Origin: Lysobacteraceae bacterium
GTDB lineage: Bacteria; Pseudomonadota; Gammaproteobacteria; Cardiobacteriales; Wohlfahrtiimonadaceae
Length of the DNA stretch: 45,770 nt
NCBI GenBank assembly: GCA_012513365.1
Contig: JAAZCI010000003.1
Span: 1 to 45,770, forward strand
Direction of reading: 5' to 3'
Shown: positions 1-45,770 of the stretch, piece by piece
Position numbering within the stretch: position 1 is the stretch's first letter
Layout: every line of letters begins with the position of its first letter
Translations under genes and position numbers: made by a program
Notes under the pieces: model-generated
Told to the model about the DNA's origin: nothing
The model's database searches: none
The model's input: only the letters and a program-made list of their open reading frames with translations

Positions 1-98
1 ATTTCACGGCTAGGATATTTATCCGTACGCAGTTCGCCATACTCTTTTGCATCAACGAACTCTTTATTAAAATCTAAAATCTCACTTAAAATGGTCAT
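1..98 (-). CDS. Probable beta-carbonic anhydrase, N-terminal fragment
   Basis: Only the first 32 codons are in the window; the gene runs off the left edge. The protein begins MTILSEILDFNKEF, which resembles the N-terminal helix of YtiB-like beta-class carbonic anhydrases (CO2/bicarbonate interconversion). None of the Cys/His/Asp zinc ligands is in view, so the function rests on this resemblance alone. The ATG at 98 has AAGAG five bases upstream and lies 14 bases after the lspA stop codon on the same strand, so it probably belongs to the ileS-lspA transcript. The fkpB and ispH genes that often follow lspA in gammaproteobacteria are not the next gene here. Confidence 0.6.
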   Translation of the reverse strand, partial: MTILSEILDFNKEFVDAKEYGELRTDKYPSRE

Positions 99-112
99 TG
101 TTACTCTTTTAC

Positions 113-634
113 CTAATTCTGAGTTAAATGCTTCGTTTGACGCCCCTCGAAAAAAGAGGCTATTAAAATAATTACGACGCCAACGGAGACAAAAATGTCG
201 GCTACATTAAAGACCGGCCAGTTAAACCAGCCATAGGAGACATGTATAAAATCGATCACTTTCCCAAGGAAAAGTCGGTCAATAAAATTGCCCACTGCAC
301 CTGATAGAAGGAGGGTTAATCCCCACAATTGCAGGCGATCACGGCGATCTGTTTTCACCATCCAATAGGTGATGGCGATCGAGGCAAAAAAGGAGACCGC
401 GGTGAAAAACCAACGCTGCCACCCTCCTTGGTCGGACAGAAAGCTGAATGCAGCCCCTTTATTATATAGTAGATTCCAGTCCAAAAAGGGCAAAACTGGC
501 ACCGAAATCCCAGGAATTAATTGAGTGTGGGCGATCTGTTTGGTCACAAAATCCAAAATGATTCCCACCAATGCAAAAAAGAACCAGCGATATTTCATCG
601 CCAGTTCTTTTCTAAATAGACGTATATTACGCAT
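113..634 (-). CDS. lspA: Lipoprotein signal peptidase (signal peptidase II)
   Basis: Inner-membrane aspartyl protease that cleaves the signal peptide of prolipoproteins after diacylglyceryl transfer. The 173-residue product has four hydrophobic segments. The two catalytic aspartates are visible in FIDRL (about residue 119) and FNVADI (about 146), and the family motif NKGAAFS is present. I chose the ATG at 634 because it overlaps the ileS stop codon (ATGCGTAA), which suggests translational coupling. The frame stays open up to a GTG at 649, and an ATG at 598 would give 161 residues, closer to the E. coli length of 164. No start has a strong Shine-Dalgarno sequence. ileS-lspA is a common gammaproteobacterial pair. 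Confidence 0.95.
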
Positions 635-3485
635 ATTTTCGTTCTTCACCTAATGGAGAGAGGTTCTCAACACAGCGACCACAGAGCGTTGGGTGCGCTT
701 CCACTTTGCCCACATCATCACGATGATGCCAGCAACGTTCACACTTGTGATACTCTTCACCAAGCGCCGATACCGCTACTGCAAAGGTCAATCCTTCCAC
801 CTCTAAAGTCTCAAGATCGCTTGGTTTTTCCGCCATCGGTTTGACTTCCGCGTATGAAGTGAGAAGGACAAAGCGTAACTCATCTTCAAGGGCAGCAATA
901 TCATTATAGAGCTCGCCGTCGGCGTAGATTACCGCGCGTGCTTCTAACGATGCACCAATTGCCCCTTCGTTACGCGTTTTTTCGATCGCTTTCGCCACTT
1001 CCGCACGAACCGTTAACAGCTCGCTCCAGAATTTATGCGAAAACGCACTATTTTCATCAAGCGGCACTAAACCTTCGTAGAACGTCTCAAGAAAGACCGA
1101 TTCACTGCGCTCATCGCCACGCTCACGCATGTTGAGCCAGATCTCTTCTGCAGTAAATGATAAGATCGGCGCCATCCAGCGAACCATCGCTTCAAGCACG
1201 TGGAACAGAGCGGTTTGACACGAACGGCGCGCCAGTGACTCTTTCGCACAGGTGTATTGACGGTCTTTGATAATATCGAGATAGAAACTGCCTAAGTCGA
1301 TCGAGCAGAAGTAATGCAGCTTTTGATACACATTATGGAATGAGTAGCTCGTGAACGCTTCCGCAATCTCTTTTTGCACCGTTAACGCACGGTCCACAAT
1401 CCAGCGATCAAGCGGGAGCATCTCATCATAACTTAATCCATTTTCATCCATATCGAACTCATTGGTGTTCGCAAGGAGGAAACGCATGGTGTTACGAATA
1501 CGGCGATAAGTGTCCGCAGTACGGGTTAAAATCTCATCAGATACCGGAATTTCAGTGCGATAGTCGGTCGATGATACCCAAAGTCTTAAGACATCCGCCC
1601 CACGTTTTTTGATCTCTTCGTGTGGATCGACCCCATTGCCTAATGATTTAGACATTTTGCGGCCTTGACCATCAACGGTAAATCCGTGGGTTAAGAGCGC
1701 TTTATAGGGCGCAATGCCGTTAATCGCGGTCGAAGTACAGATCGATGAGTTGAACCAACCTCGATGCTGATCCGATCCTTCAAGATAGAGATCAGCAGGA
1801 TATTGCAGTTCATCACGACGTGATAAGACGCTAAAGTGCGTCGTTCCGGAGTCAAACCAAACGTCTAAAATATCGCGGTTTTTCTCATAATCATTGGCTT
1901 CATCTGCTGGTAAAAAGTCTTCTACCGTTGCGCCAAACCACGCTTCTAACCCATCTTTACGGATGCGATCTGACACCTCTTGCAGTAATTCATCGGTACG
2001 AGGATGAAGCTCACCGGTCTCCTTATGAAGGAAGAACGGAATCGGCACACCCCAATAGCGCTGACGTGAAATACACCAATCACCACGACCTTCGATCATG
2101 CCGTAAAGACGCTCACGGCCCCAGCTTGGAACGAATTGAACTTTATCAATCTCGCTTAAAATATCCTGACGCAATCCTTTTTTATCCATGCTGATAAACC
2201 ATTGTGGTGTGGCACGGAAAATAGTCGGCGTTTTATGGCGCCAGCAATGAGGATAACTGTGGCGAATCTTGCTTTGGCAGACTAAGATCCCTTTTTCCTC
2301 AAGTTTTGCGAGGATTTCAGGCTCTGCTTTACGGATATTCATGCCCGCAAAGAAGGGCGTTTGTGAATTAAACGTTCCGTTTGCAAGGACATAGTTCTCA
2401 AAACTAACATTATATTTTTGCGCAACGGCGTAGTCTTCCTCACCGTGGGCAGGCGCGGTATGAACAAATCCAGTACCAGCATCTAATGTCACATGATCGC
2501 CCAAAATAACGGGCACGGTTTTACCTGAGAATGGATGGAATACGCGGAGATTCTCGAGGGCTTCCCCTTTAAATTCGGCAACAACCGGAAGCGCTTTCCC
2601 CCAACGCTCGCGAAGTGATTCTGCAAGTTCAGCGGCAACAAGATAATAGGCCTCTTCAGCATCAACAACCACATAATCAAATTCAGGATGTGCGGATACG
2701 GCGGCATTTCCCGGAAGTGTCCAAGGCGTTGTGGTCCAAATTACGACAGATGCGGGCTTATCAAGGCTCACATTGATGCGCTTTTCAAGCTCTGCTTGAT
2801 CTTCCACACCAAAGGCCACATCGATACTGAGCGAGGTTTTATCCTCATACTCCACCTCAGCTTCCGCAAGTGACGATCCACAATCGATACACCAGTTAAC
2901 CGGACGGGCACCCTTCTCAATATGACCGCCTTTCACGATCTCTTTGAGTGCAAGTACGATGTCCGCTTCGGTATCTTGATTCATCGTGATATAAGGGGCT
3001 TCTTTATGAGATAACACCCCTAAACGCTCAATCCCTTCGGCTTGAATATCAATTTGGCTTTTCGCAAATTCGCGACATTTCGCGCGGAATTCCGCTTCCG
3101 TCAGTTTCTCACCGACTTTACCAAATTTACGCTCAACCACTAATTCAATGGGTAATCCGTGACAGTCCCAGCCTTGAACATAGGGCGCATCATAGCCCAA
3201 TTGTCCGCGGGACTTAATAATCATATCTTTTAATATTTTATTCACTGCATGACCTAAATGGATCGCTCCGTTCGCATAGGGAGGGCCATCGTGTAAAACG
3301 AATTTAGGACGGCCTTCAAATTTTGCACGTTGCTTTTTGTATAGGTCAATATTATTCCAGTGATCAATAAATATAGGCTCACGAACCGGTAAGTTCCCGC
3401 GCATCGCGAAATCGGTCTGTGGTAAATTAAGCGTGTCCTTATAGACACCCTCATCTTTCAATTTATTATTTTTTTGTTTAGTCAC
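627..3485 (-). CDS. ileS: Isoleucyl-tRNA synthetase
   Basis: Class I aminoacyl-tRNA synthetase charging tRNA-Ile, with an editing domain that removes mischarged valine. The HIGH-type motif appears as HLGH at about residues 76-79, and KMSKS is present in [11 protein letters not shown]. The C terminus carries the zinc-binding CERC and CGRC pairs of the bacterial long form. The first ATG in frame (3503) has no ribosome binding site. The GTG at 3485 has AGGGA (3493-3497) seven bases upstream and is the likely start, giving 952 residues. E. coli IleS begins with a similarly short tail before the shared TLNLP motif. It follows the alpha-operon terminator, so it should have its own promoter, but I could not identify one convincingly. 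Confidence 0.97.
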
Positions 3486-3799
3486 TGCGTATTCCCTAGT
3501 CATAAAATATTAAAAAATATGTCCTCAATTGAGCGCAAGCATTCTCGATATGTAAGAAGTCGTTCATTCTCAACAAGGCTCTGATCGGTGGGATCACCCC
3601 TCCAGAAAATCAATTTAAGATGACGTCGAATGGCTTCAACATTATCTTAAAGGAATCTTCTAAAGTAAGCTTAATTCCCCGAGAAAGCAAATTTACTCCT
3701 ACTAGTTTTACCACAAATTTGTGCAATCGGCAGAAAAATAACCACAATAAAAAAGCCGGCTATATCGCTATAACCGGCTATTTAAACTATATCGCTTTA
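3486..3799. other. Gap between ileS and rplQ with terminator and an unexplained open frame
   Basis: This stretch holds the alpha-operon terminator (3751-3779) and the ileS leader. On the minus strand a frame without a recognisable ATG start stays open from 3646 to a TGA at 3502-3500, just upstream of the ileS ribosome binding site. Its translation has protein-like composition, including IFWRGDPTDQSLVENERLL. No ATG, GTG or ribosome binding site supports a start, so it may be a decayed gene end or chance. I found no convincing -35/-10 pair. Confidence 0.35.
3751..3779 (-). terminator. Intrinsic terminator after rplQ
   Basis: An 11-bp stem (3754-3764 with 3769-3779, one G-U pair in RNA) closes a four-base loop and is followed on the minus strand by a run of five U. 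It lies 20 bases after the rplQ stop codon and ends the alpha operon before ileS. Confidence 0.88.
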
Positions 3800-4183
3800 T
3801 TAGTTTGCTTCTTCAACTTGAGGCAAAACACGATCGACTAATTCAACATACGCCATAGGCGCGTTATCGCCGGGTCTAAAGCCACATTTCATAATTCGAA
3901 GATAGCCACCATTACGCTCTTTGCAACGTGGTCCTAAATCATCAAATAGTTTTGCAACCATTTCTTTAGAACCTAAACGAGCAAACGCTTTACGGCGATT
4001 AGCTACTGTATCATTTTTCGCTAAAGTGATTAGCGGTTCAACAACTCGTCTTAACTCTTTTGCTTTAGGAAGAGTTGTTTTAATAATTTCGTGCTCAATA
4101 ATAGAAACTGACATATTTTTGAACATTGCCGTTCTATGTGCGCTTGTGCGACTAAAGGCACGACCTGATTTACGATGACGCAT
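3800..4183 (-). CDS. rplQ: 50S ribosomal protein L17
   Basis: Large-subunit protein that binds 23S rRNA near the peptide exit side. The 127-residue product matches the E. coli length and begins with the invariant MRHRKSGR segment, followed by the family's [16 protein letters not shown] stretch. It has the short form without a long C-terminal extension. It is the last gene of the alpha operon, 39 bases after rpoA, and is followed directly by an intrinsic terminator. Confidence 0.98.
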
Positions 4184-4222
4184 TTTTTTACTTCCTATTA
4201 AATCTTAATTATCTAAATTTAT

Positions 4223-5227
4223 TTATGCTGGTGGTTTAGTCGTATCTAAGTGAGGTGGTGGCCAGTTTTCTAGCTTCATACCTAACGATAAACCATACTG
4301 TGCTAACACATCTTTAATCTCAGTGAGTGACTTCTTACCTAAGTTAGGGGTTTTAAGAAGTTCAGTCTCAGTTTTCTGGATTAAATCACCAATATAGTAA
4401 ACACTTTCTGCTTTCAAACAGTTCGCCGAACGAACGGTGAGTTCAAGATCATCCACAGGTCTTAAGAGTGTTGGGTCGATCTCAAATTCTGGCTCTTCTG
4501 GCTCCGGCTCTTCTTCAGGCATTGGTTTGAGGTCTACAAACACCTCTAATTGCTGATGAAGAATCGTCGCTGCATTTCGGATTGCTTGTTCAGGGTCGAT
4601 GCTTCCGTTTGTCTCAAGAGAGATTACAAGACGGTCTAAGTCAGTACGCTGTTCAACACGAGCGGTTTCAACTTTATAGCTCACTTTTTCAACTGGGCTA
4701 AAGGTTGTATCTAACTTAAAGAGACCTAATTGCATAGAAGCACTATCGCCACTTTCAAGCTCACGAGATGCCGCAGTACTATAACCACGACCCATCTCGA
4801 CTTTAAGGCGCATGTTGACACTGCCGCTAGAGGTTAAGTTTGCGATCACGTGATCAGGATTTACCACTTCCACGTTATGCGGAAGTTCTAAATCAGCTGC
4901 AGTAACTACACCTTTGCCTTTTTTATTTAAAGTGATCGTCGCCTCTTCAGCATCGTGTAAAATTAATGACACGCCCTTAAGGTTCTGAAGCAGGTCAATC
5001 ACATCCTCATGCATCCCAGGAATTGCCGAATATTCTTTTTGAAGACCTTCGATTTCACACTCAGTAATCGCCGCACCTGGCATAGATGACAAAAGAATCC
5101 TTCTCAGAGCGTTACCCAAAGTATGAGCAAACCCTCTTTCTAAAGGTTCAAGCGAGATCTCCGAGCGGTGATTCTCATCTGTTTGAATATCTACTATTCG
5201 TGGAGTTAACAACTCATTTAAAGCCAT
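4223..5227 (-). CDS. rpoA: RNA polymerase alpha subunit
   Basis: The alpha subunit dimerises to nucleate RNA polymerase assembly, and its C-terminal domain contacts UP-element DNA and activators. The product has 334 residues (E. coli 329). The N-terminal dimerisation domain contains [15 protein letters not shown]. The C-terminal domain has the conserved [10 protein letters not shown] and [12 protein letters not shown] elements, including the arginine equivalent to the DNA-contacting Arg265. The linker between domains (about 237-249) is unusually acidic, [13 protein letters not shown]. The gene sits between rpsD and rplQ, as is usual in an alpha operon. Confidence 0.99.
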
Positions 5228-5275
5228 AAATATATTTACCTAATTACTGAATTAAGAGACGGATCAATAACAATA

Positions 5276-5896
5276 TTACTTAGAATACAACTCAACTACG
5301 AGTGATTCGTTAATATCTGCTGGTAAATCCGCACGATCAGGAACGCGTTTGAATTCGCCTTCCATTTTGTTCGTATCTACTTCAACCCAGTCTACAAAAC
5401 CTGATCCTTCTGCTAATTCTAAAGCGGTAGCGATACGCGCTTGTTTTTTAGCTTTTTCTCTTACTGAGATTTTATCTTCAGCTTTTACTTGGTAAGAAGG
5501 AATGTTTACCTTTTCACCATTCACTAAGATTGCACAGTGGCTAACTAATTGTCTTGCCTCTGCACGAGTCGCAGCAAAACCCATACGATATACTACATTG
5601 TCTAAACGTGACTCAAGGATTTGAAGTAAGTTCTCACCTGATGATCCACGACGACGATCTGCTTCTTTATAGTAGAGACGGAACTGTTTCTCAAGAACGC
5701 CATAGATGCGTTTGAGTTTTTGTTTTTCTCTTAACTGTAAGCCGTAGTCTGAAAGACGGGTTGGGCGTCCACCATGTTGTCCAGGAGTCTTATCATGTTT
5801 ACATTTTGACTCAAAAGGACGTGCGCCTGATTTAAGAAAAAGGTCAGTACCTTCTCTTCTTGCTAATTTACACTTTGGTCCTAAATAACGTGCCAT
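5276..5896 (-). CDS. rpsD: 30S ribosomal protein S4
   Basis: Primary 16S rRNA-binding protein that nucleates assembly of the 30S body and contributes to decoding accuracy. The 206 residues equal the E. coli length. The N terminus [16 protein letters not shown] is typical, and the S4 RNA-binding domain spans about residues 96-157 ([13 protein letters not shown] onward). The full CXXC zinc set of some bacterial S4 proteins is absent; only Cys9 and Cys32 occur early. In E. coli S4 represses alpha-operon translation by binding the leader before rpsM; I did not find a clear copy of that pseudoknot here. Confidence 0.98.
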
Positions 5897-5916
5897 TCTA
5901 TCTTATACTCCTTAAA

Positions 5917-6306
5917 TTACACTCTACGTTTTTTCGGTGGGCGGCAGCCATTATGCGGGATTGGAGTTACATCAGCGATTGATGTGATTTTATATCCAAT
6001 TGCATTAAGCGCACGAACTGCTGAGTCACGTCCTGGGCCTGGGCCACTTACGTTAACATCAAGATTTTTAAGTCCATACTCTTTAGCCGCTTCACCAGCG
6101 CGTTCCGCTGCTACTTGAGCTGCGAAAGGAGTTGATTTTCTTGAACCACGGAAGCCTGAACCACCCGCTGTTGCCCAAGATAACACGTTACCTTGTCTGT
6201 CTGAAATTGAAACAATTGTATTATTAAATGATGCTTGTACGTGAGCAACACCGTCTACAACCGTTCTTTTTACGCGTCTGCGTACTTTTACTGAAGGTTT
6301 TGCCAT
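5917..6306 (-). CDS. rpsK: 30S ribosomal protein S11
   Basis: Small-subunit platform protein near the mRNA exit and E site, assembling with S6/S18 and S21. The product has 129 residues, as in E. coli. The conserved core [11 protein letters not shown] and the glycine-rich [15 protein letters not shown] are clear, and the C terminus ends with the basic [12 protein letters not shown] tail. It lies 18 bases after rpsM and 20 bases before rpsD, consistent with one alpha-operon message. Confidence 0.98.
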
Positions 6307-6324
6307 TATAAATTCCTATTCCTA

Positions 6325-6678
6325 TTATTTAACTAATCTTCTTGGACCTTTACGTGTACGAGCATTAGTCTTAGTGCGCTGCCCTCTTAAAGGAAGGTTG
6401 CGACGATGACGAATACCTCTATAGCAGCCAAGATCCATTAATCTTTTAATACTCATAGAAACTTCGCGTCTTAAGTCACCTTCTACTGTGTACTGTCCAA
6501 CTTTGTCACGAAGAGCTTCGATTTGCGCTTCTGTTAATTCTCTAACTTTGGTTGTTGGGTCAACATTCGCCGCTTCACAAATTGCTTTTGCGCGAGTTGC
6601 ACCAATTCCATAAATTGATTGTAGTGAAATAACTACATGTTTTTGTAGTGGTATGTTGATACCTGCAATACGTGCCAT
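6325..6678 (-). CDS. rpsM: 30S ribosomal protein S13
   Basis: Head protein of the small subunit that forms the main intersubunit bridge with 23S rRNA and L5, with a basic tail reaching the P-site tRNA. The product has 117 residues (E. coli 118). The helix-two-turn-helix portion ([14 protein letters not shown]) and the C-terminal [14 protein letters not shown] segment are clear. It opens the alpha operon, and a strong promoter lies just upstream (6714-6742), so it can be transcribed apart from spc. Confidence 0.98.
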
Positions 6679-6713
6679 ACTTAACCTTATTCTAAAATCA
6701 TATCAAGCAGAAT

Positions 6714-6742
6714 ATTCTACACGATATTTTATTTATTCTCAA
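6714..6742 (-). promoter_or_regulatory. Sigma70-type promoter for the alpha operon
   Basis: On the minus strand TTGAGA (6742-6737), a 17-bp spacer and TAGAAT (6719-6714) each match the consensus at five of six positions. Transcription would begin near 6707, giving a leader of roughly 28 bases before rpsM. The -35 lies a few bases past the rpmJ stop codon, so the alpha operon need not depend on spc read-through. Confidence 0.65.
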
Positions 6743-6747
6743 TAAAT

Positions 6748-6861
6748 TTAACCTTGACGTTGTTTGTGACGACCGTCTGAACAGATCACTCGCACAACAC
6801 CACCGCGTTTAATAATTTTGCAATTACGACAAATTTTCTTTACTGATGCTCTAACTTTCAT
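6748..6861 (-). CDS. rpmJ: 50S ribosomal protein L36 (zinc-binding type)
   Basis: The smallest large-subunit protein, binding 23S rRNA below the A-site region. The 37-residue product starts [15 protein letters not shown]. It has the complete zinc set Cys11, Cys14, Cys27 and His32, so it is the zinc-dependent C+ form rather than the zinc-free paralogue made under zinc limitation. It sits between secY and rpsM, the usual end of the spc operon. No second L36 copy is in the window. Confidence 0.96.
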
Positions 6862-6879
6862 TTTAAAACTCCAAAATTT

Positions 6880-8310
6880 TTATATTGATGGTGGGTTTCC
6901 ACCTAATGCCGAACTAATATTCGCTTTCTTCATTAACGATTCATATTGCTGCGACATTAATTGTGCTTGAATCTGTGCGATGAGGTCCATAACGACCACC
7001 ACTGCGATCAAGACTGAGGTCCCACCAAAATGCATATTCATGTTAAAAATGCCATTGATAAACTCAGGCAATAGACAGATAGCAGTAATATAAAGTGCTC
7101 CCCAAAGCGTGATACGGGTTAATACCTTATCAAAATATTGTGATGTATTAATTCCTGGACGAATCCCTGGAATGAAGCCACCTTGACGCTTAAGGTTCTC
7201 TGCTGTCTCTTTTGAATTGAACTGGATTGCAGTATAAAAGAAACAGAAGAAGATAATTAAAGCTGCAAATAGTAAGAGATACGCTGGTTGACCTGGTGCG
7301 AAATAACGCACCCCTGCAACGCCGATTTTATTGAAGAAAATCGCCATAGAATGACCGAATTTATCCAAGAAACCGAGGCTCGCTAACGCTTCCGCACTCA
7401 CATCTTCAACCTTGATATTGCGTAGAGCATCACTGATTGTGTAGACGAAAGAGAGAAACGCTGATCCGAAGATCGCAGGAATTACCCCTGACATGTTAAG
7501 TTTTAAGGGTAAGTGGCTTTGCTGGCCACCAAGTGACATCATTCTTCCTTGCTGTCTGCGCGCATAGTTGATCGTAATACGACGCTGACCACGTTCAACA
7601 AACACAATGAAGAAGATTACTGCTAAGATCACCGCAAAAAGCACTAAAGGAAGCGCCCATGCGAGCCCGCCTTCAACTTTTGCCATCTCAAAGAGATATG
7701 CAAGCCCTGAGGGAACGCCCATCAAGATACTTGCAAAGATGATCATAGAGATCCCGTTACCTACACCGCGCTCAGTGATCTGCTCACCAAGCCACATGAG
7801 GAAAACAGTCCCTGTCACAAGAGTTAAGGTAGATAGTGCTACGAAGAACGTGGGTTCTGTGAGCACTACCTGTGTCCCATTTGTAAAACTACCATTTGCG
7901 ATTGCTACTGAATAAACAATTCCTTGAACGGATGCAAATCCAATCGTCATATAACGAGTGTATTGTGTAATTTTTCGCTGACCAGCTTGACCTTCTTTCT
8001 TAATTTGCTCAAGCGGAGGATAAACTACCGTAAGCATTTGCATCACAATCGATGCCGTAATGTATGGCATTACCCCGAGCATAAACACAGACATTCTTTC
8101 AAATGCCCCGCCCGAGAAAAGGTTAATCATCGCTGAAATACCACCGGTTGATTTCTGGCTTTCAATAATCGACATTAAGCCAACTGCATCAATACCAGGA
8201 ATCGTGATATGTACACCAATACGGTATACGATCAGCGCCCCAATCAGGAAAAATAAACGAGAGACCAGACCTGAATATCTGTCTAATCCCCCTGCATTCG
8301 TTCTATTCAT
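6880..8310 (-). CDS. secY: Protein translocase channel subunit SecY
   Basis: Pore-forming subunit of the SecYEG translocon, exporting unfolded proteins and inserting membrane proteins. Ten hydrophobic segments are evident. Conserved cytosolic loops include QQGRMMSLGGQQSHLPLKLN before TM7 and the TAENLKRQGGFIPGIRPG loop after TM8. The product has 476 residues against 443 in E. coli. Much of the excess lies between TM7 and TM8 (about residues 295-335), where an extra segment with NIKVEDVSAEALASLG enlarges the periplasmic loop. It is encoded five bases after rplO, as usual for spc operons. Confidence 0.98.
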   Translation of the reverse strand: MNRTNAGGLDRYSGLVSRLFFLIGALIVYRIGVHITIPGIDAVGLMSIIESQKSTGGISAMINLFSGGAFERMSVFMLGVMPYITASIVMQMLTVVYPPLEQIKKEGQAGQRKITQYTRYMTIGFASVQGIVYSVAIANGSFTNGTQVVLTEPTFFVALSTLTLVTGTVFLMWLGEQITERGVGNGISMIIFASILMGVPSGLAYLFEMAKVEGGLAWALPLVLFAVILAVIFFIVFVERGQRRITINYARRQQGRMMSLGGQQSHLPLKLNMSGVIPAIFGSAFLSFVYTISDALRNIKVEDVSAEALASLGFLDKFGHSMAIFFNKIGVAGVRYFAPGQPAYLLLFAALIIFFCFFYTAIQFNSKETAENLKRQGGFIPGIRPGINTSQYFDKVLTRITLWGALYITAICLLPEFINGIFNMNMHFGGTSVLIAVVVVMDLIAQIQAQLMSQQYESLMKKANISSALGGNPPSI

Positions 8311-8315
8311 AATTG

Positions 8316-8798
8316 TTAGTCTTCTATTTTACCGCCAGCAGCTTCGATCGCCGCTTTAGCACCTTTAGTTACTTTTACAACGTCGACAACAACTTCATTG
8401 CCACGGCTATTTTTAACTGTTTTGGTACCTTTAATGGTTAAAGCTTTGTCAATTGTGCCTGATAACATAATTTTAACGCGCTCAAATTTAGCGGAAATAA
8501 TGTTACTTGCAATTAACGCTTCTACGGTTACAACATCGCCTTGAAGCTTGTTTAAAGCGCTTAATGGCACTTCTGTTGTTACTAATGAAAGCTGTGAATT
8601 AAAGCCCACTTTTGGTAAGCGTCTTTGAAGAGGCATTTGTCCACCTTCAAAACCAACTTTGTGGTAGCCACCTGATCTTGAATGTTGACCTTTGTGACCG
8701 CGTCCTGCTGTTTTACCTAGACCAGAACCGATACCACGCGCTACACGTTTCTTCGCTGATTTACTTCCAAAAGCAGGTTTGATTGTATTTAATCTCAT
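8316..8798 (-). CDS. rplO: 50S ribosomal protein L15
   Basis: Late-assembling large-subunit protein that threads through 23S rRNA. The product has 160 residues (E. coli 144). The glycine-rich N terminus [17 protein letters not shown], followed by [15 protein letters not shown], is diagnostic. The extra length is in the C-terminal globular part, around [14 protein letters not shown]. It lies between rpmD and secY in the standard spc order. Confidence 0.98.
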
Positions 8799-8826
8799 GA
8801 TGTATACCTATCCTATCTGAGCTTAT

Positions 8827-9006
8827 TTACTCTACTTTTAGCAAATAAGAAACTTTGTTAATCATTCCCATATTTTCTGGGGTTCTTTCAACGGTTACGG
8901 TATCGTTGATCTTACGTAACCCAAGACCTCTAACGCAATCTTTGTGGCTTTGAAGTCTTCTATTTGTACTCTTAATAAGAGTGACAGTAATTTTTTCGCT
9001 TGCCAT
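8827..9006 (-). CDS. rpmD: 50S ribosomal protein L30
   Basis: Small large-subunit protein of 59 residues, the E. coli length. The translated sequence [17 protein letters not shown], then the [11 protein letters not shown] core and a final [10 protein letters not shown], fits the family well. It lies only five bases after the rpsE stop and 28 bases before rplO, exactly where spc operons carry it. Confidence 0.96.
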
Positions 9007-9011
9007 GACTC

Positions 9012-9521
9012 TTACCCTCTGATTTCTTCAACAGTTTTACCGCGTTTTGCAGCAATTTCTTCTGGAGTTTTCATCATCGCAAGACCTTTAATCGTTGCTT
9101 GAACAACGTTAATTGGGTTACGTGAATTTTGACATTTAGCTAAAACGTCTTTAACACCAGCTACTTCAAATACCGCACGCATCGCACCACCGGCAATTAC
9201 TCCAGTACCTTCTGATGCAGGTTGCATAAATACGCGAGCCGCATTATGGATACCTGTTACAGGGTATTGAAGAGTGCCATCTTTAAGTGCAACTGTTTGG
9301 ATGTTTTTCTTTGCTTGCTCGATTGATTTTTTGATTGCAGCAGGTACTTCTTTCGCTTTCGCGTAGCCATACCCGATACGACCGTTACCATCACCTACTA
9401 CAGTAAGTGCAGCAAACGCAAATTGTCTACCACCTTTCACAGTTTTCGCAACACGATTCACAGTGATGAGTCGTTCTTGAAATGCGTCTGGAGGAGTAAT
9501 ATTTGTATCTCTAGTTGTCAT
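9012..9521 (-). CDS. rpsE: 30S ribosomal protein S5
   Basis: Small-subunit protein at the mRNA entry channel, important for decoding fidelity and mRNA unwinding. The product has 169 residues (E. coli 167). The N-terminal double-stranded RNA-binding domain holds [16 protein letters not shown] and [14 protein letters not shown]. The C-terminal domain includes [15 protein letters not shown]. The first residues ([17 protein letters not shown]) form a slightly longer tail than in E. coli. It lies between rplR and rpmD in the spc order. Confidence 0.98.
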
Positions 9522-9545
9522 TTTCTATTTCCTTTCTAACTAAAT

Positions 9546-9899
9546 TTAAAACTCTAATCCAGACTCTCTAGCTGAATCGGCTAAAGCTTTAATTCGGCCA
9601 TGAAACTTAAATCCAGAACGATCAAATGCAACTGAGGTAATATTTAATGCTTTTGCTTTTTCTGCGATATCTTTACCAACCGCTTGAGCAGCTTCAATGT
9701 TGCCACCGTTTTTGATTTGAGATTTTACGCTCGCAACGAGTGTTGAGCTTGACGCTAACACCTTGTTTCCTTCAGCGCTAATAATCTGTGCGTAAATGTG
9801 TCTTGGAGTTCTATGAACAGTTAGACGATTTACACCTAAATCGCGGATTCTAATTCTGGTTTTTAGACCGCGTCTATATCTTGCTTCTCTCTTACTCAT
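9546..9899 (-). CDS. rplR: 50S ribosomal protein L18
   Basis: Binds 5S rRNA and helps dock it on the large subunit. The conserved [13 protein letters not shown] and [17 protein letters not shown] segments are clear. The frame could be extended to a GTG at 9908. I chose the ATG at 9899 because AGGTGA lies five bases upstream and the resulting 117 residues equal the E. coli protein. The ribosome binding site overlaps the rplF stop codon, suggesting coupled translation. Confidence 0.97.
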
Positions 9900-9908
9900 G
9901 AACTTCAC

Positions 9909-10445
9909 CTATTTTTTCTTAACTTCTTTCAATGAAACGATTTCATCAGCATAACGAACACCTTTACCTTTATAAGGCTCTGGTGGTCTGTAGGCTCTGA
10001 TTTTAGCAGCCACTTCACCGACTGCTTGCTTATCAACGCCACGGATGATGATTTCAGTTTGTGAAGGAGTTTCACAAGTAATACCTTGAGGCATCTCGTG
10101 CACTACTGGGTGAGAGAAACCTAAGGTTAAGTTTAACTTAGCACCTTGCGCTTGAGCACGGTAACCAACCCCGTTAAGGATTAATTTACGCTCGAAGCCT
10201 TCTGATACACCGACAATCATGTTGTTCACGAGTGAACGCATGGTACCCGCAATTGCGTAGTTACCTTTGGTTTGCGCTAAATCTGGAACGATACGAAGCT
10301 CGCCACCATCTTGCTCAATCCCTACAGCTGAATGAAGCTGAAGACTAATTTCGCCTTTAGCACCCTTCACTTGAACATTGTTTCCTGCTATTTTTACTTC
10401 AACACCGGCAGGTACGGGAATCACTTGTTTTGCTACGCGTGACAT
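9909..10445 (-). CDS. rplF: 50S ribosomal protein L6
   Basis: Large-subunit protein next to the sarcin-ricin loop and the factor-binding site. The product has 178 residues (E. coli 177) with the two repeated L6 folds. The first half contains [18 protein letters not shown]. The second ends with the signature region [19 protein letters not shown]. It lies 19 bases after rpsH and upstream of rplR, in normal spc order. Confidence 0.98.
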
Positions 10446-10464
10446 ATCTATTCCCCTTTAAAGA

Positions 10465-10863
10465 TTAAGCAACCACACACACTACTTCACCACCAAGTGA
10501 AAGTGAGCGTGCTTTATGGTCAGTCATTACCCCATGAGATGTAGAAACGATCGCGATACCTAAACCACCTAATACTGATGGAAGGCTGTTTTTGTCACGA
10601 TAGATTCTTAAGCTTGGTTTACTTACGCGCTCAATCATCTCGATTACAGGTTTGTTAAGGTAGTATTTAAGTTTTACTACTAATGCTTTAGTAGCAGGCT
10701 TATCACCTTCAACTTTAAAGTCTTCGATATATCCTTCGTCAAGCAATACTTGTGCGATTGATTCTTTCATTTTTGAGAAAGGAATAGATACTACTACTTT
10801 CTCCGCAGCTTGTGCGTTTCTGATGCGTGTTAGCATATCAGAAATTGGATCATGCATACTCAT
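10465..10863 (-). CDS. rpsH: 30S ribosomal protein S8
   Basis: Primary 16S rRNA binder in the central domain (helix 21). In E. coli it also represses the spc operon by binding mRNA near the rplE start. The product has 132 residues (E. coli 130), beginning [18 protein letters not shown] and containing the C-terminal [18 protein letters not shown]-binding region. A hairpin upstream of rplE (11761-11800) could be its mRNA target here. Confidence 0.98.
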
Positions 10864-10880
10864 TCGTATTCTCCCTTATC

Positions 10881-11186
10881 CTACCAGCTTGATTTTCTTA
10901 AACCAGGAATGTCACCACGCATGGTGATTTCACGTAATTTGTTACGGCCTAAACCGAACTTACGATATACACCGTGTGGGCGCCCTGTAATGCTACAACG
11001 TCTTTGACGACGGATAGGTGAAGAATCGCGAGGCAATTTCTGTAATGCGAACATTGCTGCTTCTTTTTCTTCCATAGTAGCGTCTTCACTACTAATGATT
11101 TTTTTTAATTCTTCGCGCTTTTCAGCGTACTTAGCTACGAGCTCAGTACGCTTATTTTCGCGATTAATCATTGATACTTTAGCCAT
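10881..11186 (-). CDS. rpsN: 30S ribosomal protein S14 (long, zinc-free type)
   Basis: Small-subunit head protein. At 101 residues it is the long form with a single cysteine and no CXXC pairs, so it does not bind zinc. The C-terminal block [17 protein letters not shown] and the end [18 protein letters not shown] are diagnostic. This form is usual in proteobacteria. It lies between rplE and rpsH with short spacers of 17 bases on each side. Confidence 0.98.
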
Positions 11187-11203
11187 AAAATCCTACTTTA
11201 AAA

Positions 11204-11746
11204 TTAATTGCGGAAAGGAAAGTTAAAAGCACTTAGAAGAGCTTTTGCTTCCTCGTCTGTCTTAGCGGTAGTTGTAATACTAATATCCATACCGCGCATA
11301 GCATCTACTTTTTCGTATTCGATTTCTGGGAATACGATTTGCTCTTTAAGACCGAAGCTATAGTTTCCTTGACCATCAAACGATTTACCATTAACACCAC
11401 GGAAGTCTCTTACGCGTGGTAAAGAAATGTTGATCAATCTATCTAAGAATTCATACATAGTTGATCTTCTGAGGGTGGTTTTACAACCAACCGGCCAGCC
11501 ATCACGAATTTTAAATCCTGCAACTGACTTTTTCGATAAAGTAATTTGCGCTTTTTGCCCTGCAATAGCAGTCATATCAGCAACAGCATTATCCATTACT
11601 TTTCTATCAAGCACAGCTTCACCTACACCCATATTGAGCGTAATTTTAGTGATTTTTGGCACTTCCATAGGGTTTTTGTAGCCAAATTGCTCTACTAATT
11701 TTGGCACTACGATCTCGTCGTAGTATTGTTTCAATCTTGCTTTCAT
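11204..11746 (-). CDS. rplE: 50S ribosomal protein L5
   Basis: Central protuberance protein that binds 5S rRNA and contacts P-site tRNA and S13. The core [16 protein letters not shown] and the late [17 protein letters not shown] are conserved. The frame is open 45 bases further upstream, but the ATG at 11746 is preceded by GAGG with six bases of spacing and gives 180 residues (E. coli 179). The 104-base gap to rplX is unusually long for this operon and holds two hairpins, one ending just before the ribosome binding site. Confidence 0.97.
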
Positions 11747-11760
11747 TTTTATCCTCAACA

Positions 11761-11800
11761 AATCACGGATATATCTTTTAATGCGATGCATCCTGTGATT
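11761..11800 (-). promoter_or_regulatory. Bulged hairpin upstream of rplE, candidate S8-binding site
   Basis: In the minus-strand RNA, AAUCAC-A-GGAU (11800-11790) pairs with AUCCGUGAUU (11770-11761). This gives ten base pairs with a single bulged A. The 3' arm ends four bases before the GAGG ribosome binding site of rplE. In E. coli S8 represses the spc operon through a bulged helix around the rplX-rplE junction that mimics its 16S site. Position and shape fit; I did not match the exact S8 core bases. Confidence 0.45.
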
Positions 11801-11820
11801 TTGCTATTAATCTTAAAAAG

Positions 11821-11861
11821 AAGCTGGCTATATTATCAAAGAATATCTAATTAGCCAACTT
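11821..11861 (-). terminator. Terminator-like hairpin over the rplX stop codon
   Basis: Minus-strand bases 11861-11852 and 11830-11821 form a ten-pair stem (one G-U) with a partly paired 21-base loop, followed by CTTTTTAAG. The 5' arm contains the last codons and stop of rplX. Because essential genes lie downstream it must be leaky, or be part of a regulatory fold with the next hairpin. Confidence 0.45.
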
Positions 11862-12186
11862 TTTTATTTGTTGATGCAAAGAAGCGCTCTCTAGTAACCG
11901 TTACTTTACCAGACTCGTCTTTTGTTTCGGTTACTTCGATTTTTACGCGATCACCCTTGTTGGTCTCTGGGTTGAAAAGCATAACGTTCGAAATATGAAT
12001 CAACATTTCTTTCTCAATTCGACCGCCTTCAATGCCCGCTTGTGGGTTAGGACGTTCGTGTTTAATTGAGCGATTCACACCGGAAACTAAAACTTTGTCT
12101 TCTTTCACTTGAAGAACGTGACCGCGTTGGCCTTTGCTCTTACCAGTGATTACAACAACTTCATCACCTTTACGGATTTTATTCAT
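11851..12186 (-). CDS. rplX: 50S ribosomal protein L24
   Basis: Assembly-initiating large-subunit protein that binds the 5' end of 23S rRNA and lies by the exit tunnel. The product has 111 residues (E. coli 104). The N-terminal KOW motif GDEVVVITGKSKGQRG is clear, followed by NRSIKHERPNPQAGIEGG. Its 3' end overlaps the stem of a terminator-like hairpin. It is the second gene of the spc operon. Confidence 0.98.
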   Translation of the reverse strand: MNKIRKGDEVVVITGKSKGQRGHVLQVKEDKVLVSGVNRSIKHERPNPQAGIEGGRIEKEMLIHISNVMLFNPETNKGDRVKIEVTETKDESGKVTVTRERFFASTNKKVG

Positions 12187-12200
12187 CTGAGTCTCTCCTA

Positions 12201-12569
12201 CTAGATTACTTCTGGAGCTAATGAAATAATTCTCATAAATTTATCACCGCGAAGCTCACGCGTAACGGGTCCAAAGATACGAGTACCAATTGGCTCAAAG
12301 TTATTGTTTAAAAGAACCGCAGCGTTTCCATCAAACTTAATTAAAGAACCATCTTGACGACGAATACCTTTACGAGTTCTAACTACTACTGCGTTGTAGA
12401 TCTCACCTTTTTTCGCACGTCCACGAGGAATCGCTTCTTTAACAGAAACTTTAATTACATCGCCAACACTTGCGTAACGGCGATGAGATCCCCCAAGTAC
12501 TTTGATACACATGAGTTTTCTAGCACCTGAGTTATCGGCCACATCCAAAATTGTTTGTGTCTGAATCAT
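12201..12569 (-). CDS. rplN: 50S ribosomal protein L14
   Basis: Large-subunit interface protein that forms a bridge with 16S helix 44 and is the docking site of the silencing factor RsfS. The product has 122 residues (E. coli 123), starting [18 protein letters not shown] and containing [20 protein letters not shown]. It is the first spc gene by E. coli convention. Here it follows rpsQ by only two bases, leaving no room for a separate spc promoter in the gap. Confidence 0.98.
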
Positions 12570-12571
12570 TT

Positions 12572-12841
12572 TTAACCTCTTGCTGCTTCAATCACTCGCA
12601 CCAATTTCCAAGATTTATTCTTAGAAAGTGGACGAACTTGTTTAATCTCAACGATATCCCCAATGTTACAGCTGTTCTCTTCGTCGTGCGCAAGGAACTT
12701 GGTTGAACGCTTAACGTATTTTTCATAAAGCTTATGCTTCATTAAACGCTCAACATAAACTGTAATTGTTTTATCCATTTTGTTGGATACCACTTTACCT
12801 GTTACAGTACGTTCTACTTTGTTTTGCTCTGCAGTCGCCAT
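12572..12841 (-). CDS. rpsQ: 30S ribosomal protein S17
   Basis: OB-fold small-subunit protein binding the 5' domain of 16S rRNA. The product has 89 residues (E. coli 84). Typical segments are [18 protein letters not shown] and the [17 protein letters not shown] region near the end. Its ATG overlaps the rpmC stop codon by one base (TAATG), so translation is probably coupled. It is the last gene of the S10 operon. Confidence 0.98.
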
Positions 12842-13053
12842 TATTTCTCTCCCGCCTCAGCTTTATCATTTAACACGTGATTAATTCTTGCGATCTCACG
12901 ACGATTTTCTTTGAACTGATGTGGTTTAGTTAGCTGACCAGTTGCTTTTTGCATACGCAAATTGAACAATCCACGCTGTAACTCTACTCTTGTTTCTCTC
13001 AATTCTTCGACTGATTTCTCTCTTAATTGAGATGCTTTTGTCATTTTACTCAT
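12841..13053 (-). CDS. rpmC: 50S ribosomal protein L29
   Basis: Helical large-subunit protein next to L23 at the tunnel exit, part of the docking site for trigger factor and SRP. The product has 70 residues (E. coli 63). The family hallmarks [14 protein letters not shown] and [13 protein letters not shown] are present. Start at 13053 is preferred over the ATG three codons later because AGGA lies about seven bases upstream. It overlaps rpsQ by one base and follows rplP by 17. Confidence 0.97.
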
Positions 13054-13070
13054 TTCAATTCCTACTTAAC

Positions 13071-13484
13071 TTAAAGAACTGTACGCTCAGCAAAAGCAGT
13101 CTTAACTGATAGCTTCGCAGATGCTAATCTAAATGCTTCACGAGCCACTTCTTCAGTCACACCTTCGATCTCGAATAATACGCGACCTGGTTGAACTTTC
13201 GCTACCCAAAACTCAACGTTACCTTTACCACTACCCATACGTACTTCTAGGGGTTTACCAGTGACTGGAACGTCTGGGAAAATACGGATATATACTTTAC
13301 CACCACGGCGAACGTAACGGTTAATAGCACGACGAGCGGCTTCGATTTGGCGCGCGGTAATTCTACCACACTCAGTTGCTTTAATACCAAATTCACCGAA
13401 GTCTACTTTGTTACCTGCAGCCGCAACACCACGGTTACGACCTTTACGCATTTTTCTAAATTTAGTTCGTTTAGGCTGCAACAT
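13071..13484 (-). CDS. rplP: 50S ribosomal protein L16
   Basis: Large-subunit protein near the A site and peptidyl-transferase centre, organising 23S rRNA for tRNA accommodation. The product has 137 residues (E. coli 136), starting [17 protein letters not shown]. It contains [20 protein letters not shown] and the conserved [16 protein letters not shown]. The start codon lies two bases after the rpsC stop codon, consistent with coupled translation. Confidence 0.98.
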
Positions 13485-13486
13485 AA

Positions 13487-14182
13487 CTATTCACCTTTCC
13501 TTCTGCTACTTCTTCTTTTACCTGCTTTAGGCTCTTCTTCATTGCTCGCTTGGTAATCAAAGACTTCGCCTTTGTAGATCCAAACTTTAACGCCTAAAAT
13601 CCCATAAGTTGTTAATGCTTCTGCTGTACCGTAATCGATATCAGCTCTGAAAGTGTGAAGCGGAACTTGACCTTCTCTGTACCACTCGGCACGAGCGATC
13701 TCAGCACCATTTAAACGGCCTGATACGTTCACACGAATACCTTCAGCACCCATACGCATTGTGTTCGTTACCGCACGGCGCATTGCACGACGGAACATTA
13801 CACGGCGCTCTAACTGCTGAGCAATTCCTTCAGCCACTAAATAAGCATCTAACTCAGGCTTTTTGATTTCTTGAATTGAAACGTGAACTGGGCAACCCAT
13901 CATGTCTGTCAATTCTTTTCTTAGCGCATCAATATCTTCACCTTTTTTCCCGATAACGATACCAGGACGTGCAGTGTGGATAATCACTTGAGCTGATTTA
14001 GAAGGACGAGTGATTTGAATTTTAGAAACCGCTGCGTTAGCAAGTTTTTTACGTAAGAATTCTCTCACTCTAAAATCGGATTCGACAAACTCAGGAAACT
14101 CTTGGCTCGTTGCATACCAACGTGAATTCCAGTCTTTTGAAATCCCTAAGCGAATACCGGTAGGATTAACTTTTTGACCCAT
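13487..14182 (-). CDS. rpsC: 30S ribosomal protein S3
   Basis: Small-subunit head protein lining the mRNA entry tunnel with helicase-like function together with S4 and S5. The product has 231 residues (E. coli 233). The N terminus is [20 protein letters not shown]. The KH RNA-binding domain includes [20 protein letters not shown] with its GKKG loop. The C-terminal domain ends in a basic tail, [11 protein letters not shown]. It follows rplV by 11 bases. Confidence 0.98.
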
Positions 14183-14193
14183 TTTCTCTACTC

Positions 14194-14532
14194 CTAATAA
14201 ACTTCGGCAACTGTAACAGTTATATGACTAGTTCTCTTAAGGATACGGTCACCACGGCCTTTAGCTCGTGCGCGCATTCTTTTAAGAGTAGGACCTTCGT
14301 CTACCATTACTGATTTAACTACAAGATTATCGATATCTGCACCGAAGTTATTTTCAGCGTTTTCCATTGAAGACACTAAAACTTTAGCCATAATCTCTGC
14401 AGCTTTTTTATCGCTGAATTTTAAGATAGTGAGTGCTTTCTCAACTGGGAGACCTCTCACCTGATCTGCCACTAAACGCGCTTTCTGAGGAGAAATTCGC
14501 GCATGGCGATGTACTGCTCTTGACTCAACCAT
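14194..14532 (-). CDS. rplV: 50S ribosomal protein L22
   Basis: Large-subunit protein whose beta-hairpin lines the exit tunnel beside L4, a known site of macrolide-resistance changes. The product has 112 residues (E. coli 110), with the start region [19 protein letters not shown] and the hairpin segment [17 protein letters not shown]. The tunnel loop looks normal with no deletion. It lies 10 bases after rpsS. Confidence 0.98.
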
Positions 14533-14542
14533 TTTCTACCTC

Positions 14543-14815
14543 CTAACGTGCTTTCTTGTCTGCGGCATGACCACGGAATGTACGCGTAATCGCGAACTCA
14601 CCGAGTTTATGACCGATCATATTTTCTGTGATTAAAATAGGCACATGGATTTTACCGTTGTGCACTGCGATTGTAAGACCAATCATCTCTGGAAATACCA
14701 TTGAACGACGTGACCAAGTTTTGATTGGTTTACGGCTTTTAGATTCAATTGCTTCCTCTACCTTTTTAAGTAGATGATGATCGATAAATGGACCTTTCTT
14801 TATAGAACGTGGCAT
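14543..14815 (-). CDS. rpsS: 30S ribosomal protein S19
   Basis: Small-subunit head protein that pairs with S13 near the A-site finger. The product has 90 residues (E. coli 92). It begins [20 protein letters not shown] and contains the diagnostic [16 protein letters not shown] and [17 protein letters not shown]. It sits between rplB and rplV in standard S10-operon order. Confidence 0.98.
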
Positions 14816-14837
14816 ATTTTACCCTTTATCTGATTAA

Positions 14838-15662
14838 TTAGCGTGTACGACGACGAACAATATATTTGTCAGTACGCTTGTTAGTACGTGTTTTGTAACC
14901 TTTAGTAGGTTGACCCCAAGGTGTAACTGGGTGACGACCACCTGAAGTTCGGCCTTCACCACCACCGTGCGGGTGATCTACCGGGTTCATCGCAGCACCG
15001 CGAGTTTGAGGACGAATCCCTCTCCAACGGTTAGCACCTGCTTTACCAAGAACACGCAAGCTGTGTTCGCCGTTGCTTACTGTTCCGATTGTAGCTTTAC
15101 AATCTGAGTGAACACGACGGACTTCACCTGAACGAAGACGAATTGTTGAGTACTCACCTTCTTTCGCTACTAATTGAACCGAAGCCCCTGCTGAACGAGC
15201 TAATTGCGCGCCTTTACCAGGTTTCATTTCGATACAGTGAATAGTCGAACCGATTGGGATGTTACGTAAAGGTAACGCGTTACCTGTACGGATCGGTGCG
15301 TTTGCACCTGAGAATACAACGTCACCTGCTTTTAATTTTGCAGGCGCAATTACGTAGCGACGCTCACCATCGGTGTAGCATAGAAGAGCGATATGAGCTG
15401 ATCGGTTAGGATCGTACTCGATTCTTTCTACTTTCGCTGGAATGTTGTCTTTATCACGTTTGAAGTCAATTACGCGGTAATGTTGTTTATGACCACCACC
15501 TCTGTGACGAGATGTGATACGACCTGCGTTGTTACGACCACCTGTGCTGCTTTTACCTTCGAGAAGGCCTGCGAAAGGTTTACCTTTGTGTAAACCTTCA
15601 ACTTTAACTTCGATTAAAGAACGACGTCCAGGCGATGTTGGTTTTGCTTTTTTAATACTCAT
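14838..15662 (-). CDS. rplB: 50S ribosomal protein L2
   Basis: One of the largest and most conserved 50S proteins, needed for subunit association and close to the peptidyl-transferase centre. The product has 274 residues (E. coli 273). The signature [20 protein letters not shown], including the functionally important histidine, is intact. The tail is typically basic ([11 protein letters not shown]). Its ATG overlaps the rplW stop codon by one base, indicating coupled translation. Confidence 0.98.
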
Positions 15663-15970
15663 TACATCTCACCTAAAAAATCAATAGTTTCTGAACCTTC
15701 TTCAAGAGTGACATAGGCTTTTTTCCAGTCTTGTCTTTTTCCTGAGAAACGGCCGAACATTTTGCTCTTACCTTTTTGATTAAGAACTTTAACATCAACA
15801 ACTTTTACATTGAACATTAATTCAACAGCGTCTTTAATTTCGTTCTTGTTCGCGCTTTTAAGCACTTTAAAGGTTACTTGATTGCTGTCCTCCTCAAGAC
15901 GTGCAGTTTTTTCTGACACGTGAGGCGCAAGAATCACTTTCATTAATCTTTCGTTTGTGCTGATACTCAT
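15662..15970 (-). CDS. rplW: 50S ribosomal protein L23
   Basis: Tunnel-exit protein that docks trigger factor and the signal recognition particle. The conserved segments [18 protein letters not shown] and [16 protein letters not shown] are present. The ATG at 15970 has AAGGAG eight bases upstream and gives 102 residues (E. coli 100). An in-frame GTG at 15979 directly abuts that site and is rejected. The ATG overlaps the last codons of rplD, and the stop overlaps the rplB start. Confidence 0.97.
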
Positions 15971-16575
15971 GCTAAACACTCCTTAATTGACTCAAGTGCA
16001 GGTTTTGTCATGACAACTTTTTCAGCGCCAACTAAGCTAGCAGGATCCACGATTGATGCTTCGATCGTGTAAACGTTTGGCACGTTTCTCGCGCTTAAGA
16101 AGAGATTATAATCTACAGCTTCAGTTACAACTAAAACTTTGTTGCCCGCAACGCCAAGCTCTTCTAATTTTGCTACGAATTGTTTAGTTTTTGGCTCAGC
16201 CATTGTCAACTCTTCAACAACAACTAAACGCTCAGAACGGATTAATTCAGACAAAATGTTGAGCATTGCTGCACGATACATTTTACGGTTTACTTTTTGA
16301 GACCAATCTTGAGGTCTTGCAGCGAATGTTACCCCACCGCCTCTCCAAATTGGGTTTTGCGCTGTACCAACGCGAGCACGACCTGTGCCTTTTTGTCTCC
16401 ATGGTTTTGCACCACTTCCACGAACGTCTGCACGGCTTTTTTGAGCTCTAGTACCCGCACGGCTACCTGCTAAGAACGCAGTTACTACTTGATGAATCAA
16501 GGCTTCGTTATATTCGCGCGCAAATAATGAGCTATCTAATTGTACGGGTGTTCCCCCTACTACTTGAATTTCCAT
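15967..16575 (-). CDS. rplD: 50S ribosomal protein L4
   Basis: Large-subunit protein with an extended loop lining the exit tunnel. In E. coli it also represses its own operon through the S10 leader. The product has 202 residues (E. coli 201), with the loop region [19 protein letters not shown] intact. The start codon overlaps the rplC stop codon by one base. Whether L4 autoregulates here is unknown, as the message upstream of rpsJ is shared with tuf. Confidence 0.98.
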
Positions 16576-17228
16576 TACGCTTTACCTCTTTTAATTTTAA
16601 CCGCTGGGCTTACGACAACATTTGAGCCTTTAGGTCCTGGAATTGCACCTTTAATTAAGAGCAGATTGCGGTCTGCATCTACGGATACAATTTCAAGGTT
16701 TTGCGTTGTTCTTCTCACCGCACCCATATGACCGGTCATTTTTTTACCTTTAAATACTCGACCAGGATCCTGACATTGTCCGATAGAACCAGGAACTCTG
16801 TGAGAAACGGAGTTACCGTGAGTATTTCTTTGCGCAGTAAAGTTATGGCGTTTAATTGTACCCGCATAACCTTTACCTTGAGTGATGCCTGAAACATCTA
16901 CTTTTTGACCTACTTCAAAGAGAGCTACGTTTAATTCTTGTGCAAGTTCGAATCCTTCGATTTCTGCACTGTCAACACGGAATTCCCATAAAGCGCGGCC
17001 ACCCTCAACATTTGCTTTCGCAAAGTGAGCATCTTGTGCTTTATTTTTTTTGCTTTTTAAAGTTTTACCCACTGCAACTTGGATTGCGGTATAACCATCA
17101 ATCGCATCAGTTTTGATTTGGGTAATTTGATTCGCATCAACTTCAACTACAGTAACAGCTTGAGCACGGCCATCTTCGCCGAATACTCTGCTCATTCCTA
17201 GTTTTTTTCCAATTAATCCAACTGCCAT
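16575..17228 (-). CDS. rplC: 50S ribosomal protein L3
   Basis: Early-assembly large-subunit protein whose loop approaches the peptidyl-transferase centre. The product has 217 residues (E. coli 209), beginning [16 protein letters not shown]. The central stretch [20 protein letters not shown] includes the glutamine that PrmB methylates in E. coli. It lies 74 bases after rpsJ; that gap contains a short hairpin (17270-17286). Confidence 0.98.
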
Positions 17229-17269
17229 TTTAATACCTCAATTTTAAATAAATTGTTAACTTACGAGAG

Positions 17270-17286
17270 GAAGGTTGGCGACCTTC
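17270..17286 (-). other. Short hairpin between rpsJ and rplC
   Basis: GAAGGT (17270-17275) and ACCTTC (17281-17286) form a perfect six-pair stem with a five-base loop. It lies 16 bases past the rpsJ stop codon and is not followed by a U run, so it is unlikely to terminate. A structural or processing role is possible. Confidence 0.3.
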
Positions 17287-17302
17287 ATCGCAGCAAATTA
17301 AC

Positions 17303-17614
17303 TTAACCTAATTTAATTTGCACATCAACACCAGCAGCAAGGTCGAGCTTCATTAAAGCATCAACTGTTTTGTCTGTAGGGTTGACAATATCCATTAAAC
17401 GCTTGTGCGTTCTGAGTTCATACTGATCTCGAGCATCTTTATTAACATGTGGAGAGGTTAACACAGTGAAACGCTCGTGCTTGATTGGTAAAGGAATTGG
17501 ACCTTTAACCTGTGCACCAGTACGTTTTGCTGTTTCAACGATCTCTTTTGCTGACTGATCGATTAAACGATAGTCGAATGCTTTTAGACGTATTCTGATT
17601 CTTTGATTATCCAT
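17303..17614 (-). CDS. rpsJ: 30S ribosomal protein S10 (NusE)
   Basis: Small-subunit head protein that doubles as NusE, the partner of NusB in boxA-dependent antitermination. The 103 residues match E. coli length and the sequence is strongly conserved ([18 protein letters not shown], then [15 protein letters not shown]). The open frame reaches 17650, but the ATG at 17614 is preceded by GAGAG and gives the family length. It follows tuf after a hairpin, and a boxA-like element precedes tuf, so this NusE gene may lie under NusE-dependent control. Confidence 0.98.
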
Positions 17615-17638
17615 ACTTCTCTCATTTCTTGAAAATCG

Positions 17639-17664
17639 AGAGCACCCCACTATCGGGATGCTCT
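17639..17664 (-). other. Hairpin between tuf and rpsJ
   Basis: A ten-pair stem (AGAGCATCCC with GGGGTGCTCT on the minus strand, one G-U) closes a six-base loop. It starts 13 bases after the tuf stop codon. It is followed only by CGATTTTC, so it would be a weak terminator at most. It could act as an attenuator or processing site that sets tuf above the ribosomal genes. Confidence 0.45.
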
Positions 17665-17677
17665 GAAGGAAATAAAC

Positions 17678-18868
17678 TTATTTAATTACCTTAGCAACAA
17701 CACCAGCACCAACAGTACGGCCACCTTCACGGATTGCGAAGCGTAAGCCTTCTGCCATTGCGATTGGGTTGATTAACTCAACAACCATTTTAATGTTATC
17801 ACCAGGCATTACCATCTCAACGCCCTCAGGAAGCTCACAAGCACCTGTTACGTCAGTTGTACGGAAATAGAATTGTGGACGATAACCTTTGAAGAACGGA
17901 GTATGACGACCACCTTCGTCTTTAGAAAGGACGTAAACTTCTGCTTCAAATTGTGTATGGGGAGTGATTGTGCCGGGTTTAGCAAGAACTTGTCCGCGCT
18001 CAACATCTTCACGACGAGTACCACGAAGAAGAACACCAACGTTATCTCCTGCGCGACCTTCATCAAGAAGTTTACGGAACATTTCAACACCTGTACAGGT
18101 TGATTTCTGAGTATCGCGGATACCAACGATCTCAACTTCTTCACCTGCTTTAAGAATACCTGTTTCAATACGACCGGTTACAACTGTACCACGACCTGAG
18201 ATTGAGAACACGTCTTCGATAGGCATAAGGAAAGGTTTATCGATTTCACGCACTGGCTCTGGAATCCATGCGTCTAATGATTCGATAAGTTTTTTGATTG
18301 CAGGTACACCGATTTCAGACTGGTCGCCTTCGATCGCTTTAAGTGCAGAACCTACAATTACTGGAGTATCATCGCCAGGGAAATCATATTCGTTAAGAAG
18401 ATCACGAACTTCCATCTCAACAAGTTCGATCAACTCAGCATCATCAACCATATCTGCTTTGTTTAAGAAAACAAGAATATATGGAACACCTACTTGGCGT
18501 GATAATAAGATGTGCTCACGAGTTTGTGGCATAGGACCATCTGCAGCTGAACATACGAGAATCGCTCCGTCCATTTGCGCAGCACCAGTGATCATGTTTT
18601 TAACATAGTCAGCGTGTCCTGGGCAGTCTACGTGTGCGTAGTGGCGATTAGGTGATTCATATTCAACGTGTGAAGTTGAGATTGTGATACCACGCTCTCT
18701 CTCTTCTGGTGCGTTATCGATTTGATCGTACGCACGGATATCTCCACCGTATTCTTCAGCACCAACCTTCGTTAATGCAGCAGTTAAGGTAGTTTTACCA
18801 TGGTCAACGTGACCAATTGTACCCACGTTTACGTGTGGTTTATTACGACTAAAAGTTTCCTTTGACAT
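17678..18868 (-). CDS. tuf: Elongation factor Tu
   Basis: GTPase that delivers aminoacyl-tRNA to the ribosome. The product has 396 residues (E. coli 394). The P-loop GHVDHGKT is at about 18-25, followed by [20 protein letters not shown] and the NKAD guanine-specificity motif. The frame is open to 18907, but the ATG at 18868 is preceded by GGGG and gives the invariant N terminus [20 protein letters not shown]. It is separated from fusA by a terminator-like hairpin, an embedded candidate promoter and a boxA-like sequence, so its expression is probably partly uncoupled from the str operon. Confidence 0.99.
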
Positions 18869-18882
18869 TTTAATACCCCAAA

Positions 18883-18895
18883 TTGTTAAAGAGCT
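18883..18895 (-). promoter_or_regulatory. boxA-like antitermination element upstream of tuf
   Basis: The minus strand reads AGCTCTTTAACAA here. Starting one base in, GCTCTTTAACAATTT is identical to the boxA region of E. coli rrn leaders as I remember it; boxA binds NusB-NusE to resist Rho termination. It lies just past the U run of the fusA-tuf hairpin and 14 bases before the tuf start codon. Downstream lie tuf and the whole S10 operon, whose next gene encodes NusE. Confidence 0.6.
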
Positions 18896-18896
18896 A

Positions 18897-18927
18897 AAAA
18901 CAAGCACTACATTATAGTGCTTGTTTT
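18897..18927 (-). terminator. Terminator-like hairpin between fusA and tuf
   Basis: A perfect 13-pair stem (18927-18915 with 18909-18897) closes a five-base loop and runs into five U on the minus strand. It fits an intrinsic terminator or attenuator limiting read-through from the str operon into tuf and S10. A candidate -10 box lies across its 5' arm and loop, so RNA started there would lack the 5' arm. Confidence 0.75.
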
Positions 18928-18939
18928 AGATTTTGCAAA
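18911..18939 (-). promoter_or_regulatory. Candidate tuf promoter embedded in the hairpin
   Basis: On the minus strand TTTGCA (18939-18934, four of six), a 17-bp spacer and a perfect TATAAT (18916-18911) form a sigma70-like promoter. Initiation would fall near 18904 inside the hairpin's 3' arm. That yields a short leader that cannot form the terminator and has boxA close to its 5' end. The weak -35 keeps confidence moderate. Confidence 0.5.
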
Positions 18940-18977
18940 TATAATTTATTTTACAGCGTTAGTAATTAAGGATTTAA

Positions 18978-21077
18978 TTACTCGCCTTTGTTACGAGCGA
19001 TGATTTCATCAGCAACGTTTTTCGGAGTTTCTTGATATTTTAAGAACTCCATCGAGTAGGTCGCACGACCTTGAGTTGCTGAACGAAGTGAGTTCGAATA
19101 TTTGAACATTTCAGATAATGGAACTTCCGCTTTGATGAGCTTAGAACCATACGCATCTTCGATACCTTGAAGACTACCGCGACGACGGTTAAGATCACCC
19201 ATAACGTCACCCATGTAATCTTCAGGTGTTTCAACTTCAACAAGCATAACCGGCTCAAGTAATACAGGACCCGCCTTGGCAGCACCTGCTTTGAAACCCA
19301 TAGAACCTGCGATTTTGAACGCCATTTCACTTGAGTCAACTTCGTGGTAAGAACCATCGTAAAGTGTTACTTTCACGTCTTCTACTGGGTAGCCCGCGAT
19401 AACACCGTTTGCCATTTGCTCTTTGATACCCGCGTCAACAGCTGGGATGTATTCACGAGGAACAGCACCACCAACGATTTCGTTAACGAACTCGTATCCT
19501 TCACCTGGCTCTCTTGGTTCTAAACGTAACCATACGTGACCGAACTGACCGCGACCACCTGACTGACGAACGAATTTACCTTCAACTTCGACAGATTTGG
19601 TGATAGTTTCACGGTAAGCAACTTGTGGCGCACCTACAGCACATTCAACTTTGAACTCTTCTTTAAGACGATCAACGATGATTTCTAAGTGAAGCTCACC
19701 CATACCACCGATGATTGTTTGTCCTGATTCTTCATCTGTGCGAACACGGAATGAAGGGTCTTCTTGCGCTAATCGACCTAAAGCCATACCCATTTTTTCT
19801 TGGTCAGCTTTTGTTTTTGGCTCGATTGCAACAAAGATTACTGGCTCAGGGAACTCCATACGCTCAAGCGTAATGATGTTTTGTTGATCACAAAGAGTAT
19901 CACCCGTAGTAACGTCTTTAAGACCTACCATCGCTGCGATATCACCTGCACGGATCTCATCAATCTCGCTACGTGAGTTTGAGTGCATTTGAAGTAAACG
20001 ACCAACGCGCTCACGGCGATCTTTAACCGGGTTATAAACAAAATCACCTGATTTGATCACGCCTGAGTAAACACGTACGAAGGTTAAGTTACCAACAAAT
20101 GGGTCGTTCGCTAATTTGAACGCTAGCGCTGAAAATGGCTCTTCGTCTGAAGAAATACGCACACCACGCTCACCGTCAGGCAATTCACCCGCAATGTCTT
20201 TTACTTCTGTAGGAGAAGGAAGATAGTAGATTACGTCATCAAGAAGTGCTTGAACACCTTTATTTTTGAACGCTGTACCACAGGTTACTGGAACGATTTC
20301 AGAGGCAAGTGTACGCACACGGATACCGCGACGAATATCATCTACTGAAAGTTCACCTTCTTCAAGGTATTTTTCCATTAACTCTTCTGATGCTTCAGCT
20401 GCAGCTTCTACCATTTGTGAACGATAGTTTTCTGCGTCTGCTAAAAGCGCTTCAGGAATATCACGCTCTTCAAACTTCATACCCATTGACGCTTCGTCCC
20501 AGTAGATCGCTTTCATTGTTACTAAGTCGATCACACCTTCGAACTCGTCTTCAGCACCGATTGGAAGCTGAATAGGTACAGCGTTTGCACGTAAACGGTC
20601 TTTCATTTGCTCAACAACGCGTAGGAAGTTAGCACCAGTACGGTCCATTTTGTTGATGAACGCGATACGTGGAACTTCATACTTGTTAGCTTGACGCCAT
20701 ACAGTCTCTGACTGAGGTTGAACACCACCTACTGAACAGTAAACCATTACCGCACCGTCAAGAACACGCATAGAACGCTCAACTTCGATTGTAAAGTCAA
20801 CGTGACCTGGAGTGTCAATTAAGTTGATGCGATGCTCAGGGAATTGTTGCTTCATTCCACTCCATGAACATGTAGTCGCAGCAGATGTGATAGTGATACC
20901 ACGATCTTGCTCTTGTTTCATCCAGTCCATTGTTGCGGTACCATCGTGAGTTTCCCCGATACGATGACTTCTACCTGTGTAATACAGAATACGCTCTGAC
21001 GTCGTCGTTTTACCTGCGTCAATGTGTGCGCTAATACCGATATTACGATAACGCTCAATAGGCATAGTTCGAGCCAT
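18978..21077 (-). CDS. fusA: Elongation factor G
   Basis: GTPase that drives ribosomal translocation and, with RRF, ribosome recycling. The product has 699 residues (E. coli 704). The P-loop AHIDAGKTT is near the N terminus, followed by [20 protein letters not shown] and NKMD. Domain IV contains [11 protein letters not shown] and [17 protein letters not shown]. It lies in the str operon 115 bases after rpsG and is followed by the terminator-like hairpin before tuf. Confidence 0.99.
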
Positions 21078-21123
21078 AATAAATCCTTCTCTTTACAAAA
21101 TTATAATTTTCTTAAAGCAATAA

Positions 21124-21154
21124 ATGCGGTAACCCAAAGTTTGAGTAACCGCAT
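21124..21154 (-). other. Imperfect hairpin between rpsG and fusA
   Basis: ATGCGGT (21124-21130) pairs with ACCGCAT (21148-21154), and further inner pairs form across two mismatches. Only ATTTATTG follows on the minus strand, so termination would be weak. A 14-base AT-only palindrome lies a little further toward fusA (21097-21110). The 115-base gap is longer than usual between rpsG and fusA, so this may tune relative expression. Confidence 0.35.
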
Positions 21155-21192
21155 ATATAAACAGCAAGTGTCTGTTAGCTAATGTAACAATC

Positions 21193-21672
<480 letters not shown>

Positions 21673-21709
21673 TCAATAAATACTAAATCCAAAAATACCA
21701 AAAAACCTA

Positions 21710-22081
21710 TTAACGAGGTCTCTTAGCACCATATTTCGAACGACCTTGACGACGTTTATCAACACCTTGCGCGTCTAATGCACCGCGTACAACGTGATAA
21801 CGAACCCCTGGAAGGTCTTTCACTCTACCGCCGCGAACCAATACCACACTGTGCTCTTGTAAGTTATGACCTTCACCACCGATGTAGCTAGATACTTCAT
21901 AACCGTTTGTCAATCTTACACGACAAACTTTACGCATAGCAGAGTTAGGCTTTTTAGGTGTCGCTGTATAAACCCGAGTACAAACTCCACGACGTTGAGG
22001 TGAACCCTCAAGCGCTGGAACGTCAGATTTATCAGTTTTTGATCTGCGCGGACGGCGAACCAATTGATTAACTGTTACCAT
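21710..22081 (-). CDS. rpsL: 30S ribosomal protein S12
   Basis: Decoding-centre protein controlling accuracy and the target of streptomycin-resistance changes. The product has 123 residues (E. coli 124). [14 protein letters not shown] and [13 protein letters not shown] are wild type at the usual resistance lysines. The gene opens the str operon behind a near-consensus promoter and a leader hairpin. In many bacteria rpoBC lie directly upstream; here the neighbour is fdhD. Confidence 0.99.
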
Positions 22082-22127
22082 TAAATCTAAATCCTTGCTA
22101 AAACAATAATTTATTAAAAATAAAATT

Positions 22128-22147
22128 CTTTGGGCATACTCCCAAAG
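22128..22147 (-). terminator. Terminator-like hairpin at the head of the str leader
   Basis: CTTTGGG and CCCAAAG pair perfectly around a six-base loop, followed on the minus strand by AATTTTATTTTT. It begins eight bases after the -10 box of the rpsL promoter, so in RNA from that promoter it would sit at the very 5' end. It may terminate transcripts arriving from fdhD, stabilise the rpsL mRNA, or both. Confidence 0.5.
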
Positions 22148-22154
22148 AGATGAA

Positions 22155-22183
22155 ATTTTATAAAGAGTTCACTGCTATGTCAA
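22155..22183 (-). promoter_or_regulatory. Strong sigma70 promoter for the str operon
   Basis: Minus-strand TTGACA (22183-22178) is a perfect -35, separated by exactly 17 bases from TAAAAT (22160-22155), five of six matches. The -35 overlaps the fdhD stop codon. Transcription should begin near 22148-22151, about 70 bases before the rpsL start. Confidence 0.82.
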
Positions 22184-22965
22184 GAAGAATAAACATTTAT
22201 TTTATTGACTCTTGAGAAAGCGGCGAGCTTAATTTGATGCTCTTTTGCCAAATTAACAGCCATTAATGTGGGCGCGGAGATCGCCACTAGAAGATTAAAT
22301 TTTGCGCAAATTGCTTTTTGAACCATCTCAAAACTTGCGCGAGAGGTGATCAAACAAAATTTATCGTGCGTGGGAATCCCTGCACGAATGAGCGCACCGA
22401 TCAATTTATCCATCGCAACGTGCCGCCCAACATCCTCTCGGACTAAAAGAATTTGACCCATTTTATCACAAAGAAACGCACCGTGCGCGCCTCCGGTTTT
22501 CTGATTGAGCGCTTGATAATCAGACGCCACTTTAAGCGCCTCATTAATCGCACTTATCTCAACCTCACTTTGTGTCTCAATTTTCTTGAGCGGGCGCACC
22601 ACCTGATCAAAGGAATCGAGCCCACAAATCCCGCACCCCGTACGCGCACTCATTTGACGCTTACGCGATTCGAGCCGAATCATGCACTCAGGCAAAATTT
22701 CCACTTCTGCTACTACGCCATTCTCCCGCAGATCAAGGTGAATGGAGAGAATCTCTTCCGCTCGATTCACAATCCCTTCGGTAAAACTAAAGCCGTATAT
22801 AAAATCTTCCAAATCCTTCGGCGTACACATAATCACCACATGCGGATAGCCGTTATAAACGATCGATACCGGCTTCTCATTGAGCAAAAAATCATCCTCA
22901 ACAAACTCGCTTTCACCCCGATAACGCGTCACACTCACCGTTTCATAACTCGGAAGATCTGACAT
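22180..22965 (-). CDS. fdhD: Formate dehydrogenase sulfurtransferase FdhD
   Basis: FdhD passes sulfur from IscS to the molybdenum/tungsten bis-MGD cofactor of formate dehydrogenase. The 261-residue product carries the essential cysteine pair CGIC (Cys111 and Cys114, in RTGCGICGLD). It also has KTGGAHGAFLCD, LVREDVGRHVAMDKLIG and the C-terminal SRASFEMVQKA. AAGAG lies five bases before the ATG. It is the last gene behind the pilin-like genes, 42 bases after the PilX-like one. No formate dehydrogenase gene is in the window. The str promoter overlaps its stop codon. Confidence 0.95.
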   Translation of the reverse strand: MSDLPSYETVSVTRYRGESEFVEDDFLLNEKPVSIVYNGYPHVVIMCTPKDLEDFIYGFSFTEGIVNRAEEILSIHLDLRENGVVAEVEILPECMIRLESRKRQMSARTGCGICGLDSFDQVVRPLKKIETQSEVEISAINEALKVASDYQALNQKTGGAHGAFLCDKMGQILLVREDVGRHVAMDKLIGALIRAGIPTHDKFCLITSRASFEMVQKAICAKFNLLVAISAPTLMAVNLAKEHQIKLAAFSRVNKINVYSS

Positions 22966-23007
22966 CTGAACTCTTATTCCCTCTATATTTCTATATTTAA
23001 TACTGCA

Positions 23008-24171
23008 CTACCCTTCCAATCGATGTAATTGGAACCGGCTCTCTAAATTCTGACTAAATTCCAAAACACAATTTTCAATTTCATTCTTAATCGTCTGAAC
23101 TCGTCCATCAGCGCGAATGTCTAAACATCGATCTTCACCCTTTAATTTTAGCGTAATTCCCAAGGAATGCTGAACAAATTTTTCAATCATTACGGACTTA
23201 CCTTTTTCCGTAAATGCAACTCCCCATGCAAACGCCTCTTCACCCTCCAAAACCTCATCACCTGACAACTCAATATCGATCCATTTGCGCTCGATATAAC
23301 GGCGCCCACTATATAGATCAAACGCACTTTTTTGTACCACACCGGATGACTTATCTATCTTATATAGATGAAGCATCGACCCAATCTTTTGTAGGACAAA
23401 ACGAGAACTCCCTCCACCCGACGCATCGTCAACCGCGAAACGGGTAACCCAAGTTAAATTCGCTCTTTTCGATGCAATCAATCCTTCTAAATCGATCGAC
23501 CAAATATTTCCATCGCTTAAATAAAGATAATAAGCGTTTTCCGATAGTGCAGTTGCGATTACCTCTTTCCCATCATTTAAAAACAGTTTGCTTGGAAGCT
23601 CCACCCTATACTTTTCACCCTCTGACTCAATCACAATCGAACTCTCTTCAATACTCAATTGATAATAACGCCCGCCATGCAATACTCGGTTATCGAAACC
23701 ATCAACCATCTTAATGGAGAGATATGCAAAACGCCGCTCAATTTCATCCAATCCCCACAATTCAAAATAAGAGGATTCCATAGGTGCGTCATAATAATAA
23801 GTCACCAAATATTGCTGCCCGTTTTCCATCATCTGCTTTTTTATTTGGCTTGAAAACGTTTGATCAAAACGATCGGCATAAACCACCTCTCTCCAACCAA
23901 CTTTAATATCGCCTTGAATCCTTTCCTCCAAATGACAGAGCGCGTTACGACAGGTTTTAATCGCCTTCTCTAATTGAACCCCGCGCTCCCGAAGACGATC
24001 GGTATACGCTATTGCGCTGGCTTTATCGATCTCTATTAAATTGTGCAGACGAAGCGCGCCATTTATTTTCCAGGCATAGTAGCCACCCAAAATCGAAAGT
24101 AGCAATAAAATCCCGAGCATACTAATTAGTACGACGCCTCGGTTTTTGAATCTTATAGAGCGCCTATTCAT
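23008..24171 (-). CDS. PilX-like minor pilin protein with a long C-terminal region
   Basis: The 387-residue product begins with a basic leader (MNRRSIRFKNRG) and then a hydrophobic segment VVLISMLGILLLLSILGG (about 13-30). This resembles prepilin-peptidase substrates of the PilX type. Position 5 after the presumed cleavage glycine is Ser, not the usual Glu. Known PilX proteins are about half this length. The remainder is mostly polar and predicted extracytoplasmic, with a LYLSDGNIWSIDLEGL motif recalling beta-propeller blades of the PilY1/PQQ kind. The gene overlaps the PilW-like gene by four bases (ATGA). Its place after PilV- and PilW-like genes supports a minor-pilin role; no close family is recognised. 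Confidence 0.6.
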   Translation of the reverse strand: MNRRSIRFKNRGVVLISMLGILLLLSILGGYYAWKINGALRLHNLIEIDKASAIAYTDRLRERGVQLEKAIKTCRNALCHLEERIQGDIKVGWREVVYADRFDQTFSSQIKKQMMENGQQYLVTYYYDAPMESSYFELWGLDEIERRFAYLSIKMVDGFDNRVLHGGRYYQLSIEESSIVIESEGEKYRVELPSKLFLNDGKEVIATALSENAYYLYLSDGNIWSIDLEGLIASKRANLTWVTRFAVDDASGGGSSRFVLQKIGSMLHLYKIDKSSGVVQKSAFDLYSGRRYIERKWIDIELSGDEVLEGEEAFAWGVAFTEKGKSVMIEKFVQHSLGITLKLKGEDRCLDIRADGRVQTIKNEIENCVLEFSQNLESRFQLHRLEG

Positions 24172-25241
24172 GATTCACCCAGATAGAAAAGCAGACGGCG
24201 TGCATCAACCCACTCAGGATGGTGATTAATTCCCGTTATCATCTCAACCTCAGCAGATTCACGGTATAAAAACTCAACGTCTGAGGATTTCCACTCCCCT
24301 ATACCACCGATAAGCTCAACCGAAATCAGCGCAGAATTTGTTTCATATAGATCCCAATCATATTCCCAACGCCGAGTATTCTTATTAAAGACAGCAAGCC
24401 GAAACCGAATCATATTTGGAATCCGGATAAACGCCTGCCCATCAAACCCATCGATCACAAGCCGATACTCGCCTCGTTCTTTTAATGTATAAAACTGCTT
24501 TGATTGGAGCTGATAGAGGAAAATGGGTGTAGCACTCCCTTTTAGAGTCGTTGCCGATAGCGCTTTAATTTGCCGTAGATCTGCTGATGCAATGCCTAAA
24601 GCCTCTTTATTCTGTAGACCTACCTTAAACAGAACTCCCGTTTCGCCATTCGTTGCCCACAATAGAGGTGGATATTTTCCCGACACAATTTGTGCCCGCT
24701 CGATCGCACTGTGCAATACTTCCGAAAGCGAAACCTCATCAGAGGACATCCAATAACCGAGCGGAACTTTTTCTGTCCCAATGAGCAGATCACTCCCACG
24801 TGCAACGTATCGCACACCGCCGATGTAATACTCTGATTTTTCATGATTTGAACGAGCTAACCTTAATCCACCTGTATTTCGATTCCCGTCTTGTAAGGAT
24901 TGATCCTGATATTGATCAGACAACCGATCAGAAGAGTGATCCTCAAAGCGATACCAGTGAATCGGATAACGCAAAAGAGTAATTTCAAATGCCGAAATAT
25001 TTTCACCAATGACAATTTCACCAACATCACCACCATAATCCGCTCGCTCAAAGGCATCTCTTAACAAAATTTCTGCCATATCAAATTGATTGACGAGCTC
25101 AATCTGGTCTTGATCCTGATGAACCCGTACAAGCATTGCGCTGTAATAGTGAAATCCGGAGGCAATTAACGACAACCCAATCGCCAAACTAATCATTAAT
25201 TGAAGTGGTGAGGCGCCACGAGATCGATATAACCCGCTCAT
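24168..25241 (-). CDS. PilW-like minor pilin protein
   Basis: The N terminus RSRG/ASPLQLMISLAIG, followed by LSLIASGF, has the form of a type IV prepilin leader and transmembrane helix. It is close to PilW (typically RGFSLVELMVALAIG) but has Gln in place of Glu5. The product has 357 residues. The rest is a polar, presumably periplasmic domain with no motif I recognise. I chose the ATG at 25241, which forms an ATGA overlap with the upstream gene as at the next junction and gives a short basic leader. The frame is open to an ATG at 25262. Order and overlaps match pilV-pilW-pilX. Confidence 0.65.
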   Translation of the reverse strand: MSGLYRSRGASPLQLMISLAIGLSLIASGFHYYSAMLVRVHQDQDQIELVNQFDMAEILLRDAFERADYGGDVGEIVIGENISAFEITLLRYPIHWYRFEDHSSDRLSDQYQDQSLQDGNRNTGGLRLARSNHEKSEYYIGGVRYVARGSDLLIGTEKVPLGYWMSSDEVSLSEVLHSAIERAQIVSGKYPPLLWATNGETGVLFKVGLQNKEALGIASADLRQIKALSATTLKGSATPIFLYQLQSKQFYTLKERGEYRLVIDGFDGQAFIRIPNMIRFRLAVFNKNTRRWEYDWDLYETNSALISVELIGGIGEWKSSDVEFLYRESAEVEMITGINHHPEWVDARRLLFYLGES

Positions 25242-25507
25242 CGAGAGGCTCGCCGAATGCATTTCTCTGTGAGCTTACCAGCATTAACACGCGACGCCTT
25301 CCGTGTTTTTTGAAAACTGCGATACTGAGAAAGAGCTTGAACATTGTAATTACACAGTGATTTGAGATGTCCGTTACGAAGCACCACTTTCGACTCGATG
25401 CTCGATAAATAAAAATGCTGAAAACCCAGTACCGCAAAAAGAAGAAGCGCAAGTGCGATCATCAGCGATACCATCATATACCCCGCCTCAATATCTATTT
25501 TCACCAT
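25238..25507 (-). CDS. PilV-like short minor pilin protein
   Basis: An 89-residue product with a short leader MVKIDIEAG, then YMMVSLMIALALLLFAVLGF and a roughly 60-residue polar tail. This shape resembles PilV/PilI-type minor pilins but is shorter than usual (about 150-200), and Ser occupies the Glu5 position. GAGG lies seven bases before the ATG. It is first of three overlapping pilin-like genes. Two cysteines in the tail (NYNVQ side and near the C terminus) could form a disulfide. It could be a truncated or strongly diverged pilin. Confidence 0.55.
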   Translation of the reverse strand: MVKIDIEAGYMMVSLMIALALLLFAVLGFQHFYLSSIESKVVLRNGHLKSLCNYNVQALSQYRSFQKTRKASRVNAGKLTEKCIRRASR

Positions 25508-25595
25508 AACCCCACCTCTCTTTTAAATCAAAACGCCTATCACCCTCGCAAAATATTAATTTAAAATCAAGCAGATATAGAAAAAAGACAACAAA

Positions 25596-25617
25596 AAAAG
25601 CACCTTCGGGTGCTTTT
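25596..25617 (-). terminator. Intrinsic terminator after the YdhR-like gene
   Basis: A nine-pair stem including AAAAGCACC closes the loop CGAA (minus strand) and is followed by seven T. It lies 18 bases after the ydhR stop codon and separates that gene from the pilin-like genes. Confidence 0.9.
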
Positions 25618-25635
25618 ATCAATATCGTTGTTCTG

Positions 25636-25935
25636 TTAAATCCCGCGATTTAATTTTGAGAGCGGTTCATTCACATTAAAATATTTAATTTCAATATTAG
25701 TTGCCCCAATAGATTTTGCACGCTCCACATGCATTTTCGCGTAATTTTGAGCATTTTCGAGCGTATCGAACATATAAATTCCGCCACTCTCCTCCGTCTC
25801 CGCATTCTCGATCCACACTTTGGAAATAAAGCCCGGTTCTTGATTGATACTTTCCGCAAGTCCGCGTCCATTTTCCGTTAAAGCATCGCCCATCGCCTCT
25901 TTTGGATAGCCAAAATTCATTTGTAATAAAATCAT
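25636..25935 (-). CDS. ydhR: YdhR-like monooxygenase-fold protein
   Basis: Small alpha/beta ferredoxin-like protein of 99 residues matching E. coli YdhR (about 101), a dimeric protein placed with ABM-type monooxygenases; its substrate is not firmly known. Shared segments are GLAESINQEPGF, KVWIENAETEESGGIYMF and FNVNEPLSKLN. The ATG at 25935 has AAGGAG seven bases upstream. The frame is open further to 26019, but that extension is unlike the family. It is a single-gene unit with a TATAAT upstream (25983-25978) and an intrinsic terminator downstream. Confidence 0.93.
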   Translation of the reverse strand: MILLQMNFGYPKEAMGDALTENGRGLAESINQEPGFISKVWIENAETEESGGIYMFDTLENAQNYAKMHVERAKSIGATNIEIKYFNVNEPLSKLNRGI

Positions 25936-26240
25936 CTCGATACTCCTTATATAAATAAGACTTGAAATTGTTCCTATATTATAAGAGAATAACGGATTGA
26001 TTGATAGGTAAATGGGCATTTGCTATAAACGGTTAAATCCTGCAAAGAATAGTTAGTTTTATTCTCTGCTCTCTCTTTAATTGGGGAAAATAATTGGTTA
26101 AAACTTGACTAATCAAATTTTAATCATTAGAATCGTTCCTCTTAAATTGGCAATTATAATGATTGCGACTATTGAAGAAGAGAAAGCAATAGCCAGTTTT
26201 CACACATTTTGTAAATTATTTTATGCGGAGCATTCAGCAA
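25936..26240. other. Divergent promoter region between ydhR and rplU
   Basis: No gene seen. On the plus strand it holds a good promoter for rplU (26105-26133) and a second TATAAT at 26155-26160. On the minus strand a perfect TATAAT (25983-25978) could serve ydhR, although no matching -35 is visible. Confidence 0.5.
26105..26133 (+). promoter_or_regulatory. Sigma70 promoter for rplU-rpmA
   Basis: TTGACT (26105-26110), a 17-bp spacer and TAGAAT (26128-26133) each match the consensus at five of six positions. Transcription would start near 26140, leaving a leader of about 100 bases before rplU. Confidence 0.6.
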
Positions 26241-26555
26241 ATGTATGCAGTTATAAGAACAGGCGGTAAACAATATCGCGTTGCGGAAGGTCAAATCCTC
26301 CGTATTGAAAAAATCGAAGGCGCAGAAGAAGGTTCAACAGTTGAGCTTTCAGACGTTTTACTTGTTAGCAATAATGGCGACGTAACCGTGGGTACTCCTG
26401 TTGTTGAGAACGCAAAAGTTACAGCTACTGTAAGAAAACAAGGTCGTACTCGTAAAATCGAAATTGTTAAATTCCGTCGTCGTAAACATTATCGTAAACG
26501 TCAAGGTCATCGTCAGCACTTTACCGAGATTCAAATCACTGGTATCAGTGCATAA
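26241..26555 (+). CDS. rplU: 50S ribosomal protein L21
   Basis: Large-subunit protein binding 23S rRNA beside L20. The product has 104 residues (E. coli 103), starting [18 protein letters not shown] and ending with the conserved [16 protein letters not shown] and [10 protein letters not shown]. An in-frame ATG at 26223 would add six residues, but the 26241 start matches the family and has GGAG ten bases upstream. It is co-transcribed with rpmA, 25 bases downstream. Confidence 0.98.
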
Positions 26556-26580
26556 CTAGTATTAAAAAAGGAACTTAATT

Positions 26581-26841
26581 ATGGCACAGAAGAAAGGTGT
26601 TGGTTCTAGCCGTAACGGTCGCGACTCGGAAAGTAAACGTTTAGGAGTGAAACGTTTTGGTGGCGAACTCGTAACAGCAGGCTCTATCATTGTTCGTCAA
26701 CGTGGTACTAAATTCCACGCAGGTATCAATGCAGGCCTCGGAAAAGATCACACAATTTTCGCAAAAACAGATGGTCACGTACAATTCATTACGAAAGGCC
26801 CAAACAAGCGTAAATATGTTAGCATTGAGCCAATCGCTTAA
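26581..26841 (+). CDS. rpmA: 50S ribosomal protein L27
   Basis: L27's N-terminal tail reaches the peptidyl-transferase centre and contacts tRNA. The 86-residue product starts [19 protein letters not shown], the proteobacterial form that lacks the cleaved extension of Firmicutes. It also contains [21 protein letters not shown] terminator follows 23 bases after the stop codon, limiting expression of obgE from the same promoter. Confidence 0.98.
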
Positions 26842-26864
26842 TTAGCATATGCTACTCTTTTAAT

Positions 26865-26893
26865 AAAGCTCCATTTTTGTGGAGCTTTTTTTA
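26865..26893 (+). terminator. Intrinsic terminator after rpmA
   Basis: A nine-pair stem (26865-26873 with 26880-26888) closes a six-base loop and ends in an uninterrupted run of eight T. It separates the ribosomal genes from obgE, which begins 27 bases later and must rely on read-through or its own promoter. Confidence 0.9.
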
Positions 26894-26919
26894 TTTCTAA
26901 TTAAGATAGATAGACGATT

Positions 26920-27957
26920 ATGAAATTTATAGATGAAGCTCGAATTCGAGTAGAAGCAGGAAAAGGCGGTAATGGGTGCTTAAGCTTTAGACGCGAACGC
27001 TTTATTCCCTTTGGGGGACCCGATGGGGGCGATGGCGGCGACGGGGGTAGCATCTATTTAAAAGCTGTTGATTCCTTAAACACCCTAATGACATTCCGCT
27101 ATGAGCGCAGCTTTAAAGCTAAAAATGGTCGCCCTGGTGAAGGGTCAAACCGTACCGGCCGATCTGGCGAAGACCTGATTTTAGAAGTCCCGCGCGGCAC
27201 ACAAGTATTTGACGCGGAAACCAATGAATTTATCTGCGATTTAACCAAACACGGACAGATCGTAAAAGTGGCACAAGGCGGTATGCACGGCCTTGGAAAC
27301 GCTCGCTTTAAGAGCTCAACGAATCGTGCCCCTCGTCAAACCAAACCCGGTACCGATGGGGATATCCGCGAACTTCGCTTAGAGCTTAAAGTGCTTGCTG
27401 ATGTGGGTCTTTTAGGCCTTCCCAATGCCGGAAAATCAACGCTCGTGCGCGCAATTTCTGGTGCTCGCCCAAAAGTGGCCGATTATCCATTTACTACCTT
27501 AACCCCAAGCCTTGGCGTTGTGGAACTTGATTACGACAACTCGTTTGTTGTGGCCGATATTCCTGGGTTAATTGAAGGGGCATCAGAAGGCACTGGACTT
27601 GGGCATCAATTTTTAAAACATCTTGCCCGCACCAGTGTTTTACTCCATTTAGTGGATATTTCTCCTGCGAGCGACAGCCAAGATCCCGTACAAGATTATT
27701 TTACGATCTTAAATGAGATCAAAAACTATAGCGACGATCTCTACAATAAAAAACGCTGGTTAGTGCTTAATAAAGTCGATCTCATCCCAGAAGATGAGCG
27801 TGACGAGCGCATTGCCGAGTTTTTAAAAGCGATCGATTGGAATCCGGAAGATCGTTATTTCACCATCGCAGCGGTTTCGAAAACCAATACCAAAGAGATG
27901 TGTTATCAGATCATGGAGAAACTAAACGAACTCCGCGCCGAGGAAGAGGCTGAGTAA
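26920..27957 (+). CDS. obgE: Obg-family GTPase ObgE/CgtA
   Basis: Essential GTPase in 50S assembly and the stringent response. The glycine-rich Obg fold spans about 1-158 ([19 protein letters not shown]). The G domain has the P-loop GLPNAGKST (166-174), DIPG (213-216) followed by [15 protein letters not shown], and NKVD (284-287). At 345 residues it ends soon after the G domain. It lacks the acidic C-terminal tail of E. coli ObgE (390 residues). rplU-rpmA-obgE is a widely conserved order. Confidence 0.97.
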
Positions 27958-28030
27958 TCCTCCCCCGAGGCAGATCGATAAGCAATCGATAGAATAATAG
28001 AATACGGCTCGATAAATAGAGCTCTATAAA

Positions 28031-28070
28031 AAAGCCACTTTACGCATCAACTGCACGAAAGTGGCTTTTT
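28031..28070. terminator. Bidirectional terminator between obgE and the symporter gene
   Basis: AAAGCCACTTT and AAAGTGGCTTT pair perfectly across a 16-base loop, with runs of A and T on the two flanks. It can therefore end transcripts from both sides. obgE (plus) and the symporter gene (minus) converge on it. Confidence 0.85.
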
Positions 28071-28132
28071 GTTATCTCAACGATTTTCAATAGATAATTA
28101 ATTCATTGGCATCGTTGTTACTACCTCTTTAC

Positions 28133-29491
28133 CTACATAAAACTCATTAACGCAATCACGATAATTAAGAGCGGAATGAAATATTTGATGTAGTAAAAGA
28201 GCGGTCCTGCAACTTTTTGATTGATGGTATTTCCATTGGTGATCTCATCGACCATTACTTTCTTGCCGAGCACAAAGCCGATAAATACACAGGAGAGGAA
28301 GCTCGTCAACACGAAGAAGATATTCGCACTGACGAAGTCAAACGCGTCAAAAATACTCATACCAAACACACGCACATCTTGCCATAGGCCATCCGATAAT
28401 ACCGCTGGGAGGTTTCCTAATAAGAAGATGGTACCAAGCGTGATAAAGGTCGCAAAGCTACGGCTCATGCTCGTTTTCTCAACAAGCGTTGTGATCACCA
28501 CCTCATAGATTGTAAGTGATGTGGTGAGCGCAGCAAAAATCAAGAGTAAGAAGAACGCGATCCCAACAACAGTACCAAAGGGCATATTAGAGAAAACAAC
28601 CGGAAGCGCTTGGAATACGAGCGTTGGCCCTGCTGATGGCTCCATACCTGCCGAGAAGAGCGCAGGGAAAATTACAAAACCTAATAAAAATGGAATTACC
28701 GTATTAATTACACCCGCCGATAAACTAATGCCCACCATATTCTCTTTTTTATGTAAGTAAGAGGAGAGCGTGATCATCACCCCAAAACCAAGACTCAGCG
28801 CGAAGAATACTTGCCCAAGTGCCTCTAAGAAAATGCCGGCATTGATGCGACTAAAATCAGGAATCAGATAGAATTTAAGCCCCTCTTTTGCGCCAGGAAG
28901 CTGGAGCGAATAGATCACCATCACCACTAAAATAATGAGGAAAAGAGGCATCACCCGCGAGATCAATTTCTCAATCCCTTGAATAATTCCCTTCACTAAA
29001 ATGTAGTAGTTGATCGCCACAAAGATAAAGGTGTAGCTCAACATTTTCAAGGTATTACTGATGGACCCCGAGAAAAACGAGGAGATATATTCTCGCCCTA
29101 ATGGCTCAGATAGGTTAATCGCGCCTCGGGTAATATCGGCAATGTAACTCATCACCCACGCCCCAAGCACCATGTAGTACGCTAAGATCCCAAAGGCCCC
29201 GATGATCGCTAAAACCCCCACCCCTTTCCAAAATTTGGAGATCGGTTTTTTGTGATCGCCCTGCCCAAAGGCATCGACGGTATTGGTTTGCAAACGCCGC
29301 CCGATAATGTGCTCCGCCATCAACATCGGCACACCCAAAATAATCATGGCGAGCATAAAAACGAGTAGATAGGCACCGCCACCATTTTGCCCTACCTGAT
29401 ATGGAAACCGCCACGTTGCGCCAAATCCAATGGTCGCACCGGCAACGGTTGAGATATAGAGTATTTTATTACTCCAAGTTTCACGAGACAT
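28133..29491 (-). CDS. Sodium-dependent symporter of the NSS (neurotransmitter:sodium) family
   Basis: Inner-membrane sodium-coupled amino-acid symporter with the LeuT fold. The 452-residue protein has 11-12 hydrophobic segments. TM1 carries the unwound sodium/substrate motif GATIGFGATWRFPYQVGQNG, very typical of bacterial NSS proteins. Methionine/alanine (MetP-like) or tryptophan (TnaT-like) are possible substrates; the sequence does not settle this. I looked for the small MetS-type subunit after the stop codon and found only a four-codon frame. It is a single gene facing obgE. Confidence 0.92.
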   Translation of the reverse strand: MSRETWSNKILYISTVAGATIGFGATWRFPYQVGQNGGGAYLLVFMLAMIILGVPMLMAEHIIGRRLQTNTVDAFGQGDHKKPISKFWKGVGVLAIIGAFGILAYYMVLGAWVMSYIADITRGAINLSEPLGREYISSFFSGSISNTLKMLSYTFIFVAINYYILVKGIIQGIEKLISRVMPLFLIILVVMVIYSLQLPGAKEGLKFYLIPDFSRINAGIFLEALGQVFFALSLGFGVMITLSSYLHKKENMVGISLSAGVINTVIPFLLGFVIFPALFSAGMEPSAGPTLVFQALPVVFSNMPFGTVVGIAFFLLLIFAALTTSLTIYEVVITTLVEKTSMSRSFATFITLGTIFLLGNLPAVLSDGLWQDVRVFGMSIFDAFDFVSANIFFVLTSFLSCVFIGFVLGKKVMVDEITNGNTINQKVAGPLFYYIKYFIPLLIIVIALMSFM

Positions 29492-29642
29492 AAATTTCCC
29501 CCTGTTATTGTTATTATCATAATTCTTATCTGGTTGAATTTTTTCATTGTCAATGACGAAAAAACCGCCGGATATGAGCTACAATACTATAAATTGACCG
29601 AAAGAACTTGCTTATTAATTAAACAGATCTTGTACTAATCCT

Positions 29643-30215
29643 ATGAAAGAAAAACCGAATAGTCTTCACTTTTTTCCGGAAGAGAGCCCGCCTGCCATTG
29701 CCAAAATTCGCAATCGTGTACGCGGCTATCGCCCGACGTGGGTTGAACGGCATAACCTCAAAGATTCCGCCGTCTGCGCCATCATTATTAAAAAAGATGA
29801 TCCTGAACTTATTTTTACACTGCGCGCATCCGATCTGACGACTCATGCAGGACAAGTCTGTTTCCCCGGTGGCATGCGCGAAAAAGAGGATAAAAACCTC
29901 CTCATCACCGCTCTTCGCGAAACGGAAGAAGAGATTGGTCTTGCGCCACACAAGATCGAAGTGCTTGGCGGTTTAACGCCGGTTGTCTCTCATCATGGCA
30001 TCTGGGTGCGCCCCTTTGTCGGGCTGATTGACGATGCGCTCACCTTTGAGAAAAATCACGATGAAGTCGCCTCAATCTTTAGCGTCCCGCTCTCCTATCT
30101 TAAGAATGCGCCGCAGCAAACCTATCATAATACACCTTGTTACCACTATCGCGACTATAAAATTTGGGGATTAACTGGGCAAATGGTGAAAGAACTGACG
30201 CAAATTATCTTATAA
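29643..30215 (+). CDS. Nudix hydrolase, CoA pyrophosphatase type (NudL/YeaB-like)
   Basis: Nudix enzymes of this subgroup cleave CoA and its derivatives to phosphopantetheine and 3',5'-ADP. The 190-residue product has the group signature TLRASDLTTHAGQVCFPGG, followed by a Nudix box (about 76-100) with LRETEEEIGL. The spacing variant in the box, with Asp in place of the first Glu, also occurs in E. coli NudL. The C-terminal YKIWGLTGQMVKEL is shared too. It is divergent from the symporter gene, with about 150 bases between them. Confidence 0.9.
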   Translation: MKEKPNSLHFFPEESPPAIAKIRNRVRGYRPTWVERHNLKDSAVCAIIIKKDDPELIFTLRASDLTTHAGQVCFPGGMREKEDKNLLITALRETEEEIGLAPHKIEVLGGLTPVVSHHGIWVRPFVGLIDDALTFEKNHDEVASIFSVPLSYLKNAPQQTYHNTPCYHYRDYKIWGLTGQMVKELTQIIL

Positions 30216-30282
30216 GCCCCCTACTCTCGCAATTTCTAGCTGATTTATTCTTAAATATTAAAATATTCCGCCACGCAATAAA

Positions 30283-30323
30283 AAAGGATCGCCAAGCTCA
30301 CTCATACACTTAGACGATCCTTT
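30283..30323 (-). terminator. Terminator after the nucleoid-associated protein gene
   Basis: AAAGGATCG (30283-30291) and CGATCCTTT (30315-30323) form a perfect nine-pair stem with a 23-base loop. The minus strand then runs into six T. It may weakly serve the convergent Nudix gene as well. Confidence 0.75.
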
Positions 30324-30341
30324 AGTCTTCACAAAACAGAC

Positions 30342-31367
30342 CTAATTCTCTTTTAGCGACTCATAAATATCGAAATCGATAATCGCTCTAAATCCGCCAT
30401 CGCGCTCTTCAATTTTAATGCCATTGAGATAGGCATCTTCATTGGTTACCACAAGATTAACCCCATCAATAATGCGCGTCTTTTTCATCACATTTTTGGC
30501 CTGTAGACGAAAGCGCTCGCTCGGGATTTTGAGCTCGTTATCAAATTCAAACCCCGCTTTGCTCTGCGCTGCATTAAAGACCCGATCGATCTCTTGCGGC
30601 TCTAAATAGGGTTTTGAGAGATCGTGCAGATCGCGAAGCTCAAGCTCATCACGCTGATCCAGATAATTTTCCAATCCTTGATTAAAGGCTAAATGATCGC
30701 TTGGATTCTCGATCCGGCTCGACAGCCCACGGAGAATATCGCCGCTTGCTTTAAGCTCCGCCTCTTCTGTCTTTTTTGGCGCAACTTTTAAAAAATCATC
30801 GTGCCAATATTTCGTGCGTTTTTTGAGGATGTCGATCGCAAGCACGGACATATCGCTCGATAAAATAAGTGCCCCTTTCTGAATCTCACGAAGAGCAATC
30901 CCCTCTTTTTCGATCAGCTCAAGTGTGCCATTTTCATTACGGATATCGAGATAATCATCTTTCGATTCCACTTTTAATACCGCTAATCCCATTGAATTTG
31001 CGCTACCGACGACAATGTTTGAAAACAGAATGACGATAAATTCACCACCCACGATATTGGGGTGATTGGAGACGCTATAGAGATGTTTGGCGATCTTGAT
31101 CGATTGCTCTTTAAAGCTCTCCGGCGCGTTAAAAAGGCTCTCAGAAAATTGTGCAATGGCGTTGAGTTCAAGATCCGACTCATGATAGAAGATCGAAGGC
31201 TCGCTCACCTCAGATAGCGGGCGCAGATAATGTTCGGTGAGGAGCGTTTTTAAATATTCACTCGGCGTCGCTTCCGTTTCCGAAAAGAGACAACCCTCTT
31301 CTTGTCCCTTATTGCCCACCTTATGGATAATAATATTCTCAATCTCGGCCTTGGTAATATCGATCAC
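30342..31367 (-). CDS. 37-kDa nucleoid-associated protein (NdpA/NA37 superfamily)
   Basis: Members of this superfamily associate with the bacterial nucleoid; their biochemical role is poorly defined. The 341-residue product shows IIIHKVGNKGQEEGCLFSE, FYHESDLELNAI, IAKHLYSVSNHPNIVGGEF and the C-terminal VVTNEDAYLNGI. By memory this pattern resembles the form common in Bacteroidetes more than E. coli YejK, hinting at transfer or an ancient paralogue. It is a single minus-strand gene with its own terminator, no signal peptide and no membrane segment. Confidence 0.78.
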   Translation of the reverse strand: MIDITKAEIENIIIHKVGNKGQEEGCLFSETEATPSEYLKTLLTEHYLRPLSEVSEPSIFYHESDLELNAIAQFSESLFNAPESFKEQSIKIAKHLYSVSNHPNIVGGEFIVILFSNIVVGSANSMGLAVLKVESKDDYLDIRNENGTLELIEKEGIALREIQKGALILSSDMSVLAIDILKKRTKYWHDDFLKVAPKKTEEAELKASGDILRGLSSRIENPSDHLAFNQGLENYLDQRDELELRDLHDLSKPYLEPQEIDRVFNAAQSKAGFEFDNELKIPSERFRLQAKNVMKKTRIIDGVNLVVTNEDAYLNGIKIEERDGGFRAIIDFDIYESLKEN

Positions 31368-31414
31368 AACTCTCTCCTTGCACTCACATAACGAGCGGTT
31401 ATTGTAGCAATAAA

Positions 31415-31445
31415 AATCCCCCGATGACGTTCATCACGGGGGATT
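31415..31445 (-). terminator. Terminator after the pyruvate dehydrogenase operon
   Basis: AATCCCCC (31415-31422) and GGGGGATT (31438-31445) form an eight-pair stem, extended inward by GATGA/TCATC with a small bulge. The minus strand then has TTTTTATT. It closes the aceE-aceF-lpdA message 26 bases after the lpdA stop codon. Confidence 0.88.
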
Positions 31446-31471
31446 ATTTTTACGTTAAATTTTAACTTAAA

Positions 31472-33256
31472 TTAACGGCGTTTTTTAGGCGGTAGATCCG
31501 TACATGCGCCCTCTAAGTTTTCCGCCGCCATTCCAAGCGATTCGGTCAAGGTCGGATGCGGGTGAATAGTGTGACCCATATCGATATTATCCGCGCCCAT
31601 CTCAACGGCAAGGCAAACCTCACCAATCAGATCGCCCGCGTGCGTGCCGACAATACCACCACCAATGATCTGTTTTGTTTCAGGATCAAAGAGCAGTTTG
31701 GTAAAGCCTTCATCACGGTTATTGGCAATCGCTTTTCCGCTCGCCGCCCATGGGAACACCGATTTTTCATAGGGAATGTTTTTCGCTTTCGCTTCCGTTT
31801 CGGTGAGCCCTGCCCAAGCAATTTCAGGATCAGCATACGCAACCGAAGGAATTTGACGCACATCGAAGAAACGTTTGTGACCGGCACACACTTCCGCCGC
31901 CACATGGGCTTCATGCACGGCTTTATGCGCAAGCATTGGTTGGCCCACAATATCGCCGATCGCAAAGATGTGCGGTACGTTGGTACGCATCTGCTTATCA
32001 ACGCTGATAAATCCGCGCTCATCAACAATCACGCCCGCTTTTTCTGCATCGAGAAGATGACCATTTGGCGCACGGCCAACCGCAACTAACACGCGATCAT
32101 ACACTTCATCAGCGATCGGCGCGTTGCCTTCAAAGCTCACTTTAATGCCCGCATCGGTTGCTTCCGCTGCAACCACTTTTGTACCAAACATTACGCGCTC
32201 AAAGCGGTTTTTATTGTGCTTTTCAAACACCGAAACAAGATCGCGGTCCGCGCCTGGCATAAAGCCATCGGTAAATTCAACAATCGACACTTTCGAACCA
32301 AGCGTTGAATAAACCGTCGCCATCTCAAGGCCGATAATTCCGCCACCGACAACGAGCATGCGTTTTGGAATATCTTCCAATTTAAGCGCGCCGGTTGAAT
32401 CGATAATACGCGGATCTTCCGGCATAAAGGGTAAATTAATCGCCCGTGAACCTGCGGCAATAATAGCATTGTGGAAGGTAATTTCACGCACGTCCCCATG
32501 ATAGATCACTTTCACGGTGTGATCATTTTCAAAGGTTGCGGTGCCTTGAACTACTTCCACATTACGCATCTTCGCCATGCCGCCTAAGCCGCCAGTGAGT
32601 TTATTCACCACCGACTCTTTGTAGCCGCGAAGCTTATCGAGATCGATTTTCGGAGTGCCAAAATCAACGCCGTAATCGTTCGATACTTTCGCTTCATCAA
32701 TCACGCCCGCAACTTTAAGGAGCGCTTTCGATGGGATACAACCTACATTTAAACACACGCCGCCAAGCGTTGGATATTTCTCAACTAAAATTACTTTTAA
32801 GCCAAGATCCGCCGCACGGAATGCCGCCGAATATCCACCAGGGCCGGCACCAATCACTAAAAGATCACAATCAGGCTCGACAACGCTTGATTTAATGCCT
32901 TCAGATGGCGCTGCGGTTTTTTCAGTACCTGTATTTGTATTGACATTTGCACTTGTATTTACATCGATGCGAGGCGCAGGTTCAGCCATTTCTGGTTTAG
33001 CATCAACAGCCGGCGCACTTTCAGAAGGTTCGATACGGAAAATCGCATCACCCTCTTTAATTTGATCGCCCACACTTACTAAAATTTCCGTAATGGTGCC
33101 CGCAATTTCTGCCGGCACATCCATTGAGGCTTTGTCAGATTCAAGCGTTAAAAGTGGATCATCCACCGCAACGCTATCGCCCACATTCACCAACACTTCG
33201 ATGACATCGACACCATCAAAATTACCGATGTCGGGTAATTTCATTTCTATAGCCAT
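31472..33256 (-). CDS. lpdA: Dihydrolipoyl dehydrogenase (E3) with N-terminal lipoyl domain
   Basis: FAD enzyme that reoxidises dihydrolipoamide with NAD+ in the pyruvate dehydrogenase complex. Of 594 residues, about 1-80 form a lipoyl domain with Lys42 in ESDKASMD. An Ala/Thr/Asn-rich linker (about 80-125) follows. The flavoprotein part begins with the FAD motif GAGPGG (135-140) and the redox disulfide Cys167-Cys172 in GGVCLNVGCIPSKALL. HPHPTLTES near the C terminus supplies the catalytic His-Glu. Lipoyl-bearing E3 is known in Neisseria-type operons. It lies eight bases after aceF. Confidence 0.97.
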   Translation of the reverse strand: MAIEMKLPDIGNFDGVDVIEVLVNVGDSVAVDDPLLTLESDKASMDVPAEIAGTITEILVSVGDQIKEGDAIFRIEPSESAPAVDAKPEMAEPAPRIDVNTSANVNTNTGTEKTAAPSEGIKSSVVEPDCDLLVIGAGPGGYSAAFRAADLGLKVILVEKYPTLGGVCLNVGCIPSKALLKVAGVIDEAKVSNDYGVDFGTPKIDLDKLRGYKESVVNKLTGGLGGMAKMRNVEVVQGTATFENDHTVKVIYHGDVREITFHNAIIAAGSRAINLPFMPEDPRIIDSTGALKLEDIPKRMLVVGGGIIGLEMATVYSTLGSKVSIVEFTDGFMPGADRDLVSVFEKHNKNRFERVMFGTKVVAAEATDAGIKVSFEGNAPIADEVYDRVLVAVGRAPNGHLLDAEKAGVIVDERGFISVDKQMRTNVPHIFAIGDIVGQPMLAHKAVHEAHVAAEVCAGHKRFFDVRQIPSVAYADPEIAWAGLTETEAKAKNIPYEKSVFPWAASGKAIANNRDEGFTKLLFDPETKQIIGGGIVGTHAGDLIGEVCLAVEMGADNIDMGHTIHPHPTLTESLGMAAENLEGACTDLPPKKRR

Positions 33257-33264
33257 CTCTCCTC

Positions 33265-34953
33265 CTAAATTAGCGCACGGCGCATATCGGTGAGAAGCGC
33301 ATTTAAGTACACAATAAAGCGTGCCCCGAGCGCCCCGTCGATCACGCGGTGATCGTATGATAATGAGAGTGGAAGCATTAAGCGTGGCTCAAACTCTTTA
33401 CCATTCCACACAGGTTTGGTCTCATTACGAGATACCCCTAAAATTGCCACTTCTGGCGCATTAATGATCGGAATAAAATTCGTTCCACCAATGCCGCCTA
33501 AGGATGAAATGGTAAATGTTCCGCCCTGCATTTGATCCGGTTTTAATTTTCCATCACGGGCAAGACCAGCAAGTTCACGCATTTCAGCGGCGATCTCGAT
33601 TACCCCTTTCTTATCACAATCACGAATTACAGGAACCACTAACCCGTTTGGCGTATCCGCTGCAAAACCGATGTGATAGTACTTTTTAAGAATAAGTTTA
33701 TCGCCATCCAGCGAGCTATTAAATTCAGGGAATTTTTGCAGTGCTTTCACACAGGCTTTCACTAAGAATGCGAGAATCGTTAGACGCGCACCTTCACGCT
33801 CAAACTCTTTATTGAGCTGTTTACGAAGGGCTTCTAAACTGGTGATATCCGCTTCATCAAATTGCGCAACATGGGGAATCATCGCCCAGTTACGTGCAAG
33901 GTTTGCGCCTGAGATTTTTTTAATGCGCGACAATGGTGTTTCTTCAATCTCACCAAATTTCGCAAAGTCCACTTTTGGCCATGGAAGAAGATCGAGTCCG
34001 CCCCCATAAGATGCGCCTTGCGGTGCCGCTGCGCCGGCTAATTGCGTTTTGCCTGAGAGCACATTTTTAATGTAGAGCGTGACGTCATCGCGAAGAATAC
34101 GGCCTTTACGTCCGCTACCTTTCACTTGATTTAAGTCTGCGCCAAGTTCACGAGCAAATGCACGAACTGAAGGCGATGCATGCGCAGTTGAGATATCAAC
34201 GTTTGCCGCAGGCTCTGGCATGTGCGGTGCTTCTGGAATGGGATCTGCTGGGTGAGGCGCTTTGAAAACGCCGGTGGCTGATGCGATCGATTCCGTACGC
34301 GCCGGTGCTTCTGAAGCTACTTGTGCTTGCACAGGAGCAGATTGCGCCGCTGCCGCAGGGGCTGCGCCTTCCACTTTAAGCGTACCAATGAGGTCACCCT
34401 CTTTGATTTTATCGCCCACATTTACCACGATCGATTCGATCACGCCCGCTTTTTCAGCCGGAACGTCCATCGACGCTTTATCAGACTCCAAAGTTAGAAG
34501 AGGCTGGTCAAGCTCAACGCGATCGCCTGCCGCAGCAAGGACTTCAATCACGTCCACCTCATCAAAATTCCCAATATCGGGAACGCGAAGTTCGATCACT
34601 TCCGCAGCGGCTGAAACCGGTGCAGGAGCTGCTTGTGGCGCTTCTTTAGCGGCGACAGGCACATCCGCTTTGGGTGATTCTGCTTTTGGTTCTTCAACCT
34701 TCGGCGCATCTACCGCACTCACATCGATACGCGCGTAAACGTCGCCTTCTTTAATCTTATCGCCAATTTTTACTAAAATTTCAGTAATGGTACCGGCTTT
34801 ATCGGCAGGCACATCCATCGATGCTTTATCGGATTCAAGCGTTAGAATCGGATCATCGATTGCGACGGTATCGCCCACATTTGCAAGAATTTCAATTACA
34901 TCGACGTCATCAAAATTCCCAATATCTGGCACAATTAAATCAACTTTTGCCAT
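33265..34953 (-). CDS. aceF: Dihydrolipoamide acetyltransferase (E2)
   Basis: Core of the pyruvate dehydrogenase complex, moving acetyl groups from E1 to CoA. The 562-residue product has two lipoyl domains (Lys43 and Lys159, both in ESDKASMDVPA) joined by Ala/Pro-rich linkers. A peripheral subunit-binding domain lies at about 259-291 (SPSVRAFARELG). The acyltransferase domain ends with the catalytic DHRVIDG (534-540). Two lipoyl domains is fewer than the three of E. coli, but LpdA supplies another. It follows aceE after a 143-base gap. Confidence 0.98.
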   Translation of the reverse strand: MAKVDLIVPDIGNFDDVDVIEILANVGDTVAIDDPILTLESDKASMDVPADKAGTITEILVKIGDKIKEGDVYARIDVSAVDAPKVEEPKAESPKADVPVAAKEAPQAAPAPVSAAAEVIELRVPDIGNFDEVDVIEVLAAAGDRVELDQPLLTLESDKASMDVPAEKAGVIESIVVNVGDKIKEGDLIGTLKVEGAAPAAAAQSAPVQAQVASEAPARTESIASATGVFKAPHPADPIPEAPHMPEPAANVDISTAHASPSVRAFARELGADLNQVKGSGRKGRILRDDVTLYIKNVLSGKTQLAGAAAPQGASYGGGLDLLPWPKVDFAKFGEIEETPLSRIKKISGANLARNWAMIPHVAQFDEADITSLEALRKQLNKEFEREGARLTILAFLVKACVKALQKFPEFNSSLDGDKLILKKYYHIGFAADTPNGLVVPVIRDCDKKGVIEIAAEMRELAGLARDGKLKPDQMQGGTFTISSLGGIGGTNFIPIINAPEVAILGVSRNETKPVWNGKEFEPRLMLPLSLSYDHRVIDGALGARFIVYLNALLTDMRRALI

Positions 34954-35007
34954 AATTTTTTATCCTTTTTTCATAATGAACCCAAAGGGCATTTAACGGT
35001 TGGAAGT

Positions 35008-35068
35008 GCGCTTAAAACCACTAATTTCTCGATCTATATAAAAGATGGATTCAGCAAGCTTTAAGCGC
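35008..35068 (-). other. Long-range inverted repeat between aceE and aceF
   Basis: GCGCTTAAA (35008-35016) and TTTAAGCGC (35060-35068) are exact inverted repeats 43 bases apart in the 143-base aceE-aceF gap. No U run follows, so it is not an obvious terminator. It could shape translation or processing of the mRNA. Confidence 0.3.
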
Positions 35069-35096
35069 CTTTGCATCATTTAAGAAATTGACGCGA

Positions 35097-37763
35097 TTAC
35101 ACCGTTAAAGGATTGGGTTTATTAACATCAATGTTGTATTTTTCAATCGCTTTTGCCACAACGCTTGCTTCGATCTTGCCCTGTTTTGCAAGTTCGCTTA
35201 ACGCTGCGATGGTGACGTAATAACGATCGACTTCAAAGAATTTACGCAGTTGCGCACGAGTATCTGAACGGCCAAAACCATCGGTTCCAAGCACGCGATA
35301 CGGCGCTGTGATCGCTGGGCGAATCTGCTCTGCATACATTCTGACGTAGTCGGTTGATACAATCACCGGCGCATCGGAATCATTGAGGCGTGAGCCAACA
35401 TACGATTCTTTCGCTTCTGCACCTGGATTGAAGAGGTTTTGACGCTCTACTTCATGGAAATCACGCGCAAGCTCAGTAAAGCTTGGGCAGCTCCAGATAT
35501 CCGCTTCAACGTTCCAATCATTTTTAAGAAGATCCGCTGCTTTTAACACCTCTTGGAAGATGGTGCCTGCGCCTAAAAGACGAACTTTTAGATCGCTCTC
35601 GCCACCTTTACGGAAGAGATACATCCCTTTAAGAATGTCGTTCTCAACGCCTTCGGGCATCTCTGGGTGCGCGTAGTTTTCGTTCATGATGGTGATGTAA
35701 TAGAAGACATCTTCTTGGTCTTCCACCATGCGTTTTAAACCGTCTTGAATGATCACTGCTAACTCATATTGAAGCGCCGGGTCATAGGATACACAGTTAG
35801 GAATGAGGCTCGCTAAGATATGGCTGTGGCCATCCTGATGCTGTAAGCCTTCCCCGTTAAGCGTTGTGCGCCCAGCGGTACCACCCATTAAGAATCCGCG
35901 CGAACGCTGATCCGCTGCCGCCCACACTAAGTCCATCGTACGTTGAAGCTGGAACATCGAGTAGCAGACAAAAAATGGAATCATCGGGACGTTTGAGTTG
36001 GCATAGGAAGTTGCTGCGGCAATCCATGAGCTCATCGCGCCTGCTTCGTTGATCCCTTCTTGGAGAATTTGACCATCTTTGGATTCTTTATAGAACATCA
36101 ATTGATCCGCATCTTGCGGGGTATATTGCTGCCCTGCTTGTGACCAAATTCCAAGCTGACGGAACATTCCTTCCATACCAAAGGTACGAGATTCGTCCAC
36201 TAGGATCGGCACAATGTTTTTACCCAGCTCTTTATCGCGCACTAAGGTATTTAAAATACGCACAAAGCTCATGGTGGTTGAAATTTCGCGCCCTTCTGCG
36301 GTCGCTGCTAATTGATTTTTAAAGGCATCAAGTGCAGGGACTTTTAGTGCAACGTCAGTTTTTGGACGACGTTTTGGCAGATAGCCACCAAGTGCTTTAC
36401 GGCGCTCGTGCAGATATTCAAGCTCTGGGCTGCCTTCTGGTGGGCGAATAAAGTTGATCTCTTCTAAATCTTCATCTGAGATCGGCACTTCAAAACGGTC
36501 ACGGAAACGGCGTAAGGTCTCAACGCTCACGGATTTTTGTTGGTGAGCGGTATTTTGCGCTTCCCCATCTTGGCCCATTCCGTAGCCTTTGATGGTTTTC
36601 ACTAAAATAACAGTAGGTTTACCTTCCGTTTTCACCGCTGCATCATAGGCTGCAAACACTTTATTCTCATCGTGTCCACCGCGATTTAAACGCCATACGT
36701 CGTTATCAGACATGTGCGCAACCATCGCTTTAAGCTCAGGACTATTGAAGAAATGTTCGCGAACATACGCGCCATCGCGGGATTTATAGGTTTGATAATC
36801 CCCATCGACACACTCCATCATGCGTTTACGGAGAATTCCGTCATGATCTTGCGCTAACAGTGAATCCCAACCGTTGCCCCAAATGAGTTTAATCACGTTC
36901 CAGCCGTTGCCGCGGAAGCCTGATTCAAGCTCTTGGATAATCTTGCCGTTCCCACGAACTGGGCCGTCAAGACGTTGTAAGTTACAGTTGATCACGAAAA
37001 TTAAGTTATCGAGTTTTTCGCGTCCTGCAAGTGAGATTGCACCGAGTGATTCTGGCTCATCCATCTCACCATCGCCACAGAAACACCAGACTTTACGGCC
37101 TTCTGTATCGGCTAATCCGCGTGAGTGGAGATATTTTAAGAAGCGCGCTTGATAGATCGCTTGAATCGGGCCAAGTCCCATCGATACCGTTGGGAATTGC
37201 CAAAATTCTTTCATCAGCCATGGATGCGGATATGATGGAAGTCCATTACCATCCACCTCACGGCGGAAATTCATCATCTCTTCTTCGGTGATGCGCCCTT
37301 CAATAAACGCACGCGCGTAGATACCGGGGTCTGAGTGTCCTTGGAAGAAAATTAAATCGCCTTCTTGATTCTCGTTTGAGCCTTTCCAGAAATGGTTAAA
37401 ACCCACTTCCCACATGGTCGCAAGCGATGCATAACTTGCAATGTGTCCACCAATTGAGGAATCTTCCATATTGGCTTTAACGATCAATGCCATCGCATTC
37501 CAACGGGTATAGGAGCGGATTTTATGTTCCAATTCCGAGTTACCAGGATAACGAGGTTGTTTATCTGCAGGAATGGTATTGATATATTCCGTTGTTCCTG
37601 AGAATGGGATTTTCACTCCATCGCGATGCGCGCGTTCGATCACTTTTTCAATCAAGTAATGGGCACGTTCTTCGCCGTCAGTGTCTAATACACTCTCAAT
37701 TGAGTCTACCCAATCCTGTGTTTCCATTGGATCGACATCATGTTTTAACATCTGCTTAGACAT
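35097..37763 (-). CDS. aceE: Pyruvate dehydrogenase E1 component (homodimeric)
   Basis: Thiamine-diphosphate enzyme that decarboxylates pyruvate and acetylates the lipoyl groups of E2. The 888-residue product (E. coli 887) contains HDVDPMETQDWVDSIESV at the N terminus. It has the cofactor motif GDGEMDEPES with NCN about 27 residues later, and the YGMGQDGEAQNTAHQQK region. The frame reaches a TTG at 37778, but the ATG at 37763 has GAGGA eight bases upstream. It is the first gene of the operon, with candidate control sites upstream (37821-37978). Confidence 0.98.
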   Translation of the reverse strand: MSKQMLKHDVDPMETQDWVDSIESVLDTDGEERAHYLIEKVIERAHRDGVKIPFSGTTEYINTIPADKQPRYPGNSELEHKIRSYTRWNAMALIVKANMEDSSIGGHIASYASLATMWEVGFNHFWKGSNENQEGDLIFFQGHSDPGIYARAFIEGRITEEEMMNFRREVDGNGLPSYPHPWLMKEFWQFPTVSMGLGPIQAIYQARFLKYLHSRGLADTEGRKVWCFCGDGEMDEPESLGAISLAGREKLDNLIFVINCNLQRLDGPVRGNGKIIQELESGFRGNGWNVIKLIWGNGWDSLLAQDHDGILRKRMMECVDGDYQTYKSRDGAYVREHFFNSPELKAMVAHMSDNDVWRLNRGGHDENKVFAAYDAAVKTEGKPTVILVKTIKGYGMGQDGEAQNTAHQQKSVSVETLRRFRDRFEVPISDEDLEEINFIRPPEGSPELEYLHERRKALGGYLPKRRPKTDVALKVPALDAFKNQLAATAEGREISTTMSFVRILNTLVRDKELGKNIVPILVDESRTFGMEGMFRQLGIWSQAGQQYTPQDADQLMFYKESKDGQILQEGINEAGAMSSWIAAATSYANSNVPMIPFFVCYSMFQLQRTMDLVWAAADQRSRGFLMGGTAGRTTLNGEGLQHQDGHSHILASLIPNCVSYDPALQYELAVIIQDGLKRMVEDQEDVFYYITIMNENYAHPEMPEGVENDILKGMYLFRKGGESDLKVRLLGAGTIFQEVLKAADLLKNDWNVEADIWSCPSFTELARDFHEVERQNLFNPGAEAKESYVGSRLNDSDAPVIVSTDYVRMYAEQIRPAITAPYRVLGTDGFGRSDTRAQLRKFFEVDRYYVTIAALSELAKQGKIEASVVAKAIEKYNIDVNKPNPLTV

Positions 37764-37879
37764 AATCTTTTTCCTCAACTTGTCTACAATTTTTCGAATT
37801 TAATTTCTCGATTCCCCTGCATTATACCGAACTTCCAAGCGAAACTGATTAATAGTATTTATCTCGCTGTTTTTCATGA

Positions 37880-37891
37880 TCACACCTGTGA
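37880..37891. promoter_or_regulatory. Candidate operator TCACA-N2-TGTGA upstream of aceE
   Basis: TCACACCTGTGA is an inverted repeat with five-base arms, centred about 70 bases upstream of the predicted aceE start of transcription. The arms resemble CRP half-sites but are inverted and too close for CRP, so the regulator is unknown. Confidence 0.3.
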
Positions 37892-37966
37892 CAATGCCGA
37901 TGTTCGCCCTATAACGCAACGAGGAGCGTTCGAAAAATGATTCCATTTGGGTGTATCGTCTATTTT

Positions 37967-37978
37967 TATTGCGCAATA
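37967..37978. promoter_or_regulatory. Perfect 12-base palindrome TATTGCGCAATA upstream of aceE
   Basis: The 12 bases read identically on both strands and lie about 200 bases upstream of the aceE start codon. This is far for a simple repressor site, so it is listed only as a candidate. Confidence 0.25.
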
Positions 37979-38041
37979 TACGTCAAAGACACAATAAAAA
38001 GCACAATCGATCATCCCACAATGGGGCTTGCTTTCTATAAA

Positions 38042-38062
38042 AAAAGCGCACAATGCGCTTTT
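38042..38062 (-). terminator. Intrinsic terminator after the DUF1090 gene
   Basis: AAAAGCGCA and TGCGCTTTT form a nine-pair stem with a three-base loop, followed on the minus strand by seven T. It lies a few bases after the stop codon and insulates the downstream aceE operon. Confidence 0.88.
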
Positions 38063-38068
38063 ATCCTC

Positions 38069-38539
38069 TTAATTTTTCTTCAAAAGCTCTGCGAGCTCGG
38101 TTTCGTAGAGCTCTAAAATGGCTTTCTCTTTATTGAGTTTAAGCTCTTTTTTCGCGATTGATTCTGCTTTTCCGCTAAGACGGGCTTTTTCGAGCTCATA
38201 CTCAGCGTCAATGAGATCGCGTTTTTGCTCAAAGACTCGTTTTTGTAACGATTCGATTCGATCAACCTGTCCGTTTAATGACGTGGCTTCGGTCTCGTTT
38301 AGATCAGTATCCGATCGATCAGTTTGATAATGATGGGTACGCCCATCATTGCAATAACGGCGCGTTTTATTGAGCGCGATCTCAAGCCCCCGAATACGCT
38401 CTTGATTATTATATTTTTTTGCGTACTCAAGCTGCCTTAAAAGGTTCGCTTCTTTGTGGGCACAATCGGCCCATGATATTTGACTTAACGTGGCGAATCC
38501 GCACAATGTGCCGACGATTATCGTTCTTTTTAGGGTCAT
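38069..38539 (-). CDS. Periplasmic DUF1090 (YqjC-like) protein
   Basis: A 156-residue protein with a clear signal peptide (about 1-24, cleavage after SQISWA). Next comes the DUF1090 hallmark: Cys, an amphipathic helix (LLRQLEYAKKYNNQERIRG), then a second Cys in RRYCNDG, probably a disulfide pair. The C-terminal half is charged and likely coiled-coil (QKRVFEQKRDLIDAEYEL). E. coli YqjC is the best-known relative; its function is not established. AAGGA lies just before the ATG. It has its own terminator and is read towards aceE. Confidence 0.82.
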   Translation of the reverse strand: MTLKRTIIVGTLCGFATLSQISWADCAHKEANLLRQLEYAKKYNNQERIRGLEIALNKTRRYCNDGRTHHYQTDRSDTDLNETEATSLNGQVDRIESLQKRVFEQKRDLIDAEYELEKARLSGKAESIAKKELKLNKEKAILELYETELAELLKKN

Positions 38540-39133
38540 AATCTTCCTTCTTTTATCTGATTACGTTTCAGCCTATCGCCACACCGATCAGCCAAATAAA
38601 TTCACGCGGCACTTGGGTAAAGCACACCGTGAAATAATCCACGCTCCATTTTACATTAACTCACTGCCAAAGACTAACCTTTAAGTGTCTGAGTTTTTAA
38701 CACTATTTAACATAGCATCATTCTGGGCGATAGAAAAACCCAGCATACAGAGGGGATTTTACCGCGTTATTACGACCTTAAATTAACTTAACGGAAAGAT
38801 AGATTATTCCCAAAACGAGCAGAAAATCGATAAATATTTAGCCAGTTTTTCGTCTCTTTATGCTCCCTTTTGGCTACGCATTTGGCTTCTATTTATACCA
38901 ATTTTATAAAATCGCCATACGTACTTTTACAAAAAAGTAGCTTTATAAGACCAACAATTCCCCTAAATAGACTACGCAACTTGTGTATAATTTGGTATTG
39001 TTTCTAGATTATTAAAATTAATCCCACCTGCGCGACGATATCGCTCTACGCCCACTGATTGAATTCTCAAAATCGATCCGATTTACCGGGAAGCGAGCGC
39101 ATCAATCGTCCGCACATCGTTTTAGGACGCATC
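38540..39133. other. 594-base divergent intergenic region (DUF1090 gene / metN)
   Basis: No convincing gene. The only plus-strand frame of note, 38490-38684, lacks a ribosome binding site and a family likeness. A TATAAT at 38986-38991 is the likely -10 for metN, without a good -35, leaving a leader of about 135 bases. That leader has a small GCGA/TCGC stem. I looked for MetJ boxes and SAM-riboswitch motifs there and saw none. Confidence 0.4.
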
Positions 39134-40150
39134 ATGATTCAGATTAAGAATTTATATAAATCATACCCCTCGGGCGATCAGACGATCACCGCGCTGTCAA
39201 ACATTTCACTCGATATCCCTAAAGGGGAGATCTACGGCATTATTGGGCATTCAGGCGCAGGGAAAAGCACGTTAATCCGCTGTCTCAATCTGCTTGAACG
39301 CCCCGACAAAGGGCAAGTTATGCTCGACGATACCGACATTACTCAACTCTCATCGAAAGAGTTGATGCTCGCGCGCCGTAGCATTGGGATGATTTTCCAA
39401 CATTTTAATCTGCTCTCAAGCCAAACGATTTTTAATAACATCGCCTTCCCGCTTCGCTTGCAAAAACTCACCTCAAGCGAGATTAATCAGCGCGTCAATG
39501 AGCTTTTAGAACTAATTGGACTTACCGAGCACGCCCATAAATATCCCGCGCAACTTTCAGGTGGGCAAAAACAGCGTGTCGGGATTGCGCGCGCCATCGC
39601 TAATTCACCAAAAGTCCTCCTTTGTGACGAGGCAACTTCAGCGCTTGACCCGCAAACCACGCAATCAATTTTAGCGCTCTTAACGGACATCAATAAAAAG
39701 CTCGGGCTCACCATCGTCTTAATTACCCACGAGATGGATGTGATTAAGAGCATCTGCCATAAAGTTGCGGTGATTCACGATAGCCAAATTGTGGAAGAAG
39801 GCCCTGTGGAAGAGATTTTCCTTCATCCAAAACATCCGGTTACCCGCGATTTCATTCTCGATTCAGGGCAACAAAATGAGCTCCGTAAACATCTTGAAAC
39901 AGCGCTTTCTGAAGGGGCGAGCCTCTATCAGATTACCTATTCGGGGATGGAAACGTTTGAGCCTCATTTAAGTAACATCATCAAAAAAACCGATATCGAT
40001 TTCTCGATTTTCTCGGGCAATATTAGCCACATTCGTGATCTTCCCTACGGACAACTAGTGATCTCGATTAAAGGTGATGATGCGAAAAAGGCACAAGTGT
40101 TAAAAGAGTTTGAAGCCCGCGATATTAGCGCCCTTGAGATTCATCTCTAA
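39134..40150 (+). CDS. metN: Methionine-type ABC transporter ATPase MetN
   Basis: ATPase subunit that powers D/L-methionine uptake with MetI and MetQ. The 338-residue product (E. coli 343) has Walker A GHSGAGKST (38-46), signature LSGGQKQ (141-147), Walker B VLLCDE (161-166) and H-loop His199. The C-terminal 100 residues form the NIL domain that mediates substrate feedback. The ATG at 39134 has AGGA six bases upstream; the open frame extends 75 bases further without a site. No metI or metQ is nearby. The next gene, 32 bases on, is diaminopimelate dehydrogenase. Confidence 0.93.
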   Translation: MIQIKNLYKSYPSGDQTITALSNISLDIPKGEIYGIIGHSGAGKSTLIRCLNLLERPDKGQVMLDDTDITQLSSKELMLARRSIGMIFQHFNLLSSQTIFNNIAFPLRLQKLTSSEINQRVNELLELIGLTEHAHKYPAQLSGGQKQRVGIARAIANSPKVLLCDEATSALDPQTTQSILALLTDINKKLGLTIVLITHEMDVIKSICHKVAVIHDSQIVEEGPVEEIFLHPKHPVTRDFILDSGQQNELRKHLETALSEGASLYQITYSGMETFEPHLSNIIKKTDIDFSIFSGNISHIRDLPYGQLVISIKGDDAKKAQVLKEFEARDISALEIHL

Positions 40151-40182
40151 TCTAAACATACCTATTATATAAAGGAGACTTC

Positions 40183-41073
40183 ATGAGCACGATTCATGCT
40201 GCCGTCGTCGGTTTTGGTAACATTGGCCGTTACGTTATCGACGCACTCGAAGCCAGTTCTGATTTCACTGTGGCGGGGATTGTCCGCCGTACCGCAACGC
40301 CGATCGAGGGATTAAACTACCCGATCGTTACCGATATTCGCGATCTGCCAAAAATGGATGTGGCCATTTTATGCGTACCGAGCCGCCATATTCCCGCATA
40401 CGCTAAAGAGATGCTCGCCCTTGGCATTAATACCGTTGATAGTTTTGATATTCATAGCGATATCGCAGGCCTTCGCCGCGAGCTTGAAACGGTCGCGAAA
40501 GCCCATAACGTGAGCGCGGTAATCTCCGCTGGTTGGGACCCGGGTACCGACTCCATTTTACGCGCGATCTTTTTAGCCGCAGCACCGAAAGGCATCACCT
40601 ATACCAACTTTGGCCCGGGCATGAGTATGGGGCATTCAACGGCAGTGAAATCATTTGAAGGGGTCAAAGATGCGCTTTCAATCACCATTCCGACCGGCAC
40701 CGGCGTTCATCGTCGCCTTGTCTATATTGAAGTGGAAGAGGGCGCGAGCTTCGAGAGCATCAAAACCACTATCTTAAATGATGATTACTTCAAAAATGAT
40801 GAGTGCATTATTAAAGAAGTGGAGAATGTCGATGAGCTCAAAGATGCCGGCCACGGCGTCAATATCGTGCGTAAAGGAGTTTCTGGAAAAACGCAAAATC
40901 AGCTCTTTGAATTTGATATGCGCGTTAATAACCCAGCACTCACCGCACAAATCCTTGTTTCATCGGCACGAGCGGCAACGAAACAAGCGCCCGGCGCTTA
41001 CACCATGATCGAAATTCCATTAATTGACCTTCTTCCTGGAAATCGAGATGACCTTATCGCACAATTGGTGTAA
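40183..41073 (+). CDS. ddh: meso-diaminopimelate D-dehydrogenase
   Basis: NADP-dependent enzyme that makes meso-diaminopimelate directly from tetrahydrodipicolinate and ammonia, a one-step lysine/peptidoglycan route. The 296-residue product has the Rossmann motif GFGNIG (10-15) and the family stretches SAGWDPGTDS (115-124) and GPGMSMGHS (144-152). AAAGGAG precedes the ATG. It is probably co-transcribed with metN. The enzyme is sporadic in gammaproteobacteria, where the succinylase route dominates, so acquisition by transfer is plausible. Confidence 0.95.
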   Translation: MSTIHAAVVGFGNIGRYVIDALEASSDFTVAGIVRRTATPIEGLNYPIVTDIRDLPKMDVAILCVPSRHIPAYAKEMLALGINTVDSFDIHSDIAGLRRELETVAKAHNVSAVISAGWDPGTDSILRAIFLAAAPKGITYTNFGPGMSMGHSTAVKSFEGVKDALSITIPTGTGVHRRLVYIEVEEGASFESIKTTILNDDYFKNDECIIKEVENVDELKDAGHGVNIVRKGVSGKTQNQLFEFDMRVNNPALTAQILVSSARAATKQAPGAYTMIEIPLIDLLPGNRDDLIAQLV

Positions 41074-41245
41074 AATAGTGCAACCTTTCAAACCGAACTA
41101 GCTACAGATTAAACGATTGACTTTTGAATAAGTATTGACAAATCTTAAAAAAAAGTTGATCATATGAGATTAGTTGAATTTTATTCATGACGACAGCCTA
41201 GACTGTACGCATTAACTTAATTAGATTTATTACTGGAGTATTACC

Positions 41246-41509
41246 TTGGCAAATACAGCACAAGCAAGAAAACGAGTTCGTCAAGCGGTTAAAAGCCACG
41301 CCGCAAACGCATCATACCGCTCAATGACAAGAACCTACGTTAAAAAAACTATCAAAGCAATTAACAGCAATGATAAAGAAGCTGCGAACAAAGCACTCGT
41401 TCAAGCTCAAAGCGCGCTTGACCGTTCTGTTAAACGTGGCCTTATCCACAAGAACAAAGTAGCTCGTCTCGTTAGCCGTTTAAATGCACAAATTAAAGCA
41501 ATCGCTTAA
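41246..41509 (+). CDS. rpsT: 30S ribosomal protein S20, UUG start
   Basis: Small-subunit protein bound to the 5' and 3' minor domains of 16S rRNA. The 87-residue product (first residue read as Met) begins MANTAQARKRVRQAVKSH, typical of S20. The start codon is TTG at 41246, with GGAG seven bases upstream; no ATG fits. E. coli rpsT also starts with UUG, which is needed for its autoregulation, so the same control may apply. A TTGACA at 41135 could be a -35 but I saw no matching -10. A strong terminator follows. Confidence 0.97.
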   Translation: MANTAQARKRVRQAVKSHAANASYRSMTRTYVKKTIKAINSNDKEAANKALVQAQSALDRSVKRGLIHKNKVARLVSRLNAQIKAIA

Positions 41510-41552
41510 TTTGTTGTAAAACGCTAGACGCGAAACGGCACACGTTTCAAAG

Positions 41553-41586
41553 CCCCAAACAAAGTAATTTGTTCTGGGGTTTTTTA
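41553..41586 (+). terminator. Intrinsic terminator after rpsT
   Basis: CCCCA-AACAAA pairs with TTTGTT-C-TGGGG (one bulged C) and is followed by seven T. It lies about 44 bases after the stop codon. Confidence 0.88.
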
Positions 41587-41660
41587 TTCCCCGTCATTAC
41601 ATTATCTATCCCCCTAGTTTCCTCTCCTTTCCCCTAGTTTCATGAGTCATTTTATGGAAC

Positions 41661-41693
41661 AAAAAAATACCTGAGCATTTTTCAATACTCAGG
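41661..41693 (-). terminator. Intrinsic terminator after the PAS genes
   Basis: CCTGAGTATT and AATGCTCAGG (minus strand, one G-U pair) form a ten-pair stem with loop GAAA, followed by TATTTTTTT. It ends the tandem PAS gene unit, facing the rpsT terminator. Confidence 0.88.
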
Positions 41694-41742
41694 CATCTCA
41701 TCAATCTGGTTGAACGGTTGTTTATCGTTTATAAAACAAACC

Positions 41743-42261
41743 CTATAAAACAACTTCCCCTGAATGGATTTTACCAATCAAGTCTAAGGTCTCTTCCACT
41801 TTATCTCGCGCTGGCTTACGGCGAACCGACGTATATGCCGAGAGTTTTCCATCAATAAAACATGGATTTACCGATGCATATACCCAATAATAACGGCCAT
41901 CTTTACGGAGATTTTTTACATATCCGTACCAAGGTTTACCGCTTGAGATGGTATCCCACATCTGTTTAAAGATAACACCGGGAACGTCGGGGTGACGCAA
42001 GATTGAGTGAGCAGAGCCGACAAGTTCTTCTTCAGAATACGCAGACATATCCACGAATGCTTTATTGGCATGCGTGATTCTGCCGGAAAGATCGGTACGG
42101 GAGACGATTAAACGGCCGTCAGGATAAGGGACCTCCTCATCGACAACATAGATACGACGGGCATCCCCATCATAATACGTTAATTCCATCTCTTCATACT
42201 CAGCGCCCTCGGGTAGGTCTGTGATTTCCATATCAGGCAACATTTTTTTATTCTCACTCAT
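41743..42261 (-). CDS. Stand-alone Aer-like PAS domain protein (copy 1)
   Basis: A 172-residue soluble protein consisting of one PAS domain (about 40-150) with short tails. It matches the FAD-binding PAS of the aerotaxis receptor Aer: ITHANKAFVDMS, RHPD (89-92), MW (101-102), KPWYGYVKNLRKDG and YWVYASVNP. The Aer Arg-His-Asp-Trp positions are kept, so flavin binding and redox or oxygen sensing are likely. There is no transmembrane helix, HAMP or methyl-accepting output domain. It is about two thirds identical to the next PAS gene upstream. Confidence 0.85.
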   Translation of the reverse strand: MSENKKMLPDMEITDLPEGAEYEEMELTYYDGDARRIYVVDEEVPYPDGRLIVSRTDLSGRITHANKAFVDMSAYSEEELVGSAHSILRHPDVPGVIFKQMWDTISSGKPWYGYVKNLRKDGRYYWVYASVNPCFIDGKLSAYTSVRRKPARDKVEETLDLIGKIHSGEVVL

Positions 42262-42386
42262 ATCTTCATCCTATCTATCGAATATGTTGAATAAAATTTA
42301 GTGTATCACGACTATAATCTGAATGAAACATAGCCAATTAATATTTCAGAGGAGTTCAATTAAGATCAATAAAGCGTTAAATTTAG

Positions 42387-42881
42387 TTATGCATTCTCAG
42401 CATTTAAACGCTTAATCAGTTCAATTGTCTCTTCCACTTTTTCACGCGATGGTTTACGGCGCACAGAGGTGACCGCTTTTAGCTCGCCATCAACATAGGT
42501 TGCATTCACGGACGCATATACCCAGTAGTAACGACCATCTTTACATAAGTTTTTGACATAACCGTACCAAGGTTTATTGGCCTTGATGTGATCCCACATA
42601 TCTTTAAAGATCGCGGACGGTACATCAGGATGGCGAAGCACACAGTGTGGCATGCCAATTAATTCATCTCGCTCATAGCCTGAGATATCTACGAATGCCT
42701 TGTTCGCTTGTGTGATCACCCCTTCTGGATTGGTGCGCGACACAATCAAACGGCCTGTAGGATAAGGAACCTCTTCGTCTACAACGTACACCTTACGCTC
42801 TTGACCACCGTAATATTTCATTGTGATCTCTTTTGCATTGGGCGCGATACACGCAAGGTCCATATCTGGAATCTCAATCAT
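42387..42881 (-). CDS. Stand-alone Aer-like PAS domain protein (copy 2)
   Basis: A 164-residue paralogue of the neighbouring PAS protein. It has the same YVVDEEVPYP-GRLIVSRT lead-in and Aer-type core: ITQANKAFVDISGY, RHPD (83-86), MW (104-105), KPWYGYVKNL and YWVYASVN. By my hand alignment about 91 of 138 residues are identical, so the pair arose by tandem duplication. Cys120-type changes (KNLC rather than KNLR) and the shorter N terminus show divergence. It lacks any output domain, so it may act on a separate partner. Confidence 0.85.
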   Translation of the reverse strand: MIEIPDMDLACIAPNAKEITMKYYGGQERKVYVVDEEVPYPTGRLIVSRTNPEGVITQANKAFVDISGYERDELIGMPHCVLRHPDVPSAIFKDMWDHIKANKPWYGYVKNLCKDGRYYWVYASVNATYVDGELKAVTSVRRKPSREKVEETIELIKRLNAENA

Positions 42882-42918
42882 AAAAATTTTACCTCTCTAC
42901 CTTTTCTAAACGGGGTGA

Positions 42919-43473
42919 TTAACGAATTCGTTGACCGGTTTTTAGGTCGTCGATACGCGTTGAACGGCTCAATGTTCCGACGCTTCCCGCTAAAACACCC
43001 GCAATATCACTCTTAAATAGATTAACAATCGCCTCAGCACTCTTAAGCGGTGCTTCACGACTAATATTGGCGCTCGTTGAGACAATTGCCCCGCCGAAAC
43101 GCTCACATAATGAATGCGCAAGTGGATGGCTTGTGATACGGATCGCAAGCGATTCAAATTGCCCCGAAAGATACCGTGGACACTGCTCCGAAATCGGAAC
43201 AATCCAGGTATAGCGATAATCGCCCTCGGTTGCATTCATAATTTTTGCCTCTTCATCCTCGGATAATGGCTTTAGCCACGGTTTAATTCGCGCAAGCGAA
43301 TCCGCCATAACAATGAATCCCTTCTCTTCTGGACGCTTTTTAAGATCCAAAAGGGCGCGGACCGCAGCTTCATTTGCCGCATCGGCCGCAAGTCCAAAGA
43401 CCCCTTCCGTGGGGTGCGCAATAATCTGCCCTGCTTTAAGCGCAGCAGCTGCTTCATCTAAATCTAACATCAT
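42919..43473 (-). CDS. tsaC: Threonylcarbamoyl-AMP synthase, TsaC/YrdC type
   Basis: Makes threonylcarbamoyl-AMP from threonine, bicarbonate and ATP, the first step of the t6A37 tRNA modification. The 184-residue product has the family motifs AHPTEGVFGLAAD, LKKRPEEKGFIV, SLAIRITSHPLA and VSTSANISREAP. Length fits the short TsaC form (E. coli 190) without the Sua5 C-terminal domain. The start ATGATG (43473/43470) overlaps the pit stop codon, and no good ribosome binding site is visible, so translation is probably coupled to pit. The frame extends upstream inside pit but that part is not family-like. Confidence 0.92.
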   Translation of the reverse strand: MMLDLDEAAAALKAGQIIAHPTEGVFGLAADAANEAAVRALLDLKKRPEEKGFIVMADSLARIKPWLKPLSEDEEAKIMNATEGDYRYTWIVPISEQCPRYLSGQFESLAIRITSHPLAHSLCERFGGAIVSTSANISREAPLKSAEAIVNLFKSDIAGVLAGSVGTLSRSTRIDDLKTGQRIR

Positions 43474-44948
43474 ACAAACAATGCGGTTCCTAAATAGTAG
43501 AGTCCAAACGACAAACCTGTGGAAACAGGCAGCGTTAGAATCCACGCAATTAAAATATTTTTCACCGTCGATTTTTGTAATCCCGCTTTGTTCGCCACCA
43601 TCGTTCCCGCAACGGAGCTCGATAGAATGTGCGTTGTTGATACGGGGAAGCCTAAATGGCTCGCTGAGGCAATCGCAACCCCCGATACAATCTGCGCACT
43701 TAATCCTTGCGCGTAGGTCATATCTTTTTTACCGATCTTACCGCCAACGGTTTCAACCACACGTCGCCAGCCGATCATCGTTCCTGAACCTAACGCCATC
43801 GCCACCGCAACAATCACCCAAAATGGCGCATATTGCGTCGTTTTCGTTAAGTCTTGAGCAATTGAATGGTACGATTTACGATAGTTTTCGGGAATCTCTT
43901 TGGAAGACTCAAGCGTTTTTGCAACGCTCGCTAAACACATCACCTCATTACGCACCGCCCAACGCTGATCCACATCAAGCGCATCGTAATCGTGCACGCC
44001 TTCTAAAATATTCATCAATTTTGCTGCGTGAACGTCCACTTCAGACATTTCACAGGAGAAAAGCTGCTCTTCCCCTTTTATAATCTGCTCTTTTTCACCG
44101 GCAGGAAAGATCGAATCGATCGTCTTTTGATTGGCGTGATAATACTCAATCATATGCTCCGCCGCTGCCCGCGTTTGCCCAATTTCAAAGGCACTTGAAT
44201 TCATATCTAAGACAAATTTTGCCGGCATTAAACTAAAGAGCACCAGCATCACAAGCCCAATCCCTTTCTGCCCATCATTTTGTCCATGAGCATAACTCAT
44301 GCCGAGCGCTGAACAGATCAGCCAAAAACGGGGCCAAAATGGAGGGCGTTTGCGTTTTTCAATCACGTGGCGCTGATAAGGCGTTTTGTGAATGTAGCTT
44401 TTCGGTTTCCATTTAAGGAAAAAGAGGAGCAATAAACCCGCAAGCCCCGCCCCAATAATGGGCGAGAAGAGGAGCGACTCAAATACACCCATCGCTTTTG
44501 ACCAGTTCACTCCCACAAAAATGGAGCGATCGGTCATAAGCGCGTTTGCAAGACCCACCCCTAAAATGGATCCAATTAAGGTGTGGGAACTTGATGCCGG
44601 AATCCCGAAATACCAAGTTCCCAAGTTCCAAATTAATGCCGATATCAATAATGAAAAGACCATGACGATGCCTTTCACCGATGATGCACTTGCTAAAAGG
44701 TCCATCGGCAGGAGGTTGACGATCGCATAGGCAACCCCAAGTCCTCCTAAAAGAACGCCTAAGAAGTTAAAGATACCTGATAAGAATACAGCCATCCGTG
44801 GCTTCATTGATTTCGTGTAGATGACGGTTGCGACCGCATTGGCCGTATCATGAAATCCATTAACAAACTCAAATGCGAGTACCAACCCAATCGAGAAAAT
44901 GAGTACGACTGCTACCGAAAAATCCAATCCCTGAAATAAATCAAACAT
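43470..44948 (-). CDS. pit: Low-affinity inorganic phosphate transporter, Pit family
   Basis: Proton-coupled transporter of neutral metal-phosphate. The 492-residue product (E. coli PitA 499) has the two inverted PHO4 repeats: FVNGFHDTANAVATVIYT near the N terminus and GFPVSTTHILSSSVAGTM near the C terminus. A soluble central stretch (about 250-370) separates the membrane blocks. The ATG at 44948 is preferred over a TTG at 44951. It overlaps tsaC by four bases downstream and lies 35 bases after the glutathione reductase gene. Confidence 0.96.
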   Translation of the reverse strand: MFDLFQGLDFSVAVVLIFSIGLVLAFEFVNGFHDTANAVATVIYTKSMKPRMAVFLSGIFNFLGVLLGGLGVAYAIVNLLPMDLLASASSVKGIVMVFSLLISALIWNLGTWYFGIPASSSHTLIGSILGVGLANALMTDRSIFVGVNWSKAMGVFESLLFSPIIGAGLAGLLLLFFLKWKPKSYIHKTPYQRHVIEKRKRPPFWPRFWLICSALGMSYAHGQNDGQKGIGLVMLVLFSLMPAKFVLDMNSSAFEIGQTRAAAEHMIEYYHANQKTIDSIFPAGEKEQIIKGEEQLFSCEMSEVDVHAAKLMNILEGVHDYDALDVDQRWAVRNEVMCLASVAKTLESSKEIPENYRKSYHSIAQDLTKTTQYAPFWVIVAVAMALGSGTMIGWRRVVETVGGKIGKKDMTYAQGLSAQIVSGVAIASASHLGFPVSTTHILSSSVAGTMVANKAGLQKSTVKNILIAWILTLPVSTGLSFGLYYLGTALFV

Positions 44949-44983
44949 CAATTAGTCTCTACAAAATTTTAATCGGCTTTCCG

Positions 44984-45770
44984 CTAACGAAGCGTTGAAA
45001 GTTCTTCCGCTGAAGTTGGGTGAAGTGCAACAGTGTCATTAAAATCTTGACGAGTTGCCCCCATGTTAACGGCTACCGCGAATCCTTGCAGCATCTCGTC
45101 AACTTGCGGACCATACATATGAATGCCCACGATCTTCTCATCGCGCCCTTCACAGATCATTTTCATCGCCGTTTTTACCGGATGATCGCTAAAGGTTGAG
45201 TACATTGAGGTAAATGAAGTGGTGTAGATTTTAAGATTCTCTTCACCATATTTCTCAATCGCTTCTTGCTCAGTTAAACCGACCGTTCCGATGGCAGGAT
45301 GGCTAAAGACGATACTCGCAATATTTTCATATTTGAGGAAACGCCCTTCCATACCACCATACATACGATCGGCCATACGGCGCGCCGCTGCAATCGCAAC
45401 CGGCGTTAATGGGAATTTACCGGTGATATCACCCACCGCGTAGATGCCTTTCACGTTGGTTTCTTGGAATTCATCGGTCGAGATTGAATCATCATCATTA
45501 ATCACAACGTCGGTATTTTCGAGTCCAATATTACGTGTATTGAGTCCGCGACCAATCGCCCAAATTAAGAGATCCGCTTCAACGGTATCGCCTTTTTTCG
45601 TGGTGATGGTAAGTGAACCATCGGCGTTCTTCTCCACTTTTTCCACTTCACTGTGGCGATGGAGATTGACGCTCTTTTCAAGCTCTTCTTCTAAATGCTC
45701 GGTAACAAATGGGTCAAATGAACGCAGCACCATTTCACGGCGACAAAGAAGATGCGACTCAACGCCAAAC
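44984..45770 (-). CDS. gor: Glutathione reductase, C-terminal part
   Basis: Flavoenzyme reducing glutathione disulfide with NADPH. The visible 261 codons run off the right edge and cover part of the NADPH domain, the central domain and the whole dimerisation domain. The in-view segments [54 protein letters not shown] and the C-terminal [12 protein letters not shown] follow the Gor pattern, with the catalytic His-Glu in HPTSAEE. The CVNVGC redox motif lies outside the window. Trypanothione-type or generic disulfide reductases are less likely. Confidence 0.9.

Follow-up and report, generated by a model that had tools for sequence, protein, structure and literature searches.

The window, the 45.8-kb stretch of DNA analyzed here, contains a tuf gene located between fusA and rpsJ, the head of the S10 operon (Table 1). 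The rpsJ gene is the second gene after the fusA-tuf gap and lies 63 nt downstream of tuf, with a hairpin between the two. Read along the minus strand, the fusA-tuf gap consists of TTTGCA, a 17-nt spacer, a TATAAT hexamer that lies within another hairpin, a U run, a boxA, a Shine-Dalgarno (SD) sequence and the tuf ATG at position 18868. The perfect 13-bp stem with its U run, the TATAAT across its 5' arm and loop, and the TTTGCA 17 bp upstream had been described in an initial annotation of this DNA, and all of them were confirmed in the sequence. A search with Rfam at gathering thresholds gave no match in the window.

Table 1. Features of the fusA-tuf-rpsJ region and boxA loci in CRISPR leaders. 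Positions refer to the window unless a genome and contig are given.
Feature	Position	Strand	Remarks
fusA (EF-G)	18978..21077	minus	NCBIfam TIGR00484, E = 0; last of rpsL-rpsG-fusA group
fusA-tuf gap with device	18869..18977 (109 nt)	minus	
-35-like TTTGCA	18934..18939	minus	alternative TTGCAA one base downstream, spacer 16
Terminator-like hairpin, perfect 13-bp stem, loop TAATG	18897..18927	minus	A run before, U run after
-10 TATAAT	18911..18916	minus	across hairpin 5' arm and loop; family-invariant
Predicted Ptuf start region	18902..18905	minus	within hairpin 3' arm; inferred from -10 spacing
boxA GCTCTTTAACA plus ATTT (15-mer GCTCTTTAACAATTT)	18880..18894	minus	predicted Nus site
Shine-Dalgarno GGGG	18876..18879	minus	4 nt past boxA 11-mer, 7 nt ahead of tuf ATG
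tuf (EF-Tu), S10-linked copy	17678..18868	minus	NCBIfam TIGR00485
10-bp hairpin between tuf and rpsJ, then CGATTTTC	17639..17664	minus	
rpsJ (ribosomal protein S10 = NusE), S10 operon head	17303..17614	minus	NCBIfam PRK00596
CRISPR-leader boxA (L174)	G000:C302:7609		
CRISPR-leader boxA (L173)	G000:C274:4294		
CRISPR-leader boxA (L176)	G396:C2:707674		

The hairpin and the probable promoter nested in it

Apart from the fusA-tuf hairpin, the window has no perfect stem that reaches 10 bp (loop of 3-8 nt). A 13-bp stem was reached in none of 3000 dinucleotide shuffles of the gap, and the minimum free energy of the hairpin is -16.2 kcal/mol (z = -6.0). With a stable stem containing G+C pairs and a U run behind it, the hairpin has the makeup of an intrinsic terminator. 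A terminator scan of the window did not report it, probably because the U run pairs into the stem. Five U residues follow the core stem in the window's species and in Ignatzschineria; in Wohlfahrtiimonas there are only four, which are paired into the stem, so that termination may be weak in that genus.

The hexamers upstream of tuf are conserved and spaced by 16 nt (TTGCAA) or 17 nt (TTTGCA), within the 16-18 nt of a sigma-70 promoter, and a transcription start is predicted from them. An equally good -35/TATAAT match occurs in 2.7% of the shuffles of the gap. Hence, the promoter match is weak taken alone, no rarer than expected by chance, and it is conservation that makes the case for a promoter. 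The leader RNA that would result is AU-rich and without structure (z = 0). Judged from these sequence features, both the promoter and the terminator are probably real.

Two further hairpins were noted in the vicinity. At or just past the fusA stop codon (window 18960-18980, minus strand) there is a small AU-rich hairpin, TAATTAA-ATCC-TTAATTA, and comparable small dyads of other sequence are present in Wohlfahrtiimonas and Ignatzschineria. At window 22183-22118 (minus strand), an 8-bp hairpin and its T run come directly after the rpsL promoter (TTGACA-17-TAAAAT), some 40 nt ahead of the rpsL start, and form a candidate for an rpsL-leader attenuator.

Conservation in the family

The tuf genes of 57 relatives, together with further copies, were retrieved for comparison. 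The hairpin, the nested TATAAT, the boxA core and the SD sequence are present in each of the 14 fusA-tuf gaps that could be read in this family. Three genera are represented: two of the genomes belong to the window's species, eight are of the Ignatzschineria type and four of the Wohlfahrtiimonas type. Among them are Ignatzschineria ureiclastica, I. cameli, Wohlfahrtiimonas chitiniclastica and W. larvae; the NCBI taxonomy places Wohlfahrtiimonas in the Ignatzschineriaceae, Cardiobacteriales. The initial annotation had called for such a comparison and had named the loss of boxA from relatives that keep the hairpin as evidence against it; every relative that keeps the hairpin was found to keep the boxA core TCTTTAANA as well. 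In the other readable families of the order the fusA-tuf gap is 18-21 nt long, in two more distant genomes it is 21-22 nt long, and the device is absent from all of these.

Conservation within the gap is sharply localized. Among Ignatzschineria genomes, the block from the -35 to the -10 is 98.5% identical, boxA is 100% identical, and the promoter, hairpin and boxA overall are 98.5-100% identical; identity elsewhere is 84% at the end of fusA, 92% at the start of tuf and 33% in the rest (the first part) of the gap. TTGCAA and TATAAT are held in 13 aligned gaps. TTTGCA reads ATTGCA in one of them, with TTGCAA kept.

The stem reads ACAAGCAC, ACAAGCTC or AATAGCGC across the three genera and is always completely paired. 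In the alignment, its positions pair in 100% of the cells, and three pairs are doubly changed, one of them occurring in three states (GC, UA and AU). Two more pairs vary between G-U and A-U types, a change that keeps the RNA pair and breaks the DNA symmetry. Sliding the partners against each other abolishes the pairing signal, which, with seven distinct rows, is modest but clean. This pattern of substitutions indicates that the stem is under selection for pairing.

The hairpin between tuf and rpsJ follows a similar distribution. It is terminator-like in all three genera, with differing stem sequences (L149-L152) and with ATTTTT after it in Ignatzschineria, and other families lack it. As a partial terminator, it could set the ratio of EF-Tu to S10.

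boxA at tuf and at other loci

The 15-mer GCTCTTTAACAATTT is letter-identical to the boxA region of the E. coli rrnB leader, as the initial annotation had stated. Its core, TCTTTAANA, is kept across genera while the neighboring positions vary, and it occupies the same position in all 14 readable gaps. The boxA rule of Baniulyte et al. (2017, PMC5725501) asks for GYTCTTTAANA no more than 50 nt ahead of a start codon. The 11-mer GCTCTTTAACA, located 15 nt ahead of the tuf ATG, fits this rule, and such a match arises in 0.17% of the shuffles of the gap. The tuf boxA of Ignatzschineria meets the rule as well; that of Wohlfahrtiimonas has the core only and, since it begins with AT rather than GY, falls outside the strict published consensus.

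The likeness to the rrn leader antitermination site (boxB-boxA-boxC) comprises the identical 15-mer and, in RNA that reads through from fusA, a hairpin upstream of boxA. Unlike in the rrn leader, where boxA lies ahead of a long untranslated RNA, the tuf boxA precedes an SD sequence and a translated gene whose ATG is 15 nt away, and RNA from the tuf promoter (Ptuf) would not contain the hairpin. No 16S gene was found in the window's assembly or in most genomes of the family; the rrn leader of a relative (G014), used for comparison, reads GTTCTTTAACAATTT.

The window's genome contains five YTCTTTAANAATT sites. One is that at tuf, two CRISPR leaders account for one site each, and the remaining two, which are antisense inside open reading frames, are chance matches. 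The arrays are of the Cas12a type (repeat GTCTAAGACTTATATCTAATTTCTACTGTTGTAGAT) and of type I-F, as assigned from their repeats alone. The same boxA sequence is known from CRISPR array leaders (Stringer et al. 2020, cited in PMC7862264), where it is reported to help processivity (PMC7862264). Unlike tuf mRNA, these are long non-coding RNAs with no SD sequence adjoining boxA.

Elsewhere in the class, a search of 369 genomes for boxA before tuf produced just two further matches: one is within an unrelated stretch and the other, TCTTTAAGA, is near a contig end. The search for boxA before rpsJ gave five matches, of which one falls within the rpsJ coding region (G309/L168) and one is convincing. 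The latter (G205:C1:933781, L170) comes from a 1.2-Mb gammaproteobacterial genome in which fusA is followed directly by rpsJ and the gap contains TTGACA, TAGAAT and GTTCTTTAACAATTT. It is an independent case, so boxA at the head of an S10 operon has arisen elsewhere too. The rpsJ gene at this locus likely has a TTG start.

A second tuf, 99% identical to the first, is located behind tRNA-Tyr-Gly-Thr in the window's genome. No boxA was found at the tRNA-linked tuf in this genome or in any relative examined; boxA therefore goes with the copy upstream of rpsJ. Comparison of the two copies thus suggests that the regulated product is NusE/S10 and not EF-Tu. We also considered gene conversion from the other tuf as the source of boxA and rejected it, as the tRNA-linked tuf is without boxA in every genome seen.

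The closest counterpart to the tuf leader is that of E. coli suhB, in which a boxA 6 nt from the SD sequence represses translation and causes Rho termination (PMC5725501). In both leaders, of about 37 nt, the boxA 11-mer is 4-6 nt ahead of the SD sequence and 15-16 nt past the -10: the spacing is -10, 16 nt, boxA, 15 nt, ATG at tuf, and -10, 15 nt, boxA, 17 nt, ATG at suhB. The E. coli suhB -10 was read from the sequence here and fits the 37-nt leader implied by PMC5725501. The suhB mRNA, furthermore, feeds a Nus factor, and that of tuf would do so if rpsJ is transcribed along with it, past the intervening hairpin. Unlike at suhB, tuf comes first and rpsJ, the gene for the Nus factor, after it, the -10 sits within a terminator-like hairpin, and regulation is predicted. 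In nine Ignatzschineria-type genomes, TCTTTAANA is also present just ahead of the SD sequence of suhB, the established target, at sites that violate the strict first-base rule of PMC5725501. The suhB boxA core was not found in the window's species or in Wohlfahrtiimonas.

Proposed control of the tuf-S10 transcript

These findings suggest a control patch, specific to this family, that would split the str-S10 series into two transcripts, the second of which would be under Nus-factor control. RNA made by polymerase arriving from rpsL-rpsG-fusA would form the hairpin, and polymerase would mostly halt there, or the 3' end of the RNA would be fixed there. The nested TTTGCA-17-TATAAT promoter would start a new RNA at about 18904, within the 3' arm. 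Because this RNA lacks the 5' arm, it cannot form the hairpin and would pass, an escape that the initial annotation had proposed and that holds by the geometry of the site. As RNA from Ptuf holds only the 3' arm, pairing of the stem can matter only for RNA arriving from fusA, and hence we read the dyad as a terminator or a 3'-end hairpin. The leader of about 36 nt would then expose boxA just ahead of the tuf SD sequence, where NusB-NusE (S10) and the rest of the Nus complex would bind. As in the E. coli suhB leader, their binding would lower translation of tuf, uncouple it from transcription and let Rho stop transcription before rpsJ. If the complex at boxA represses, excess free NusE/S10 would turn down its own operon, while the supply of EF-Tu would be buffered by the boxA-free second tuf in the tRNA operon.

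Nus control of the tuf-S10 mRNA is likely, given how closely the layout resembles that of suhB. The complete explanation, a hairpin-nested promoter combined with boxA-mediated NusE feedback on tuf-S10, is the best that we can offer, although we would not put it above an even chance; promoter activity, termination, NusB/E binding and repression are all things we infer. The initial annotation had proposed an antiterminated, possibly NusE-autoregulated unit. The link to NusE is reasonable, boxA being present at the S10-linked tuf and not at the tRNA-linked one, and NusE autoregulation through boxA had been proposed earlier (PMC5725501). The proposed direction fared less well: boxA is 4 nt from the SD sequence and about 16 nt from the -10, and since this spacing matches E. 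coli suhB, where boxA represses, NusE feedback repression is likelier than antitermination and is the sign of control that we favor. Repressing the very abundant EF-Tu in order to control S10, however, looks costly.

Antitermination would require boxA to load an rrn-type Nus complex on polymerase that leaves Ptuf. The complex would carry transcription of tuf and of the S10 operon through the tuf-rpsJ hairpin and Rho sites, with a NusE loop that is positive or homeostatic. It would suit a boxA close to the 5' end of a long operon, and the other boxA sites of the genome are indeed in leaders of long untranslated RNAs, those of the type I-F and Cas12a-type CRISPR arrays. The terminator-like hairpin with a diverging stem between tuf and rpsJ, found in three genera and not in other families, keeps this possibility alive. 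However, boxA abuts the SD sequence of a translated gene, as at suhB, and ribosomes on tuf already guard against Rho. In addition, reviews name Rho-dependent termination as the target of the bacterial complex and add intrinsic termination only with a "probably". Because of the position of boxA at the SD sequence and the mainly anti-Rho action ascribed to the complex, we hold antitermination to be possible but rather unlikely. That a positive role of boxA, of the antitermination type, would fit the tuf-rpsJ hairpin as well counts against the repression reading. A related scheme is a Nus-sensing switch evolved by the Ignatzschineriaceae, in which the promoter nested in the fusA terminator makes a boxA-led mRNA and the Nus complex at boxA sets the passage of polymerase past the tuf-rpsJ hairpin. 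Free NusE would then balance EF-Tu against the S10 operon and thereby NusE itself, with the suhB boxA taking part in Ignatzschineria; we regard such a switch as speculative and unlikely.

Two other explanations dispense with part of the device. The hairpin and nested promoter might decouple tuf from fusA, with TCTTTAACAATTT serving as a U/A-rich S1-type translation enhancer ahead of the SD sequence and not as a Nus site. The leader is unstructured and AU-rich, tuf is strongly expressed, and an AU-rich composition favors pyrimidine-A tracts. The exact match to rrnB boxA and the retention of TCTTTAANA between varying neighbors speak against an enhancer, as do the recurrence of the same core before suhB, in an unrelated leader, and the distribution of the five YTCTTTAANAATT sites in the genome, so that we find it improbable. 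Alternatively, the dyad might be a DNA operator that overlaps the -10 and serves a dimeric repressor, instead of an RNA hairpin. A perfect palindrome centered on a promoter -10 would be apt for this, and symmetric changes fit operators too. Yet the stem sequence varies between genera, its G-U pairs maintain RNA pairing at the expense of DNA symmetry, an A run before and a U run after it are present in two genera, and the window is otherwise without perfect stems of this size. An operator is thus very improbable.

Compared with known systems, boxA control of rpsJ operons is not new. PMC5725501 lists putative boxA sites that precede rpsJ itself in three genera and, in two, the leading gene of an operon containing rpsJ, and its proposal of NusE autoregulation concerns other gammaproteobacteria; the tuf boxA is exactly the same class of finding, and the genera compared here may be among those on its boxA list. 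The main text of that paper does not mention fusA and tuf, and its passages on boxA sites do not mention a hairpin or nested promoter. That tuf can be transcribed on its own, starting inside the str operon, is known from the internal fusA-tufA promoters of E. coli, but these are inside fusA, unlike the one in the gap here, and no terminator-nested promoter is described in the account given by the review (PMC10931766). The nested promoter/terminator arrangement looks new. It illustrates how a single short palindrome could close one transcript and open the next while leaving the new RNA free to continue. Autoregulation of NusE (S10) by boxA has been proposed on the basis of boxA positions, and in the literature consulted we found no test of it on an S10 operon. 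The family supplies a sharply conserved, easily transplanted leader of about 70 nt for examining it, and the boxA-free second tuf provides a natural control.

In Ignatzschineria, the same cells would also have suhB as a predicted target. PMC5725501 states that no species has a boxA at more than one Nus gene; judged from the sequences, Ignatzschineria departs from that statement, with a boxA at suhB as well as at the tuf-rpsJ operon, and this combination looks new. The SuhB homologue of the family (L132-L148; the copy of the window's genome is at G000:C34:2289-3038) has itself lost the inositol-monophosphatase motifs: DPLDGT is replaced by SGIVGK, GLSGAE and similar sequences, and GEE is lost. 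Its best PDB match is the Nus factor SuhB, and there is a separate IMPase paralogue with an intact motif. Judging by these motifs, the SuhB of this family may be a pure transcription factor.
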